Assembly (NCBI GenBank): GCA_903837135.1
Contig: CAILTK010000051.1
Span: 1 to 64,000 of the forward strand
Source of the DNA: an uncultured Caulobacterales bacterium
GTDB lineage: Bacteria; Pseudomonadota; Alphaproteobacteria; Caulobacterales; Caulobacteraceae
Direction of reading: 5' to 3'
Length of the DNA stretch: 64,000 nucleotides
In this document: positions 1 through 64,000 of the stretch, piece by piece
How positions within the stretch are numbered: the stretch's first letter is position 1
How the letters are laid out: every line of letters starts with the position of its first letter
Program-made: the position numbers and the translations under genes
The notes under the pieces: generated by a model
Told to the model about the DNA's origin: nothing
What the model saw: the letters and a program-made list of their open reading frames with translations, nothing else
Database searches by the model: none

Positions 1-2034
1 CGCCGGCGGCGTGGCCGGAGCGGGCGGCTGCGGCGGCGCGTCCGGCGTCTCCGGGGCGGGGGCCGGCGTGTCGCCCGGCGGCGGGCTGACCGTCATGTGC
101 GACAGCAGGTCGCCGAGGGGATCGCCCATCACGACGCCCGGCTCGGCCTCGGGGCCGGTGGGTATGGCGCGGACCTGCAGGTGCGGCAGGGCCGTGGCCA
201 TGAAGGCGCGCCACATCTCCGCGGGCGCCCCGCCGCCGGTGACCTTGTGCATGGCGGTATTGTCGTCCTTGCCGACCCAGACGGCGGTGACGAAGCCGCC
301 GGTGTAGCCCATGAACCAGGCGTCCTTGTAGTCGGAGGTCGTGCCGGTCTTGCCGGCCAGATCGTAGCCCTTGATGGCCGCCCGCGTGCCCGTGCCCGAG
401 GCGATCACCGTCCGCAGCATCTGGTTCATATAGGTCAGCGCCGGGTTGCCGATCACGTTCTGGCGAGGCTCCGGATGGTGTTCGTAGAGCACCTTGCCGT
501 CCGCCGTGCGGATCCGTTCGATGCCGTAGGCGGTGGCGAGGTCGCCGCCGTTGGAGAAGGGGGCGTAGGCCTGGGCCATCTCGAGCGGACTGACCTGGGT
601 GGTCCCCAGCGCCATGGCCGGATCGGTGTTGATGGTCGAGCGGATGCCGAGCCGGTGGGCGGTGTTGGCCACGTTCTGGCGCCCGACCTCGTCGGCGAGG
701 CGCGCGGCCACCGTGTTGATCGACTGGGCCAGCGCCTGCTGCAGGGTCAGCGGCCCGAGGTATTTGTTGGTGTAGTTGTGTGGCGTCCAGCCGTTGATGG
801 TCACCGGTTCGTCCATCACCTGCACGTCGGGCGTGCGGCCCTGCTCCATGGCCGTCAGGTAGACGAACGGCTTCCACGCGGAGCCGGCCTGGCGACGCGC
901 CTCCACGGCGCGGTTGAACTGGCTATCGCCGTAGTCGACGCCGCCGATCATGGCCCGGACCCGGCCGACGCCGTCCATCGCCACCACCGCCGCCTGCTGC
1001 ACGCCCGCCGCCTTCTCGCGCGCCACGACGGTGGTCGCCGCCTGCTGGGCCAGGGCGTCGAGCGGCAGGTCGAGCGTGGTCTCGACCACGAGATCGGTCT
1101 CGGGCTGCCCCACCAGCTGGCGCACCTGCTGGTCGACCCAGTCGACGAAGTATTGGGCGTGGGCGCTGGCCAGGGTCTTGGACACCTTCACCGGGTGCTG
1201 GAAGGCCTCCTCGCGCTGCTCCGGCGTGATCGCCTTGGTCTCCACCATCCGGTCGAGCACGATGGTGGCCCGTCGCGCCGCCCGGTCCTGGTCCGAGACG
1301 GGGCTGTAGTGGGTCGGCGACTTCAGCAGACCCGCCAGCAGCGCGGCCTCGCCGACCGTGAGCTGGTCCGCCGGCTTGTTGAAGTAGCGCTGCGCCGCCG
1401 CCTCGATGCCATAGGCGCCCGCGCCGAAATAGACCCGGTTCATGTAGAGGGCGAGGATCTGCTTCTTGGTGAAGCGCCGCTCGAGCCAGAACGCCAGCAT
1501 CAGCTCCTGCGCCTTGCGGCGATAGGTCTGATCGGGCGTCAGGAACAGGTTGCGCGCCAGCTGCTGGGTGATGGTCGAGCCGCCGGCCAGCGGCCCGTGG
1601 CGGCGATGAAACGCGTTGCGGAAGAAGGAGCGGATGATCCCGCCCGCGTCGAACCCCATGTGATGATAGAAGTTGTGATCCTCGATCGCCACGAAGGCGG
1701 CCGGCACGTATTCGGGCAATTTGTCGATGTCCACCGGCGGCGCGTACTGGCTTCCGCGCACGCCGAGCAGCGAGCCCGACCGGTCGAGGTAGGTGATCGA
1801 GGGCTGGTGACGGATGTCGTAGAGCTTGGACGTGTCCGGCAGGCCGCGCGAAAAGATCACCACGAAGGCGACCACGAAGATCGCCACCCAGACGAAGGCC
1901 ACCGCCGCCCAATAGGCCAGTGTCCCGAGCAGCGAGCGCCCGTCCGGGCCGCGTCCGGGGAAGCGGAAGCCGCCAAACCCGCCCGATCCACCGGGGGGGC
2001 GCCCCGATTGCCCGGGCCTCGAAGGGTTCGACAT
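1..2034 (-). CDS. PBP1A-family bifunctional penicillin-binding protein (3' end outside window)
   Basis: Class A PBP that polymerises and crosslinks peptidoglycan in the periplasm. The reading frame is open from ATG at 2034 to the left edge (678 codons), so the C-terminus is missing. After a Gly/Pro/Arg-rich cytoplasmic tail (about residues 1-38) comes one membrane anchor (about 39-60). A GT51 glycosyltransferase domain follows, with catalytic Glu118 in EDHNFY, then GGSTITQQ and RKAQE. The transpeptidase has Ser385 in SAWK, S438-I-N440 and K562 in KTGTT. The visible tail is Pro/Ala-rich. Caulobacterales carry several PBP1 paralogues; which one this is cannot be decided here. The gene is divergent from rsmB across about 170 bp. 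Confidence 0.93.
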   Translation of the reverse strand, partial: MSNPSRPGQSGRPPGGSGGFGGFRFPGRGPDGRSLLGTLAYWAAVAFVWVAIFVVAFVVIFSRGLPDTSKLYDIRHQPSITYLDRSGSLLGVRGSQYAPPVDIDKLPEYVPAAFVAIEDHNFYHHMGFDAGGIIRSFFRNAFHRRHGPLAGGSTITQQLARNLFLTPDQTYRRKAQELMLAFWLERRFTKKQILALYMNRVYFGAGAYGIEAAAQRYFNKPADQLTVGEAALLAGLLKSPTHYSPVSDQDRAARRATIVLDRMVETKAITPEQREEAFQHPVKVSKTLASAHAQYFVDWVDQQVRQLVGQPETDLVVETTLDLPLDALAQQAATTVVAREKAAGVQQAAVVAMDGVGRVRAMIGGVDYGDSQFNRAVEARRQAGSAWKPFVYLTAMEQGRTPDVQVMDEPVTINGWTPHNYTNKYLGPLTLQQALAQSINTVAARLADEVGRQNVANTAHRLGIRSTINTDPAMALGTTQVSPLEMAQAYAPFSNGGDLATAYGIERIRTADGKVLYEHHPEPRQNVIGNPALTYMNQMLRTVIASGTGTRAAIKGYDLAGKTGTTSDYKDAWFMGYTGGFVTAVWVGKDDNTAMHKVTGGGAPAEMWRAFMATALPHLQVRAIPTGPEAEPGVVMGDPLGDLLSHMTVSPPPGDTPAPAPETPDAPPQPPAPATPPA

Positions 2035-2207
2035 GGATCAGGGCTCCACGAGGTCCATGCGCCGTTTCGGCTCAAGACGGCGGTCCGGCCTCTAGAACCG
2101 GAAATCTGGGCTGCTTTTAGCCTGCGGCTCACTTTTGCGCGAGAGGGTTGACCAGGCGTGAAGTTGTCCAATCGTGAACATGGGCGACTTGCGGTGCGCC
2201 GTCCGTC

Positions 2208-3563
2208 GTGAAACGAGGCGCCATGCCTGCGCCTGCGCCTTCCACCCGCTCGACCACCCCCGCCCGGCGAAGCGGCGGCAGACCGCCGGCCGCGGTCGGC
2301 GGACTGGCCGCGCGCCGGGCGGCCCTGGCGTTGATCGACGCGGCCCTGGCGCGGCGCGGCGGGATGGAGGACGCGGACGAGGCCGATCTCGCCGGCCTGG
2401 AGCCGCGGGACCGGGGGTTCGCGCGCGCCCTGGCCCTCGGAACCCTGCGCTGGCTGGGCCCGGTGGACCGGGCCCTGTCGATGCGCCTGCGCAAACCGCC
2501 GCCGCCCGCCGTGACCCGCCTGCTTCGTCTGGGCGCCGCCCAGATGCTGGCGCTGGACACGCCGCCGCACGCCGCCGTGTCGACCACCCTGGCCCTGGCC
2601 GCGGGCGACCCCGACGCGCGTCCGTTCGTCAAGCTGATGAACGCGGTGCTGCGGGGGCTCGACCGCGAGAGGCCGAGCGTGACCCCCGATCAGTTCGCCC
2701 CCGACTGGCTGCTGGCGCGCTGGCGCGCCGCCTATGGCGACGCTGTCGCCCTGGCCATCGCCGCCCGCATCGGCGAGGAGCCGCCCACCGATCTCAGCCT
2801 GCTCGACCCGGCGGAGGCCGACGCGATCGCCCAGGCCGTGGAGGGGACGGTGCTGGCCGGCCCCACCGTGCGGACCGCGCGGCGCGGCGACGTCTCGACC
2901 TGGCCCGGTTTCGCCGAGGGCCGCTGGTGGGTGCAGGACGCCGCCGCCGCCCTGCCGGCCCGGCTGCTGGCGGTGGGACCGGGCCAGTCGGCGCTCGACC
3001 TCTGCGCCGCGCCGGGCGGCAAGACGCTGCAGCTGGCGTCCGCGGGCGCGTCCGTCGTCGCCCTCGACCGTTCGGAGGGCCGGCTGGCGCGCGTGCGCGA
3101 CAACCTCGCGCGGATGGGGCTCGAGGCGGAGCTCGTCGCCGCCGACGCCGGGTCGTGGGGCGACCCTCGCACGTTCGACGCGGTGCTGCTCGATGCGCCG
3201 TGCTCGGCCACCGGCACCTTCCGACGCCATCCCGACGTGCTGTGGACGAACCGCCCCGGCGACATCGCGTCCCTGACCGTGGCCCAGGGCCGGCTGCTGG
3301 ACGCGGCCGCCGGGCGGGTCAAGCCCGGCGGGCGGCTGGTCTACAGCGTGTGCAGCCTGGAGCCGGAGGAGGGGGAGGCGCAGGTCGCCGCCTTCCTGTC
3401 GCGCCATCCGGAGATGGCGGTCGACCCGATCGGATCGGACGAGGGGGGCGCGCCGGCCGGCGGCGCGCGTTCGGACGGCCTGCTTCGGCTCCTGCCCAGC
3501 CTGGATCCACCGTCCGGCGGCCTCGACGGCTTCTTCATCGCCCGATTCCGGCGCCTGCGGTGA
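2208..3563 (+). CDS. rsmB: RsmB/NOP-family 16S rRNA (cytosine-C5) methyltransferase
   Basis: SAM-dependent m5C methyltransferase, probably acting on 16S rRNA C967. The N-terminal third resembles the NusB-like RNA-binding domain of RsmB (residues about 28-160). The Rossmann domain follows with LDLCAAPGGKT for SAM, Cys332 in DAPCSATGT and the second catalytic Cys382 in YSVCSLEP. Its 451 residues are typical. The first start is GTG 2208 and an ATG follows at 2223; either is possible because the first 25 residues are low-complexity Pro/Ala/Arg. The downstream lipoprotein gene is 75 bp away. Confidence 0.93.
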   Translation: MKRGAMPAPAPSTRSTTPARRSGGRPPAAVGGLAARRAALALIDAALARRGGMEDADEADLAGLEPRDRGFARALALGTLRWLGPVDRALSMRLRKPPPPAVTRLLRLGAAQMLALDTPPHAAVSTTLALAAGDPDARPFVKLMNAVLRGLDRERPSVTPDQFAPDWLLARWRAAYGDAVALAIAARIGEEPPTDLSLLDPAEADAIAQAVEGTVLAGPTVRTARRGDVSTWPGFAEGRWWVQDAAAALPARLLAVGPGQSALDLCAAPGGKTLQLASAGASVVALDRSEGRLARVRDNLARMGLEAELVAADAGSWGDPRTFDAVLLDAPCSATGTFRRHPDVLWTNRPGDIASLTVAQGRLLDAAAGRVKPGGRLVYSVCSLEPEEGEAQVAAFLSRHPEMAVDPIGSDEGGAPAGGARSDGLLRLLPSLDPPSGGLDGFFIARFRRLR

Positions 3564-3638
3564 ACCATAGCCGTTCAGCGACCGTTCAGGTCGTACGGCG
3601 CATGAGCTTCGCCTCATACCGCGTTCCATGAGGATCCT

Positions 3639-4211
3639 ATGACCCCTTCGCCCCCCGTTCCTTCAAGGGCCGCCCGTTCGAACGCGGCCCGAAAGGCCCT
3701 GCTCGTCCTGTCGCTCGTCGCCGTGAGCGGTTCGGTGGCCGCCTGCGCCGAGGACTACGGCCCGCGGCCCTACCCGATGTACGCGGCCGGCGTTCCGGCC
3801 CGCGTCCAGCACGGCGTGATCATCGGCGCCCGGCCGATCGAGTTCGGCCCCGGCAACAACGGGACCGGCGCGGTCGTCGGCGGCGTCGCCGGCGGCCTGG
3901 CCGGGAACGCCCTGGCCGGCGGCCGGGATCGCGGCCTGGCGACCATCGCCGGCGTGGTCGGCGGCGCCCTGATCGGCAACGCGGTTCAGGGCGACCAGCG
4001 CCATCCGGGGTTCGCCTACATGGTCCAGTTCCGCGATGGCCGCACGCTCGAGATCCCGCAGCCGGGGGTCCAGCCGATCCCGCAGGGAACACCGGTGAAC
4101 GTGATCTGGGAAGGCGGCCGCGCCCGCATCGAGCCGGCCGGTCCGCCGCACTACGCCCCGCCGCCCCCGCCAGGCTACTATCCGCCCCCGCCCCCGCCCC
4201 CCGGGCGCTGA
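3639..4211 (+). CDS. glycine-zipper 2TM lipoprotein (SlyB / 17-kDa antigen type)
   Basis: Predicted outer-membrane or periplasmic lipoprotein of 190 residues. A basic N-terminus and hydrophobic stretch (about 20-33) end in a lipobox, VAAC, with Cys36 as the acylation site. Residues about 75-120 are a glycine zipper with repeated GxxxG spacing (VVGGVAGGLAGNALAGG). The C-terminus is a Pro/Tyr-rich tail ending in long proline runs. The family is common in Proteobacteria as a structural envelope protein of poorly defined role. It is flanked by rsmB and rpe, and no operon link is evident beyond same-strand spacing (63 bp to rpe). Confidence 0.85.
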   Translation: MTPSPPVPSRAARSNAARKALLVLSLVAVSGSVAACAEDYGPRPYPMYAAGVPARVQHGVIIGARPIEFGPGNNGTGAVVGGVAGGLAGNALAGGRDRGLATIAGVVGGALIGNAVQGDQRHPGFAYMVQFRDGRTLEIPQPGVQPIPQGTPVNVIWEGGRARIEPAGPPHYAPPPPPGYYPPPPPPPGR

Positions 4212-4274
4212 CCTCGCCGACGATGAGGGCCGGGACGGTTCCCGTTCCGGCCCAAATGCTCTAGTCCTCGGCGC

Positions 4275-4967
4275 ATGAGCGGTCGCCGTCCCATCATCTC
4301 GCCGTCGATTCTCGCGTCGGATTTCGCCCGGCTGGGCGAAGAGGCGCGCGCCGTCGAGGCCGCGGGCGCGGACTGGCTGCACGTGGACGTGATGGACGGC
4401 CGCTTCGTGCCCAACATCACCATCGGGCCGGAGGTGGTGAAGGCGATCCGGCCGCACGTCTCCATCCCGCTCGACGTTCACCTGATGATCGCCCCGGCCG
4501 ACCCGCATCTGGAGGCCTTTCGCGCCGCCGGCGCCGACATCATCAGCGTCCACCCCGAGGCGGGACCGCACCTGTCGCGCACCCTGCAGCGCATCCGCGC
4601 CCTCGGCGCCAAGGCCGGGGTCGTGCTGAATCCGGCGACCGCGCCCGAAGCGATCGAATGGGTGCTGGACGAAGCCGACCTGATCCTGGTCATGTCGGTC
4701 AATCCGGGGTTCGGCGGACAGAGCTTCATGACCTCCCAGCTGAAGAAGATCGAGCGTCTGCGCGCCCTGATCGACGCCGCCGGACGCGACATCATCCTGG
4801 AGGTCGACGGCGGCGTGACCGCCGAGACCGCGCGCCAGTGCGTGGAGGCGGGCGCCGCCGCCCTGGTCGCCGGCACGGCCGTGTTCAAGGGCGGCGCCGC
4901 AGCCTACGCCGACAACATCTCCGCGCTTCGCGGCGCCGGCGGTTTGGGAGCCAAGGCCGCGGAATGA
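4275..4967 (+). CDS. rpe: ribulose-phosphate 3-epimerase
   Basis: Interconverts D-ribulose 5-phosphate and D-xylulose 5-phosphate in the pentose phosphate and Calvin pathways; cytosolic TIM barrel. The sequence has the family signatures: [13 protein letters not shown] at the N-terminus, the metal and catalytic stretch [29 protein letters not shown] and EVDGGV near the phosphate site. Its 230 residues match the usual length of 215-230. The stop overlaps the next gene's ATG (ATGA at 4964-4967), so it is probably translationally coupled to the heparinase-like gene. Confidence 0.97.
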
Positions 4968-6712
4968 CCGACCGCCGGCCTGGCGTCGAAGCCCAGCCCC
5001 TCCTGGCGCCCGCCGCCGCGGTCCTGGCCCGGTTGCGGCGGTCGGCCGCTTCGGAATGGCGTCAGTCGCAGATCTACCGCTGGACCCTGCGCGGGCCGCC
5101 CGTGGAGGGCCTGCTCGCGGCCCCCCGCGATTACCGGCCGGTCGACCCGGAGATGGCGCGGATGATCCTGTCGGGGCGGATGACGCTGGCCGGCGAAACC
5201 CTGGAGATGGGTCAGGGCGGCGATCCCTGGGACACGGCCAGCCCCTCGCGCGCCTTCGCGGTCAAGCTCCACCGCTTCGACTGGCTGCCCGGACTGATGC
5301 AGCCGGCCGATCCCCGGCTCCGCCCCAAGGCGACGGAGGAGGCGCTGCGGCTCAGCCTGGACTGGCTTGCGCTGTTCTCGCCGATCACGCCGTTCGCCTG
5401 GGGGGCCGAGACGCTGGAGCGGCGGCTCTACAATCTGGTGTGCGCGGCGCCCCGCCTGGTGGAGATCGCCTCCGAGGTCGAACAGAGGCGCCTGCTCGAC
5501 TCCCTGGCCGAGCAGGCGCGGCATCTTCTGCGGCTGGACGACGGCCCGGCCCGCGCGGCCGAGCGGGCGACGGTGACCGCCCTGGTCGGCGCGACGCTGG
5601 CGGGACGGGGGCCGCGAAACCTTCTGCCCAAGGCTCTGTCGGCGACGACCCGGGCCCTGCGCGCGGCGATCCTGCCCGACGGCGGCCTGCGCACCCGCTC
5701 GCCCGAGCAGGGGATGGAGCTGCTGCTCGACCTTCTGACGCTGGACGATGCGCTGCACCAGCGCCAGCTCAGGATCCCCGGCGAGATCGGGCGCGGCATC
5801 GACCGCATGACCGCGGCGGTGCGCTTCTTCACCCTGGGCGACGGGCGGCTCGGCGCGTTTCAGGGCGGGGAGTCGGCCAGCGCGGCGCGCGTCGCCTCCG
5901 CGGTGGCGCACGACGACCCGTCGTCGAGGGTCTACAGCTTCGCCCCCCAGTCTGGCTATCAGCGGATGGCCGGGCGTCAGCTTCAGCTGCTGATCGACGC
6001 CGCGCCCGCCGCGGCGGGCCGGTGGAGCACGGCCGCCTGCGCCCAGCCCCTGGCCCTGGAGATCAGCTGCGGCGCCGATCGGATGATCGTCAACGCCGCC
6101 TGGAGCCCCGGCGCGCAGGGCCCGCAGGCCCTGCGGCTGACCGATGCGGGGTCGACCGGCAGTGTCGGCGAGCGATCCGCCGGGGCGCCCCTGTCCGGCT
6201 TTCTCGCCGCGGCGCTCGGTCCGCGGCTGACCGGCGGCGCCCGGTCGGTCGACGCCCGGCGCCACGAGGACGAGACCGGTGTCTGGCTCGAGCTGACCCA
6301 CGACGGCTGGGCGGCCAGTCACGGACTGCTGCACGAGCGGCGGCTCTATCTCGATTTCCGGTCCGAGGAGTTGCGCGGCGAGGACCGGTTCCTGCCGGCC
6401 CCCAAGGCGCCGGCCCTGCGTCGGCGGCTCGATCCCTTCGCCCTCCATTTCCACCTGCACCAGGATGTGCAGGCCTCGCTGGCGCGCGACCTGCGCAGCG
6501 TGCTGATACGCGGCCCCTCCAACCGCGGCTGGTGGTTTCGCAACGACGCGCCCGACGTGGCCCTGGAGCCGTCGGTGCATTTCGAGGCCGGCCTGCCGCA
6601 CCGCACGCGGCAGATCGCGCTGCGCGGCAATATCGGACGCGACGGCGCGGCGCGCGTACGCTGGAAGCTGACGCCGGTCGAACCCTCCGAACAGCCGCCC
6701 CTCGCCAGATGA
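4964..6712 (+). CDS. heparinase II/III family protein
   Basis: 582-residue protein resembling the alginate-lyase-like helical domain plus C-terminal heparinase II/III beta domain. Residues about 90-330 are helical, and the C-terminal half is beta-rich with the family-type stretch SGYQRM and a late HLHQDVQ segment. There is no signal peptide, so it may act in the cytosol or be an enzyme-like remnant in polysaccharide metabolism. The start at 4964 is fixed by the ATGA overlap with rpe, and its own stop overlaps the CapD-like gene by ATGA. The coupling suggests a shared role in surface-polysaccharide or cell-wall glycan handling. The substrate is unknown. Confidence 0.82.
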
Positions 6713-8583
6713 GCACACCCCCGCCTCCACCCCCGCACGCCCGCGGCGCCGACAGTCCGCGATGGATGCCCTGGCTGATCTATCTGCAGGATCTCGCCTG
6801 GGCCGGGACGGTGATGGCCGGGGTGATCGTGGTCCGCTATCATTTCGAGCGCCCCCTGCCCGTGGACATGGTGGTCCGCGCCACGGTCAGCTTCGTCCTC
6901 GTCTGCGGCGTCGTGTTTCCGGCCATGCGCCTGCACCGCGGCCTCTGGCGCTACACGGCCCTGAACGATGTGGTGCGCGTGTTTCAGGCGGTGGCGATCG
7001 CCGCCCTGATCCAGTTGCCGCTGCTGTTCCTGATGGATCGGCTGAAGGACTTCCCCCGCTCGACACCGTTTTTCGTCGTGCCGGTGCTGACCGCCGTGCT
7101 GTCGTTCGAGCGGATCCTGAAGCAGGCCGCCGCCCACGGCGACTGGGGCGCCGCGCTCCGCTTCGAGGACCGGTCCCGGCCCGCGGCGGTGGTGGTGGGC
7201 TCCAGCGAGGCCGTGTCCGACTATCTGCGCACCTCGCGCCGGCGCGATCGGACGGTGCGGATCGCCGGCATCGTCGTGCTGGACGAAGGCCACGCCGGAC
7301 GGACCATCCTCGGCGCCGAGGTGCTGGGCGCCCTGCCGCGCCTGGCGGCGGTGCTGAAGGCGCTGGCCGCGGCCGAGGACCGCTCGCCCCAGGTCATCCT
7401 GGCCGAGAAGCGCCCGGGGCGGAAGGTGGTCGACGCGGTGCTGGCCGCCGCCGGCGAAGTGGGCGTCCAGGTGGTGAGCCACGGCGCGGGCGGGACGCTG
7501 CGGCCGGTGCAGGCGTCCGCCCTGCTGGATCGCCGCGCCCGTCACCTCGACCTCGACCTCGTGCGAAGCCTGGTCGCCGGCAAACGGGTGCTGGTCACCG
7601 GCGCGGGGGGAACCATCGGCTCGGAGCTCAGCCGGCAGATCCTGGCCCTGCAGCCGGAGCGGCTCGTGCTGTTCGACGCCTCGGAATACAACCTCTACGC
7701 CATCGACCAGACCCTGCGGGAGGAGGGTGTTCAGTCCCCGTGGATCTGCGCCCTCGGCGACGTGCGCGATCGCCGCCGGCTCGAAGTGCTGTTCGCCGAG
7801 GAGCGGCCCGAGGTGGTGCTGCACGCCGCCGCCCTCAAGCACGTGCCGCTGATGGAGGCCAATCCCTGCGAGACCGTGCTGACCAATGTGGTCGGCGCCG
7901 CCAACGTGGCCCGCCTGGCGCGGGAGTATTCCAAGGCGCTGGTGTTCATCTCCACCGACAAGGCGGTCAATCCGACCAACGTCATGGGCGCGACCAAGCG
8001 GGTGGCGGAGCGGGTCGTGCAGGCGATCGCCCGCGGCGGCCGAGCCAAGGTGGCCGTGGTACGGTTCGGCAATGTGCTGGGCTCGACCGGCTCGGTGGTG
8101 CCCCTGTTCGAGCGCCAGATCGCCGCCGGCGGTCCGATCACCCTGACCCATCCGGACGTCGTGCGCTTCTTCATGACCGTGCGGGAGGCCGCCGCGCTGG
8201 TGCTGCAGGCCGCGGCCCTTCCGGCCCCCGACGCCGACCCGGGTTCGAGCCAGATCTACGTGCTCGACATGGGCGAGCCGGTGAAGATCGCCGATCTCGC
8301 CCGGCAGATGATCCGCCTGCATGGCCTGAGGCCGGGGATCGACATCGAGATCGCCCACACGGGCCTGCGGCCGGGTGAGAAACTCTACGAGGAGATCTTC
8401 TATGGGGCCGAGACCGTGCGTCCGACCGGCGCCGACGGGGTGCTGTCGGCCTTCGACACCCTGCCGCCGTGGCGCGAGCTCGAACCGCGCATCGAGGCGC
8501 TCAAGGCCGCCGCCGAAGCGCGCGACGAAGCCGAGACCCTGCGGCTGCTGCGGGATCTGGAGCCGGCGTTCCGACAGGAATGA
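6709..8583 (+). CDS. membrane nucleoside-diphosphate-sugar epimerase/dehydratase (CapD/WbpM/FlaA1 type)
   Basis: 624-residue inner-membrane enzyme of polysaccharide biosynthesis. Residues about 20-140 hold several hydrophobic segments. A CoA-binding-like Rossmann domain follows (about 160-270). The catalytic extended-SDR domain starts with GAGGTIGSEL at about 296-305 and contains STDKAVNPTN then MGATK, the Met/Lys catalytic pattern of inverting UDP-sugar 4,6-dehydratases. Family members turn UDP-GlcNAc or related sugars into deoxy precursors for capsule, O-antigen or flagellin glycans. The start is set by the ATGA overlap at 6709-6712. Confidence 0.92.
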   Translation: MSTPPPPPPHARGADSPRWMPWLIYLQDLAWAGTVMAGVIVVRYHFERPLPVDMVVRATVSFVLVCGVVFPAMRLHRGLWRYTALNDVVRVFQAVAIAALIQLPLLFLMDRLKDFPRSTPFFVVPVLTAVLSFERILKQAAAHGDWGAALRFEDRSRPAAVVVGSSEAVSDYLRTSRRRDRTVRIAGIVVLDEGHAGRTILGAEVLGALPRLAAVLKALAAAEDRSPQVILAEKRPGRKVVDAVLAAAGEVGVQVVSHGAGGTLRPVQASALLDRRARHLDLDLVRSLVAGKRVLVTGAGGTIGSELSRQILALQPERLVLFDASEYNLYAIDQTLREEGVQSPWICALGDVRDRRRLEVLFAEERPEVVLHAAALKHVPLMEANPCETVLTNVVGAANVARLAREYSKALVFISTDKAVNPTNVMGATKRVAERVVQAIARGGRAKVAVVRFGNVLGSTGSVVPLFERQIAAGGPITLTHPDVVRFFMTVREAAALVLQAAALPAPDADPGSSQIYVLDMGEPVKIADLARQMIRLHGLRPGIDIEIAHTGLRPGEKLYEEIFYGAETVRPTGADGVLSAFDTLPPWRELEPRIEALKAAAEARDEAETLRLLRDLEPAFRQE

Positions 8584-8613
8584 GGTTGGACTTCAGCGTT
8601 CTCGCCTCTTCAA

Positions 8614-8645
8614 CCGCTCATCCCGGCATTCGCCGGGATGAGCGG
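8614..8645. repeat. perfect 14-bp inverted repeat, REP-like and possible bidirectional terminator
   Basis: Arms 8614-8627 (ccgctcatcccggc) and 8632-8645 are exact reverse complements around the loop attc. The hairpin sits between two convergent genes (capD-like and metZ), so it could end transcription from both sides. No T-tract follows on either strand. The core catcccgg/ccgggatg resembles dispersed palindromic repeats common in alphaproteobacterial genomes. Confidence 0.75.
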
Positions 8646-8689
8646 ACATATTCACTAGCGGTCCGCTTGCCCCGGGCCGCATGGGGCGC

Positions 8690-9910
8690 TCACGCCGCGT
8701 CGAGCGCCCGGCCGATATCGCGCGCGAGGTCACGGGCGCCCTCGAGTCCCACCGACAGCCGCACGCAGCCTTCGGTGACGCCGACCTCCAGCCGCTGCTC
8801 CTCGGTCATCGACCGGTGGGTCGTGGTGGCCGGGTGGGTGGCCATCGACTTGGCGTCGCCGAGGTTGTTGGAGATGTCGACGATCCTCAACGCATTAAGG
8901 AAGTTGAACGCCTCGGCCCGGCCGCCGAGGTCGAACGCCACCACCGTGCCGCCGCCGCTCATCTGCCGGCGGGCCAGCTCGTACTGCGCATGGTCGGCTC
9001 GGAACGGATAGAAGGCCCGCTTGGTCTTCGGATGCTCGGCGATCAGATCGGCCAGGGCCGTCGCGGTCTCGGCCTGGCGGCGCACGCGCAGGTCGAGGCT
9101 CTCCAGCCCCTTGAGCAGCACCCAGGCGTTGAACGGCGAGAGGGCCGGCCCGGTGTGGCGGATCAGGTCGCGGAAGGCGTCCTCCAGCAGGGCCTTGGAC
9201 CCCAGGAGCGCGCCGCCGAGCACCCGGCCGCCGCCGTCGATGTGCTTGGTGGCCGAATAGGCGACGACGTCGGCGCCGAGCCTGAGCGGCTGCTGGAACA
9301 GGGGCGTGGCGAACACATTGTCGACCACCACCTTGGCCCCGACCGCGTGGGCCATCTCGGATACCGCGGCGATGTCGGTGAGTTCGAGCAGGGGGTTGGC
9401 CGGCGTCTCGATCAGCACGCAGCGGGTGTTGGGCCGCATGGCCGCGCGCCACTGGTCGAGATCCGGGGCGTCGACCAGGGTGGTCTCCACGCCGAACCGC
9501 GGCGCCCAGTGGCTGAGGATCCAGCGGCACGAGCCGAACAGGGCCTTGCCGGCGACGATGTGATCGCCGGCCTTGACCAGGCCCATGATCGCCATGTGGA
9601 TCGCCGCCATGCCCGAGGCGAACGAGCGGCAGTATTCGGCGCCGTCCAGCAGGGCCAGCCGCTCCTCGAACGCCAGCGTGGTCGGGTTGCCGTAGCGCGT
9701 GTAGACGAAGCCGGGTTCGGAGCCGGCGAAGCGGGCGTCGGCGGCCTCCGCCGTCTGGTAGACGAAGCTCTGGGTCAGGAAGATGGGTTCGCTGGTCTCG
9801 CCATAGCGCGTGCGCTCTATCCCGCCGCGGATCAGCTTGGTGGCGGGCTCCCAGTCGATCGGATTCTCGGCGTTGGGGTTCTCGGCGTTCGGATCTTCGT
9901 CGGCGCTCAT
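8690..9910 (-). CDS. metZ: O-succinylhomoserine sulfhydrylase
   Basis: PLP enzyme of the Cys/Met-metabolism (gamma-family) fold, making homocysteine from O-succinylhomoserine and sulfide for methionine synthesis. The 406 residues contain TRYGNPT, SFASGMAAI and the PLP lysine K222 in YSATKHIDG, then LSVGLEG near the C-terminus. MetZ is favoured over cystathionine gamma-synthase or gamma-lyase by overall resemblance and by the usual methionine route in alphaproteobacteria, but the subfamily is inferred. The N-terminus carries a duplicated PNAEN repeat. I saw no SAM-II-like leader upstream. Confidence 0.88.
   Translation of the reverse strand: MSADEDPNAENPNAENPIDWEPATKLIRGGIERTRYGETSEPIFLTQSFVYQTAEAADARFAGSEPGFVYTRYGNPTTLAFEERLALLDGAEYCRSFASGMAAIHMAIMGLVKAGDHIVAGKALFGSCRWILSHWAPRFGVETTLVDAPDLDQWRAAMRPNTRCVLIETPANPLLELTDIAAVSEMAHAVGAKVVVDNVFATPLFQQPLRLGADVVAYSATKHIDGGGRVLGGALLGSKALLEDAFRDLIRHTGPALSPFNAWVLLKGLESLDLRVRRQAETATALADLIAEHPKTKRAFYPFRADHAQYELARRQMSGGGTVVAFDLGGRAEAFNFLNALRIVDISNNLGDAKSMATHPATTTHRSMTEEQRLEVGVTEGCVRLSVGLEGARDLARDIGRALDAA
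9861..9890 (-). repeat. two-copy 15-bp tandem repeat inside metZ
   Basis: Units 9861-9875 and 9876-9890 differ at two positions. They encode the duplicated PNAEN/PNAEN segment at residues about 7-16, before the conserved PLP-enzyme fold begins. This is probably a neutral slippage expansion. Confidence 0.7.
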
Positions 9911-10057
9911 GGCCGCGCTCGATGAGCCGCCGCGGCCTTAAGGTCAAGCACAGGAATCTCGAAGGGCGTTGAGTCGGAAGGGACGTTGGGTCCCGTCCCG
10001 ATTTGACGGGCGCGGCCCGGCGCCGCTACCACCGTCGCCGAGAGTGAGAGACGCCAG

Positions 10058-10801
10058 ATGCTGCTCGAGTGCTTCGCCACCACCGCCCGTCCGCCGGAGA
10101 TCGTGCCGGGCCGTCCGCAGCGGGGCTGGATGGACCGGTTCGTCGACCGCCACCCCTACCGCTGCCTGCCGCTGACCATGGCCAACACCACCGGCTGGGA
10201 GATCCTCTGTCCCGTTTCGTTCACGGCGGAGTGGACCGGCGGAAACGACACCAAGGACATCACCTTCCGGCCCGACCGGCCGCATCCGGACTTCCACGAT
10301 CTGGTCAAGTCGCACTTCTCGCACGGGGTGATCACCTTTCACCCCGGCTATCTGTTCCGCACCGAGCCCGGCTGGGACCTTCTGTGCGGCGGCCCGCCGA
10401 ACTGGGTCAAGGACGGCGTCCAGCCGCTGCAGGGGCTGGTGGAGACCGACTGGCTGCCCTTCCCCTTCACCATGAACTGGATCTTCACCCGGCCCGGCAA
10501 GGTCCGCTTCGAGAAGGGCGAACCCTTCTGTTTCTTCCAGCTGATCCCGCACCGGGCGATGGAGGAGGTGCAGCCGGTGCAGCGCTCCTTCGACAGCGAG
10601 CCCGAGTACCGGGCCCAGTACGAAGCCTGGGGCCGCCAGCGCGAGGCCTTCAACAAGAAGCTCAACAAGCGCGACCCCGACGCGGAGCGCGAGGCCTGGC
10701 AGCGGTATTATTTCCGCGGGGAACTGCCCGAGCAGACCGGCCCGGCCCCGGCCGACCACGTGAACAAGCGCCGGCTGAAGACCATCCGGCTCGGGTGGTA
10801 G
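10058..10801 (+). CDS. DUF6065-like conserved hypothetical protein
   Basis: 247-residue soluble protein without signal peptide or membrane segment. It is rich in Trp, Pro and His, with recognisable stretches such as HGVITFHPGYLF, PNWVKDGVQ and CFFQLIPH, and a charged helical C-terminal third (about 195-247). This pattern matches my memory of the DUF6065 family, whose function is unknown. The start ATG follows a GAGAG stretch. It is divergent from metZ across 147 bp, where two overlapping hairpins form (gggac/gtccc at about 9980-9995 and cccgtc/gacggg at about 9992-10010). tRNA-Gly lies downstream. Confidence 0.72.
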   Translation: MLLECFATTARPPEIVPGRPQRGWMDRFVDRHPYRCLPLTMANTTGWEILCPVSFTAEWTGGNDTKDITFRPDRPHPDFHDLVKSHFSHGVITFHPGYLFRTEPGWDLLCGGPPNWVKDGVQPLQGLVETDWLPFPFTMNWIFTRPGKVRFEKGEPFCFFQLIPHRAMEEVQPVQRSFDSEPEYRAQYEAWGRQREAFNKKLNKRDPDAEREAWQRYYFRGELPEQTGPAPADHVNKRRLKTIRLGW

Positions 10802-10923
10802 AAACAACCGGCGAAGCGGCGGCCAAGAGGCGGCGAGAGCCGCTTGCCAAGCGCCCGACGCTCTGCTTTATAGCCGCTTCTTCGCGGACGGGGTCGCTTC
10901 GGCCCTTCCCGTCCGTGCGCCGA

Positions 10924-10998
10924 GCGGGCGTAGCTCAGTGGTAGAGCACAACCTTGCCAAGGTTGGGGTCGAGAGTTCGAATCTCTTCGCCCGCTCCA
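10924..10998 (+). tRNA. tRNA-Gly (anticodon GCC)
   Basis: A 75-nt cloverleaf with CCA encoded. The acceptor gcgggcg (10924-10930) pairs with cgcccgc (10988-10994), followed by discriminator T and CCA. The D-arm is gctcagtggtagagc. The anticodon stem caacc/ggttg encloses ttgccaa with GCC. The T-arm has gagag/ctctt around ttcgaat. Confidence 0.97.
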
Positions 10999-11024
10999 AA
11001 ATCTCTCGGAGATTTCAGACGGAT

Positions 11025-11053
11025 AAAGGTGTCTTTCGGGACGCCTTTTTCTT
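11025..11053 (+). terminator. rho-independent terminator after tRNA-Gly
   Basis: Stem aaaggtgtc (11025-11033) with gacgccttt (11040-11048), one G-U pair, loop tttcgg, followed by a T-rich tract ttcttt. It lies 27 nt past the tRNA 3' end. Confidence 0.8.
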
Positions 11054-11135
11054 TACCTGGTCGCGGTCTGAATGCGGGGTAAGCGAGCGCTGCCCGGGTG
11101 TTCGCATCCCGTCGGTTCGCATCGGAAACGTCCCA

Positions 11136-11465
11136 TTAGCCGTCCTCGTCCGAGGCGAATGACGGAATGCGCCCCGGCCTCATCGCGCTTTTGATGATGT
11201 CGTCCCAGCTTTTGCCCCGCGCGCGCAGGTGCGCGATGGTGGGACCGAGGGGATCGCCGTAGACGGCGAGCGTTCGGCGTTGAATCAGAGAGCGCAAGGG
11301 CTCCGGCGTCTGGCGCTTGAACTGTGCGGCCAGGCTGCGTCGTTCGGCATGGACCGCCCGCGCAATCTCCTCGGCGGATGCGCCGGCCTGACGCATTGCG
11401 ACGACCCGCGCCCCCAGACCCGAGACCGCCGCCTCGTAGCGTGCTCGCACGTCCTCGCCGCTCAT
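11136..11465 (-). CDS. small hypothetical protein coupled to the TetR gene
   Basis: 109-residue basic, helical protein (start MSGEDVRARY) that I do not recognise. It has no signal peptide or membrane segment. Residues about 20-35 (GASAEEIARAVHAERR) look like a small helix-turn-helix or coiled segment, and the C-terminal third includes YGDPLGPTIAHLRARGKSWDD. The start at 11465 is favoured because its ATG overlaps the TetR stop (ATGA, 11462-11465), implying translational coupling. An in-frame ATG at 11489 would overlap the TetR gene further. It is presumably part of the TetR regulatory unit. Confidence 0.65.
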   Translation of the reverse strand: MSGEDVRARYEAAVSGLGARVVAMRQAGASAEEIARAVHAERRSLAAQFKRQTPEPLRSLIQRRTLAVYGDPLGPTIAHLRARGKSWDDIIKSAMRPGRIPSFASDEDG

Positions 11466-12061
11466 GCGGCGCCATCGCCGCCGCGGCACAGCAGGGCCAG
11501 GGCCGGCGCCACGATACCTTCGAGCAGCGGGCGCTCGGGTCGGACGCGCGCGAGGACGCGGACGCCCATCAGGATACCCAAGAGATGCTGCGCAAGCGTC
11601 GCCGCTGCCTGAGACCGGGCGATCGTACCATCCGCCTGGCCGGCCTCGATACAGCGCAGGAAGAAGGCTTCGATTCGCGACAGCACCGCGGCGACGGCGG
11701 TGCGGAACTCAGCATCGTGGGGCGCCACGTCGAGCGCCGCATTCACGAGCATGCAGCCCTTGTGGTCGCGATCCTCGAGCGAGCGCACCAGGATTTCGTC
11801 GAAGAACGCCTCGATTGCCCCCAGCGGCGGCAGGGCCTCGCAACGCCGGATCCGGTCGGAGATGCCGGCTTCGACATAGTGATCCAGCGCTTTCTGATAG
11901 AGCGCCCGTTTGTCACCGAACGCGTTGTACAGACTGGACGCCGTTAGCCCCGTGCGAGCGACCAGGTCTTTGAGCGAGGTCGCGTCGTATCCTTGCGCCC
12001 AAAAGCACAAGACCGCCGCGTCGAGCACCGCGCCTTCCTCGAATTCTCTTGGCCGGGCCAT
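11462..12061 (-). CDS. TetR/AcrR-family transcriptional regulator
   Basis: 199-residue repressor-type protein. The N-terminal DNA-binding domain (about 10-55) includes TSLKDLVARTGLTASSLYNAFGDK, the usual TetR helix-turn-helix plus SLYNAFGDKRALY. The ligand domain contains DHKGCMLVNAALDVAPHD, a pattern seen in TetR regulators controlling aldehyde, quinone or electrophile detoxification genes. It is divergent from a glutathione-transferase/SDR operon, and a long palindrome lies 45-76 bp upstream of its start. It therefore probably represses itself and the operon, and electrophiles or redox stress are plausible inducers. The ligand is inference. Confidence 0.92.
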   Translation of the reverse strand: MARPREFEEGAVLDAAVLCFWAQGYDATSLKDLVARTGLTASSLYNAFGDKRALYQKALDHYVEAGISDRIRRCEALPPLGAIEAFFDEILVRSLEDRDHKGCMLVNAALDVAPHDAEFRTAVAAVLSRIEAFFLRCIEAGQADGTIARSQAAATLAQHLLGILMGVRVLARVRPERPLLEGIVAPALALLCRGGDGAA

Positions 12062-12105
12062 TCAGTCATCCACCCGTCGCCACAGGCCTCCGGCCATGTC
12101 CGATG

Positions 12106-12137
12106 TTGCGTTTTAGAATGATCATACTAAAACGCAA
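12106..12137. promoter_or_regulatory. 32-bp palindromic operator, probable TetR binding site and divergent promoter region
   Basis: Arms 12106-12116 (ttgcgttttag) and 12127-12137 (ctaaaacgcaa) are exact reverse complements. The centre 12118-12125 (atgatcat) is itself a palindrome, so 30 of 32 positions are symmetric; only 12117 and 12126 break symmetry. The site is strikingly AT-rich for this genome and lies in the tetR/GST divergent intergenic region. Its length suits two overlapping TetR dimer sites. Confidence 0.88.
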
Positions 12138-12396
12138 GGCGCGGGCGCCCGATGCTTCGCCCGGACGCGAAATCCGGACCGACGCGAAGCGGGACCGAAA
12201 GGAATCAGCTGATGCGACTGCGGCTCGTGCGCACCGCCCCTGCAGTCAGGCCAGCTCTCTACGACGCCGAAATCGAGGAACCGCGCGCCGCTGCCGCCGA
12301 GGTCGACCACCGCCGACGTCTCGAGCCGGGCGGAACCCCGGATGCGCTCACAGCGCCACGCGACGCGTAACAACCTGACAAGCCAGAGGAGACGTC
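12138..12396 (+). other. long leader of the GST operon, possibly holding a short ORF
   Basis: About 260 bp between the operator and the first GST gene. A small frame with ATG at 12212 (SD-like aagga 9-13 nt upstream) runs 52 codons to 12370, but the Arg/Ala/Pro-rich translation is not recognisable and could be chance at this GC content. An opposite-strand frame (12122-12373) is also open. The GST gene has its own SD (gaggag) just before 12397. I see no clear riboswitch fold. Confidence 0.4.
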
Positions 12397-13101
12397 ATGA
12401 TCCGGTTCTATTTCCACCCGACGCCCAATCCCGCCAAGGTGGCGCTTCTCCTGGAAGAGGCGGGGCTGCCCTACGAGGTCGTCCCCGTCGACACCAGCAA
12501 GGGCGAGCAGCATCTGCCCGCGTTCCGGGCGATCAATCCCAACGGCAAGGTCCCCGCGATCGTCGATACCGACGGCCCGGGCGGCAAGGAAGCGCGGGTG
12601 TTCGATTCGACCGCCATCCTGATCTATCTCGCCGAGAAGACCGGTCAGTTCCTCGGCGCGCCGGAGGATCGGCCTGAGCTTCTGTCCTGGCTGCTCTTCA
12701 TCGCCTCCGGCCTAGGCCCGTTCTCCGGCCAAGCCGTCCACTTTCAATATGCCGCGCCTGAAGGCCTCGACTATGCCGTCAACCGCTACCGGCGCGAGGC
12801 CGAGCGCCACTACCAGGTCCTGGACGACCATCTGAAAGGCCGCAACACCATCGTCGGCGACGGTTACACCATCGCTGACATCTCGGCGTGGGGCTGGCTC
12901 GACCGGGCATCCCGCGTGCTCAAGGGCGAGGAGGATCCTCTTGCCGCCTTCCCTAACCTGAAGCGGCTGTTCGAGACCGTCGATGCACGTCCCGCGGTTG
13001 CCCGCGCCCGGGCCGTCGGCAAGGACCACGCCTTCAAGAAGATCTCCGACGAGGAGACCAAGCGGGCGCTCTATCCGTCCAACTACCCGCCGACCGCCTG
13101 A
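12397..13101 (+). CDS. glutathione S-transferase family protein
   Basis: 234-residue soluble GST. The N-terminal thioredoxin-like domain (about 1-85) begins MIRFYFHPTPNPAK, with NPNGKVPAIVD giving the cis-Pro and FDSTAILIYLAEK the glutathione gamma-Glu contact. The all-helical C-terminal domain contains YTIADISAWGW with the conserved Asp of the N-capping motif. It conjugates or reduces electrophiles with glutathione. It is first recognisable gene of the operon divergent from tetR, with an SD gaggag just upstream. A second GST-like gene follows 23 bp later, suggesting linked steps in detoxification. Confidence 0.9.
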   Translation: MIRFYFHPTPNPAKVALLLEEAGLPYEVVPVDTSKGEQHLPAFRAINPNGKVPAIVDTDGPGGKEARVFDSTAILIYLAEKTGQFLGAPEDRPELLSWLLFIASGLGPFSGQAVHFQYAAPEGLDYAVNRYRREAERHYQVLDDHLKGRNTIVGDGYTIADISAWGWLDRASRVLKGEEDPLAAFPNLKRLFETVDARPAVARARAVGKDHAFKKISDEETKRALYPSNYPPTA

Positions 13102-13124
13102 GCTGCGAATCCGAGGATATGCAC

Positions 13125-14003
13125 ATGGCTGACCCGTCCGAATACACGCCCCCGAAGGTCTGGTCCTGGAGCCAGCCCAGCGGCGGGGCCTTCGCGAGCA
13201 TCAACCGTCCGGTCGCCGGCCCGACGCACGAGAAGGACCTGCCCGTCGGCCGCCACCCGCTGCAGCTGTACTCGCTCGGCACGCCGAACGGCGTGAAAGT
13301 CACCATCATGTTGGAAGAGCTGCTCGCCCTTGGGCGCGCCGGCGCCGAATACGACGCCTGGCTGATCAAGATCGGCGATGGCGAGCAGTTCGGCAGCGGC
13401 TTCGTGGCGGTCAATCCCAACTCGAAGATTCCGGCGCTGCTCGACCGTAGCGGCCCGCAGCCGCTCCGCGTGTTCGAATCGGGCTCGATCCTGCTCTATC
13501 TGGCGGAAAAGTTCGGCGCTTTCCTGCCCGAGGACGTTCCGGCCCGGACCGAGACGCTGAACTGGCTGTTCTGGCAGGTGGGGAGCGCGCCCTACCTTGG
13601 CGGCGGCTTTGGGCATTTCTACGCCGCCGCGCCGACGAAGATCGAATATGCGATCGACCGCTTCGCCATGGAGGTGAAACGCCAGTTGGACGTGCTCGAC
13701 CGCCGCCTGGCCGAGAGTGAATATCTCGCCGGTCCCGATTACACGATCGCCGATATCGCGGTGTTTCCTTGGTACGGCGGCCTTGTAAAGGGCTGGCAAT
13801 ACGAGGCTGCGGCGTTCCTGTCGGTTCAGGATTACAAGAACGTGCAGCGCTGGGCCGACGCCATCTTTTCGCGACCGGCCGTGAAACGCGGGCGCATGGT
13901 CAATCGCGTAAGGGGGGATGCCGCGGAGCAGCTGCACGAGCGCCATGACGCCGGCGATTTCGAGACCAAGACACAAGACAAGGTCGCTGGAGCGCAACCA
14001 TGA
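13125..14003 (+). CDS. yghU: YghU-type glutathione-dependent disulfide-bond oxidoreductase
   Basis: 292-residue member of the Nu-class GST group (YghU/YfcG). The long N-terminal extension (about 1-40, with KVWSWSQPSGG and INRPVAGPTHEKDLPVG) is characteristic of YghU. The thioredoxin-like domain follows (LYSLGTPNGVKVTIMLEE, NPNSKIPALLD, FESGSILLYLAEK), then the helical domain with YTIADIAVFPWYG. Family enzymes reduce disulfides and peroxides using two glutathiones. The start at 13125 is chosen because gagg lies 8 nt upstream; ATG 13119 is too close. Its stop overlaps the SDR start (ATGA, 14000-14003). Confidence 0.9.
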   Translation: MADPSEYTPPKVWSWSQPSGGAFASINRPVAGPTHEKDLPVGRHPLQLYSLGTPNGVKVTIMLEELLALGRAGAEYDAWLIKIGDGEQFGSGFVAVNPNSKIPALLDRSGPQPLRVFESGSILLYLAEKFGAFLPEDVPARTETLNWLFWQVGSAPYLGGGFGHFYAAAPTKIEYAIDRFAMEVKRQLDVLDRRLAESEYLAGPDYTIADIAVFPWYGGLVKGWQYEAAAFLSVQDYKNVQRWADAIFSRPAVKRGRMVNRVRGDAAEQLHERHDAGDFETKTQDKVAGAQP

Positions 14004-14788
14004 ATATTGCAGGGAAGCGAGTGCTGATCACCGGCGGTTCGAGCGGCATCGGCTTTGCGCTTGCTCGCGCATGCCTGGCCAAGGGCGCCAATGTCGTTAT
14101 CACCGGACGCCGGCCCGAAGCGCTCGCGGCGGCGCTCGAGGAACTTCGGCAAACCACCGGCTCAGCCTGGAGCGTAGCCGCGGATGTGTCGACGCCGGAG
14201 GGCCGCGTGGCCACGATCCGAGGGGCGATCGACGTCCTGGGCGGCCTCGACGTTCTCATCAACAATGCCGGTGGCGTCCGGGCCGGACGCCTGGAGACCA
14301 TTCCTGAGAGCGAGCTCCAGGCCATGATCGACGTTGACCTTGTGGCGCCGATCCTGCCGGCGCTGCGGGCTAGCGGCGATGGGATGATCGTGAACATCGC
14401 TTCCGGCATCGCGCTGATCGGAGCGCCGTTCTATGCGACCTATGCGGCAACGAAGGCCGGCTTGGCTCGCTTCGGCGAAGCGCTCAGGCGAGAGCTCAAG
14501 GGCGAAGGCATACACGTGCTCACCGCCTACCCAGGCGCCACGGATACGCCCATGATGGCGTCGAACCGAGCGGGTCCCGAACTCGGCTTCGCCCGCGAAC
14601 CGGCCTCGGCCGTCGCCGACGCCATTCTTGGCGGCATCGAGGACGATGCTCTCGAAGTGGTTCGCGGCGGAGAGGCGCGTGCACAGATGATTGCGCTCAA
14701 CCGCGATGAGCCGGGCGCCGTCGATGACCGCTTTCTTGGCATGAAGCCCGCACTCGAGCAGGCGGTCAAAGATCACTCGGCGCTCTGA
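14000..14788 (+). CDS. SDR-family oxidoreductase (DltE-like)
   Basis: 262-residue classical short-chain dehydrogenase. The NAD(P) site is TGGSSGIGFALARA near the N-terminus, then NNAGG, a catalytic Ser in NIASGIAL and Tyr/Lys in YATYAATKAG. The C-terminus is variable, as expected for substrate choice. The substrate is unknown; in this operon it probably reduces a carbonyl produced or conjugated by the GSTs. The start at 14000 overlaps the previous stop. Third-position GC is visibly lower than in the flanking core genes, in line with possible transfer. Confidence 0.88.
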   Translation: MNIAGKRVLITGGSSGIGFALARACLAKGANVVITGRRPEALAAALEELRQTTGSAWSVAADVSTPEGRVATIRGAIDVLGGLDVLINNAGGVRAGRLETIPESELQAMIDVDLVAPILPALRASGDGMIVNIASGIALIGAPFYATYAATKAGLARFGEALRRELKGEGIHVLTAYPGATDTPMMASNRAGPELGFAREPASAVADAILGGIEDDALEVVRGGEARAQMIALNRDEPGAVDDRFLGMKPALEQAVKDHSAL

Positions 14789-14839
14789 GCCAAGCGGGCC
14801 CAAACATTCAAAACGTTCTCTAATTGCATGGGAAATCCT

Positions 14840-15142
14840 ATGACCACCGTCTCTCTCTACGTCGAGCTCAAGGCAAAGCCGGGAAAAGAAGAGGAGGTCG
14901 CCGCTTTTCTCGCGAGCGCCCAGAGCCTGGTCGCCGCCGAACCCGGCACAGTCGCCTGGTTTGCCGTGCGCTATGACGAGAGCACCTTCGCAATCTTCGA
15001 CGCCTTCGATAACGAGGCGGGTCGCGAGGCGCATCTCACCGGCCAGGTCGCCGCGGCCCTCATGGCGCATGCCGGAGAACTTCTCGCCACGGCGCCCCAA
15101 ATCCGCAAGGCGGACGTCCTCGCTGACAAGCTGCCGGCGTGA
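14840..15142 (+). CDS. antibiotic biosynthesis monooxygenase (ABM) domain protein
   Basis: 100-residue single ABM (dimeric ferredoxin-like) domain. The pattern VSLYVELKAKPGKEEEVAAF, then EPGTVAWFAVRYDE and FAIFDAFDNEAGREAH, matches the family, which includes quinol and polyketide monooxygenases needing no cofactor. The start ATG 14840 is preferred because ggaa lies about 6 nt upstream; ATG 14828 is in frame. It is the last gene of the GST/SDR operon (51 bp after the SDR). A quinone- or aromatic-related activity is plausible but not shown. Confidence 0.85.
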   Translation: MTTVSLYVELKAKPGKEEEVAAFLASAQSLVAAEPGTVAWFAVRYDESTFAIFDAFDNEAGREAHLTGQVAAALMAHAGELLATAPQIRKADVLADKLPA

Positions 15143-15200
15143 TCGGTCTCTTGCCACGCCGTACGTGCCGATCCTGCTCAGGCCGCCGACGTCTCGGCCG

Positions 15201-15250
15201 GCGTCCTCCGAAGGTGGAGGTCACACGGTCGAATCGTGTCGTCCGCTCCA
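15201..15250 (+). pseudogene. 3' half of a tRNA, Arg(CCG)-like remnant
   Basis: From 15201 the sequence follows the 3' half of a tRNA. A degenerate anticodon stem encloses loop ctccgaa (anticodon CCG). A five-base variable loop aggtc follows, then a perfect T-stem acacg/cgtgt (15223-15227 and 15235-15239) around gtcgaat, the acceptor strand cgtccgc, T and CCA (15248-15250). No D-arm or 5' acceptor strand lies directly upstream. Such 3' ends often mark integration of mobile DNA at tRNA genes. Confidence 0.6.
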
Positions 15251-15282
15251 GCTTCTCCCTCTAAGGTCGCCGTTTCGGAGCT

Positions 15283-15380
15283 AGGGCGCATTCCGATTTG
15301 ATGGCGTCAAATCGGGCCCTCTAGGTCTTGTTTCAGCGCACGTTCGATCCGAAGACCGGTTCCCACCATTCGGAACGTCC
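15283..15380. repeat. alphaproteobacterial palindromic intergenic repeat (two hairpins)
   Basis: First hairpin: ccgatttga (15293-15301) with tcaaatcgg (15307-15315), loop tggcg. Second: an imperfect stem from about 15340 to 15378, acgttc...ccgaa against ttcggaacgt, enclosing gaccggttcccacc. This arrangement resembles the dispersed repeats with a central accggttt/ccac motif that I know from Rhizobiales and Caulobacterales. It lies just before DUF2188. Confidence 0.6.
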
Positions 15381-15398
15381 TCCAGGGAGTTTTCTTCA

Positions 15399-15638
15399 AT
15401 GACCAAGGTGATCTACGAGATCGTCGAGCACGACGGCGGCTTCGCCTATCGCGTCGACGGGACCTATTCCGAGACGTTCAGGACTCACGACGCGGCCAAG
15501 GCCGCGGCGCGGACCGCCGCCGTCGAGCAGCAGCGCCCCGGCGAGGAAGCCGGGATCAGCTGGGAGGACGCCGGCGGCCGCTGGCACGAGGAAGTCTCGG
15601 CCGGCGACGACCGGCCCGAGGCGGTCGTCGAAGGCTGA
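15399..15638 (+). CDS. DUF2188 domain-containing protein
   Basis: 79-residue acidic protein made of one DUF2188 unit: a beta strand pair (IYEIVEHDGGFAYRVDGTYSETF), a helix with HDAAKAAARTAA, then EDAGGRWHEE. Function is unknown; the family is short and often found near stress genes. The start ATG follows cagggag about 12 nt upstream. It converges on oleate hydratase with 12 bp between stops. Confidence 0.8.
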   Translation: MTKVIYEIVEHDGGFAYRVDGTYSETFRTHDAAKAAARTAAVEQQRPGEEAGISWEDAGGRWHEEVSAGDDRPEAVVEG

Positions 15639-15650
15639 CCGCCGCCGGGG

Positions 15651-17285
15651 TCAGATCGGCTGGGCGTGGAGGGCGGCCACGGCGCCCAGCAGGACCCGCG
15701 GGTCGAAGGCGCCCTTGTAGACCGGCCGCGGATGGGTCTTCAGGTTCAAGAGGGTCGCCACCGCTTCCTGCGCCGAGCGGACCGAATATTCGACCGTGAA
15801 CACCACGTCGTCGGGCAGCTCGACGAACTGGCCGATGAACCCGAGGTTCGACCAACCGGCAGGGACCACCGCCGGCCTGTCGCCCTTGGAGCGTTTGAGG
15901 AACTGGCTGGTGATGAACGGCATCATGCAGGGGATGACCGTGGCGGCGCCGAGGATCTTCTCCTGATCGGCGGCCAGGTGCAGATGGCCGAGAAGTTCGG
16001 TCATCAGTTCGCGGCCTGAGCAGTCGGCCATCGGCTTGGCGACGAAATTGCCCGGCCGGTCCACGTGCAGGCCATAGCCCCAGAACACGGTGATGTCGTC
16101 GGGCTGGCCGATGAAGTGCGGCTGATGCGGCAGCACGATCGACATCAGCCAGTTGGAGTCGGCGAAGGTGATCAGGCCGCCCTCGCCGGGAATATTGCCG
16201 GTGAAATCGCGGACGCGGTCGAAGAAGGTCGGGTCGTGCAGGGTCGCGGTGAACGACAGCCATTTCGACAGGTCCACATGATCGGCGAAGGCCGCGGGCG
16301 CGCCGAACTCCGGCCGGCCCTGGGCGATCGACCGCCACAGGCTCCAGGCGCCGCCGCCGCCCATCGGGGCGAGGGGGGCCGGCGCGTCGTTCCCGCCCAG
16401 GCTGGAGGCCTCGGTCATCGAGCCCAGGGTCACGATCACATAATCGTCCGCGCCGACGGCGATGTCCGTCGCGCGCCCCGCGGTGTCGACCACGATCCGC
16501 TCCACCCGCCGGTCGGTCGCCGAGTCCGTGAACGCCAGGTGCGTGACCCGCGCGCCGTATCGATACTGAACGCCGCGCTCGTCGAGCCAGGCCTTCAGCG
16601 GCCGGACCAGCGAATCGTACTGGTTGTAGACCGTGCGCATGATGCCCTTCAGCTCGGCGAAGCCGTCGACCATGTGCAGGAAGCGCGCGAGATAGCGCTT
16701 GAACTCCACCGCGCTGTGCCAGGGCTGGAAGGCGAAGGTGGTGCACCACATCAGCCAGAAATTGGTCTCGAAGAAGCTGGTGTCGAACTGGTCGGCGATG
16801 CTGCTCGAGCCCAGCAGGCCTTCGGGCTCGAGCGTCAGCCGCTCCAGCGCCAGGATGTGGGATTCATGCAGGCCGAACGGCGGGGTGTCGATCTTCTTGC
16901 CCGCGCGCACCAGTCGCGCCTTCGAGCCTGTCTGCAGGATCCGGTTCCACGCGAGGATCTCCTCCGTCACGGTCCGGCTCTTGTCGAGGGTGGGGATTGA
17001 GGAGAACAGGTCGTAGGTGCAGCGGTACTCCGCCTCCATCATGCGCCCCCCGCGCACCACATAGCCGCCCTCGGGCGAGCCCGCGCCGTCGAGGCTGCCG
17101 CCGAGCCGGTCCAGCGCTTCGAGGATGGTGATGTTCTTTCCCGGCACATGGCCGTCGCGGATCAGGAACACCGCCGCGGCCAGGGCGGCCACCCCGCCGC
17201 CGACCAGATAGACCTTGGTGTCGTCCCGGTTTTTCAGTCCCCGCTCAGCGGGGCCGTTCGACGGAGGGGAAGCGGGTGAAACCAT
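15651..17285 (-). CDS. ohyA: oleate hydratase (fatty-acid double-bond hydratase, MCRA family)
   Basis: FAD-binding enzyme adding water to cis-9 double bonds of free fatty acids to give 10-hydroxy fatty acids. The 544 residues include the Rossmann FAD motif VGGGVAALAAAVF (about 28-40), LEALDRLGGSLDG, and MMEAEYRCTYDLFSSIP, where E84-A-E86 covers the catalytic Glu region. ALERLTLEPEGLLG and NPGNF-like C-terminal elements fit the family. It is slightly shorter than many homologues (560-650). The start ATG at 17285 leaves about 20 residues before the FAD motif. Role: fatty-acid detoxification or membrane adaptation. Confidence 0.9.
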   Translation of the reverse strand: MVSPASPPSNGPAERGLKNRDDTKVYLVGGGVAALAAAVFLIRDGHVPGKNITILEALDRLGGSLDGAGSPEGGYVVRGGRMMEAEYRCTYDLFSSIPTLDKSRTVTEEILAWNRILQTGSKARLVRAGKKIDTPPFGLHESHILALERLTLEPEGLLGSSSIADQFDTSFFETNFWLMWCTTFAFQPWHSAVEFKRYLARFLHMVDGFAELKGIMRTVYNQYDSLVRPLKAWLDERGVQYRYGARVTHLAFTDSATDRRVERIVVDTAGRATDIAVGADDYVIVTLGSMTEASSLGGNDAPAPLAPMGGGGAWSLWRSIAQGRPEFGAPAAFADHVDLSKWLSFTATLHDPTFFDRVRDFTGNIPGEGGLITFADSNWLMSIVLPHQPHFIGQPDDITVFWGYGLHVDRPGNFVAKPMADCSGRELMTELLGHLHLAADQEKILGAATVIPCMMPFITSQFLKRSKGDRPAVVPAGWSNLGFIGQFVELPDDVVFTVEYSVRSAQEAVATLLNLKTHPRPVYKGAFDPRVLLGAVAALHAQPI

Positions 17286-17381
17286 GGCTGCAAGTCTCTC
17301 GGAACAGACGTCGGAGCGTTCAGCTAGCGCGCCGATGGCCCGCGGCCGCCATGACCACCGTCAAATTGCGCGGCCGGAAAC

Positions 17382-17415
17382 GAAAAACGCCCCGCGGGAA
17401 GTCCCCACGGGGCGT
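17382..17415 (-). terminator. rho-independent terminator of the diiron protein gene
   Basis: On the reverse strand acgccccg (17415-17408) pairs with cggggcgt (17394-17387). Inner ccc/ggg pairs extend the stem, and it is followed directly by a T5 run (17386-17382). It lies 48 bp past the stop of the ferritin-like gene. Confidence 0.9.
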
Positions 17416-17463
17416 CGATCTCGCTGGCGCTCCGGGCCGCTGTTCGCGGCCTCGCCGTCAGTT

Positions 17464-18588
17464 CTATTCCGCCGCCATCATCGAGGTGACGGAGGGCGTG
17501 CGGAAGTTGATGGTCTTCAGGTAGGCGATGCCCTCGTCGGCGATGTCGTCGCCGACCATCCGCTCGCCCTCGGCCTTCAGCTCCTCCATGTCCACATACA
17601 TGCCGTAGAAGGCGCGGGTGCGGTCGGTGATGATGCCGGCGTTGAGCAGGGTCTTGATCAGGACGCGGAAGATGTTGGTCGCTTCCTTCATGTCCTCGCG
17701 GCGGGCCTCGTCGGTGGCGAGGACGGTGAGCTCCTGCATGACGATGTCCGGATCCATGCCGAAGCTCTCGTACATGGCGCGCTGCTGATGCGGCCCGACC
17801 AAGTTGAACAGGAGGGTCTGGAAGCAGTGCGCCGCCCAGTCCTCGACGATGTTGTGCTCGGCTGGGTCGAGCTTGGGCACCGTGCGGTCGGCCCAGATCT
17901 TCCCGAACTTGTGGTGGAAGGCCTCGTCGGTCATCACCAGCTGCATCAGCTTCTTCATCAGGGGGTCGTTGGTCTTGACGAAGAAGGTGGCGAAGGCGCC
18001 CATGGCCAGGCCCTCGACCAGCATCTGCATGCCGATGATCTTCTTGTAGACCTCGGGCGCGCCGATGATCTCGACCAGCAGGTCCTTCAGCACCGGGCCG
18101 CACGGCATCGGCGTGCCCCAGCGGGCCTTGATGTACTGGGCGAAGGCGGTGACGTGGCGGGCTTCCTCGCGCGCCTGGTTGGCGGCGTATTCCTGCGCGC
18201 CCTGATCCTTCAGCACGTGGCAGAGCGAGGCCGACAGGTTCAGCGCGCCCTGCTCGCCGTGCAGGATGGAGGACAGGCTCCAGCGCGTGCTCTCGTTGAT
18301 GAAGCGGATCCGGTCCTTGGGATCGGCGAGCTTGCTCTTGACGTAGTCGGTCTCGAGCGCCGGGAAGAACTCGTCCGGCACCAGGGCCTCGTTCTCCATG
18401 TCGAACGGCTCGGAGAAGTCGATGTAGCGCTTGTCGAGCGGATCCCAGAAGTGGTCGTGGGTGGCGGCGATGATCTTGTCGAAGGCCGGGGTCCGCGCGT
18501 TGTAGCGGTCGACTTCGAGCATGGACTCGAAGTCGTCCGGCGCCACCGCGTCGTACATGGCGTCCTTGGTGATGTTTCCGTCGGCCAT
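17464..18588 (-). CDS. ferritin-like diiron protein (possible AurF/R2-like oxygenase)
   Basis: 374-residue soluble, mostly helical protein with a four-helix diiron pattern: E112 in HGEQGA, E142-x-x-H145 in EEARH, E192 in LVEGLAMG and E222-x-x-H225 in DEAFHH. This Glu/His set is that of carboxylate-bridged diiron enzymes (ribonucleotide reductase R2, AurF-type N-oxygenases, desaturase-like proteins). I cannot assign a substrate. Its length is close to R2, but the R2 radical Tyr context is not evident. It is transcribed toward oleate hydratase but has its own terminator, so it is probably a separate transcript. Confidence 0.8.
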   Translation of the reverse strand: MADGNITKDAMYDAVAPDDFESMLEVDRYNARTPAFDKIIAATHDHFWDPLDKRYIDFSEPFDMENEALVPDEFFPALETDYVKSKLADPKDRIRFINESTRWSLSSILHGEQGALNLSASLCHVLKDQGAQEYAANQAREEARHVTAFAQYIKARWGTPMPCGPVLKDLLVEIIGAPEVYKKIIGMQMLVEGLAMGAFATFFVKTNDPLMKKLMQLVMTDEAFHHKFGKIWADRTVPKLDPAEHNIVEDWAAHCFQTLLFNLVGPHQQRAMYESFGMDPDIVMQELTVLATDEARREDMKEATNIFRVLIKTLLNAGIITDRTRAFYGMYVDMEELKAEGERMVGDDIADEGIAYLKTINFRTPSVTSMMAAE

Positions 18589-18745
18589 CGCGCTCTCCCA
18601 GACCTGTCCGATCGGCCACGCAGGGGTGCGGGCCGCCGCATCTTATCGGTGTTCAGGATGCCCGCCGAACCCGAACGGGTCAAGCAAAATGACGGACGCG
18701 TCACCTTCGTCCCGGACCGTCCCACGGACCGGCCGCGGCGGAGGA

Positions 18746-19291
18746 TCAGCTGGCTTTGGGCCGCTGGACCGTCGGACCGAGGTGCTCGATCACCGAGCGG
18801 GCGTCGAAGGCGCTGCGATCGGCCGGCTTGGGCCCCTTGCCCATGATGATCTCGGCCGTGGCCTTGAACTCGCTGGTCTGCTGCACGTCCAGCGGGCCGC
18901 CCCAGAAGGGGTCGCCCCAGCGGCCGTAGCCCCAGCCGTAACCCCGGCGGTAGAAGCCCCATCGCGGACCCCAGTAGGCGCCGAAATAGGGATCGACGTA
19001 GGTCTGGGTCGAGCGGTCCGTGTTCCGGTCGTAGGCGGAGAACCAGTCGAAGCCCTGCTGCACGGTCAGCTCGGCCGACCGATAGAGCAGATAGCGCTCG
19101 ACGGTGTCGCGCGAGGTCAGCGAGTTGCCCGCGAAGGTCACGCGCCAGCGATTGCCTTCGATCTGCTGATCGGAATAGCCGCCGCCGGCCTCGCTGTTGT
19201 GGGCGCCGATCGGCTGATACGGCGTGGCCGTCTCGCAACCCGCCAGGGTCAGGGCGGCCACCGCCAGCAGGGGAACGACGAGGCGTGTCAT
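18746..19291 (-). CDS. CC0125/CC1285-family lipoprotein
   Basis: 181-residue predicted lipoprotein. The signal sequence MTRLVVPLLAVAALTLAGC ends in lipobox LAGC. The mature part has the family traits: YQPIGAHN, a WRVTFAGNS segment, TVERYLLYRSAELT, then a Trp/Tyr/Gly-rich aromatic stretch (about 115-140) before the helical end. It resembles a family named from two Caulobacter genes; function unknown, envelope location likely. The start ATG 19291 is preferred over TTG 19297 because gggag lies 7 nt upstream. Confidence 0.85.
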   Translation of the reverse strand: MTRLVVPLLAVAALTLAGCETATPYQPIGAHNSEAGGGYSDQQIEGNRWRVTFAGNSLTSRDTVERYLLYRSAELTVQQGFDWFSAYDRNTDRSTQTYVDPYFGAYWGPRWGFYRRGYGWGYGRWGDPFWGGPLDVQQTSEFKATAEIIMGKGPKPADRSAFDARSVIEHLGPTVQRPKAS

Positions 19292-19402
19292 GGACAAACT
19301 CCCAGTGTCGGACGCCCGCGGGCGCAGATAGGAACCAACCGTCGCAAACGACTGTGGCGGCGGGAAGGTTGCCGCGTTACCGGCCTGAAACGGTCAAGCT
19401 CG

Positions 19403-19813
19403 TCAAGCGCCGTGTGCGATCATCGCCCACGCCGCCCCGCCGAGGGCCCCGAACAGCAGCACGACGCAGCTGAGCCCCTGGGTCATGAAGCCCGCGCTGC
19501 GCCGGGCGGGATCGGTCATGTAGCCGGTCAGGTACAGGTGGCGACCGGCGATCCACACCAGGCCGGCGATGGTCGCGATCCACGCCCCGTACGGCCTGGG
19601 AATGAACAGGTCGAACAGGAACAGCGAGACCAGGAAGATGGGCAGCCACTCCAGGGTGTTGATCTGCACGCGCACCGCCCGTTCGAGCTGCGGGTGGCCG
19701 GTCATCGTCGGCGCGTGGATCTGCGACACCCTCCGGGCGAGCCCCACGTTGTAGCCGGTATAGGAATAGAACAGCAGCGACAGCAGCGCGACGATGGCGA
19801 CGGCGGGATCCAT
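19403..19813 (-). CDS. MAPEG-family membrane protein
   Basis: 136-residue integral membrane protein with four hydrophobic segments. It has the MAPEG core RRVSQIHAPTMTGHPQLERAVRVQ, then NTLEWLPIFLV and GRHLYLTGY. The family includes microsomal glutathione transferases and eicosanoid enzymes; bacterial members are mostly uncharacterised but glutathione-dependent in some cases. It stands alone between the CC0125-type lipoprotein (same strand, about 110 bp away) and a divergent hydrolase. Confidence 0.9.
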   Translation of the reverse strand: MDPAVAIVALLSLLFYSYTGYNVGLARRVSQIHAPTMTGHPQLERAVRVQINTLEWLPIFLVSLFLFDLFIPRPYGAWIATIAGLVWIAGRHLYLTGYMTDPARRSAGFMTQGLSCVVLLFGALGGAAWAMIAHGA

Positions 19814-19938
19814 GGGTGATTTCCTGTTGGCTTTCCCGAGCTTAGCCCCGGCGATCGAGCTTGACCATAGAGCGGACGCAATGACTTGACGCCGTTAAGA
19901 TCGCGCGCGACGGTCGGTGAAAATAACGGGAGGTCGGG

Positions 19939-20847
19939 ATGAGGCGGTTCGGGACGATCGGCGCGGCGTTGGCGCTTGGATTGCTGGGGTCGCAGGCGGC
20001 GGCGGCCACCGCGCCCAGGCTTGAAGACCATTACGCCGACGACAACGGGGTGAAGATCCACTACGTCGCCGCCGGCGCCGGGCCGCTCGTGGTGATGATC
20101 CACGGCTTCCCCGACTACTGGGGCACCTGGAAGCCGATGATCCGCACCCTGTCGGCGGATCACTACCGCACCGTCGCGGTCGACCTGCGCGGCTACAACC
20201 TGTCGGACAAGCCGCAGGGGGTGGCCAGCTACGCCATGCCGCTGCTGATCGCCGACATCGCCGCCGTGATCAAGGCCGAGGGGCGGACCAAGGCCATCGT
20301 CATCGGCCACGACTGGGGGGCGGCGATCGCCTGGCAGGTGGTGATCAACCGCCCCGACCTCGTCGACAAGCTGGTGATCATGTCGGTGCCGCACCCCACC
20401 ACCTTCGCCCATGAGATGGCGACCGATCCGGTGCAGCAGAAGAACAGCCAGTACGCCCGCAACTTCCAGAAGGAGGGCGCCGAGAAGGCGCTGACGGCGG
20501 AGGGATTGGCCGGCTGGGTCAAGGACCCCGCGGAGAAGCCGCTTTATGTCGAGGCGTTCAAACGCTCCGACTTCGCGGCCATGCTGAACTACTACAAGGC
20601 CAACTACCCGAGGGGCGAGGGCGACGCGCCGCCGCCGCCGGTGCCGCCGCCGATCAAGGTCCCCGTCCTGGTGGTCCACGGCCTGAAGGACACGGCGCTG
20701 AACGCCGCGGGCCATTCGGGAACCTGGGACCATGTGGCCGCCGACACCACCCTCCTGATGATCCCGACCGCCGGCCATTTCGTCCAGCACGACGCCGAGA
20801 CCCTGGTCGACCGCACCGTCAAGGACTGGCTCGACCAGCGGCGGTAG
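19939..20847 (+). CDS. exported alpha/beta hydrolase (epoxide-hydrolase-like)
   Basis: 302-residue alpha/beta hydrolase with an N-terminal signal peptide (about 1-23, cleavage after AAA-ATA), so probably periplasmic. The oxyanion motif is HGFPDYW, the nucleophile Asp is in GHDWGAA, and a late GH in TAGHFVQHD gives the catalytic His. Asp as nucleophile plus HGFP points to epoxide hydrolases or haloacid/haloalkane dehalogenases rather than esterases. A Pro-rich loop (about 232-240) sits in the cap region. The start ATG 19939 follows gggagg. Confidence 0.88.
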   Translation: MRRFGTIGAALALGLLGSQAAAATAPRLEDHYADDNGVKIHYVAAGAGPLVVMIHGFPDYWGTWKPMIRTLSADHYRTVAVDLRGYNLSDKPQGVASYAMPLLIADIAAVIKAEGRTKAIVIGHDWGAAIAWQVVINRPDLVDKLVIMSVPHPTTFAHEMATDPVQQKNSQYARNFQKEGAEKALTAEGLAGWVKDPAEKPLYVEAFKRSDFAAMLNYYKANYPRGEGDAPPPPVPPPIKVPVLVVHGLKDTALNAAGHSGTWDHVAADTTLLMIPTAGHFVQHDAETLVDRTVKDWLDQRR

Positions 20848-20853
20848 CGGGGA

Positions 20854-21498
20854 CTACCTGGACGGACCGGCGTCGTCCCGGCTCATCCGCTCGAGCTGAC
20901 GGTTCATTTCGTCGAGCTGGGGCTGGATCTTTTCGAGGGCGCGCTGGGCGGCCTCAGCGGCGCGCATCCCCGCTTCGGCCTGGGCCTGCGCCCGGGCGGC
21001 GATCTCGCGGATCTGCGCGGCCGAGAGCTGAGCGCGCTCCTGCGCCCTCATCGCCCGCTCCTGGGCGCGGGCGGCGATCTCGTTCATCCGGTCGGGCGAC
21101 AGCTCGGCCCGGGCGGCGCGTTCACCCGCCTCACGCACCCGCTCCTCGACGTGGGCCATGATCTCCCTGAGGCGCGCCGAACGGGCGGCGTCCTCGGCCC
21201 TCAGCCGCTCGTGCAGCCTGGCCATCTTGGTGTCGAGCTCGCGCATCTTGGCGTCGAACTTGGCCTGGCCCTTCTCCGACCAACCCGCGTCGGCGACGAT
21301 CCTGCCGTCGACGATGGTCAGGCTGTGCGAGACGGCGCGCCGTGGCGGCGTGGGCGGAACGGGGGGCTCGGGCGGCGGCGGAGGGGCGGGGACTTCCGCG
21401 GCCGGCGCGGTGTAGGCGGTCTGGGCGAACACCGGGGCGGCGACGAGCGCGGCGCCGGCGAGCCCCGCGGCGAGGATCGGGGCGGCAATCTTCAGCAT
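20854..21498 (-). CDS. exported coiled-coil protein of unknown function
   Basis: 214-residue protein. A signal peptide (MLKIAAPILAAGLAG..., cleaved near VFAQ) is followed by a Pro-rich linker with PPPPPEPP, a short beta-like unit (HSLTIVDGRIVADAGWSEKG), then a long Ala/Arg/Glu/Gln coiled coil (about 95-205). The repeats RAQERAQLSAAQIREIAARAQAQ look heptad-like. I do not recognise a named family. The start ATG 21498 is chosen since it places the signal peptide at the N-terminus; a longer frame to 21558 adds residues without one. It converges on the hydrolase with 6 bp between stops. Confidence 0.75.
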   Translation of the reverse strand: MLKIAAPILAAGLAGAALVAAPVFAQTAYTAPAAEVPAPPPPPEPPVPPTPPRRAVSHSLTIVDGRIVADAGWSEKGQAKFDAKMRELDTKMARLHERLRAEDAARSARLREIMAHVEERVREAGERAARAELSPDRMNEIAARAQERAMRAQERAQLSAAQIREIAARAQAQAEAGMRAAEAAQRALEKIQPQLDEMNRQLERMSRDDAGPSR

Positions 21499-21598
21499 GG
21501 CGGGCGTCCTTGTCGGCTTGGAGGCGCCGACGATGGACGAGGCCGTCGCCAGCGTCACGTTAAGCTCTCGTCATGCGTCGTCGCCGGGCGCGACGCCG

Positions 21599-22885
<1,287 letters not shown>

Positions 22886-22968
22886 GGGCGGTGTCCAGAG
22901 TGCGGTAAAAGTCGCCGCGCGCTTTAGAGCATTTGCAGCGAATGAACACCCCCCGCGTCACGGCGGCG

Positions 22969-23247
22969 CTAACGGTCCTCGTCGAACCGCTCCTCGACCA
23001 GGCGGCACAGGGCGTCGAGGGCGGTCTCCGCCTCGGGGCCGGCGGCGCTGATCTCGAGCGTCGACCCGGGGCTGGCGTCCAGCATCATCAGGCCCATGAT
23101 CGACTGGGCGTCGACGCTGGAGCCCTCGCGGCTGACCCGGACCTCGGCGTCGAAGGCGGCGGCGGTCTTGACGAACTTGGCCGACGCGCGCGCGTGCAGA
23201 CCCCGCTCGTTGACGACCTCGACCGTGCGAACCAGGGTCTGGGTCAC
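22969..23247 (-). CDS. ptsH: HPr phosphocarrier of an alphaproteobacterial PTS
   Basis: 92-residue HPr. H18 in GLHARASAKF accepts phosphate from EI, and S49 in QSIMG is the HprK phosphorylation site (equivalent of Ser46). The start is GTG at 23247, overlapping the EIIA stop as GTGA (23244-23247). It is the last gene of chvI-chvG-hprK-EIIA-HPr. Because no sugar permease or EI is nearby, it is likely regulatory rather than for sugar import. Confidence 0.95.
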   Translation of the reverse strand: MTQTLVRTVEVVNERGLHARASAKFVKTAAAFDAEVRVSREGSSVDAQSIMGLMMLDASPGSTLEISAAGPEAETALDALCRLVEERFDEDR

Positions 23248-23648
23248 TTCTCGCCCGCGAGCACGTAGGACGCCACCGAGATATACTTCTTGCCCGCCTC
23301 CTGGGCGTGGGCGACCACGGTGGACAGGTCGCCGCGGTCGCGGATCGAGGCCAGCTTGATCAGCATCGGCAGGTTCAGGCCGGCGATCACCTCGGCCTGC
23401 GTCTCGTCCATCACAGATATGGCGAGATTGGACGGGGTGCCGCCGAACATGTCGGTGAGCAGGATCACCCCCGATCCGTCGTCGACCTCGCGCGCGGCGG
23501 CGACGATGTCCGCCCGGCGCCGCTCCATGTCGTCCTCGGGGCCGATGCAGATCGCGCGCACGCCCCTTTGCGGGCCCACGACGTGCTCCATGGCCAGGAC
23601 AAACTCATCGGCCAGACGGCCGTGGGTGACGATCACCAGACCGATCAT
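23244..23648 (-). CDS. PTS EIIA component, mannose/fructose-like
   Basis: 134-residue EIIA of the Man family. It starts MIGLVIVTHGRLADEF with the phosphorylated His9, then DDMERRRADI, and LTDMFGGTPSNLAIS typical of the Man/PtsM type. In alphaproteobacteria this protein works without a dedicated permease, in a regulatory PTS with HPr and HprK. Its start at 23648 gives the canonical N-terminus. It is 68 bp after hprK and coupled to HPr by GTGA. Confidence 0.93.
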   Translation of the reverse strand: MIGLVIVTHGRLADEFVLAMEHVVGPQRGVRAICIGPEDDMERRRADIVAAAREVDDGSGVILLTDMFGGTPSNLAISVMDETQAEVIAGLNLPMLIKLASIRDRGDLSTVVAHAQEAGKKYISVASYVLAGEK

Positions 23649-23715
23649 TCGATCCCCTTGCGTCGCCCCTTGGCCAACGCGCCCGGAACGCTTGATACGC
23701 CTGTCATCTGCGCTG

Positions 23716-24150
23716 TCAAAGCCCACGCTGCAGCGCAGCGAGTGCAACGGCCATGCGCCGTGGCAGATCAGCATCGGCGATCGGCAGCAGGAGGCGGGGG
23801 AGCGACAGGCCGGCGAGGAGGCAGAAGGCCGGCTCGGGCGTTCGCTCCGTTTCGGCGACCAGGTCGACGACCAGGGCGATCTCGCTCAGCGAAAGGGCCG
23901 CGTCGCAGGCGACCACGCCGACGCTTCGCACCTCGATCAGACCCCGTAGCGGCCGGGGCGCCGTCCCGAACAACCGGCCGCCGGAGGCGAAGACCACCAC
24001 CCGGTCGTCGGCCACCAGCCGGAAGCCGGCGTCCAGGCACCGAAGCGCCAGCGTGGACTTTCCCGCGCCGGACGGGCCGCGGATCAGGGCGCCGCGCCAG
24101 CGCCCGTCGATCCGGCGGGAGACCAGGGTGGCGTGAAGCGCGTCGCTCAT
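23716..24150 (-). CDS. hprK: short HPr kinase/phosphorylase
   Basis: 144-residue HprK, less than half the length of the Firmicute enzyme because only the C-terminal kinase domain is present. Walker A GPSGAGKST spans about residues 25-33, and LVADDRVV carries the catalytic region. This short form is usual in alphaproteobacteria. It phosphorylates HPr on Ser49 and may link PTS status to ChvG/ChvI. It begins 10 bp after the chvG stop. The start at 24150 is preferred over a longer in-frame ATG that would overlap chvG. Confidence 0.9.
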   Translation of the reverse strand: MSDALHATLVSRRIDGRWRGALIRGPSGAGKSTLALRCLDAGFRLVADDRVVVFASGGRLFGTAPRPLRGLIEVRSVGVVACDAALSLSEIALVVDLVAETERTPEPAFCLLAGLSLPRLLLPIADADLPRRMAVALAALQRGL

Positions 24151-24160
24151 CCGGCGGATC

Positions 24161-25819
24161 TCAGCCGCCCGCCAGGGGGAGGTCGACCACGAAGCGGGCG
24201 CCGCACACCCGCCCGCCCTCCAGTCGGTTCTCGGCCCGGATCGCGCCGCCATGGGCCTCGACGATCTGCCGCGCGATGGACAGGCCGAGGCCCGAATGAC
24301 CGCTGCTGGAGGCGCCGCCGCCCGACCGAGCCGCCCCGCTGCTCTTGGGACGCTGGGTGTAGAAGCGCTCGAACACGCTCTCCAGGTTCTCCGGCGGAAG
24401 GCCGGGCCCGTCGTCGTCGACCGCCACCGACACGCCGCCGCGCCCCGTGCGCGACACCGTGAGCCGCACGGCTCCGCCCGGCGGACTGAAGGAGCGGGCG
24501 TTGTCGATCAGATTGCGGAACACCTGGCCGAGCGGTCCCTCCCGGCCCGAGACCGCCAGGCCCTCGCCCCCCGGCGGACCGGCGTAGACCACGTCCGCCT
24601 CTTCCGGCCGCCGCGTCGCGGCGTACAGGCCGGCGAGATCGGTGAGCAGGCGGCCGAGATCGACGGCCCGCGGCGTCTCGCGCGACAGTTCGGCGTCGAG
24701 CCGCGAGGCGTTGGAGATGTCGGTGATCAGCCGGTCGAGGCGGTCGACGTCCTTCTTGAGGATCGGCAGCAGGCGCTCCTGGGCCTGCGGCGTCGGCGCC
24801 AGCTCCAGCGTCTCCACGGCCGAGCGCATCGAGGTCAGCGGGTTCTTGATCTCGTGGCTCACGTCGGCGGCGAAGTGCTCGATCGCGTCCATGCGCGCGG
24901 ACTGGGCGGCGGTCATCGCCTCGAGCGAACGGGTCAGGTCGCCGACCTCGTCCTGGCGCTCGGCGAGATCGGGCAGGGACATGGTCCGGACGCGAGACAG
25001 CCGCACGCTGTCGGCGGCGTGGGCCAGCCGCATGATCGGCTGGGCGACCCACTGGTTCAGCACCAGCCCCGATCCCAGGGTGACGGCGATGGCGATGAGG
25101 ATGAAGGGGACCAGCGCCGCGCGCTGGGCGGCCACGATCTGATCGACCCCGGCGGCGTCCAGGGTCACCACCCCGAGCACCGCCTGGACCCGCTGGATCG
25201 GCATCGACACCGAGATCAGCCGGTCGCCGCTGTCCGACCGCCGCACCTCGGCCTGGAGGTCGCCCTGCATGGCGCGGCCGACCTCGCGCTCGAGATCGGC
25301 GACGGCGCGCGCATGGCGCTTGGCCTCCACCACCGCGGCCGGCGGCTCCCACGGCCAGCGCCAGGTGAACCGTCCGGGTTGCGACGCCGGAGGCAGCGGA
25401 CGCTCCTCGATCTGGCCCGCCAGGATATAGCTGTCGATCAGGACATGATGGTCGCGGTCGAACAGGCGAATCCGCTGGTTGCGGGTGAGGGCCAGAGCCT
25501 GGACGATGTCCGCGGCACGTCCGACGTCGAGTTCGGGCTCGGGGTCTCCGCGGGTCGCGGCGCGGGCGATCAGGTTGGTGAAGGTCTGGCCCTCGGCGGT
25601 CAGACTGTCGACCCGGGTCTGCACCAGGCCCTGGCGGATTTCGTTCAGCGTCAGTGCGCCGCCGATCAGGATCAGCAGGGCGAGGATGTTGAGCCCGGCG
25701 ATCAGCCGGCCGAGCCGCGAGCCCGTCACCCCGACGCGCAGCCTGGCGCGGCGTCGGCCGGGCTCCGCCGCCCCTTCGCGCGCCAAGGACTCAGGTCTCG
25801 CGATAGCGGTACCCGACAC
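24161..25819 (-). CDS. chvG: sensor histidine kinase of the ChvG/ExoS type
   Basis: 552-residue inner-membrane kinase. It has a short basic cytosolic start, TM1 (about 38-60), a periplasmic sensor with [18 protein letters not shown], and TM2 (about 240-262). HAMP, HisKA ([12 protein letters not shown] with the phospho-His) and the HATPase domain ([24 protein letters not shown]) follow. ChvG/ChvI responds to envelope stress and acid in alphaproteobacteria. The apparent GTG start at 25819 overlaps chvI by 29 bp; a TTG at about 25787 would remove the overlap. Confidence 0.94.
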
Positions 25820-26513
25820 CGTAGAGGGTTTCGATGGCGTCGAAGTCCGGGTCGACCACGCGGAATTTCTTGCGCATGCGCTTCACATGGCTGTCGATGG
25901 TGCGGTCGTCCACATACACCTGGTCGTCGTAGGCGGCGTCCATCAGGTTGTCGCGGCTCTTCACGAAGCCGGGCCGTTGCGCCAGCGACTGCAGCAGCAG
26001 GAACTCGGTCACCGTCAGCTTCACCGGTCGGCCATCCCACAGACAGTCGTGGCGGGCCGGGTCGAGGGTGAGCTTTCCGCGCTTGAGCGGCTTGGAGGCG
26101 GCCAGGGCCGAGGCCTGGGCCGGGCTGGCGTCGTCGTCCTCCTCGCCCGGCGGGCGGGCGCGCCGCAGCACCGCCTTCACCCGCTCGATCAGCAGCCGCT
26201 GGGAGAACGGCTTGTGGATGTAGTCGTCGGCGCCGAGATTGAAGCCGAGGATCTCGTCGATCTCCTCGTCCTTGGAGGTGAGCATGATCACCGGCAGCTC
26301 GGTGGTCTGGCGCAGGCGGCGAAGCACCTCCATCCCGTCCATGCGCGGCATCTTCACGTCCAGAATCACGAGGTCCGGCGGGTCCTGTTCGAGCGAGGCC
26401 AGGCCCGAGGCCCCGTCGTGCAGGGCCTTGACCGTATGACCGTGGCTTTCGAGCGCCAGGGAGACGGAGGCGACGATGTTTTCGTCGTCGTCGATGAGGG
26501 TGATTTTCGCCAT
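25791..26513 (-). CDS. chvI: response regulator ChvI
   Basis: 240-residue OmpR-type regulator. The receiver has acidic pocket DDDE near the N-terminus, phospho-Asp in VILDVKMP, and LTSKDEE plus KPF. The winged-helix domain begins about residue 135 and includes [18 protein letters not shown] and [17 protein letters not shown]. Its partner ChvG follows with overlap. It is first gene of a reverse operon running to HPr. The start [11 protein letters not shown] (26513) matches ChvI orthologues. In Caulobacter, ChvI controls envelope-stress genes and an sRNA; I did not identify that sRNA here. Confidence 0.95.
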
Positions 26514-26613
26514 GATCTCAAAAGTGGTTCGTCGCGCAGCAGAAGCAAGCATTTGCGGCGAGTCTTTGGCCCGATCTTGGCGCGGTTCGCTTCAATTTAA
26601 GCGGTTGGAAAGT

Positions 26614-28350
26614 ATGACGCGGCAGGTTGCGTCCATGAGCAGAGCCCTGGTCCACTTCGAGCTTTTTGTTCGGCGCAAGGTCAACGCGCCCTGGATGCTG
26701 GAGTTGGCCACCGAGGATCGGGCGCGCGCCTTCGGGACCGCCGAAGAGCTTCTGGCCGATGGTCGCGCCGCCGCGGTGCGGGTGACCAAGGAGACGCTGA
26801 ACGAGGCGACCCGCGAATTCAACAGCCTGACCCTGCTGTCGAAGGGCGCGGTGGAGAGCCGCCGCGAGGCCAAGGTGCGCGACGTCGACGACACCCCGCT
26901 CTGCATCACCCCGCAGGACCTCTATTCGGTCCACGCCCGCGAGCGGATCGGGCGCCTGCTCGACGGCTGGCTGCGCCGCAAATCGGTGACGCCGTTCGAA
27001 CTGCTCCATCGACCCGACCTGGTGGAGCAGCTCGAAGCCTCGGGCGTGGAGGTCCAGCACGCCGTCCAGAAGATCGCCGTGCCCGAGGCCCAGGCGCGCG
27101 GGGCGACGACGCATGAGATGGTCCGCCTGTTCCAGGCTCTGGCCGACCGGGCGATCGAGCGCATCCTGCGCGACGGTCGCAAGAACGTGTTTCCCCTGCT
27201 CGACGGGGCCAATTTCGCGCACACTGCCGAGGCCCTGAGCAACGAGCCGGAGCGCGGCTATCTGCTCGGCGGCGGCGTCGCCGCCTTCATCGGCAGCGGC
27301 GGAAACTGGGGTGAGAAGATCGGCAGGCTGCTCGACCTGGCCGATTCGGCGCCGGAAGGCGGGCGGCCCCGCGGCCTCGCCCTGCAGGTGATCGAACAGC
27401 CGTTGTCGGAAATCATGTCGGTCAAGGACGGCCTGGCCGGCCTGCTCGGACCCGATCTCGACCTCGGCGGCGTGCTGGCGGCCCTGACCCGCGTCGCCGC
27501 CGCCGAAGAGGTGAACGCGCTGATGCGGTTCGACCCGAGCCTCAAGAAACAGCTCCCGCCGCTCGACGGCGAGGCGGCGCGGCTGGCGGACTGGCTGCAG
27601 CGCGACGCGTTCGAAAGCGTCCGGGCGAGGCTGGCGCGCCGGGTGGTGCACGACCTCACCGGCCCGCGCCGGCACCGCCCGTCCGACCCCGAGGGCGAGA
27701 TCGACGTCCTGCGCGCCCTGGCCATGGCCTTGATGGCCGCCGCGCCCAAGCTGCTGCCCGCGCAGGACGTGCAGGACGCGATCATCGAGCGATCCAAGGC
27801 CCTGGTCGGCAGTGATTTCGTCAGCGTCTACCTCGAAGGGCGCGCCACCGCCCTGGCCGAGGTGTCGGCGCTGATCCGCCTGGCCGAGAACGTCGCCGGC
27901 GGCGCCAACAAACGCGCGGCGGCGCGATGGATCATCGCCGCGGTCGGCGCCCTGCGCTTCGAGAAGGAGATGCGCTACGGCGGGGGCACGCCGCCCGCCC
28001 GCCTCGCCAGTCTGGCCGAGCTCCAGAAAGCGGTGCGTCGGGCGAGCTTGCCCGAGCAGGAGGAGCAGGAGTGCCTGGCCAAGATCGGCGAGGTCGGGGC
28101 GATGGTCGAGACTGACTGCAAGCTGGTCGCCGCGGTCGCCAAGGCCGAGGCGCCGGCGCCTCAGCGTCTCACCCTGCTGCTCCGGCTGGCGACGGGAGAA
28201 GTGGGCCCCTCCGGTCCGGTCGCCGACCGGGCCAAGGCCGAGGTGCTCCGGCTGCTCAAGGCGCCCGACGTCCGCGCCGCGCTGGCCAGTCAGCCCGAGG
28301 CGCTGGAGCACATGCGGTCGCTGATGGTGGAAGCCGGACTGGCGGCGTAG
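26614..28350 (+). CDS. 578-residue conserved-looking protein of unknown function
   Basis: Large soluble, helix-rich protein with no signal peptide or membrane segment and no motif I recognise. The first 60 residues (SRALVHFELFVRRKVNAPW, then ATEDRARAFGTAEELLADG) could be a small alpha/beta domain. The rest is helical with repeated Ala/Leu/Arg and an acidic, Gln-rich middle. It is divergent from chvI across 100 bp, so shared control is possible, and is followed at 9 bp by the Rsm22 homologue. ATG 26614 has ggaa 5 nt upstream; ATG 26635 is the alternative. Confidence 0.75.
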   Translation: MTRQVASMSRALVHFELFVRRKVNAPWMLELATEDRARAFGTAEELLADGRAAAVRVTKETLNEATREFNSLTLLSKGAVESRREAKVRDVDDTPLCITPQDLYSVHARERIGRLLDGWLRRKSVTPFELLHRPDLVEQLEASGVEVQHAVQKIAVPEAQARGATTHEMVRLFQALADRAIERILRDGRKNVFPLLDGANFAHTAEALSNEPERGYLLGGGVAAFIGSGGNWGEKIGRLLDLADSAPEGGRPRGLALQVIEQPLSEIMSVKDGLAGLLGPDLDLGGVLAALTRVAAAEEVNALMRFDPSLKKQLPPLDGEAARLADWLQRDAFESVRARLARRVVHDLTGPRRHRPSDPEGEIDVLRALAMALMAAAPKLLPAQDVQDAIIERSKALVGSDFVSVYLEGRATALAEVSALIRLAENVAGGANKRAAARWIIAAVGALRFEKEMRYGGGTPPARLASLAELQKAVRRASLPEQEEQECLAKIGEVGAMVETDCKLVAAVAKAEAPAPQRLTLLLRLATGEVGPSGPVADRAKAEVLRLLKAPDVRAALASQPEALEHMRSLMVEAGLAA

Positions 28351-28359
28351 AGCAGGCGG

Positions 28360-29325
28360 GTGGACGCCGCCCTGCCCGAATCCCTGAGCGCCAGACTTGA
28401 AACGCTGAGCGAAGGCCGGTCCGGCCGCGCCCTGGCCGAGAAGGCGCAGGCGATTTCCGCCCGCTACCGCGCCGGCGCGCCGTCGAGCCGGGTGATCGGC
28501 GACGCGGAGGACGCCCTCGCCTACGCCCTCACCCGCATGCCGGCGACCTACGCGGCCGCCACCGCCGCGCTTCACGCCCTGTCCATACGCGCCCCGGGCT
28601 TTCGTCCGAGGTCGCTGACCGACGCCGGCTGTGGACCCGGGACCGCCAGCTGGGCCGCCACGGCCCTGTTCGACGAGCTCGAGACCCTGGCGCTGATCGA
28701 CGGCGATCGGTTCCTGCTCGACCTCGCCGGCCGCCTCGCCCCGGACGCCGCCCGGACGGACCTGCGCCTGGCCGACCTCGCCCGGGCGGATCTCCCGGGC
28801 GCGGACCTCGTCGTCGCCAGCTATGTCCTGACCGAATTGCCCGACGCCGCGGCGCTCGATCTGGCCGCAAGGCTCTGGTCGGCCGCGGTCGGCGCCCTGG
28901 TGATCGTCGAGCCGGGCACGCCGCGGGGCTGGGCCGGGCTGATGGCCATCCGATCAATGTTGATCAACCTGGGCGCGGTGGTGGCGGCGCCCTGTCCGCA
29001 TCTAGCCCCCTGTCCGGTCACGGCGCCCGACTGGTGCCACTTCGTGCAGCGGCTTCCGCGATCGCGGGCGCACCGGTTGGGAAAGGGCGCGGACGCGCCG
29101 TTCGAAGACGAGAAGTTCGCCTACCTCGCCCTCGTTCGACCGGGAGTGACGCTCGCGCCCACCGCCCCCCGCGTGCTGGCGCCGCCGCTGCAGGACAAGG
29201 CGGCGATCTCGCTCAAGCTTTGCGAACCCACCGGCGCGGTCTCCCTCCGCCGGATCGGACGGCGCGACAAGGCGGCCTTTCGTTCGGTCCGCCGCGTGGG
29301 CTGGGGCGACCTTGTCGAGCCGTGA
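28360..29325 (+). CDS. Rsm22-type small-subunit methyltransferase-like protein
   Basis: 321-residue Rossmann protein with SAM-type DAGCGPGTASWAA (about 88-101) and ASYVLTELPD. Its homologues in mitochondria (Rsm22/METTL17) help assemble the small ribosomal subunit. A cysteine cluster, C212-x5-C218-x7-C226, plus C288, could bind an iron-sulfur cluster as in the mitochondrial protein. The start is GTG 28360, just after the unknown gene. DUF3297 and folP follow on the same strand. Confidence 0.87.
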   Translation: MDAALPESLSARLETLSEGRSGRALAEKAQAISARYRAGAPSSRVIGDAEDALAYALTRMPATYAAATAALHALSIRAPGFRPRSLTDAGCGPGTASWAATALFDELETLALIDGDRFLLDLAGRLAPDAARTDLRLADLARADLPGADLVVASYVLTELPDAAALDLAARLWSAAVGALVIVEPGTPRGWAGLMAIRSMLINLGAVVAAPCPHLAPCPVTAPDWCHFVQRLPRSRAHRLGKGADAPFEDEKFAYLALVRPGVTLAPTAPRVLAPPLQDKAAISLKLCEPTGAVSLRRIGRRDKAAFRSVRRVGWGDLVEP

Positions 29326-29381
29326 GATTCGTCCTGGCCGGGGTCTCGCCAAACTCCGACGGCGGACGTAAACAGCGCGCC

Positions 29382-29627
29382 ATGGCCGATACCCCTCCCG
29401 ACCGACTCTGCGTCAATCCCAACAGCCCGTTCTATGACGAAGCCCTGCTCGCGCGCGGCATCGGCATCCGCTTCAAGGGCGCGGAGAAGACCAATGTGGA
29501 AGAATACTGCGTCTCCGAGGGCTGGGTCCGGCTGGCGGTCGGCAGCACGCTGAACCGCAAGGGCGAGGCCATGACCGTCAAGCTGCAGGGGCCCGTCGAG
29601 CCCTATTTCCGCGACGCGGCGGACTGA
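29382..29627 (+). CDS. DUF3297 family protein
   Basis: 81-residue protein. Start MADTPPDRLCVNPNSPFYDEALLARG matches the small DUF3297 family, followed by GIGIRFKGAEKTNVEEYC, SEGWVRLA and a C-terminal KLQGPVEPYF. Function is unknown. It lies 56 bp after Rsm22 and 17 bp before folP, so it is probably in one transcript. Confidence 0.85.
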   Translation: MADTPPDRLCVNPNSPFYDEALLARGIGIRFKGAEKTNVEEYCVSEGWVRLAVGSTLNRKGEAMTVKLQGPVEPYFRDAAD

Positions 29628-29644
29628 ACCGAAACGGCCGGATC

Positions 29645-30478
29645 ATGGAGCCCGGGTCGATCAACCGCAACCGGCCCCGGGTGATGGGGATCGTCAATGT
29701 CACCCCGGACAGTTTCTCCGACGGCGGCCGCCACTTCGGCCCTGAGCGCGCCCTCGACCACGCCCGCGCGCTGATCGCCGCCGGCGCCGATGTGCTGGAC
29801 ATCGGCGGCGAGTCGACCCGGCCGGGCGCCGAGCCGGTCTCCGAACGCGAGGAGTTGCAGCGCGTCACGCCCTTGATCCGGGCGCTGGCCGCCGAAACCC
29901 GCGTTCCGATCTCGGTCGACACGATGAAGCCCGCCGTCGCCCGCGCCGCCGTGGCGGCCGGCGCGGGCCTGTGGAACGACGTGAACGCCCAGCGCGCGCC
30001 CGGCGCCGCCGACGCCGCCGCCGAGCTCGGCTGCGGGGTGATCCTGATGCACATGCGGGGCGAGCCGCGCACCATGCAGGACCACCCGGTCTACGCCGAC
30101 GTGCTGGCCGAAGTGGCGGACTTCCTGGCCGCGCGCGCCGAAGCGGCCATCGCGGCGGGGGTGGCGCGGAGCCGGATCTGGCTCGATCCGGGCGTCGGCT
30201 TCGGCAAGACGGCCGCGCACAACCTCGCCCTGATCGACGGTCTGCCGATCCTGGCGGCGCTCGGCTATCCCTTGCTGCTCGGCGCCAGCCGCAAGGGCTT
30301 CATCCGGGCGCTCGACCCCAGCGCCATCGACGCCGGCGACCGGCTCGGCGGCTCCCTCGCCGCAGCCCTGGCCGGCGCGGAGCGGGGCGCGTCCATGCTC
30401 CGCGTCCACGACGTCCGCGAGACGGTGCAGGCGCTGACGGTTTGGGAAGCGATCTCAGCGGGCGGCGGCCAGGCCTGA
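29645..30478 (+). CDS. folP: dihydropteroate synthase
   Basis: 277-residue TIM barrel joining p-aminobenzoate and DHPP in folate synthesis. The signatures are MGIVNVTPDSFSDGG, GGESTRPGAEPV, SVDTMKP, LMHMRGEPRTMQ, DPGVGFGKT and LGASRKGF. There are no obvious sulfonamide-resistance features. Its stop lies inside the terminator stem, which suggests the transcript ends with this gene. Confidence 0.96.
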   Translation: MEPGSINRNRPRVMGIVNVTPDSFSDGGRHFGPERALDHARALIAAGADVLDIGGESTRPGAEPVSEREELQRVTPLIRALAAETRVPISVDTMKPAVARAAVAAGAGLWNDVNAQRAPGAADAAAELGCGVILMHMRGEPRTMQDHPVYADVLAEVADFLAARAEAAIAAGVARSRIWLDPGVGFGKTAAHNLALIDGLPILAALGYPLLLGASRKGFIRALDPSAIDAGDRLGGSLAAALAGAERGASMLRVHDVRETVQALTVWEAISAGGGQA

Positions 30479-30488
30479 GATCGCTTTT
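30448..30488 (+). terminator. terminator overlapping the folP stop
   Basis: agcgatctcag (30448-30458) pairs exactly with ctgagatcgct (30475-30485), then tttt. The folP stop TGA is in the right arm. Confidence 0.85.
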
Positions 30489-30840
30489 GCCGATTGAGTA
30501 GGTTCGACCAAGAACCCCACGGACGGCGCGAACGCGGGGGCGGCCATCAAAGGATCAACCATTCTACCTGCGCCTTGGTCGCGTTTCCGAATTTCAATGC
30601 CGATCGCAGCCCGGTCGCGCGTAGCCGGTTGGGTTGGCCTCGAAGGCGGCGCCCTGAAGGGCGAACGCCGCCTCGGCGTATAAGATCGCTGGTTCGTGAG
30701 GTCCGTGGCGTTCGTGGTTCAAATCCAAGACCTCAGCTCGGCGGACGCCGCCAATGGCGGCGGCGGCGGGCGACGGCATTCCGGCCGGAAAGCCGCCGTT
30801 CGTAAACCAGGACAGTTGTTTTCGCCTTTCCAAGGCAAGG
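30489..30840. other. non-coding stretch of 352 bp
   Basis: No convincing gene. It holds one hairpin, aggcggcg (30644-30651) with cgccgcct (30666-30673), and a GC-rich repeat of gcc/ggc triplets at 30740-30765. A T-loop-like gttcaaatcc at about 30717 lacks the rest of a tRNA. Confidence 0.5.
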
Positions 30841-31869
30841 CTAGTCGCCCGCGCCGGCGATGGCCTTGTAAGTCTTCTCGCGGATCTCGTACTCGCGCTT
30901 GCGCTCGGGGGTGTCCCAGACGAACGGCTTGCCGGCCATGGCGTCCTCGACCGCGTCCAGGAACTCGTGCCAGCCGGCGAGGTAGTCGTGCGGGTCGTAG
31001 CCGGGCGGGAAGGTGTGGGTGAGGGTGAACAGGGTCGCGCCGTCGCCATACGCTTCGAGGTCGAACTCCAGGATCACGTCGTCGTTCGTGAACCAGGGTT
31101 CGCGCCAGATCATCGCCAGGTGATGACGCGCCGGGTCGATCTCGGTGATCGTCCCCTCCATCACGATCGGGGCCATGGCGAAGCGGATCCGGTAGGCGCC
31201 GCCGGCCCGCGGTTCGACCTCCACGTCGCCGAGCCAATCCTTCAGCTTCGCGGGCTCGACCAGCCAGGGCCAGACTTCCGCCGGCGGAGCGTGGATCACC
31301 CGCTTGAACCGCACCGCCGTCCGGCCGTCGGACAGCACGGAGCGCTGGCCATCGCGCACCGCTTCGGGGCCGAGCTCCGTCTCCAGCCGGTCGCGGAGTT
31401 GGCGCCAGCTCTCGCCCGGTTCGAAGGCCTTTTCGGCCAACCAGGCGTCGAGCCGCCCCATGATCATCGACCAGCCGGCGCCGTTGCGCGCGGCGTCGTC
31501 CCTGCGCCCGGTCGCCTGAGTGAGGGTCAGGACGCAGCCGTCGCCGTCCGGCTCCAGCGACCAGCGCACGGTGGTCAAGGGCGGCACGGTTTCGAACCAG
31601 GTGTGCTCGATCAGCCGCGGCGGATCCAGGGCGGTGACCCGGCCGACGCTCGGCATGTCGGAATCGCCGAAGGTGTAGGAGAAGCTCGACCCCACCGTCA
31701 GCGGCGCCGGATCGCCTTGCCAGACCACCCCCATCCAGGCGGCGATCCGCTCCGGGATCGACAGGGCGGCGAAGACCTTGTCCATCGGCTGCCGGAAGCG
31801 CTTGGAGAGGGTCAGCTCCATGCCGTGCGCAAGCGTGCGGTAGCGGGCGAGGATGCGATGGTCGAGCAC
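30841..31869 (-). CDS. tandem SRPBCC (AHSA1-type) domain protein
   Basis: 342-residue cytosolic protein with two AHSA1/START-like domains: about 17-150 (LSKRFRQPMDKVFAALSIPERIAAWMG) and about 183-325 (RVIHAPPAEVWPWLVEPAKLKDWLG). Each has the family helix-grip pattern; together they may bind hydrophobic ligands. It follows its ArsR regulator with 3 bp between genes. GTG 31869 is the first start; ATG 31821 begins right at the first domain and is an alternative. Confidence 0.88.
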   Translation of the reverse strand: MLDHRILARYRTLAHGMELTLSKRFRQPMDKVFAALSIPERIAAWMGVVWQGDPAPLTVGSSFSYTFGDSDMPSVGRVTALDPPRLIEHTWFETVPPLTTVRWSLEPDGDGCVLTLTQATGRRDDAARNGAGWSMIMGRLDAWLAEKAFEPGESWRQLRDRLETELGPEAVRDGQRSVLSDGRTAVRFKRVIHAPPAEVWPWLVEPAKLKDWLGDVEVEPRAGGAYRIRFAMAPIVMEGTITEIDPARHHLAMIWREPWFTNDDVILEFDLEAYGDGATLFTLTHTFPPGYDPHDYLAGWHEFLDAVEDAMAGKPFVWDTPERKREYEIREKTYKAIAGAGD

Positions 31870-31872
31870 GGT

Positions 31873-32178
31873 TCAGCTCTCCTGATCCAGGTGGCGTTCG
31901 AGCGCGTCCAGACGGTCGGTCCAGAACTCGCGGTACGGGGCCAGCCATCGGTCGAGGTCTTGCAGCGGGCCCGGCTCGAGCCGGTAGAAACGGCGCTGAG
32001 CGTCGGCGCGGACGCTGACCAGGCCGGCTTCGCGCATCAGGCGCAGGTGCTTGGACACCCCGGGCTGGCTGATCGGCAGGGCGGCGCAGAGGTCGCCCAC
32101 CGACCGTTCGCCTGTGCGTAGCAGGTCGAGAATGCGGCGTCGGCCCGGGTCGGCCAGGAGGGTAAAGGCGGCGTCCAT
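31873..32178 (-). CDS. ArsR-family transcriptional regulator
   Basis: 101-residue winged-helix protein. DPGRRRILDLLRTGERSVGDLC and ISQPGVSKHLRLMREAGLV form the helix-turn-helix. The metal-binding Cys pair of ArsR/SmtB is absent, matching the large group of ArsR genes paired with AHSA1/SRPBCC proteins. It probably represses this two-gene operon. Confidence 0.93.
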   Translation of the reverse strand: MDAAFTLLADPGRRRILDLLRTGERSVGDLCAALPISQPGVSKHLRLMREAGLVSVRADAQRRFYRLEPGPLQDLDRWLAPYREFWTDRLDALERHLDQES

Positions 32179-32183
32179 CCCTC

Positions 32184-32207
32184 GTATATTCTATCATGGT
32201 TATATAC
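32184..32207. promoter_or_regulatory. AT-rich inverted repeat, candidate ArsR operator
   Basis: gtatat (32184-32189) and atatac (32202-32207) are reverse complements separated by 12 bp. The stretch is 5-29 bp upstream of arsR and one of the few AT-rich runs in the region, so it likely covers the promoter. Confidence 0.5.
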
Positions 32208-32291
32208 CCGTCAAGCGATGTTCCTGCTCCGGCTTGCGGCGATGGCCGCACGCAGTCATGTCGGACGGCATGCGACGCGCCGGAGCCCAAC

Positions 32292-33098
32292 GTGAGTGAA
32301 CACCTCGGCCGCGTGCTGATCTTCGCCGGGTCGGACTCCGGCGGCGGCGCCGGCGTGCAGGCGGACGTCAAGACGGTGACCGCCCTCGGCGGCTACGCCT
32401 CGACCGCCGTCACCGCCATCACCGTGCAGAACACACTGGGGATCTCGGCCATCCATCCCCTGCCCGCGACCCTGGCAGCCGCCCAGGCGCGCGCGGTGCT
32501 GGACGATATCGGGACCGACGCGATCAAGACCGGCATGCTGGGCGACGCGGCCCTGATCGAGACCGTCGCCGCGGTGATCGCGGGCGCCGGCGTCCCGACG
32601 GTGATCGACCCGGTGATGGCGGCCAAGGGCGGCGTGGCCCTGCTCGAACCCTATGCGGTGCAGGCCCTGACCGACGCCCTCATCCCGCTCGCCACCCTGC
32701 TCACACCGAACGCGCCGGAGGCGGCCGCGCTGACCGGCCTCGCGGTCGAGACCACCGACGATCTCCGCCGCGCCGGGGCCTGGCTGATCGAGCGCGGCGC
32801 GGAGGCGGTGCTGATGAAGGGCGGCCATATCCCGGGCGAGCGGGTGATCGACCTGCTGATCACGCCGGTGTCGGAGACCCGCTTCGAGAGCGGGCGGATC
32901 GACACGCGCCACACCCACGGCACCGGCTGCACCCTGGCCTCGGCCTGCGCCGTCGGCCTGGCCCAGGGGCATACGCTGGAGCGGTCGGTGGCGCGGGCCC
33001 ACGCCTATGTGCAGGAGGCGATCCGCCGGGCCCCGGGTTTCGGCAAAGGTCACGGCCCGCTGGACCATGGCTGGACCTTGCGCGATAGGGAGCCATGA
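32292..33098 (+). CDS. thiD: hydroxymethylpyrimidine (phosphate) kinase
   Basis: 268-residue ribokinase-fold enzyme phosphorylating HMP and HMP-P in thiamine synthesis. Signatures: IFAGSDSGGGAGVQADVKT, DPVMAAKGG, LMKGGH and the anion hole HGTGCTLASA. GTG at 32292 is used as start; ATGs upstream do not fit the family N-terminus. Its stop overlaps the next gene by ATGA. No TPP riboswitch was seen. Confidence 0.95.
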   Translation: MSEHLGRVLIFAGSDSGGGAGVQADVKTVTALGGYASTAVTAITVQNTLGISAIHPLPATLAAAQARAVLDDIGTDAIKTGMLGDAALIETVAAVIAGAGVPTVIDPVMAAKGGVALLEPYAVQALTDALIPLATLLTPNAPEAAALTGLAVETTDDLRRAGAWLIERGAEAVLMKGGHIPGERVIDLLITPVSETRFESGRIDTRHTHGTGCTLASACAVGLAQGHTLERSVARAHAYVQEAIRRAPGFGKGHGPLDHGWTLRDREP

Positions 33099-33709
33099 CC
33101 GCCGACGCCCTGCCCGTTCCGAATCAGCCGCCCCTTCGCGACGCGGAGCTGGCCGAGCATCTGGCCATCTTGATCGCCGGCTCGCCGACCGTGATGCGGG
33201 TGCTGACCACCGTGCGGGAGCTGGGCTTGCCGGACTGGCGGCTGTTCTCCGGGGCGATCTACCAGACGGTCTGGAACGCCCTGACCGATCGCGATGCGGA
33301 CCACGGGATCAAGGATTACGACATCGGCTACTTCGATCCCGACACCGGCTGGGACGCGGAGGATCGGGTGATCAAGCGCGCCGCCGCCGCCTTCGACGCG
33401 CCCTTGTCCGGCAAGGTCGAGGTCCGCAACCAGGCGCGCGTGCACCTGTGGTTCGAAGAGAAGTTCGGCGAACCCTATCCGCCGGTCGCGTGCACCGACG
33501 ACGCCCTGACGCGGTTTGTCTGTCCGGCGTTCGCCGTCGGGGTTCGTCTGGAGGACGACGACGTCCTCACCGTCTCCGCGCCCTTCGGCCTCGGCGACCT
33601 CTTCACCATGCGCCTGCGCCGGAACCCGACCCGGATCATCTCGGACGCCGCTTTTGGCCGCGTCACCGGTTCGGCCAAGGCGCGCTGGCCGGAGCTGGAG
33701 ATCGTCTAG
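33095..33709 (+). CDS. nucleotidyltransferase-family protein (DUF925-like)
   Basis: 204-residue protein with DYDIGYFDPD as the nucleotidyltransferase-like acidic motif and RNQARVHLWFEEKFG in the centre. The family is common next to biosynthetic genes, and its function is unproven. It is coupled to thiD by ATGA. Its stop overlaps that of the convergent esterase (CTAG, 33706-33709). Confidence 0.82.
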   Translation: MTADALPVPNQPPLRDAELAEHLAILIAGSPTVMRVLTTVRELGLPDWRLFSGAIYQTVWNALTDRDADHGIKDYDIGYFDPDTGWDAEDRVIKRAAAAFDAPLSGKVEVRNQARVHLWFEEKFGEPYPPVACTDDALTRFVCPAFAVGVRLEDDDVLTVSAPFGLGDLFTMRLRRNPTRIISDAAFGRVTGSAKARWPELEIV

Positions 33710-34773
33710 TTCGGCAAGGCGAACGAGACCGCCCGTCCGAGCGCGGGCCAGACGGAGATCCCGTGGGACTGCTCGGGAAACACCACACAGTCCGCCACCT
33801 CGTATCCCCGCGCGCCTTTCAGCGCCTTCAGCCGCTGAACCAGCTCGCAGGCGTTGTCCACCATGCGGGACTTGGCGACTATCGCCTTAACTTCCTCGGC
33901 GTGGGCGGCGTACTCGGGCGGCAGTTTGGAGACCGTCCCTTCCAGCGCCCCCACGGTCACGATGACCCGCGGCCTGGCGGTTCCGGCGGTGATCGCCGCG
34001 TCGAACGCCGCCTCGCGCTGAAGCACCACCCGGTCCGCCCACCAGATCGACGGGCTGGCCGCGACGAAGGTGCGGAAGGCGGAGGGTTCGGTGAACAGGG
34101 CCTCGACCACGGCGAGGCCGCCGAGCGAGTGGCCGAACAGGGTCTGATCGTCCTTGTCCACCCGCGCCAGCGCCGCCACGCGCGGCTTGATGTCGACCTC
34201 GATGGTCTTGAGGAAGCCGTCGACGCCGCCGAAGTCCTCGGGCGACATGCGGACGCCCACCAGCTTCATCTGGCCCATGGTGGCCTCGTCCGCGGGCGGC
34301 GCCAGATCGTACTGGCGTTCCAGTCCCACGGCGACGTCGAAGGGATGTTGCTTGGCCATGGACGGCGGCAGAGGCCGGTGGCGCTTCAGGACCGCCTCGG
34401 CCCAGGCCGGGCTGCGCGGATAACCGACGCCGACCACCACCGCGTTCGGCGCGTTGCCGTTCATCCGGACCGCTCCGACCATGCTCGCGAAATAGCCGTC
34501 GCCATCCAGGACATAGATGACCGGATATCCCCCGGGCGGCGGCGGCGTGTCGGGGACCGACACGTCGATGGAGTAACCGTGTCCATTGACGCTCGAGACG
34601 AAGGCGATCCGCTTGGTATCCTCGAGACGGACGTCGCTCGGATGTCCCAGGCGAGCCGCCGCGCTGACTTCGGTCTTGTCCGAGGTCGCCGCCGAGGTGG
34701 CGGCCGGTGGCAGGACAGCCGCCAGCGCCGCCGCTGCGGCGAGGATCCCAGCCCGCATGATATGTCTTCCCAT
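33706..34773 (-). CDS. exported esterase (PF00756-type alpha/beta hydrolase)
   Basis: 355-residue hydrolase with signal peptide (MGRHIMRAGILAAAAALAAVL..., cleaved around SAA). YPVIYVLDGDGYF starts the fold, and the nucleophile Ser is in FGHSLGGLAV. FPEQSHGIS near the C-terminus gives the His. Related enzymes are enterobactin/feruloyl esterases, and a siderophore-ester role is possible but not shown. ATG 34773 and 34758 are both plausible. It is convergent with the nucleotidyltransferase. Confidence 0.88.
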   Translation of the reverse strand: MGRHIMRAGILAAAAALAAVLPPAATSAATSDKTEVSAAARLGHPSDVRLEDTKRIAFVSSVNGHGYSIDVSVPDTPPPPGGYPVIYVLDGDGYFASMVGAVRMNGNAPNAVVVGVGYPRSPAWAEAVLKRHRPLPPSMAKQHPFDVAVGLERQYDLAPPADEATMGQMKLVGVRMSPEDFGGVDGFLKTIEVDIKPRVAALARVDKDDQTLFGHSLGGLAVVEALFTEPSAFRTFVAASPSIWWADRVVLQREAAFDAAITAGTARPRVIVTVGALEGTVSKLPPEYAAHAEEVKAIVAKSRMVDNACELVQRLKALKGARGYEVADCVVFPEQSHGISVWPALGRAVSFALPN

Positions 34774-34886
34774 CGCCGTTCCCCGTGCCGCAGTCCATCC
34801 TTGAGTGGACGGTGAAGCGCCGGCGAAGGACGCCTGTGGCGACCGCCGACGATCTGCGGACCCCGGAATGACCATGCAGCGCCGAA

Positions 34887-34921
34887 TGAAGAAAGGGCCG
34901 GCGCGTCGCCGCGCCGGCCCT
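34887..34921 (-). terminator. terminator of the His-rich small gene
   Basis: agggccggcgcg (34894-34905) and cgcgccggccct (34910-34921) are perfect 12-bp arms. On the reverse strand the stem is followed by tttcttc. It lies 22 bp past the stop of the 46-residue gene. Confidence 0.85.
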
Positions 34922-34942
34922 CCAGTCAGGCTGCCGCCGGAA

Positions 34943-35083
34943 TCACCAGCAATGGCGATGGTGATGGCGGACGGTGCAACGCATGTGGTGATGGTGATGC
35001 CAGGGGCCGGCCGCGGCGATGCTGGGTGCGGCGATGGCGGCCAGGGCGGCGGTGGCGACCAGGGCGGCGAAGATGCTCTTCAT
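34943..35083 (-). CDS. 46-residue exported His-rich protein
   Basis: Tiny protein: signal peptide MKSIFAALVATAALAAIAAPS..., then a mature part of about 22 residues with two His clusters, HHHHH and RHHHRH, and two Cys. The composition suggests metal binding in the periplasm. It has its own strong terminator, supporting that it is expressed. ATG 35083 is preferred to ATG 35125 because it begins the signal peptide. Confidence 0.7.
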   Translation of the reverse strand: MKSIFAALVATAALAAIAAPSIAAAGPWHHHHHMRCTVRHHHRHCW

Positions 35084-35429
35084 GGGAGGTCTCTTTCGTG
35101 AGCGTTGCGGTGGAACGTTCTTCAATGACTGAAACGGCGCGCCGTTCCGGTCGCACGACCCGCGCGCCCCTCCGCGTCAAGTCGTCGCAGGCGATAAGGC
35201 GCGCGCCGCCTGGACGCGGCATGTCGCCAGTCCGGCAAATTGGTGAGGTGGCCACCCCTCGCGCCTGAGGTGAAGCGTCTCGCCAGCACGCTGACGCCCC
35301 GCCGCCCCGGCCCGCCGCGTCGGGCGGCGAGGGGCTCGGCGACCTTGCCCGTCCGTCCAAACCTTACAGCCGCAGCGGATTTCGTGGGTTGCATTGCAGC
35401 ACGAATTGCCGTTTCTCCGCGGCGGGCCA
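35084..35429. other. gap before the serC leader
   Basis: No supported gene. It contains the palindromes gaacgttc (35113-35120) and aacggcgcgccgtt (35133-35146), plausible promoter or operator elements for the His-rich gene. The rest is probably the serC promoter and 5' UTR. Confidence 0.4.
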
Positions 35430-35468
35430 CGCCCCCCCAACGGGGCGCCGCCCATCTGCAAGGATGGG
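35430..35468 (+). promoter_or_regulatory. structured serC leader (candidate serC RNA motif)
   Basis: Two consecutive hairpins just before serC: cgcccc/ggggcg (35430-35435 and 35442-35447), then cccatc/gatggg (35451-35456 and 35463-35468). The second hides the probable SD ggatgggag 7 nt before the ATG. A cis-regulatory serC motif is known upstream of serC in alphaproteobacteria; agreement in position is clear, but I cannot confirm the consensus. Confidence 0.5.
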
Positions 35469-35475
35469 AGACAAC

Positions 35476-36660
35476 ATGCAGACGACGCTATCGCCCGCCG
35501 CGGCGACCCGACCGGCTATGCGCCCCGCGCGGCCGGAATTCTCTTCCGGCCCGTGCGCCAAGCGCCCCGGCTGGAGCCCCCAAGCCCTGTCCAGCGCCGT
35601 GCTCGGCCGGTCGCACCGGTCCAAGCCCGGCAAGGCGCGCCTGCAGGAATGCATCGACCGCATGCGCGCGGTGCTGGAAGTTCCTGACAGCCATCTGATC
35701 GGCATCGTTCCCGGCTCCGACACCGGAGCTGTGGAAATGGCCATGTGGTCGATGCTGGGCGCCCGTCCGGTGCAGATCCTGGCGTTCGAGAGTTTCGGCA
35801 AGGACTGGGCGACCGACGCCCTGAAGCAGCTCAAACTCGCCGACTGCGAGGTGCTGGACGCCCCGTACGGCGCCCTGCCCGACCTGACCAAGGTGCGGCC
35901 CGACGCCGACCTGGTGTTCACCTGGAACGGCACCACCTCGGGCGTCCGCGTCCCCAACGCCGACTTCATCGCCGCCGATCGCGAAGGCATAACGATCTGC
36001 GACGCCACCTCGGCCTGTTTCGCCCAGCCGCTCGACTGGACCAAGCTCGATGTGGTCACCTTCTCCTGGCAGAAGGCGCTCGGCGGCGAGGCGGCGCACG
36101 GCGTGCTGATCCTCGGCCCCCGCGCCGTGCAGCGGCTGGAGAACCATACCCCCGCCTGGCCCATGCCCAAGCTGTTCCGCATGACCAAGGGCGGCAAGCT
36201 CAATGGCGAGATCTTCGAAGGCTCGACCATCAACACCCCCTCCATGCTGTGCGTGGAGGACGCCATCGACGCCCTGAAGTGGGCGGCCGACGCCGGCGGC
36301 CTCGCCGAGATGCGCCGCCGCGCCGACGCCAATCTGAAGGTGCTCGCCGACTGGGTCGGCCGCACGCCCTGGGTCGAGTTCCTGGCCCAGACCGCGGCCA
36401 TCCGCTCCAACACCTCGGTCTGCCTGAAGGTGGTCGATCCCAAGGTGCTCGCTCTGTCGCCCGAGGCCCAGGCGGACTTCTCCAAGAAGCTCGCCAGCCT
36501 GCTCGAGAAGGAGGGCGTCGCCCTCGACATCGGCGGCTATCGCGACGCCCCGCCCGGCCTGCGGATCTGGTGCGGCTCGACGGTGGACACCGCCGACGTC
36601 GACGCCCTGACGCCCTGGCTCGACTGGGCCTTCGTCACCGCTCGCGCCGCCCTCGCCTAG
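35476..36660 (+). CDS. serC: phosphoserine aminotransferase
   Basis: 394-residue PLP aminotransferase converting 3-phosphohydroxypyruvate to phosphoserine. The N-terminus [16 protein letters not shown] is of the alphaproteobacterial/archaeal type rather than E. coli. PLP Lys200 lies in [10 protein letters not shown], and [15 protein letters not shown] and RIWCGSTVD are conserved. It starts right after the structured leader and precedes serA, giving two consecutive steps of serine synthesis. Confidence 0.96.
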
Positions 36661-36755
36661 AGCCCTCGCCCCATCCCCTGGATGGCCGCCGCGCGATCCG
36701 CGCCCGCGCTCCGCCGCGGCGGCCGCCTCCCCATACCCTTTTCAGGACTGAACCC

Positions 36756-38330
36756 ATGCCCCGCGTTCTCATCGCCGACAGCCTTTCCCCCGCCGCCCTC
36801 AAGATCTTCAAGGATCGGGGGGTGGAGGCCGACACCAAGACCGGCCTCAAGAAGGACGAACTGCTCGCCATCATCGACCAGTACGACGGCCTCGCCGTCC
36901 GCTCGGCCACCAAGGCCGACAAGGACGTGATCGCCGCCGCCAAGCGCCTCAAGGTGATCGGCCGCGCCGGCATCGGCGTCGACAACATCGACATCCCCGC
37001 CGCCACGGCCAAGGGGATCGTGGTGATGAACACCCCGTTCGGCAATTCGATCACCACCGCCGAGCACGCCGTGGCGATGATGTTCGCCCTGGCGCGCCAG
37101 CTCCCCGCCGCCGACGCCTCCACCCAGGCCGGCAAGTGGGAGAAGAACCGCTTCATGGGCGTGGAGCTCTACGCCAAGACCCTGGGGATCATCGGCTGCG
37201 GCAACATCGGCTCGATCGTCGCCGACCGCGCCAACGGCCTGCGCATGAAGGTGATCGGCTACGACCCCTTCCTGACCGCCGAGCGCGCCGTCGAGATCGG
37301 GGTGGAGAAGGTGGAGCTCGACGAGCTTTTGGCTCGCGCCGACCTGATCACCCTGCACACCCCGCTGACCGACAAGACCCGCAACGTCCTCTCGGCCGAG
37401 GCCCTGGCCAAGACCCGCAAGGGCGTGCTGATCGTCAACTGCGCCCGCGGCGGACTGGTGGACGAGGCGGCGCTCCGCGCGGCGCTGGAGAGCGGCCAGG
37501 TCGGCGGCGCGGCCTTCGACGTGTTCACCACCGAGCCCGCCACCGAGAACGTACTGTTCGGCGCCCCGAACTTCATCGCCACGCCGCACCTCGGCGCCTC
37601 CACCGAGGAAGCGCAGGAAAACGTCGCCCTGCAGGTGGCCGAACAGATCTCCGACCTGCTGCTGACCGGCGCGATCAGCAACGCCCTCAACAGCCCCTCG
37701 GTGTCGGCGGAGGAGGCCCCCAAGCTGAAGCCGTTCGTGGCCCTGGCCGAAAAGCTCGGCGCCTTCGCCGGCCAGATGGTCGACACCGGCCTCTCGGCGG
37801 TCGACATCGCCTTCGTCGGCGAGGTGGCGAAACTGAACGTGGCGCCGTTGACCTCGGCGGCCCTCGCCGGCGTGCTGCGTCCGGCCCTGGCGGAGATCAA
37901 CATGGTCTCGGCCCCGGCCGTGGCCAAGGCGCGCGGCATCACGGTCACCGAGAGCAAGCAGGAGGTCTCGCCGGTCTACGACAGCCTGATCCGGATCACG
38001 GTCACCACCCAGGACGGCGCGCGCGCCTTCGCCGGCACGGTGATCGGCGGCGCGCCGCGCGTGGTGGAGATCAAGGGCATGGAGCTCGACGCCCCCTTCG
38101 CCCCGGCCATGCTGTACGTCAACAACCTCGACAAGCCGGGCTTCATCGGCGCGCTGGGCGGCCTGCTCGGCGACGCCGGGGTCAACATCGCCACCTTCAA
38201 CCTCGGCCGCACCGCCTCCGGCGGCGACGCCATCGCCCTGGTCGGGATCGACCAGACGCCTGGCGCGGACACCCTGGCCGCCATCGCCGCGCTTCCCCAC
38301 GTGAAGGAGGCGCGGGCTCTGGCGTTCTGA
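36756..38330 (+). CDS. serA: D-3-phosphoglycerate dehydrogenase
   Basis: 524-residue enzyme, first step of serine synthesis. The NAD site is GIIGCGNIGSIVADR, the catalytic Arg is in NCARGGLVDE, and His in PHLGASTEEAQ. The intervening ASB domain precedes the C-terminal ACT domain (LYVNNLDKPGFIGALGGLL), so it is the long form, probably with serine feedback. It follows serC by 95 bp. Confidence 0.97.
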   Translation: MPRVLIADSLSPAALKIFKDRGVEADTKTGLKKDELLAIIDQYDGLAVRSATKADKDVIAAAKRLKVIGRAGIGVDNIDIPAATAKGIVVMNTPFGNSITTAEHAVAMMFALARQLPAADASTQAGKWEKNRFMGVELYAKTLGIIGCGNIGSIVADRANGLRMKVIGYDPFLTAERAVEIGVEKVELDELLARADLITLHTPLTDKTRNVLSAEALAKTRKGVLIVNCARGGLVDEAALRAALESGQVGGAAFDVFTTEPATENVLFGAPNFIATPHLGASTEEAQENVALQVAEQISDLLLTGAISNALNSPSVSAEEAPKLKPFVALAEKLGAFAGQMVDTGLSAVDIAFVGEVAKLNVAPLTSAALAGVLRPALAEINMVSAPAVAKARGITVTESKQEVSPVYDSLIRITVTTQDGARAFAGTVIGGAPRVVEIKGMELDAPFAPAMLYVNNLDKPGFIGALGGLLGDAGVNIATFNLGRTASGGDAIALVGIDQTPGADTLAAIAALPHVKEARALAF

Positions 38331-38371
38331 GGCCGGGGAGGGCCTTCCAGTCCCAGCCGGCGCCCGATCGT

Positions 38372-38395
38372 CGTCCCGCTATTGTCGGCGGGACG
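38372..38395. repeat. 8-bp hairpin between serA and the M20 peptidase gene
   Basis: cgtcccgc (38372-38379) and gcgggacg (38388-38395), loop tattgtcg. There is no T-tract, so it is a weak terminator or a REP-like element. Confidence 0.5.
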
Positions 38396-38468
38396 CCGAC
38401 CGACGAAGGTGGCGGCGGACGGACCGCCGCCCCGTGAGATGATGGGCCGGCATGGGGGGATAGAGGTC

Positions 38469-39887
38469 ATGAATCGAACCACCGGCGCCGCGGCGCTGCT
38501 CGGATTTTTGACGGCGCTCGGGTTCGCCTCCGCCTGGGCCCAACCCAGGCCGGACGCAGGACTCGAGCGCTTTCGCGCCACGTACAAGGAGCTGGTGGAG
38601 ACCAACACCACGCTTTCCGCGGGCGACTGCACCCTGGCGGCGACGCGTATGGCCGCGCGCCTGAAGGCGGCCGGCTATCCCGACGCCGACCTGCACATCT
38701 TCGTCCCGCCCGGCCACCCCAAGGAGGGTGGACTGGTGGCGGTGCTGCATGGAACCGACGCCAAGGCCAAGGCGGTGCTGATGCTGGCACACGTGGATGT
38801 GGTGGAGGCCAAGCGCGAGGACTGGACCCGGGATCCGTTCGTCCTGGTCGAGGAGAACGGCTATTTCTATGGCCGCGGGACCAGCGACATGAAGGCCCAG
38901 GCCGCCATCTGGGTCGACAACATGGTCCGCTTCCGCGAGGAGGGCTTGAGGCCGCGCCGCACCATCAAGCTGGCCCTGACCTGCGGAGAGGAGACCAACA
39001 GCGCGCTCAACGGCGCCGGCTGGCTGGCGACCCACGAACGCGACCTGATCGACGCCGAATTCGCCCTGACCGAGGGCGTGGACGGCGACCTCGACGCCAG
39101 CGGCAAGCACATCGCCCTGGAGGTCCTGGCCGCGGAGAAGACCTCGCAGAACTATGTCTTCGAGGTCACCAACCCCGGCGGCCACAGCTCGCGCCCGGTT
39201 CCGGACAACGCCATCTATCACCTGGTCCGGGCCGTGGACGCCGTCAGCCGCTACGAGTTCCCGGTCCAGCTGGACGACGCCAATCGCGGCTACTTCACCG
39301 GCATGTCGAAGATCGTCGGCGGCGACGCGGGCCGGGCCATGCGGGCGGTGGTCGAAGACCCGCAGGACAAGGCGGCGGTGGCGGTGCTCGACCGCAATAC
39401 CGACTGGCACGCCATGCTGCGCACCACCTGCGTCGCCACCCTGCTGGACGCGGGCCACGCCACCAACGCGCTGCCGCAGCGCGCCCGGGCCAACATCAAC
39501 TGCCGCATCTTCCCCGGCGTCCCCCGGGAGGCGGTGCGGGATCAGCTGGTCAAGATCGTCGGCGATCCCGCGGTGTCGGTGACGATTCCCGAGGTTCGCG
39601 GACCGGTCGCCCAACCGGCGCCGCTGACTCCCGCGATCATGAAGCCGATCGAAACGGTCGCCCACGACCTCTGGCCGGGGGTACCGGTGGTGACTACCCT
39701 GGAGCCCGGCGCGTCGGACGCCCAGTTCATGAACCCGGCGGGAATTCCGACCTACGGCGTCTCCGGCATCTTCACCGATCCGGACGGCGGCCACATCCAC
39801 GGCCTGAACGAGCGGGTGCGTATCCAGTCCGTCTACGACGGCCGGACCTTCCTCTACCGGCTGGTGAAGCTTTACGCCGGAGCGTGA
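38469..39887 (+). CDS. exported M20/M25/M40 family metallopeptidase
   Basis: 472-residue zinc peptidase with signal peptide (MNRTTGAAALLGFLTALGFASAWAQ region). Metal ligands appear in MLAHVDVV, RGTSDMK, CGEETN and the late HIHGLNE. The dimerisation domain contains NPGGHSSRP. Substrate could be dipeptides or N-acylamino acids. The start ATG 38469 has gaggt 5 nt upstream. An ATG at 38382 is possible but would bury the signal peptide. Confidence 0.9.
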   Translation: MNRTTGAAALLGFLTALGFASAWAQPRPDAGLERFRATYKELVETNTTLSAGDCTLAATRMAARLKAAGYPDADLHIFVPPGHPKEGGLVAVLHGTDAKAKAVLMLAHVDVVEAKREDWTRDPFVLVEENGYFYGRGTSDMKAQAAIWVDNMVRFREEGLRPRRTIKLALTCGEETNSALNGAGWLATHERDLIDAEFALTEGVDGDLDASGKHIALEVLAAEKTSQNYVFEVTNPGGHSSRPVPDNAIYHLVRAVDAVSRYEFPVQLDDANRGYFTGMSKIVGGDAGRAMRAVVEDPQDKAAVAVLDRNTDWHAMLRTTCVATLLDAGHATNALPQRARANINCRIFPGVPREAVRDQLVKIVGDPAVSVTIPEVRGPVAQPAPLTPAIMKPIETVAHDLWPGVPVVTTLEPGASDAQFMNPAGIPTYGVSGIFTDPDGGHIHGLNERVRIQSVYDGRTFLYRLVKLYAGA

Positions 39888-39915
39888 ACCGCTTCGCGCG
39901 ACTCCCGAGGCGGGG

Positions 39916-40344
39916 CTAACCGCCCGCCTTGAACCTTACAGCCAGCGTCGGCGCATGGTCGAAGCTCAGCTGCATCGGCGTCGCGTCTCCCGGCTTGATC
40001 GGCCGCTTCAGGTCCATGACCATGAGGTGCAGGCCGCCCGGCTGGAAGCGGACCGAGCCATGCGGCGGCACGACCACCGAATCGACCGGCCGCATCCGCA
40101 TCACACCGTCTGTGAGCGTGCTTTCGTGGACGGTCACGCTGCCGGCGCATGCGCAGCGCACCGCGGTGAGGCGCAGCGGACGGTCCGCGCCGCTCACCAG
40201 GGTCATGTAGGCCGCCGTCATCGGCTGTCCGGGCGCGGCCGGCCGGATCGTCGCGTCGCGCACGACGATCGGACCGGGCCTGGGGGCTGAAACCGCGGGC
40301 GACGCGAGCGCCAGCACGCCCGCCAGAGCGATCGCCGCCCTCAT
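39916..40344 (-). CDS. periplasmic copper chaperone PCu(A)C
   Basis: 142-residue secreted protein (signal to about A20). It has the full copper motif H73-x10-M84-x21-H106-x-M108. PCuAC delivers Cu(I) to the CuA site of cytochrome oxidase. An extra CAC motif (C64, C66) is present. Its start overlaps the trpS stop (40341-40344), an unexpected coupling with a tRNA synthetase. Confidence 0.93.
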
Positions 40345-41381
40345 CCTGCGCCGGCCGACCAGAAGCCGACCTTGGCGCGGGTCTCGGCCAGGATCGGCGC
40401 CGCCGCTTCCCGCGCGCGTTCGGCGCCGGCGACGAGCACCCGGTCGACCTCCGCCGGATCCGCCATCAGCCGCCGCATCTCCCCCGTCACCGGGCCGAGT
40501 TTCTCCACCGCCAGCGCCGCCAGCGCCGGTTTGAACACGCCGAAGCCCTGGCCGGCGTAACGGGCCAGAACCTCGGCCTTGGTCTCGTCGGCCAGCGCCG
40601 CGTAGATGCCGACCAGGTTGTCCGCTTCAGGCCGCGCCTTCAGCGCCTCGAGCGTGTCGGGCAGGGGCTCGGGGTCGGTCCGGGCCTTCCTGATCTTGGA
40701 GGCGATGGCGTCCGCGTCGTCGAGCAGGTTGATGCGCGACAGGTCGGACGGATCGGACTTGGACATCTTGGCCGACCCGTCGCGCAGGCTCATCACCCGC
40801 GTCGCCGGCCCCTGAATCATCGGCTCGGGCAGGGGGAAGAAGCCCGGGGCCGAGAAGTCGTTGTTGAACTTCTGGGCGATGTCGCGGGTCAGCTCCAGAT
40901 GCTGCTTCTGGTCCTCGCCGACCGGCACGTGGGTCGCCCGGTAGAGCAGGATGTCGGCCGCCTGCAGCACCGGATAGGTGTAGAGGCCGACCGAGGCGCG
41001 CTCCTTGTGCTGGCCCGACTTCTCCTTGAACTGGGTCATCCGGTCGAGCCACCCCAGGCGGGCGACGCAGTTGAAGATCCAGGCCAGCTCGGCGTGCTCA
41101 CGCACGGCCGACTGCGGAAAGATGGTCGAGTGCTTCGGGTCGAGGCCCGAGGCGATATAGGCGGCGGCGATCTCGCGCGTCTGCGCCGCCAGCACCGCCG
41201 GATCCTGCCAGACAGTGATGGCGTGCAGGTCGGCGACGAAGACGAAGGTCGGCGCGGTGTCCTGCAACTCCACGAAGCGCTTCAGCGCGCCGAGATAGTT
41301 GCCGAGGTGCAGGCTGCCGGAGGCCTGGATGCCGGAGAGAATGCGTTTTGGGCCGGAATAGGCGGCGGGAGCGTCAGTCAT
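40341..41381 (-). CDS. trpS: tryptophanyl-tRNA synthetase
   Basis: 346-residue class I synthetase. HIGH-type motif is in [12 protein letters not shown] and the KMSKS loop is [19 protein letters not shown] is conserved in bacterial TrpRS. It lies 173 bp after murJ on the same strand, an arrangement common in alphaproteobacteria. Confidence 0.97.
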
Positions 41382-41554
41382 GCGAAGGGTCCGAGGATCG
41401 AGGCCGGCCTAGGGCCGGGCGAGGAAAGGGCGTTGCGGGGTCAGGCGAGGCGCCCGCGCCATCGCCGGTCCCAAGCGCATCCTCCCAGGCCTCCGATCTC
41501 TTCGGTGTACGTCATGTGCGGAGGCTCTAAGCCCTGGGGACGCGCCCCGCAAGT

Positions 41555-43270
41555 TCAACCGAGGTCGAAACCGCCCGCCGTCTCGGCCGCCGGGGCCTTG
41601 GGCTGGCGGCGCAGGGCGTTGCGGATCTCCGCCGGGGTGATCGCCTTCAGCGCCACCAGCAGGCCGAAATAGACGGCCACGCCGAGCGAGGACGCCAGCA
41701 CCAGGGCGATCTCTTTTCGATGGAGAAGGAGGGGCTGGTAATAGGGCCGGGCCCAGGAGGCGACCCCCAGAATGACGCCGAGGATCAGGGCCGCCACCAC
41801 GATCTTGGCCAGCCGGCGCATGGCCTCGTCGCTGAGCATGTAGTGCCCGCGCGTGGCCAGGGCGTCGGTCATCTGGAACACGTTGAGCCAGGCGGCGGCG
41901 GCGGTGGCGGCGGCGATGCCCTCGAAACCGACGAAATGGAACAGGACGATGCCGAGGCCGATGTTGACGGCCACCGACACCAGGGCGAAGCGCATCGGCG
42001 AGCGGGTGTCCTTCCGGGCGAAGAAGGCGGGGGCCAGGATACGCGCCAGCACGAAGGCCGGCGTGCCCCAGCCGTAATGGAACAAAGCCTTGGAGGTCTG
42101 TTCGGCGTCGAACACGTGGAAGGCGCCGCGCTGGAACAGGCCGTCGATCAGGAAGAACGGCATGGCCACCAGGGCCGCCGCCGCCGGCAGGGTCAGGGCC
42201 ATGGCGAAGACGATGGCCTGGTCCATCGCCCCCTGGGCGTCGTCGGCGTCGTCGCGGTGCACGGCCGTCGACAGGCGCGGCAGCAGGGCCACGCCGATCG
42301 CCACGCCGACCAGGCCGAGCGGCAGCTGATAGAGCCGGTCGGCCACCGCCAGCCAGGACCGGGCGCCGTTGACGAAACTGGCCAGGAAGCTCGAGATCAG
42401 GATGTTGATCTGGGTCACCGACGCGGCGATGGCGCCGGGCACCGCCAGGGCGATCAGACCGCGGATCTCCGGGGTCAGCCGCGGCAGGCGGATGTCCACC
42501 CGCGCGCCGGACTTGCGGACACCCCACCACAACAGGGCGGCCTGGGCCACGCCGGCGCCGAGGGCGCCGATCGAGGCGGCGATCGCGGCGCTTTCCGGCG
42601 TCTTCTGCGGCAGAACCGTCACCAGGGTGCCGATGTTCAGCAAGGCCGGCGCGAAGGCCGAGACCACGAAGCGGCCGCGCGCGTTCAGCACCCCGGACAG
42701 GTGCGCGTAGATGGCCATGCACGGCAGGTAGGGCATGGTGATCTGCGTCAGCAGCACCGCGAGCTTGTACTTGGCCGGCTGGTGGACGAAGCCCGGCGAG
42801 ATGATCGTCATCAGCCAGGGCATGCTGGCCTGGGCGACGAGCGTCAGCACGATGGTGGCGGCGGCGAGGGTCGCCATGGCGTCCGCCGCGAGAATGTCCG
42901 CCACCTCCTCGCCGTCGCGCTCGAGCGACTTGGCGTAGGCGGGCACGAAGGCGGCGGCGAAGGCGCCCTCGGCGAAGATGCGCCGGAACAGGTTCGGGAA
43001 CATCAGCGCCGTGTTCCAGGCGTCGGCGGCGACGGTGGCGGAGGCGCCCATCGCCGCCGTCACCGCCAGGTCGCGCGCGAAGCCGAGCAACCGGCTGATC
43101 AGCGTCATCCCCGAATAGATCAGCGAGGAACGCACCAGGCCGCGCGGCGCGGCGAGCACGCCCCGGCGCTCGACCAGGGGCGGCGCGACCATCGACTCCG
43201 ACAGGGCGTCGTCGGCCTCGGGCGCATCCTGGCCGGGCTGGTCGATCGGCGGCTGCGTGGCGTCGGTCAC
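41555..43270 (-). CDS. murJ: lipid II flippase MurJ
   Basis: 571-residue polytopic membrane protein of the MOP superfamily, about 14 hydrophobic segments. Residues 50-80 carry SSLIYSGMTLISRLLGFARD, and NLFRRIFAEGAFAAAFVPAY is a MurJ signature. It flips lipid II for peptidoglycan synthesis. The start is GTG 43270 with a hydrophilic tail of about 45 residues. Confidence 0.95.
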   Translation of the reverse strand: MTDATQPPIDQPGQDAPEADDALSESMVAPPLVERRGVLAAPRGLVRSSLIYSGMTLISRLLGFARDLAVTAAMGASATVAADAWNTALMFPNLFRRIFAEGAFAAAFVPAYAKSLERDGEEVADILAADAMATLAAATIVLTLVAQASMPWLMTIISPGFVHQPAKYKLAVLLTQITMPYLPCMAIYAHLSGVLNARGRFVVSAFAPALLNIGTLVTVLPQKTPESAAIAASIGALGAGVAQAALLWWGVRKSGARVDIRLPRLTPEIRGLIALAVPGAIAASVTQINILISSFLASFVNGARSWLAVADRLYQLPLGLVGVAIGVALLPRLSTAVHRDDADDAQGAMDQAIVFAMALTLPAAAALVAMPFFLIDGLFQRGAFHVFDAEQTSKALFHYGWGTPAFVLARILAPAFFARKDTRSPMRFALVSVAVNIGLGIVLFHFVGFEGIAAATAAAAWLNVFQMTDALATRGHYMLSDEAMRRLAKIVVAALILGVILGVASWARPYYQPLLLHRKEIALVLASSLGVAVYFGLLVALKAITPAEIRNALRRQPKAPAAETAGGFDLG

Positions 43271-43308
43271 GGATGCGCTCTACCGGATTTTCTCGGCGGC
43301 GGCGAGGA

Positions 43309-44070
43309 TCAGGCCACGAACGATTCGGCGGCGAACTCCGCCACCTCGGTCGCCAGGGCCGAAGCGGCCAGCCGGACGATCTGCTCGCCCTTCTCGGGGC
43401 TGGCCTGGCCGGGGTCGGAACCCATGCGTCCGTCGGGGTAACGGGCGCGGAAGTCCGCCGCCTCGCGGATCGGCCCGGTGGGGGCGATCCGCGGCGCATA
43501 GTTGGCGCTCTTGATCGCGTCCGGGTAGGCGAACTGGGTCACCGCGATCTCGGACGGGGTGGCGTGCGAGCCGTGACCGCTCGGAAACAGCTGGGTGCAC
43601 AGCGGGCCGACGCCGCGCAGCTCCCACCAGTTGCGCAGCTTCAGGGCGTAGCCGCGGGGGCGGCCCTGCCAGCTGGCCTCCGAATAGATCTCCGAGAACG
43701 CCGCCTCGATGGTGGCGACATTGCCGCCGTGACCGTTGAGGAAATAGATCCGCTCGAAGCCATAGGAGGCCAGGCTGACGGTCCAGTCCCGCAACGCGGC
43801 GATCATGGTCGACGGACGCAGGCTGATCGAGCCCGGAAAGCCGAGATGGTGCTGGGCCATGCCGACGTTGAAGGTCGGGCCGACCAGAAGCTCGGCGCCG
43901 CCGGCCACCTGACTGTGCGCGTGGTGGGCGATGATCTCCGGACACAGCCAGTCGGTGCCGAGCAGGCCGGTGGGACCGTGCTGTTCGTTGGAGCCGATCG
44001 GGATCACCACCGCCTTGGACCGCTTGAGCTGATCCTCGATTTCCGGCCAGGTCGAAAAGGCGAGCAGCAT
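43309..44070 (-). CDS. creatininase-family amidohydrolase
   Basis: 253-residue metal-dependent amidohydrolase. VVIPIGSNEQHGPTGLLGTD carries E and H ligands, and NGHGGN is the family hallmark. Related proteins include creatininase and mycofactocin MftE, and the substrate is open. Its ATG overlaps the fabI stop by one base (TAATG), implying co-translation with fabI. Confidence 0.9.
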   Translation of the reverse strand: MLLAFSTWPEIEDQLKRSKAVVIPIGSNEQHGPTGLLGTDWLCPEIIAHHAHSQVAGGAELLVGPTFNVGMAQHHLGFPGSISLRPSTMIAALRDWTVSLASYGFERIYFLNGHGGNVATIEAAFSEIYSEASWQGRPRGYALKLRNWWELRGVGPLCTQLFPSGHGSHATPSEIAVTQFAYPDAIKSANYAPRIAPTGPIREAADFRARYPDGRMGSDPGQASPEKGEQIVRLAASALATEVAEFAAESFVA

Positions 44071-44894
44071 TACGAACCGCCTTCCATCTCGTCGGGAAGG
44101 CCGACGATGTGGAAGCCGGCGTCCACGTGAATGACCTCGCCGGTGGTCGAGCGTCCGAGGTCGGACAGCAGCCACAGGGCGCAGCCGGCCACGCCCTCGG
44201 GGGCGGTGTCCTCGCGCAGCGGCGACCACTGGCGGCCCCGGCCGATCATGCTGCGGCCGCCGGAAATGCCCGCCAGCGACAGGGTCCGGATCGCCCCGGC
44301 GCTGATCGCATTGACGCGGATGCCCTTGGGTCCGAGGTCGCGGGCGATGTAGCGGGTGGAGGCCTCGAGCGCCGCCTTGGCGACGCCCATGACGTTGTAA
44401 TTGGGGATCACCCGTTCGGACCCGAGATAGGTCAGGGTGATCATCGAGCCGCCGGGGCCCATCATCGGCGCGGCGCGGCGGGCCGCGTCCACGAACGAAT
44501 AGGCCGAGATATCGAGCGCATGGGCAAAGCCCGCCCGCGTGGTGTTCTCGACGAAGGAGCCCTGCATGTGATCACGCTCGGCGTGCGCGATGGCGTGGAC
44601 CAGGAAGTCGATCCGGCCGTCGAACGCCTCGCCGATGCTCTTGAACGCCGCCTCCATGCTGTCGTCGGAGCCGACGTCGGCGGCGACGTAGTGCTTCACC
44701 CCCAGGGCGTCGCCGAGCGGCTTCACCCGCTTCTCCATCGCTTCGATATAGGTGAACGCCATCTCGGCGCCCTGGGCGGCCAGCTGGGCGGCGATGGCGT
44801 GGGCGATGGAGTTGTGGTTGGCCACGCCCATCACGACCCCGCGCTTGCCCTTCATCAGGTCGCCCTTCGGCAGGATGATATCCTCGTCGGCCAC
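44070..44894 (-). CDS. fabI: enoyl-[ACP] reductase FabI
   Basis: 274-residue NADH-dependent reductase, last step of fatty-acid elongation. GVANHNSIAHAIA binds NAD, LTYLGSE and YNVMGVAKAAL supply the Tyr-x6-Lys site. GTG 44894 gives the N-terminus ADEDIILPKGDLM seen in relatives. A hairpin gccgct/agcggc (44919-44924, 44934-44939) sits in the leader. Confidence 0.95.
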   Translation of the reverse strand: MADEDIILPKGDLMKGKRGVVMGVANHNSIAHAIAAQLAAQGAEMAFTYIEAMEKRVKPLGDALGVKHYVAADVGSDDSMEAAFKSIGEAFDGRIDFLVHAIAHAERDHMQGSFVENTTRAGFAHALDISAYSFVDAARRAAPMMGPGGSMITLTYLGSERVIPNYNVMGVAKAALEASTRYIARDLGPKGIRVNAISAGAIRTLSLAGISGGRSMIGRGRQWSPLREDTAPEGVAGCALWLLSDLGRSTTGEVIHVDAGFHIVGLPDEMEGGS

Positions 44895-45022
44895 GCGGGC
44901 TCTCCTTAAAGCTTTGCAGCCGCTCGTTAACCAAGCGGCCGCTAATCTCCCCGGGGGGCTTGCTATCAGGCGCCGCCGTCGCACGCAAAGGCGGCGGCGA
45001 CCCGTATCCAAGGGAGAGACGC

Positions 45023-45916
45023 GTGCGGCGGCTCCTCGTCATTGTTTTGCTGCTGGGACTCGCGGCCTGCGCCGGCCGCCCCAGGTACGGGCTCGAGCCG
45101 GGCCGGGGCGCCGCCTATCCGCCGGACCTGCCACGCGGCTGGACCGGCGCCTGCGATCAGCCCGCCGCGGCCCGGCAGGCGGCGCGGCTGAACGGGGGGT
45201 CGATCGACACCCTGCCGGTCGCCCCGTTCGGCCACGCCGAGACCGGCTGGCGCGCCTACGCCCCGCTCACCGCCTACGAGGTGGGCACGCGCTGTCCGCC
45301 GGACAGCGCCGGGTTCGCCGAGGCGCTGGCGCGCTGGAAGGCGGCCCGCGGCCTGGCCTACGACGGCGCCGTCGACGACAGGACCCTCGGCGTGCTCAAG
45401 GGCGCCTGGCAGGAGCGCCGTCCGTTCCTGATGGCGCGCGTGCGAAAGGAGCCCTGCCCGGAGCCGCCGGCCGCCGGGGCGCTCGAGCAGATCCGCCCGG
45501 ACGAGAGCCATTACGGCAAGCCCATCCTGGTGCGGGCGGATGCGCTGGCCGCCTATCGGCGCATGGCCGCCGCCGCCCGCCGCGACCTGCCCGAACTGGC
45601 CCAGGATCCCCTGCTTCTGACGATTTTCTCCGGGTTCCGGTCCCCGGAATACGACCAGTCGCAGTGTCTGGCCCAGGGCGGCTGCAACGGCGTGGCGCGC
45701 GCCGGGGCCTGTTCAGCCCATCGCACCGGCGGGGCGGTGGACATCGTGCTCGGCAATGCGCCCGGCGCGCGGGTCGACACCGCGTCCGACGCCAACCGCC
45801 TCTACCTGGCGAAGACCCGGCTCTATCAATGGCTGGTGGTCAACGCCGCACGGTTCGGCTTCGTCAACTATCCGTACGAACCCTGGCACTGGGAATGGGT
45901 CGGCGAGCGCGGTTAG
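45023..45916 (+). CDS. VanY-type D-alanyl-D-alanine carboxypeptidase lipoprotein (M15)
   Basis: 297-residue lipoprotein (lipobox LAAC, Cys16). A region like peptidoglycan-binding units spans about 90-135 (ARWKAARGLAYDGAVDD). The M15 zinc site is SAHRTGGAVDIV plus PWHWEW. It trims peptidoglycan stem peptides in the periplasm. The start is GTG 45023 with SD gggagag upstream. Its stop overlaps that of the convergent membrane gene (45913-45916). Confidence 0.88.
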   Translation: MRRLLVIVLLLGLAACAGRPRYGLEPGRGAAYPPDLPRGWTGACDQPAAARQAARLNGGSIDTLPVAPFGHAETGWRAYAPLTAYEVGTRCPPDSAGFAEALARWKAARGLAYDGAVDDRTLGVLKGAWQERRPFLMARVRKEPCPEPPAAGALEQIRPDESHYGKPILVRADALAAYRRMAAAARRDLPELAQDPLLLTIFSGFRSPEYDQSQCLAQGGCNGVARAGACSAHRTGGAVDIVLGNAPGARVDTASDANRLYLAKTRLYQWLVVNAARFGFVNYPYEPWHWEWVGERG

Positions 45917-46569
45917 GCGGCGGTGTGCAGGAAGGCCCGGGCGATCAGGGCCTGCGCCGCCCAGTAGAACCACCACACCGCCAGATCGGCGGTCATGTTC
46001 GGACCGCCGCCGCGGAACAGCCGGAAAGCCAGGATGGCGTCCGAGACCATGAACAGCACCGCTCCGATCATCGCCGCCGAGCGGGTCCAGGGCAGGGTGA
46101 AGGCCATGGCCACCATCATGACGATCACCGCGACATAGATCACCACCGCCTCGCGCATACGGCCGAGGCCGCCCCACAGGGCGCGCAGGATCGCGATCGC
46201 GGCGCCCACGGCGCACAGGACCAGGACCCAGCGCGGAAACTCCAAAAGGACGGTGAGCGACAGGTTGTAGTGCGCGAACAGGGCCACGTAGAGCAGGTGG
46301 GCCAGGAGGAACGCGGCGAGGCCGAAGGGCAGCCAGCGCTTGGGTTCGCCGGCGAGGAAGGCGTCGCCCGCCGCGGACAGCAGAAGCGGCAGGGTGAGGC
46401 GCCATTCCCCATGCAGCACGAAGGAGACGGCGGCGATCGATCCGACCGAGCCGGCCTTGATCAGGGTGCGCGGGCCGCTGACCGGCTTGGTCAGCAGGGC
46501 GAAGCCGTAGACCGCCGCCGCCAGGATCGACAGGCCCGAGAAAAGATCGGCAAGGTGCGCCGCGTCCAC
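45913..46569 (-). CDS. lysoplasmalogenase-like YhhN/TMEM86 membrane protein
   Basis: 218-residue integral membrane protein with about eight hydrophobic segments. LTKPVSGPRTLIKAG, LLSAAGDAFLAGE and FMVSDAILAF show the family Asp pattern. YhhN-type proteins hydrolyse lysoplasmalogens in animals, and the bacterial role is less clear. The start is GTG 46569, 2 bp after the DUF1232 stop. Confidence 0.87.
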   Translation of the reverse strand: MDAAHLADLFSGLSILAAAVYGFALLTKPVSGPRTLIKAGSVGSIAAVSFVLHGEWRLTLPLLLSAAGDAFLAGEPKRWLPFGLAAFLLAHLLYVALFAHYNLSLTVLLEFPRWVLVLCAVGAAIAILRALWGGLGRMREAVVIYVAVIVMMVAMAFTLPWTRSAAMIGAVLFMVSDAILAFRLFRGGGPNMTADLAVWWFYWAAQALIARAFLHTAA

Positions 46570-46571
46570 CT

Positions 46572-46988
46572 TCAGCTCCGCGCCATCCGGGCGAGGACGT
46601 CTCGCGCCTGTTCGCGGTGCCGCGCCTGCACCGCGCGCCGGGCGAGCGCGAGGGCCGCGGCGATCACCGCCGCTTCGTCCGCCAGCATCAGGCCTGGAAT
46701 CGGCAACCGCCGCGGGCGCAGGGGCTTGGGCAGCACGAACCAGGCGAGCGCCGCCAAAAGGAGGGCTTTGGTCGACGCCGGGGTCTCCTTGTCGAGGGCG
46801 CAGAACCACAGGGCCACCGCGTCCTCCGCGAAGGGGACGCGCGCGGCCACGCGGCGGATCTTCGGCCAGAACCCGCGGCGAACAAGGCTTGCGTTGACGC
46901 GCACGGCATAGGGCACAAGCGCCGCCGAGGCCGGTAACGGCTCCAACCCCAAGCCCGGCTCCGGGGAGTATTTGGCTTCCTCGCTCAC
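46572..46988 (-). CDS. DUF1232 (YkvA-type) protein
   Basis: 138-residue protein with a DUF1232 core: PFAEDAVALWFCALDKETP, ALAWFVLP and GLMLADEAAVIAAAL, with a hydrophobic stretch. Function unknown. It forms a two-gene unit with the YhhN-like gene. Confidence 0.85.
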   Translation of the reverse strand: MSEEAKYSPEPGLGLEPLPASAALVPYAVRVNASLVRRGFWPKIRRVAARVPFAEDAVALWFCALDKETPASTKALLLAALAWFVLPKPLRPRRLPIPGLMLADEAAVIAAALALARRAVQARHREQARDVLARMARS

Positions 46989-47044
46989 GCTCGCTAAACC
47001 CTGACCGATCCTTCAACCTAAATCATAAGCGCGGGAAATCGCCC

Positions 47045-47827
47045 ATGAAACTTTCTTCCGACATCGCCGCCGTGGTCACCGGGGGCGCCTCGGGCCTCGG
47101 CGAGGCCACCGCCCGCGCCCTCGCCGCCAAGGGGGTCAGGGTCGCCATCTTCGACATGAACGAGGAGAAGGGCGAAGCCGTGGCCAAGGAGATCGGCGGC
47201 GTGTTCTGCAAGGTGAACGTCACCTCCGACGCCGATGTCGACGCCGGGTTCGCCAAGGCGCGGGCCGCCCATGGCCAGGAGCGTGTGCTGGTCAACTGCG
47301 CCGGCACCGGCAACGCCGCCAAGACCGCCAGCCGCGACCGCAACACCGGCGAGATCAAGCACTTCCCGCTCGACGCCTTCAACATGATCATCCAGATCAA
47401 CCTCGTGGGCACCTTCCGCTGCATCGCCAAGTCGGCCGCCGGCATGCTGACCCTCGACCCCCTGGAGGACGGCGAGCGCGGCGCGATCGTCAACACCGCC
47501 AGCGTGGCGGCGGAAGACGGGCAGATGGGCCAGGCGGCCTATTCGGCGTCGAAGGGCGGCGTGGTCGGCATGACCCTGCCGATCGCCCGCGACCTGTCGG
47601 GCGAGGGCATCCGGGTCAACACCATCCTCCCCGGCATCTTCAACACCCCGCTGATGAACGCAGCTCCGCCTCAGGTGAAGGAAGCCCTGGCCGCCTCGGT
47701 GCCCTTCCCCAAGCGTCTCGGCAATGCGCCGGAATACGCCTCGCTGGCGCTGGAGATGATCCAGAACGGCTACTTCAACGGCGAGGACGTGCGGCTCGAC
47801 GGCTCGATCCGCATGGGCCTTCGGTAA
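47045..47827 (+). CDS. SDR dehydrogenase, 3-hydroxyacyl-CoA dehydrogenase type 2-like
   Basis: 260-residue SDR. TGGASGLGEATARAL binds NAD, NCAGTGNAAKT, NTASVAAEDGQMGQAAYSASK carries Ser, Tyr and Lys. The insertion and LPGIFNTPLM resemble HSD17B10, an enzyme of beta-oxidation of branched acyl-CoAs. It is monocistronic. Confidence 0.9.
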   Translation: MKLSSDIAAVVTGGASGLGEATARALAAKGVRVAIFDMNEEKGEAVAKEIGGVFCKVNVTSDADVDAGFAKARAAHGQERVLVNCAGTGNAAKTASRDRNTGEIKHFPLDAFNMIIQINLVGTFRCIAKSAAGMLTLDPLEDGERGAIVNTASVAAEDGQMGQAAYSASKGGVVGMTLPIARDLSGEGIRVNTILPGIFNTPLMNAAPPQVKEALAASVPFPKRLGNAPEYASLALEMIQNGYFNGEDVRLDGSIRMGLR

Positions 47828-47970
47828 GCGAACCGGCGCGGGACGGCGCGATGGCGTCCCGCGCCATCGCGCCCCGCCCCGTTCAGTAGACGAGCGTGGC
47901 CGGAACGCTCGACGCCGTGCACCGTTGACTCCCCGACGCGGCCATACGGGCCGCCGGACGGAGTTGCGCC

Positions 47971-48144
47971 ATGCTGGGCTGGGCTATCCTGTTCTTCATC
48001 CTGGCGGTGGTCGCCGGCTTCATGGGCTTCGTCGGCCTGGCCGGGATCGCCGCCTCGATCGCCAAGGTCCTGTTTCTGATCTTCCTGGTGATGCTGGTGG
48101 TCAGCTTCGTCATACGGGCGTTCCAAGGCCGCTCGGTGGTCTGA
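47971..48144 (+). CDS. DUF1328 small membrane protein
   Basis: 57-residue protein with two hydrophobic segments: [20 protein letters not shown], then [16 protein letters not shown]. This is the DUF1328/YtjA pattern, common and of unknown function, sometimes stress-induced. The SD ggacggag lies 6 nt upstream of ATG 47971. Confidence 0.88.
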
Positions 48145-48168
48145 CGACCACCGGGTTTCCGCAGGACG

Positions 48169-49221
<1,053 letters not shown>

Positions 49222-49983
49222 CTAGACGGCCTCGAACTGTTCGCCGAGATAGACCCGGCGAACCTCGGGATCGCTGAGCACGGCCTGGGGCGATCCCTCG
49301 AACAGAACCTCGCCGCCGGAGATGATCGAGGCGCGGTCGCAGATCGCCAGCGTCTCGCGCACGTTGTGGTCGGTGATCAGCACCCCGATGCCCCGACCCT
49401 TGAGGTAGGTGATCACCTGCTTGATGTCGGCGATCGCCAGGGGGTCGATCCCGGCGAAGGGTTCGTCGAGCAGCATGAAGGCCGGATCGGACGCCAGCGC
49501 CCGGGCGATCTCCACGCGCCGCCGCTCGCCGCCGGACAGGGCCGTGGCCCGGGCGCCCTTGAGCCGGCTGATGTGAAGCTCCCCCAGCAGTTCGTCGACC
49601 CGGGCCATCGCCCTGCGCCGGTCCCGCTCGCGCAGCTCGACCACCGCCATGATATTCTGCTCGACGCTCATGCCGCGGAAGATCGACGCCTCCTGCGGCA
49701 GATAGCCGATGCCGAGGCGCGCGCGCTGGTACATCGGCTGGGCGGTGATGTCCTCGCCGTCGAGGTAGATGGCGCCGTAGTCGGCCGGCACCAGACCCGT
49801 CACCATGTAGAAGCAGGTGGTCTTGCCGGCGCCGTTCGGCCCGAGCAGGCCGACCACTTCGCCCCGCGCCAGGCGAAGGCTCACCGACCGCACCACCGCG
49901 CGGCCGCGGAACGACTTGCCGACCGTGTCGACGAACAGCCCGGACGGAATTTCGCTGGCGCCCAGCGCTCTGAGGTCGGTCAC
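49222..49983 (-). CDS. lptB: LPS export ABC ATPase LptB
   Basis: 253-residue ATPase. Walker A GPNGAGKTT, signature LSGGERRR, Walker B LLDEPFAGID and switch His ITDHNVRETL. It powers LPS transport with LptFG. It is the last gene of rnd-lptC-lptA-lptB, overlapping lptA by ATGA. Confidence 0.96.
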   Translation of the reverse strand: MTDLRALGASEIPSGLFVDTVGKSFRGRAVVRSVSLRLARGEVVGLLGPNGAGKTTCFYMVTGLVPADYGAIYLDGEDITAQPMYQRARLGIGYLPQEASIFRGMSVEQNIMAVVELRERDRRRAMARVDELLGELHISRLKGARATALSGGERRRVEIARALASDPAFMLLDEPFAGIDPLAIADIKQVITYLKGRGIGVLITDHNVRETLAICDRASIISGGEVLFEGSPQAVLSDPEVRRVYLGEQFEAV

Positions 49984-50651
49984 GGATGGGGCGTGGCGGG
50001 CTTGGGCGACGCCGCCGGAGCCGGCGGGGCGCCCGGCGCCGGCGCCTGGTTCTGCGGATAGAGCACGGCGCGCACCTGCCGCGGCGTGGCCTTGCCGGGG
50101 TTGGAGGTCAGCACCGAATGGCCGGTCTTCTGCTCGATCACCAGCTTGTCGCCGGTGGCGACGTTCTTGTCCTGCACCACCACCACGTTGCCGGTCAGGG
50201 TGATGGTGTCGCCGTCGGCGATATAGGTGCCGTGGTCGCCGAGGGCGCGCTGGGTGGTGGTGGTGTAGTGGACCGGCCCCTCGGCCTCCATGCGCTCGAC
50301 CTGGCCGACGTCGGCCTGCGCGGCGCCGGGCGGCGGCTTGGGCGCGTTCGGGTCCTTGGGCGCGAAGTAGACGGTGAGCTTGGGGGTCCGCAGCCGCGCG
50401 TCGCCCTGGACCGCCTCGACATTGCCGGTCCAGACGCCGGTCCGCTCCTGCTGCTGGTAGTCGTAGTTCTCCGAGGTGACGTCGATCGGCAGGTTCGACG
50501 CGCCGAGGCTGTTCGGCGCCTTCGCCGCGGCCGCCGCGGGGGCGGCCCCCGGCGCGGGCGCGGAAGCGGCCGCGGTCACGGCGAGGCTCACGGCGGCCAA
50601 GCCGGGCGCGGCGAGCAGCGCGATGCGGCGCATTCGGCGATTTCCTCTCAT
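49980..50651 (-). CDS. lptA: LPS transport periplasmic protein LptA
   Basis: 223-residue OstA-domain protein with a signal peptide (to about A31). TSENYDYQQQERTGVWTGNVEAVQGDARL opens the jellyroll, GDTITLTGNVVV repeats it, and the C-terminus is Pro/Ala-rich. It bridges LPS across the periplasm. ATG 50651 or 50633 could be used. Confidence 0.9.
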   Translation of the reverse strand: MRGNRRMRRIALLAAPGLAAVSLAVTAAASAPAPGAAPAAAAAKAPNSLGASNLPIDVTSENYDYQQQERTGVWTGNVEAVQGDARLRTPKLTVYFAPKDPNAPKPPPGAAQADVGQVERMEAEGPVHYTTTTQRALGDHGTYIADGDTITLTGNVVVVQDKNVATGDKLVIEQKTGHSVLTSNPGKATPRQVRAVLYPQNQAPAPGAPPAPAASPKPATPHP

Positions 50652-50661
50652 GGGGCGGACC

Positions 50662-51306
50662 TTAGTGGGTGACAGCGTGCGGGACCAGATGCGTCAGCAC
50701 GTGACCGGTCAGCACCGTATGGCCCGACTTGTCGTCGATAAAGTAGGAATCGCCCGACGCCCGTCCAAGCGGGCCGTCGTCGTGCGTGCCGTCGTGGCCT
50801 TCGGCGGTGCTCTTCAGGGTGTCCACCCGGGCGGTCGGGCTCGCGAAGTGGTAGCCCAGCGCGTCGGCCATCGTCACGCCGCCCCACAGGTTCAGATAGT
50901 GGGTGTTCTCGTCGTAGAGCCCGCTCCGCGCCGCGCCGTGCACCTCGCCGCGGGTGAGGGTCTGCATCACCAGCCTGGGCTCGTCGAGCAGCATCTGTTC
51001 GGGGTGGCGCGTATCGCGGACGGCTGACTGGGCGGTGACCACGTAGGGCTGTTCGGTCTTGCTGCGACCGTGAAACTCGGGATTGACCATGCGGATGGCG
51101 CCGCCTTGCCGGCCGGCCACGTTGAGCTCGCTGAAGGTCCGGTAACCGGCCCACCCGAGCACGCCCACGAGACCGACGCCGATCATCATGGGCAGGGCTC
51201 CACGCCAGAAATGGATGATCAGCGAGCGCCGGCGCAGTCTGGCCAGGAGGCGGCGGGTGCTCTCCGGATCGCGTGTGGGACGGGCGGGGACGGCGGCGTC
51301 GCTCAC
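50662..51306 (-). CDS. lptC: LPS export protein LptC
   Basis: 214-residue bitopic protein. One membrane segment (about 38-58) is followed by the LptC beta-jellyroll with VNPEFHGRSKTEQPYVVTA and LNLWGGVTMADALGYHF. It anchors the Lpt bridge at the inner membrane. Next to lptA and 7 bp after rnd. Confidence 0.9.
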   Translation of the reverse strand: MSDAAVPARPTRDPESTRRLLARLRRRSLIIHFWRGALPMMIGVGLVGVLGWAGYRTFSELNVAGRQGGAIRMVNPEFHGRSKTEQPYVVTAQSAVRDTRHPEQMLLDEPRLVMQTLTRGEVHGAARSGLYDENTHYLNLWGGVTMADALGYHFASPTARVDTLKSTAEGHDGTHDDGPLGRASGDSYFIDDKSGHTVLTGHVLTHLVPHAVTH

Positions 51307-51313
51307 GGCCGGC

Positions 51314-51928
51314 TCAACTGTGAGCGAAGATGTCGACGTCTTCCCAGCCGGCCACGTCGAGCAGGGCGCGGGCGGGCAGGAAGTCGAAACAGGCCTGAGC
51401 CAGGCCGGCGCGGCCCTCGCGCTCGAGCATGGCGTCGAGCTTGGCCTTTATGGCGTGCAGGTTGAGGACGTCGGAGGCGGCGTAGGCCTGCTGTTCGGGG
51501 CTCAGCGTCTTCGCCCCCCAGTCCGAACTCTGCTGGGCCTTGGAGATGTCGACGCCGACCAGCTCCTTGGTCACGTCCTTCAGCCCGTGGCGATCCGTAT
51601 AGGTGCGGGCCAGCTTGGAGGCGATCTTGGTGCAGTAGACCGGTCCGGTGGTGACCCCGAGGTGCAGGGCGAACATGGCGATGTCGAACCGCCCGAAATG
51701 GAAGATCTTCAGCACCGCGGGGTCGGTCAGCAGGCGCTTGAGGTTGGGGCACTCGTAATCGGGGCGGATCAGCTGCACCAGGTGAGCGTCGCCGTCGCCG
51801 GCCGAAAGCTGCACCACGCACAGGGGATCGCGGCCGATCCGAAGCCCCATGGTCTCGGAATCCACGGCCACCGACGCGCCGAACGAGAGGCCGTCGGGCA
51901 GGTCGCCCTTATGCAGATGGTTCGTCAT
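51314..51928 (-). CDS. rnd: ribonuclease D (short form)
   Basis: 204-residue DEDDy 3'-5' exonuclease. AVDSETMGL, FGRFDIAM and YAASDVLNL supply the acidic residues. The HRDC domain of E. coli RNase D is missing, as usual in alphaproteobacteria. It trims tRNA 3' ends; a tRNA gene is adjacent by chance or function. Confidence 0.92.
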   Translation of the reverse strand: MTNHLHKGDLPDGLSFGASVAVDSETMGLRIGRDPLCVVQLSAGDGDAHLVQLIRPDYECPNLKRLLTDPAVLKIFHFGRFDIAMFALHLGVTTGPVYCTKIASKLARTYTDRHGLKDVTKELVGVDISKAQQSSDWGAKTLSPEQQAYAASDVLNLHAIKAKLDAMLEREGRAGLAQACFDFLPARALLDVAGWEDVDIFAHS

Positions 51929-52025
51929 GCGCGCTTAATAGGGGAAACGCCTGCCCGATCAAGGAAACAGGCGGTTTCGGGCGCCGACGCCTGAATCGCT
52001 GCGCCGAACGTCGGCGCCAAACGAA

Positions 52026-52112
<87 letters not shown>

Positions 52113-52208
52113 CCCGCGACCGACCCCGTTTCGGGGGCCGGACCGCGAGAAGCGCGGACCTTTAGTGGAGCGGCCCGTCAGGGTCAATGCCCTCGACGGT
52201 CGGCGTGG

Positions 52209-53801
52209 TCAGTGCCGGAACACGCGCACGCCGGTGAAGGCCATGGCGATCCCGCGCTCATTGGCCGCGTCGATCACCTCCTGGTCGCGGATCGACCCGC
52301 CGGGCTGGATCACGGCGGTGGCTCCGGCCTCGGCGGCCTGGATCAGGCCGTCGGCGAACGGGAAGAAGGCTTCGGAGGCGCAGGCGGAGCCCGCAAGGTT
52401 CAGGCCGAAGTCGGCGGCCCGCAGGGCGGCGATGCGGGCGGAGTCCTTGCGGTTCATCTGCCCGGCCCCGATGCCCAGCGTCTGGCCGCCCCGGGCGAAG
52501 ACGATGGCGTTGGACTTGACGTGCTTGCCGATGGTGAAGGCGAACAGCATGTCCCGCACCTCCGACTCGGTCGGCGACCGCCGGGTCGTCACCGTCAGAT
52601 CGGCGGGGGTGATGTGCGCCGTATCGCGCGTCTGCATCAGAAAGCCGGCGGCGACCGACCGGAAGACGGCCCCCGCCTTGCGCGGATCGGGCAGGGCGCC
52701 GGTGAGCAGGAGGCGGACGTTGCGCCGGGCCTCGAACAGCGCCAGCGCCTCCGCGTCGGCGTCGGGGGCGATCACCACCTCGGTGAACACCTTCAGGATC
52801 TCGCGCGCCGTTTCGGCGTCGAGCGTACGGTTCAGCGCCACGATGCCGCCGAAGGCGGAGGTGGGATCGCAGGCCAGCGCCCGGCGATAGGCCTCCGCGG
52901 AGTCCGCCGCCGTGGCGACCCCGCACGGGTTGGCGTGCTTGATGATGGCCACGGCCGCCTCGGCGGCCGGATCGAACTCGGCCACCAGCTCGAAGGCCGC
53001 GTCGGTGTCGGCGACGTTGTTGTAGCTGAGCTCCTTGCCCTGGACCACGCGGGCGGTGGCGACGCCGGGCCGTTCTTCCGCCGTGGCGTAAAAGGCCGCC
53101 TGCTGGTGCGGGTTCTCGCCGTAACGCATGGTCTGCAGGCGCCGGCCGGCGAGGGTCACGCGCGGCGGGAAGGGGTCGGCGAGCTCGGCCGCGAACCAGC
53201 CGGCGATCGCCGCGTCGTAGGCGGCGGTGCGCGCGAAGGCGCGGGCCGCGAGGCGGCGGCGCAGCGCCAGCGGCGTCGTTCCGTCGGATTCCAGGGCGGC
53301 CAGCACCTCGGCCACATCCTCGGGCGCGGTGCAGACGCAGACATAGCCGTGGTTCTTGGCGGCGGAGCGGATCATCGCCGGGCCGCCGATATCGATGTTC
53401 TCGATGCAGGTGTCGAAGCCGGCGCCCGACGATACGGTGGCTTCGAAGGGGTAGAGCGAGACGTAGAGCAGGTCGATGCCGTCAATGCCGTGCTGCTCCA
53501 TCGCCGCCGCGTGCGTCGGCGCGGCGCGGACGCCGAGCAGGCCCCCGTGGACCTTGGGATGCAGGGTCTTGACCCGCCCGTCCATCATCTCGGGAAATCC
53601 GGTGATCTCGGACACGTCGCTCACCGGCAGGCCGGCGGCGGCGATCGCGGCGCGGGTACCGCCGGTGGAGATCAGCGCCACGCCCCGATCATGCAGGGCG
53701 CGGGCGGTCTCGATCAGGCCGGTCTTGTCCGAAACCGAGATCAAGGCCCGTTTCAACGGGTGGGCGTCGGGATGGGGCGGGAAGTCGGGGGCGGCGGGCA
53801 T
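52209..53801 (-). CDS. purH: AICAR transformylase/IMP cyclohydrolase
   Basis: 530-residue bifunctional enzyme making the last two steps to IMP. The MGS-like IMP cyclohydrolase domain begins [14 protein letters not shown], and the formyltransferase domain carries KHANPCGVA. The start ATG 53801 is 25 bp downstream of a ZTP riboswitch and has ttggag as SD. ZTP is made when formyl-THF is low, so control fits the enzyme's folate need. Confidence 0.97.
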
Positions 53802-53825
53802 GGGGGCGCTCCAAGGTCGGGGAGA

Positions 53826-53916
53826 TCGCCCAGGCGCGCGGCCGCTCCTCGGGGTCGAGGGCCGCGCTCCCCGGTGGGTCTCCACCATCAGCGCCAGTCA
53901 CGCGGCGCGGTCCGGA
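53826..53916 (-). promoter_or_regulatory. ZTP riboswitch (pfl motif) controlling purH
   Basis: Reading the reverse strand: cgtgactggcg, then ggtggagacccacc as a hairpin, then ggggagc, a variable stem, and gccgcgcgcctgggc. These are the conserved blocks of the pfl/ZTP RNA in the right order. It ends about 25 nt before purH. Confidence 0.85.
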
Positions 53917-54003
53917 TAGGCCGATGCGTTCCCAAGGTCAATCGGCCGCCGGGCGGCGCCGAGATCGTTGACAGGCGCCCCGGCAATCGGCTCTTCGTGG
54001 TTC

Positions 54004-54408
54004 ATGAGCGACCTCCCTTACGAGGCGGAAACCGACGGCTTCATCGTCCGCGTGCGCCCCCAGTACCTGCCCGAGCAATCGGATCCGGACGAGCGCCGCT
54101 GGGTCTGGGCCTACCATATCGAGATCGTCAACGCCTCGGCGGAGACCGCTCAGCTGGTAGGGCGCGCCTGGACCATCACCGACGCGACCGGCCATGTGGA
54201 GACCGTGGCCGGTCCCGGCGTCGTGGGTCAGCAACCCGTGCTGAAGCCGGGCGAGTCCTACACCTATTCGTCGGGCTGCCCGCTCGGAACGCCGTCGGGC
54301 GCGATGGTCGGGCTCTACGTGATGGAGGGCGAAGCCCGTGGCCGGTTCGACATCGCCGTTCCGGCCTTCTCGCTCGACCTTCCCGGTCTGCGCCGAGTGG
54401 TGAACTGA
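54004..54408 (+). CDS. apaG: ApaG domain protein
   Basis: 134-residue single ApaG (immunoglobulin-like) domain. Patterns: DGFIVRVRPQYLPEQSDP, RWVWAYHIEIVN, GPGVVGQQPVLKPGESYTYSSGCPL and MVGLYVMEGEARGRF. Named for Co/Mg sensitivity in Salmonella, its molecular role is unsure. ATG 54004 is preferred to 53968. Its stop forms TGATCA with the convergent gene's stop. Confidence 0.94.
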   Translation: MSDLPYEAETDGFIVRVRPQYLPEQSDPDERRWVWAYHIEIVNASAETAQLVGRAWTITDATGHVETVAGPGVVGQQPVLKPGESYTYSSGCPLGTPSGAMVGLYVMEGEARGRFDIAVPAFSLDLPGLRRVVN

Positions 54409-55425
54409 TCAGCTGACCGCGGCGATGAGCTCCAGCTTGCGGGGGCAAAGCTGATTGCTCCACACCTGGCGCGGGGCCGGCTGACGCCTGAGCGCGTGGC
54501 GGGGGAACAGCGCGAGCGCCTCCCCCTCGACCCTGCGCCGGATCTGGTCGTCGATGGCGATGCGCGCGGGCCGCGCCTCCGCCTGCGACAGGTCGAGCCT
54601 GACGCCGATCTGGGCTTCGATCCGCTCTTCGAGCCGTCGCGCGTAGTGCGGCAGGTGGGCGAGGCCGTCGTCGATCACCAGATCGCACGCCGCCATCGAC
54701 GTCGGCGCGGTGGCGAGCCAGGCGTAGAACACCAGAAGGTAACTTTCCGCCTCGTCCATCGCGGCGATGCGGTCCCGGTGGGCCGGGCCCATCTTGGTCA
54801 GCCGCCGGCGAAGCCTCCCCCGCGGCTTCAGCCGGTCGGCCAGCGGCGCCCAGAGCGGATGGGTCTGGTTGGCCTCGAGCACCCGCAGCCACAGGGAGAA
54901 GAAGGCGTTGTTTCCCTGCGCCCGTTCCGCGGCGTAGGAGGCCCAGATCGCCGCCGGCTCGCGGTCGATGTGGATGTCGAAGGGGGCGAAGCGCCGCTTG
55001 AGCCAGGCGACCCGGCCGCAGCTGCGGTTGAACCCGAGGACCGCCCTGCGGCCCGCCCCGTCGGCGTGCTCCAGGAGGCCGCCGATATAGCGTTCCAATA
55101 CCGGATGGGGCTCATCCTCGGCGAGGTGATAGCGCTCGTAGGCCAGCGACGCGCGGTAGCCCCGCACGCCGCGGCCCCGGATCAGCGGCGCATATTCGGC
55201 GAAGTAGGGCGCGCTCAAGGCCGGGTGACGCAGCGCGGCGGCGGCGTCCGCGCCGCCCCTGGCGATCCGCGCGGGCGTCAGCCTGGCGAGGCCGTGGTGC
55301 AGGGGCTCGTAAAAGCACATGGTGTCCGGCGCAGCCCGAAAGCGCGACCAGTAATAGGTCGAACCGCTGCGCCAGGCCCCATGCAGGAAGACCGGGCGGG
55401 CGGCGTTGGACGTCTGGTGATCCAT
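54409..55425 (-). CDS. sulfotransferase-like P-loop protein
   Basis: 338-residue protein. LHGAWRSGSTYYWSRF near the N-terminus looks like the 5'-PAPS-binding loop of sulfotransferases, and the DREPAAIWASYAAER segment resembles the 3'-phosphate motif. The rest is Arg-rich and helical. Substrate unknown; a surface glycan or lipid is plausible. Confidence 0.78.
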   Translation of the reverse strand: MDHQTSNAARPVFLHGAWRSGSTYYWSRFRAAPDTMCFYEPLHHGLARLTPARIARGGADAAAALRHPALSAPYFAEYAPLIRGRGVRGYRASLAYERYHLAEDEPHPVLERYIGGLLEHADGAGRRAVLGFNRSCGRVAWLKRRFAPFDIHIDREPAAIWASYAAERAQGNNAFFSLWLRVLEANQTHPLWAPLADRLKPRGRLRRRLTKMGPAHRDRIAAMDEAESYLLVFYAWLATAPTSMAACDLVIDDGLAHLPHYARRLEERIEAQIGVRLDLSQAEARPARIAIDDQIRRRVEGEALALFPRHALRRQPAPRQVWSNQLCPRKLELIAAVS

Positions 55426-55609
55426 GCCCCAACTCCTCGCGCAGGAGCAGGATCGGGCGCCGCCGTTTCGTCACAATTGCCCGTAAGTGCGATGATATAA
55501 CAGAACCGTTATCTGATGTTACAATCTTGCGACACTGGGCTTCGGTGTAACCGGCGGGAAACGTCGATCGGGGCGTGACGAAACAAACAAGGAACATTAT
55601 AGCCGCCGG
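55426..55609. promoter_or_regulatory. AT-rich divergent promoter region with inverted repeats
   Basis: Between the sulfotransferase-like gene and the helicase. Contains ataac (55497-55501)/gttat (55508-55512) and gttaca (55518-55523)/tgtaac (55546-55551). No GTTC-N7-GTTC LexA site was seen. Confidence 0.45.
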
Positions 55610-58069
55610 ATGGACGGCGCACAGACGGCTCTGCCCTCGCGGTTCCAGGCCTGGTTCGAGGGCCGCGGATGGTCGCCGCGCCGGCATCAGATCGACATGG
55701 TCCGCAAGGGCAGGGAGGGTCGCGACGTCCTGCTGATCGCTCCGACCGGCGGCGGCAAGACCTTGGCCGGTTTCCTGCCGAGCCTGATCGAGCTCGCCGA
55801 ACGCCCGCCGCGCAATGCGGCCGGCGGCGTGCATACGCTCTACCTCTCCCCGTTGAAGGCGCTGGCGGTGGACGTGCATCGCAACCTCGAGATTCCCATC
55901 GCCGACATGGGGCTGCCGATCACCGTCGAGGCGCGGACCGGCGACACCCCGCTGGCGAAACGCCAGCGCCAGCGGCTGCATCCGCCGGACATGCTGTTGA
56001 CCACGCCCGAACAGCTGGCCCTGTTCTGCGCCTGGGAGGGCGCGCGCGAGTATTTCGCCGACCTGCGCTGCGTGATCCTCGACGAGATCCACGCCATCCA
56101 TGGCTCCAAGCGCGGCGACCTGCTGTCGCTGGGCCTGGCGCGCCTGGCGCAGTTCGCCCCGCATATGCGCCGGGTGGGCCTGTCGGCGACGGTGAACGAT
56201 CCTGACATGCTGCGGCGCTGGCTGGCCCCGGCGCCCGGCCTGGCCGACCTCGTGACAGGCGATCCGGGCGCGCCGCCGGTGGTCGAGGTCCTGGTCTCGC
56301 AGAACGAAGTCCCCTGGTCCGGGTGGACGGCGCGCCACGCCATGGCGGAGGTCTATCAGGCGATCGAGCAGTCCAAGACCGCCCTCGTCTTCGTCAACAC
56401 CCGCTTCCAGGCCGAGATGGCGTTCCAGACCCTGTGGGAGATGAACGACGCCAACCTGCCGATCGCCCTGCACCACGGTTCGCTCGCCGCCGAGCAGCGC
56501 CGCAGGGTCGAGGCCGCCATGGCGCGAGAGGAGCTGCGCGCGGTGGTCTGCACCTCCACCCTCGACCTAGGCATCGACTGGGGCTCGGTCGACCTCGTCA
56601 TCCAGCTCGCCGCGCCCAAGGGGTCCTCGCGGCTGGTGCAGCGGATCGGCCGCGCCAACCACCGGCTGGACGAGCCGTCGCGCGCCCTTTTGGTCCCCGC
56701 CCACCGGTTCGAGTTTCTCGAGTGCGAGGCGGCCAAGGAGGCGGTGGAGGCCAACGACCTCGACGGCGAGCCGGCGCGGGTCGGCGCCCAGGACATCCTG
56801 GCCCAGCACGTCATGGGCGTGGCCTGCGGCGAACCCTTCGACCTTCAGGCCCTGTACGCCGAGGTGATCACCGCCGCGCCCTTCGCCGACCTGACCCGGG
56901 AGGACTTCGAGCGGGTCGTCGATTATGTGGCGACCGGGGGCTACGCCCTGCGCTCCTACGACCGCTTCGCCCGGCTGGTGAAGGGGCGCGACGGGCGCTG
57001 GCGCGCCCGCAACGGCGAGATCACGGCCCGCCACCGCATGAACGTCGGGGCCATCATCGAAATCCCGGTGCTGTCGATCAAGGTCGCCTCGACGCGCGGC
57101 CAACAGCGCGTCGGTGGGCGCAAGATCGGCGAGATGGAGGAGAGCTTCCTCGAACAGCTGTCGCCCGGCGACTGCTTCCTGTTTTCGGGGCGGGTCTGGC
57201 GGTTCGAGACCATCACCGGCCTCGACGCCCTGGTCACGCCGGCCCCCGGCGAGGAAGCGCGCACGCCGAGCTGGGGCGGCTCCAAGTTCGCCCTGTCCAC
57301 CTACCTGGCCAAGCGGGTGCGCCGGATGATCGCCGACCGCGCCGGCTGGCCGCGCCTGCCCGACGACATCCAGGAATGGATGACGATCCAGCAGCTGCGC
57401 TCGAAGATCCCCTCCGAGGACGAGATGCTGGTGGAGACCTTCCAGCGGGGGCGTCGTCACTTCCTGGTCGCCTACCCCTTCGACGGCCGGATCAGCCACG
57501 GGACCCTGTGCCAGCTGCTCGCGCGCCGCCTCGAACGGGCCGGACGCCAGCCGCTCGGCTTCGTCGCCAACGATTACGCCCTGGCCGTCTGGGCCCTGCA
57601 GCCGATGGGCGAGATGGACATGGACGCCCTGTTCCAGGAGGACATGCTCGGCGACGACCTCGAGGCCTGGCTGGACGAAAGCTTCATGATGAAGCGGGCC
57701 TTCCGCCACTGCGCCATGCTGTCGGGCCTGATTCAGCGGCGCCAGCCGGGGGCGGAGAAATCCAGCCGGCAGGTCACCTTCTCCACCGACCTGATCTACG
57801 ACGTCCTGCGGCGGCATCAGCCGGATCACCTCCTGCTGCGCTGCGCGCGCGCAGACGCCGCACAAGGCGTGCTGGACGTGGCGCGGCTGGGCCGGCTACT
57901 GCAGCGGATCAAGGGGCGGATCACGCCGGTCGAACTCAGCCGGGTCTCGCCGTTCGCCGTGCCGGTGCTGCTGGAGATCGGGCGCGAGGCCGTGGCGGGC
58001 GCCGGCGCCGAAGCGATCCTGCAGGAAACGGCGGACGCGCTGATCGCCGACGCCATGGAGCTGGACTGA
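55610..58069 (+). CDS. ligase-associated Lhr-type DEXH DNA helicase
   Basis: 819-residue SF2 helicase. Walker A APTGGGKT lies at about 44-51, DEIH in LDEIHAIHG, and RIGRANHR is motif VI. The Lhr-specific winged-helix and DUF4026-like C-terminal parts follow. In many bacteria this gene sits with ATP-dependent ligase, an exonuclease and PdeM in a repair set; here only PdeM is next. Confidence 0.93.
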   Translation: MDGAQTALPSRFQAWFEGRGWSPRRHQIDMVRKGREGRDVLLIAPTGGGKTLAGFLPSLIELAERPPRNAAGGVHTLYLSPLKALAVDVHRNLEIPIADMGLPITVEARTGDTPLAKRQRQRLHPPDMLLTTPEQLALFCAWEGAREYFADLRCVILDEIHAIHGSKRGDLLSLGLARLAQFAPHMRRVGLSATVNDPDMLRRWLAPAPGLADLVTGDPGAPPVVEVLVSQNEVPWSGWTARHAMAEVYQAIEQSKTALVFVNTRFQAEMAFQTLWEMNDANLPIALHHGSLAAEQRRRVEAAMAREELRAVVCTSTLDLGIDWGSVDLVIQLAAPKGSSRLVQRIGRANHRLDEPSRALLVPAHRFEFLECEAAKEAVEANDLDGEPARVGAQDILAQHVMGVACGEPFDLQALYAEVITAAPFADLTREDFERVVDYVATGGYALRSYDRFARLVKGRDGRWRARNGEITARHRMNVGAIIEIPVLSIKVASTRGQQRVGGRKIGEMEESFLEQLSPGDCFLFSGRVWRFETITGLDALVTPAPGEEARTPSWGGSKFALSTYLAKRVRRMIADRAGWPRLPDDIQEWMTIQQLRSKIPSEDEMLVETFQRGRRHFLVAYPFDGRISHGTLCQLLARRLERAGRQPLGFVANDYALAVWALQPMGEMDMDALFQEDMLGDDLEAWLDESFMMKRAFRHCAMLSGLIQRRQPGAEKSSRQVTFSTDLIYDVLRRHQPDHLLLRCARADAAQGVLDVARLGRLLQRIKGRITPVELSRVSPFAVPVLLEIGREAVAGAGAEAILQETADALIADAMELD

Positions 58070-58072
58070 GGC

Positions 58073-58858
58073 ATGCGCTGGGTACGCTTACGCACCGGGA
58101 CCGCGGAGACGCCGATCGCCCCGGCCGCGGCGGCTCCGGCCGCGATCGCCCTGGCGCGATCGGACTGCGGGGCCCTTTGGATCGAGCTGATGGGCGAGCC
58201 GGTGGCGCTGCGCCCCTCGGGCGGCTTGTGGATCGAACGCGCCGGCGCCTTCGTCGCCGGCGACCTGCACCTGGGCAAGGGCTCCTCCTACGCCCGCGGC
58301 GGACAGCTGCTGCCGCCTTACGACACCATCGCCACGCTGGACCGGCTGGAGGCGGAGGTCCGGGCGCTGAAGCCGCGACTGCTGATTCTGCTCGGCGACA
58401 GCTTTCATGATCCTCAGGCGCTGGACCGGCTACACCCCGAGGACGCGAACCGGCTGAGGGGTCTGGCCATGGGCCGCCGCCTGGTGTGGGCGGAAGGCAA
58501 TCACGACACGCGCCGCGGCGTGTCGGCGCTCGGGGTCCTGCCGGGCGAGGTAGCGGACGAGGTCGTGCTCGGCCCGCTGACGCTTCGCCATGAACCAGGT
58601 CCGGGCGCGCAGCCGGGCGAGGTCTCGGGCCACCTGCATCCCTGCGCCAAGCTGGTGGCCGCCGGGCGCGGGGTTCGCCGCCGCGCCTTCGCCACGGACG
58701 GACGGCGACTGATCCTGCCCGCCTTCGGCGCCTACGCCGGCGGCCTGAACGTCTGCGATCCGGCGTTCAAAGGCCTGTTCGAAGCGCCGCCGCTGGCCGG
58801 CGCGCTCGGCGACGGCCGCGTCCATCCGCTGCCGTTCTCGGCGCTGTGCGGCGACTGA
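58073..58858 (+). CDS. pdeM: ligase-associated DNA-repair endonuclease PdeM
   Basis: 261-residue calcineurin-like phosphoesterase. Metal motifs are GDLHLGKG (D64, H66), [13 protein letters not shown] and SGHLHP. An N-terminal extension of about 40 residues is not seen in the usual family start; ATG 58190 would remove it. It follows the helicase by 3 bp, so they are co-expressed. Confidence 0.88.
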
Positions 58859-59000
58859 AGCGGCGGAGGACCCGTCCTCGCCGGCACAGGCGCCCGGGCC
58901 GGGGGAAACGCCGGCGCCGGACCAACCCCCGCACCGCCGCCCGCCCGATTCCTCCGCGCCTGCGGCTTGCCAAGTCCCGGCAAAGACGCGACATCGGCGC

Positions 59001-60275
59001 ATGGACGATGCGCAGCTCAGCCTTGCGTCGCAGATGATGGACCTCGGCCGCGCGGCGCGGACCGGCGCGGAGGCCCTGCGCCTGGCGGGCGCGGAGGCCC
59101 GCACCGCGGCGCTGATCGCCATGGCCGCGGCCCTGCGTCAGGCGCAGGCCGCCGTCCTCGCCGCCAACGCCGAGGATCTCGCCGCCGCCCGGAGGGCCGG
59201 CCTGCCGGCGCCGCTGCTGGATCGGCTGGCGCTGGACCCGGCCCGGATCGAGGCCATGGCCGCGGGCGTCGAGGCCATCGCCGCGGTCGCCGACCCCGTC
59301 GGCCGGACGCGGGAGCGCTGGACCCGACCGAACGGGCTCGAGATCGCCCGCGTCTCCTCGCCGATCGGCGTCATCGCCATGATCTATGAGGCGCGGCCGA
59401 ATGTGACGGCGGACGCGGCGGCGCTGTCGGTCCGTTCGGGCAATGCGGTGATCCTGCGCGGCGGCTCCGAATGTCTGGCCTCCAGCCTCGCCATTCACGC
59501 CGCCCTCGTGCGCGGACTGGAGCGGGCCGGCCTGCCGGCCTCGGCGGCGCAGATCGTCCGCACGACCGACCGGGCGGCCGTCGGCCTGATCCTGGAGGGG
59601 CTGGGCGGCGCCGTCGACCTGGTGATCCCCCGCGGCGGCAAGAGCCTGGTCGAACGGGTGCAGCGCGAAGCCCGTGTCGCCGTGCTCGGCCACGCCGACG
59701 GGGTCAACCACGTCTATGTCCACGCCTCGGCGGATCCGGACAAGGCCCGCGCCATCGTCCTGAACGCCAAGATGCGGCGCGTTTCGGTCTGCGGCGCGGC
59801 CGAGACCCTCCTGATCGATCGGTCGATCGCCCCGGCGCTGTTGCCCCTGATCGCCGGCGACCTCGTCGCCGCCGGCTGCGAACTGCGGGGCGACGACGCC
59901 GCCCGCGCCATCGTCCCGTCCATGTCCGAGGCGACCGACGCGGACTGGCCGGCCGAATACCTGGCCCCGATCCTGGCGGTGGGCGTGGTCGACGGGCTGG
60001 AGCCGGCGATCGAGCACATCGACGCCCACGGCTCGCACCACACCGACGCCATCGTGGCCGAGGATCCCGCGGCCGCCGAACGGTTCGCCGCCGCGGTGGA
60101 CAGCGCCATCGTGCTGATCAACGCCTCCACCCAGTTCGCCGACGGGGGGGAGTTCGGCTTCGGCGGCGAGATCGGCATCGCCACGGGGAGGCTGCATGCG
60201 CGCGGACCCGTCGGCGCGGAGCAATTGACGACATACCGGTATGTGGTTCGCGGGACCGGCCAAACGCGTCCCTGA
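59001..60275 (+). CDS. proA: glutamate-5-semialdehyde dehydrogenase
   Basis: 424-residue gamma-glutamyl phosphate reductase of proline synthesis. [25 protein letters not shown] and catalytic Cys264 in [21 protein letters not shown] near the C-terminus. It begins the run proA-nadD-rsfS-rlmH. proB is not in the window. Confidence 0.96.
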
Positions 60276-60894
60276 GGCGGGGCGTCCGGGCGCGTTGCGG
60301 CTCGGATTCCGCCTCGAGCGCGGGATGAAGGTCGGCCTGCTCGGCGGCTCGTTCAACCCGGCGCACGAAGGCCACGCCCACGTGGCCGAAACCGCGCTGG
60401 CCAAGCTCGGCCTGGACGCGGTGATCTGGCTCGTGTCGCCGCAGAATCCGCTGAAGTCCCGCCATGAGACCGAACCTCTCGAGCAGCGGATGGCCTCCGC
60501 CCGCCGGCAGGCCCGCGGCCCGCGCATGCTGGTTTCCGACGCGGAGAGCCGGATCGAGGCGCAGTACACGCTGGACACCCTGCGGATCCTGAAGGCGCGT
60601 CATCCCGGCGTCCACTTCGTGTGGATCATGGGAGCCGACAACCTGGCCAGCTTCCATCGTTGGCGGGGGTGGCTGCAGATCATGCAGGAGGCGCCGGTGG
60701 CCGTGGTCTCGCGGCCCTGGGCGGCGATGAAGGGCCGGCTGTCGCCGGCGGCCAAAAGGTTCGCCCGCTATCGGCATTCCTCGGCCTCGGCGCGGCGGTT
60801 GCCGTATATGACGCCCCCGGCCTGGGTGTTCCTGCGCGGACCGTTCAACTTCCAGTCCTCGACCGCGCTCCGGTCGCGACTCAACAAGGGTTAG
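60241..60894 (+). CDS. nadD: nicotinate-nucleotide adenylyltransferase
   Basis: 217-residue enzyme of NAD synthesis. [17 protein letters not shown] has the nucleotidyltransferase HxGH-type motif and SSTALRSRL the ISSTxxR motif. ATG 60241 overlaps proA by 35 bp; the internal ATG 60325 (189 residues) starts right at the fold and is an alternative. Confidence 0.93.
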
Positions 60895-60992
60895 GCCGGG
60901 GACCGGCCCTTATCGCGCGCAGGCCTCGCGGGCGGCCGCAGTTCGTGGTATAGTCTTGCGCTTCCGCCGTATTCCGCTCGAAAGCCAGTCTC

Positions 60993-61388
60993 CTGACCAC
61001 CGACATCTCCGCGTCCGCCACCCTCGCCGCTCCTGCGCTGGACGCCGAGACGATCACCGCCATGATCCTGGCCAAGCTCGACGACGACAAGGCCGAGGAC
61101 ATCGTCGCCATCGATCTCAAGGGCTCCTCGCCGCTGGCCGACACCATCGTGATCGCGTCGGGGCGCTCGCAGCGCCACGTTTCGGCCCTGGCCGACCATC
61201 TGCTGCGGGCCCTCAAGGACGCAGGCCTTGGCCGCGCCCAGGTGGAGGGTCTGCCGCACGCGGACTGGGTGCTGATCGACGCGGGCGACGTGATCGTGCA
61301 TCTGTTCCGGCCCGAGGTGCGCGCCTTCTACCAGATCGAGAAGATCTGGTCGGTGGACAGCCCCCACAGGGGCCTGTCGGCCGGGTAG
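60993..61388 (+). CDS. rsfS: ribosomal silencing factor RsfS (apparent CTG start)
   Basis: 131 residues if started at CTG 60993. The core AKLDDDKAEDIVAIDLKG, GRSQRHVSALADHLL and HADWVLIDAGDVIVHLF is RsfS, which binds uL14 and blocks subunit joining. The first ATG is 61062, which cuts into the first helix. No ATG, GTG or TTG lies in frame between the stop at 60951 and 61062. Confidence 0.9.
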   Translation: MTTDISASATLAAPALDAETITAMILAKLDDDKAEDIVAIDLKGSSPLADTIVIASGRSQRHVSALADHLLRALKDAGLGRAQVEGLPHADWVLIDAGDVIVHLFRPEVRAFYQIEKIWSVDSPHRGLSAG

Positions 61389-61398
61389 GGCGCTCCCG

Positions 61399-61869
61399 CT
61401 GCGCATCCTCCTCTGCGCCATCGGCCGGCTCGGCGGCGATCCGGCCGCCGCTCTCGCCAGGGACTACGCCGGCCGGGCGACCGCGGCCGGACGGTCGCTG
61501 GGATTGGGTCCGGTCGAAATCCTCGAAGTCGAGGCGAGGAAGTCCGGCAAGGCCGCGGAGGCCGACGCCCTGCGCGCCGCGATCGGCGGCGATCCGGCCT
61601 ATCTGATCGCGTGCGACGAGCATGGCCGGCCCCAGCCGTCACGCCTGTTCGCCGAGCGGATCGGCAGACTGCGCGACGGCGGCGAGCGCCGGCTGGTCTT
61701 CGTGATCGGCGGCGCGGATGGTCTGGATCCTGCGTTCGTCGCCGAGGCACGCGAGACCCTGGCCTTCGGTCCGCAGACCTGGCCGCACGCCCTGGCCCGC
61801 GCCATGCTGGCCGAACAGGTGTATCGCGCGGTGACCATCCTGTCCGGGAGTCCATATCACCGTGACTAG
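61399..61869 (+). CDS. rlmH: 23S rRNA pseudouridine1915 N3-methyltransferase RlmH (apparent CTG start)
   Basis: 156 residues from CTG 61399, matching the usual 155. LRILLCAIGRLGG aligns with the family N-terminus; FVIGGADGLDPAF and ALARAMLAEQVYRA are the SPOUT knot. The first TTG (61504) would lose 35 residues. An aggg stretch lies 8 nt upstream of the CTG. Confidence 0.9.
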   Translation: MRILLCAIGRLGGDPAAALARDYAGRATAAGRSLGLGPVEILEVEARKSGKAAEADALRAAIGGDPAYLIACDEHGRPQPSRLFAERIGRLRDGGERRLVFVIGGADGLDPAFVAEARETLAFGPQTWPHALARAMLAEQVYRAVTILSGSPYHRD

Positions 61870-62902
61870 AGCCGCCGTCGCCCTGCTGCTGCGGGCGCTG
61901 ACGGCGGCCGCCCCGGCCGACGACCTCGCGTCGCTGCGCGATCGGCTGGTGCGCCTGGCCGCGCAGGAGACCGCCGGCGTGGCCAGGGCGCAGACGGCGG
62001 CGGCCCGCCTGTCGGCCCTGAACGCCGCCGAGGCCGCCCTGAAGGCCCGGGTCGGCGCCAACCAGCGCTCGCTCACCGGCCTCCTGGCCGGCCTGCAGAG
62101 CTATCAGCGCGATCCGCCGCCGGCGCTGCTGGTGTCGCCCCGCTCCGCCAAGGCGGCGGTCAACGCCGCCATCCTGATGCGGGCCATCACCCCCGAGCTC
62201 GAGCGCCGCGCCGCCAGCCTCGCCGGCGAGGGACGCCGGCTGAACGCGCTGCGCCGCCAGATTCTCATCGCCGACGGCGACTTCCTGGGCGCCGAACACG
62301 ACGTGGCGGATCGTCGCGTGGAGATGGACGCCCTGGCCGAGGAGAAGGCGCGGCTGGAGGGCCGCCTCGATCCCGGTCTCAGCGCCGAAGCCGACGCCGC
62401 GACCCGGCTCGGGACCACCGCGGGCTCCCTTGACGAACTCGCCAAGAGCGCCGTCGCGCTCGGCGGCCCCACCGGCGAAGCGGCTGAGCTTGCCCCCGCT
62501 CGCCTGGTCCAGCCGGTCGCCGGCGCCCTCGTGCGCCGCTACGGCCAGGCTTTCCCCGGACACGGACAATCGGAGGGCTGGGCCTGGGCGGCGACCGCCG
62601 GCGCCCTGGTGGTCAGTCCGACAGTTGGTCGCATCGTCTACGCCGGGCCTTTGAAAGGCTGGGGATTTGTGGTGATCTTGAAGAGTCCTGGCGGATACCA
62701 TCTGGTGCTTGCGGGGCTCGAACGGGTGAGCGCGCGCGTGGGTGGTGAGATGGCGGCCGGAGAACCGGTCGGACGTGTCGCCAAATCGTCCGCCGCTCCC
62801 TCCGGAAAGCCCCCGCCCGCGCCGGAGCTCTATCTGGAAATCCGCAGGGCGGCCCAGCCCATCGATCCGGCGCCCTTCTTCGCCGGACGGACCGGGCGGT
62901 GA
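61862..62902 (+). CDS. EnvC-like murein hydrolase activator (LytM domain)
   Basis: 346-residue exported coiled-coil plus LytM protein. Coiled coil about 20-200, LytM about 215-340 with SPTVGRIVYAGPLKGWG and LYLEIRRAAQPIDPAPF. The usual zinc His of active M23 enzymes (HxGxD) is absent, as in EnvC, which activates amidases rather than cutting. GTG 61862 overlaps rlmH by 8 bp. Confidence 0.88.
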   Translation: MTRAAVALLLRALTAAAPADDLASLRDRLVRLAAQETAGVARAQTAAARLSALNAAEAALKARVGANQRSLTGLLAGLQSYQRDPPPALLVSPRSAKAAVNAAILMRAITPELERRAASLAGEGRRLNALRRQILIADGDFLGAEHDVADRRVEMDALAEEKARLEGRLDPGLSAEADAATRLGTTAGSLDELAKSAVALGGPTGEAAELAPARLVQPVAGALVRRYGQAFPGHGQSEGWAWAATAGALVVSPTVGRIVYAGPLKGWGFVVILKSPGGYHLVLAGLERVSARVGGEMAAGEPVGRVAKSSAAPSGKPPPAPELYLEIRRAAQPIDPAPFFAGRTGR

Positions 62903-62944
62903 CGTGACGACTATCCCTCCCCAGGGGCGGCTTCGAGGACCCGA

Positions 62945-64000
62945 ATGCGCAAGATTCTCCTGATCGGCATCTCCACCTTCGCGCTTGGCGCCGGCGCCAT
63001 GGCGGCGGCGGAGCAGCAGTTCGCGTCGAAGGACGACACCTATCGGCTGTTCACCTTGTTCGGCGACGTGGTCACCACGGTCGATCAGCAATATGTGGTG
63101 CCGGTCGACAACAAGAAGCTGATCGAGGCGGCCCTCGATGGCATGCTGACCTCGCTCGATCCGCACTCGGGCTATCTCGACCCGACCGGCTTCTCCGACC
63201 TCTCGGACCAGACCCGCGGCGACTACGGCGGGCTCGGCATCCAACTCGGCGGCGAGGACGGCGCGATCAAGATCGTCGCCCCGATGGACGGCACGCCGGC
63301 GGCGCGCGCCCACCTCATGGCGGGGGACTACATCACCGCCATCGAAGGCCAGTCGATCATCGGCCAGAACATCAACGAGGCCATCAAGCAGATGCGCGGC
63401 CCGGTGGGCACCAGCGTCACCCTGACCATCGTTCGCGACAAGCAGGATCCCTTCACCGTCAAGCTGACCCGCGAGGTCATCGTCGTGAAGTCGGTGTCGC
63501 GCCAGATGCTCGGCGATTACGGTTACGTGCGCGTCGCCGGTTTCGATGAGAAGACCGGTCAGGAGACCACGTCGGCCATCCGCGCGCTCAAGGCCGAGAA
63601 CCCGCACATGAAGGGGATGATCCTCGACCTGCGAAACAACCCCGGCGGACTGGTCAACCAGGCCGTGACCGTGGCCTCGGACTTCCTGGACGGCGGCGAA
63701 GTGGTCAGTCAGCGCGGTCGCGATCCCAGGGACATCCAGCGGTACAACGCCCGCCCCGGCGGCGACCTCGTCAGGGGGCTGCCGGTGGTGGTCCTGGTCA
63801 ACAACGGCTCGGCGTCCGCCGCCGAGATCGTCGCCGGAGCGCTAAAGGACCGGGAACGGGCGACCATCGTCGGCCTCACCACCTTCGGCAAGGGTTCGGT
63901 CCAGTCGGTGATCCCGCTGCGCGACGGCAAGGACGGCGCGCTGAAGCTGACCACCGCCCGCTACTACACGCCGGCCGGCATTTCGATCCAGAAGACCGGC
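62945..64000 (+). CDS. ctpA: S41 carboxy-terminal processing peptidase (3' end outside window)
   Basis: 352 codons before the right edge. Signal or anchor (MRKILLIGISTFALG), PDZ domain (about 85-175, YGGLGIQLGG), and the S41 core with NNPGGL, the catalytic-Ser region NNGSASAAE around residue 289, and Lys in FGKGSVQ. It cleaves periplasmic protein tails. The adjacent envC-like gene is a usual neighbour. Confidence 0.93.
   Translation, partial: MRKILLIGISTFALGAGAMAAAEQQFASKDDTYRLFTLFGDVVTTVDQQYVVPVDNKKLIEAALDGMLTSLDPHSGYLDPTGFSDLSDQTRGDYGGLGIQLGGEDGAIKIVAPMDGTPAARAHLMAGDYITAIEGQSIIGQNINEAIKQMRGPVGTSVTLTIVRDKQDPFTVKLTREVIVVKSVSRQMLGDYGYVRVAGFDEKTGQETTSAIRALKAENPHMKGMILDLRNNPGGLVNQAVTVASDFLDGGEVVSQRGRDPRDIQRYNARPGGDLVRGLPVVVLVNNGSASAAEIVAGALKDRERATIVGLTTFGKGSVQSVIPLRDGKDGALKLTTARYYTPAGISIQKTG

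Follow-up and report, generated by a model that had tools for sequence, protein, structure and literature searches.

The window, the whole 64,000-nt stretch of DNA analysed here from an uncultured Caulobacterales bacterium, carries two neighbouring forward-strand genes, rsfS (ribosomal silencing factor, 60993..61388) and rlmH (23S rRNA (pseudouridine1915-N3)-methyltransferase, 61399..61869). rlmH comprises 156 codons from a CTG (61399..61401) plus the stop codon at 61867-61869, with which the CTG is in frame. The protein read from this CTG matches the equivalog model NF000988 over its full length (positions 1-156/156) at 228.7 bits, above the cut-off of 199, while PF02590 matches residues 2-154, and a PF02590 search found a single rlmH in the 120-contig draft genome. 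By family match RlmH is a SPOUT methyltransferase, with methylation of pseudouridine 1915 being its putative activity. On its 5′ side the CTG is preceded by 35 open codons of the rlmH frame, which reach into rsfS, and ATG, GTG, and TTG are absent from this frame from 35 codons before the CTG through codon 35. The first canonical in-frame start codon is a TTG at codon 36 (61504..61506), which would remove 35 residues and leave a product matching NF000988 positions 36-156 at 185 bits, under the cut-off. These results agree with an earlier note on this DNA, which had claimed that the family N-terminus and the normal length of 156 residues are obtained from the CTG and that the first canonical codon would cost the N-terminus; no canonical start in the window can give the conserved protein.

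To place this codon in context, rlmH loci were compared across the Caulobacteraceae (Caulobacter, Phenylobacterium, and Brevundimonas, with some records labelled just Alphaproteobacteria, Proteobacteria, or ‘bacterium’). Matches to the protein were obtained in 379 of the 390 family genomes searched, and loci were taken from among the matches listed: 31 loci including the window's own, another 80 picked by hand from the list, and the best 80 of the named loci, many of them from genomes already in the sample. Removal of identical loci left 139 distinct loci, a sample that leans to window-like sequences and under-samples Brevundimonas-like and other distant genera. Codon 1 is ATG in 76, TTG in 25, GTG in 20, CTG in 17, and CTC in one (L061, in which a CTG occurs in frame two codons earlier). 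The homologous codon is thus NTG in 138/139 loci, as a start codon would be, compared with 2-5/139 for each of codons −1 to −6. CTG makes up 64% of leucine codons in the surveyed rlmH genes, so that 17 CTGs out of 17 would arise by chance with a probability of ∼6e-4, relatedness being ignored. Among the 18 CTG-type loci (the 17 plus L061), an upstream in-frame canonical codon occurs within the open frame of the available stretch in L056 (−41) and L061 (−43) only, and the next downstream canonical codon comes at position 8 in four loci and at 15-132 in the others. On a quick DNA tree from which codon 1 was excluded, the CTG label (counting L061) requires a minimum of 10 changes, of which the starred branches force six or more, and codon 1 undergoes 34 changes among start states. 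Because CTG recurs at the homologous codon in several lineages, the CTG of the window is not a one-off.

Control genes, in which a canonical start near the N-terminus was sought in the same way, behave differently. No locus without such a start was found among the anchored loci of pth (0/28), coaD (0/28), or nadD (0/70); pth and coaD were anchored in 28 of 30 loci each, and 41 nadD loci were unanchored, the gene lying outside the stretch or its motif being missed. These 126 anchored loci include 115 distinct ones (pth 28, coaD 27, nadD 60), and the difference between rlmH (18/139) and the controls (0/115) gives a Fisher P of 1.9e-5, relatedness again being ignored. Outside the family, 69 loci of the class were read, one of which (L194) actually belongs to the family; 59 of the remaining 68 have ATG, GTG, or TTG at the aligned codon, and in eight others such a codon lies no more than four codons away. 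L246 is the sole non-family class locus in which the CTG has no canonical codon in such proximity, and it is not counted as proof of a CTG start because a GTG lies 10 codons upstream. In E. coli K-12, rlmH starts with GTG and rsfS with TTG. Other CTG starts in the window were sought by synteny with two same-genus genomes, G002 and G001, in which seven ORFs of the window had matches in the stretches compared. Four of the seven lack a canonical codon at −20 to +5 of the homology start; rsfS and rlmH have none nearby, and the ORFs at 61835 and 62924 have GTG or ATG 9 and 7 codons on.

Taken together, CTG 61399 is very probably the genuine start of rlmH, as the earlier note had proposed: the homologous codon is NTG throughout nearly all relatives, the two same-genus relatives carry ATG (G002) and GTG (G001) there, and the window offers no canonical codon that could give the conserved protein. 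With a single draft assembly, and with ATG and GTG in the same-genus relatives, base 61399 could be suspected of having been misread or misassembled from one of these two codons, but 16 further distinct loci of several genera have CTG there, which makes an error less likely, and we give it only a slight chance. That RlmH is made solely as a short form beginning at TTG 61504, with the conserved upstream part untranslated, is hardly credible, although TTG is an ordinary start codon in bacteria. The domain matches its model from residue 1, and the short form loses this part and drops below the family cut-off; a comparable start would fall as late as codon 94 in L008 and 86 in L038; and the part in question is under selection. 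Specifically, codons 2-35 of the window's rlmH have a pN/pS of 0.19 against G002, and codons 36-156 one of 0.16. Against L004, L005, and L030 the values are 0.43-0.47 and 0.26-0.39, respectively, indicating that purifying selection on the RlmH N-terminus is present but weaker than in the rest. Synthesis of RlmH as a fusion by frameshifting from rsfS would make use of the 35 open codons upstream, but a fusion would need no NTG, whereas the NTG column is kept in 138/139 loci and preceded by diverse codons; moreover, the rlmH frame is open for merely seven codons upstream in L005 and one in L167, and such a fusion is very improbable.

The earlier note had also placed a Shine-Dalgarno (SD) sequence at proper distance from the CTG. 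An AGGG (61387..61390), overlapping the rsfS stop codon, is indeed present 8 nt 5′ of the CTG, but its duplex energy of −7.0 is no better than that of shuffled sequences (mean −7.24, P 0.47), so that it is at most a weak SD candidate; it is also predicted to be partly paired. The energies were scored with a generic anti-SD because a search of the draft genome for 16S rRNA, made for its anti-SD, found none. An SD is not required for Caulobacter starts, since 24.6% of CDSs have one (PMC4117421). The window's rlmH start reads CCG CTG, as the rsfS start context of the family largely does. In family rsfS, CCG is largely kept before the CTG although it lies outside the proposed coding part (C at −3 in 74/104, C at −2 in 99/104, and G at −1 in 90/104 loci).

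The rsfS gene upstream of rlmH, matched over its core by PF02410 and TIGR00090, ends with a TAG (61386..61388) that leaves 10 nt before the rlmH CTG. Its frame contains no ATG, GTG, or TTG between the in-frame stop at 60951-60953 and an ATG at 61062..61064, a start at which would drop 23 residues. We favour instead a CTG at 60993..60995 as the start, because the leader through this CTG (60959..60996, ending in CTGA) is almost identical in G002 (L395), with two mismatches and one gap in pairwise alignment, and G002 has CTG at the homologous place and lacks the ATG. CTG 60993 is not preceded by any SD match as long as 4 nt; the window's own rsfS thus lacks the strong SD of an infC-type start. 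A TATAGTC (60949-60955), ∼40 nt before the rsfS CTG, resembles the consensus of the Caulobacter −10 element; as such an element, it would put a promoter just upstream of the rsfS leader.

Many family loci likewise have an rsfS N-terminus without canonical starts. When the start was picked by motif, it was CTG in 66 of 67 distinct loci and ATG in one, at the beginning of the conserved block, with L183 and L191 matching the motif poorly. We also read starts by a motif-free rule, by which an in-frame ATG, GTG, TTG, CTG, ATT, ATC, or ATA 5-50 codons before the core is accepted if an SD of 5 nt or longer leads it at a spacing of 5-9 nt; loci of the control genes, E. coli, and loci with too short an upstream stretch were left out. 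Of 116 family loci (lying among L002-L032, L113-L192, L335-L364, and L395-L414), 91 have a CTG, three an ATC, 22 no SD-led start, and none an ATG, GTG, or TTG, with an out-of-frame background of 3/232 in the two other frames of family rsfS. In each of the three ATC loci, a CTG with a 4-nt SD is present as well. The 22 include the window as well as L183, L351, L355, L358, and L362, which have a different RsfS N-terminus. With an SD of at least 4 nt, the counts are CTG 103, ATC 3, and none 10 (background 21/232), and the picture was the same on 121 family loci before near-identical ones were removed. The CTG pattern was also considered as a mere effect of GC-rich DNA, a reading rejected because SD-led candidates are almost absent out of frame.

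CUG, AUA, AUC, and AUU make up the class of codons against which IF3 discriminates, UUG and GUG being ordinary alternatives, and IF3 tuning of infC was reportedly described by Butler in 1986 and 1987. An infC-type start, namely a codon of this class with a strong SD, is found in rsfS of 91/116 family loci at CTG. Beyond the family, 48 class loci give, at an SD of at least 5 nt, CTG 10, ATA 10, ATC 4, ATT 1, ATG 1, GTG 1, TTG 1, and none 20 (background 2/96), so that 25 of the 28 SD-led starts are CTG, ATA, ATC, or ATT. At an SD of at least 4 nt the same loci give CTG 13, ATA 14, ATC 6, ATT 2, ATG 2, GTG 1, TTG 1, and none 9 (background 10/96). The rule misses canonical starts that have no SD, as in L253 and L371, where a short open frame begins with ATG. 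The ATA, ATC, and ATT codons often occupy the same place, ∼16 codons before the core, and rsfS seemingly starts with one of them in L203, L209, L210, L214-L217, L367, L377, L380, L388, L389, L391, and L392. In a sample of the phylum, rsfS was readable in 21/27 loci: non-alphaproteobacterial genes have TTG, ATG, or no clear start, and five alphaproteobacterial ones have a CTG with an SD (5 nt in three, 4 nt in two), two of these, L424 and L427, having an ATG or GTG with a 4-nt SD further on. As a positive control, infC, for which 56/58 class genomes were matched, shows, at 17-20 codons ahead of the core, an ATA or ATC led by an SD in 30/30 class loci read; the window's own genome has an infC (L472, C15:36200-37300) that appears to start with ATT. 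These counts suggest that rsfS starts with CTG in most Caulobacteraceae and often with other codons of the IF3-discriminated class in related families.

Within the coding part of family rsfS, the start is followed by a conserved element, GCGC-N5-GCGC, located at exactly +16 (15 nt after the C of CTG) in 86 of the 99 distinct loci with a CTG led by an SD of 4 nt or more, and spanning +16 to +28, as in L006 and L148. Both alanine codons of the element are GCG, which accounts for 33% of alanine codons in the remainder of rsfS. The residues that follow the alanines vary (P, H, Q, L and H, Q, P, respectively), but their codons all start with C. The eight GCGC bases are kept in 95-103 of 104 distinct loci, with far more variation between them; together with the variable residues, this points to a constraint that acts at the level of DNA or RNA. 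Folding of +13 to +32 predicts a hairpin, with a mean of −7.4 kcal/mol. The four core stem pairs are invariant in the set and hence uninformative on pairing, and covariation at the fifth pair is not significant (16 of 43 distinct loops pair, compared with 12.0 in shuffles, P 0.063). The element may accordingly be an RNA hairpin or, given its palindromic arms and the non-significant covariation, a DNA-binding site. GCGC-N5-GCGC is absent from rsfS of the window, G002, and G001.

The rlmH start codon varies with the distance to rsfS, which lies directly upstream of rlmH in 109 loci; in 30 loci rsfS is outside the available upstream stretch (at least 390 nt in 29, shorter in one). Where the genes overlap (18 loci), rlmH starts with CTG in 13 and TTG in five, and 13 of the 17 CTG-type loci other than the window have a 4-nt overlap. 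At a spacing of 0-30 nt the starts are ATG 10, TTG 9, GTG 6, and CTG-type 4, the window among them; at 31-100 nt ATG 27 and TTG 2; and above 100 nt ATG 29, GTG 3, and TTG 1. Thus, beyond 30 nt, ATG is used in 56/62 loci and CTG in 0/62, and G002, with rsfS elsewhere on the contig, starts rlmH with ATG. L171 has a CTG with no rsfS found in the available upstream stretch, from which adjacency to rsfS is not needed for an rlmH CTG. The association of CTG with overlap gives a Fisher P of 7e-10 when loci are treated as independent, but is not significant once relatedness is counted (four independent pairs on starred branches, median p 0.25); an independent-pairs test of non-ATG starts against closeness of rsfS is likewise not significant. 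Re-initiation between overlapping or close stop and start codons has been described as distance-dependent (PMC10666635). The rsfS-rlmH pair, with its 10 nt in the window, resembles the short-distance termination-reinitiation pairs of that study and differs from them in that, in 13 of the 18 overlaps, a CTG start lies inside CTGA, ATG being used in none.

With the position of the rlmH start, the recurrence of CTG in other rlmH lineages, and the SD-led CTG in most family rsfS shown by comparison of loci, we think it likely that rlmH is translated from CTG 61399, in a unit with the preceding rsfS, for which a CTG start (60993) is probable as well. Ribosomes ending rsfS at the TAG (61386-61388) would re-initiate at the CTG 10 nt away, placing fMet there; re-initiation at this distance would tolerate a weak CTG without a good SD, and the weak start would keep RlmH output low. 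Re-initiation from rsfS is a plausible reason why the rlmH CTG is tolerated, and RlmH synthesis would then depend on rsfS translation. Alternatively, the CTG could be real but non-regulatory, the start of a low-demand enzyme having drifted among NTG codons. ATG, GTG, TTG, and CTG all occur at codon 1 in the family, with the many state changes on the tree noted above, and the same-genus relatives have ATG and GTG, as drift would predict. Yet pth, coaD, and nadD never drift to CTG (0/115 distinct loci), CTG is concentrated in rsfS-overlapping loci, although not significantly after relatedness is counted, and rsfS itself has an SD-led CTG in most family loci; we therefore hold drift to be possible but rather unlikely.

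In our reading of these sequences, rsfS, and sometimes a coupled rlmH, would use start codons that IF3 discriminates against. Family rsfS resembles infC in that it encodes a translation factor and combines a strong SD with a start codon from the IF3-discriminated class; it differs from infC in using mostly CTG in the Caulobacteraceae and in that IF3 control is hypothetical here, and the window's rlmH and rsfS differ further in having no good SD. According to Gvozdjak & Samanta, translation-related genes reportedly prefer non-AUG starts, possibly by way of IF3; that work is said to rest on annotated starts, which would seldom include CTG or ATA, and rsfS may be on its gene list. E. coli likewise uses non-AUG starts for both genes (rsfS UUG, rlmH GUG), but codons outside the CUG/AUA/AUC/AUU class. 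The UUG of E. coli rsfS is also given in the literature (PMC10917681). IF3 has been described as tuning its own synthesis, and in S. aureus infC starts with AUA and further non-canonical starts are accompanied by extended SDs, with modulation by IF3 (PMC13009471). In C. crescentus ribosome profiling, mapped starts are ATG 74.3%, GTG 14.5%, TTG 10.3%, and CTG 0.7% (Schrader 2014, PMC4117421), the last being the codon seen here, with rsfS and rlmH unmentioned in the passages of that study drawn on. A CUG in the Caulobacter dnaA leader is toeprinted and unused in vivo (PMC8443254), and CUG starts are rare, with no GUS expression from CUG in E. coli or tobacco chloroplasts (PMC9845219). A literature search, outside which subscription papers, supplements, and preprints mostly fell, found no title or abstract opening on CTG starts of rsfS or rlmH among the matches listed.

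As hypotheses, we advance IF3 control of rsfS, with discrimination against its start-codon class as at infC, and a hairpin at the mRNA entry site. Joined into one account, which we offer tentatively and consider doubtful as a whole, rsfS would be a second infC-like gene of the Alphaproteobacteria. It would start on CUG in the Caulobacteraceae and several other families and on AUA, AUC, or AUU in others, so that synthesis of RsfS, which silences the 50S subunit, would respond to IF3, which keeps the 30S subunit apart. In the Caulobacteraceae, a hairpin at +16, at the mRNA entry of the 30S subunit, would hold the initiation complex on CUG, and the rlmH CTG of the window would be a coupled follower of this arrangement. 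If true, this account would connect two anti-association factors, IF3 for the 30S and RsfS for the 50S subunit, and provide a natural test of an mRNA-entry hairpin supporting weak-codon initiation in bacteria. Were the rsfS pattern confirmed, the few bacterial genes known to depend on IF3-discriminated starts would gain a conserved member. Gene callers limited to ATG, GTG, and TTG would mis-start or truncate rsfS and rlmH. Downstream of rlmH, an M23 peptidase ORF beginning with GTG 61862 shares its first 8 nt (61862-61869) with the end of rlmH, and coupling may thus continue down the operon.
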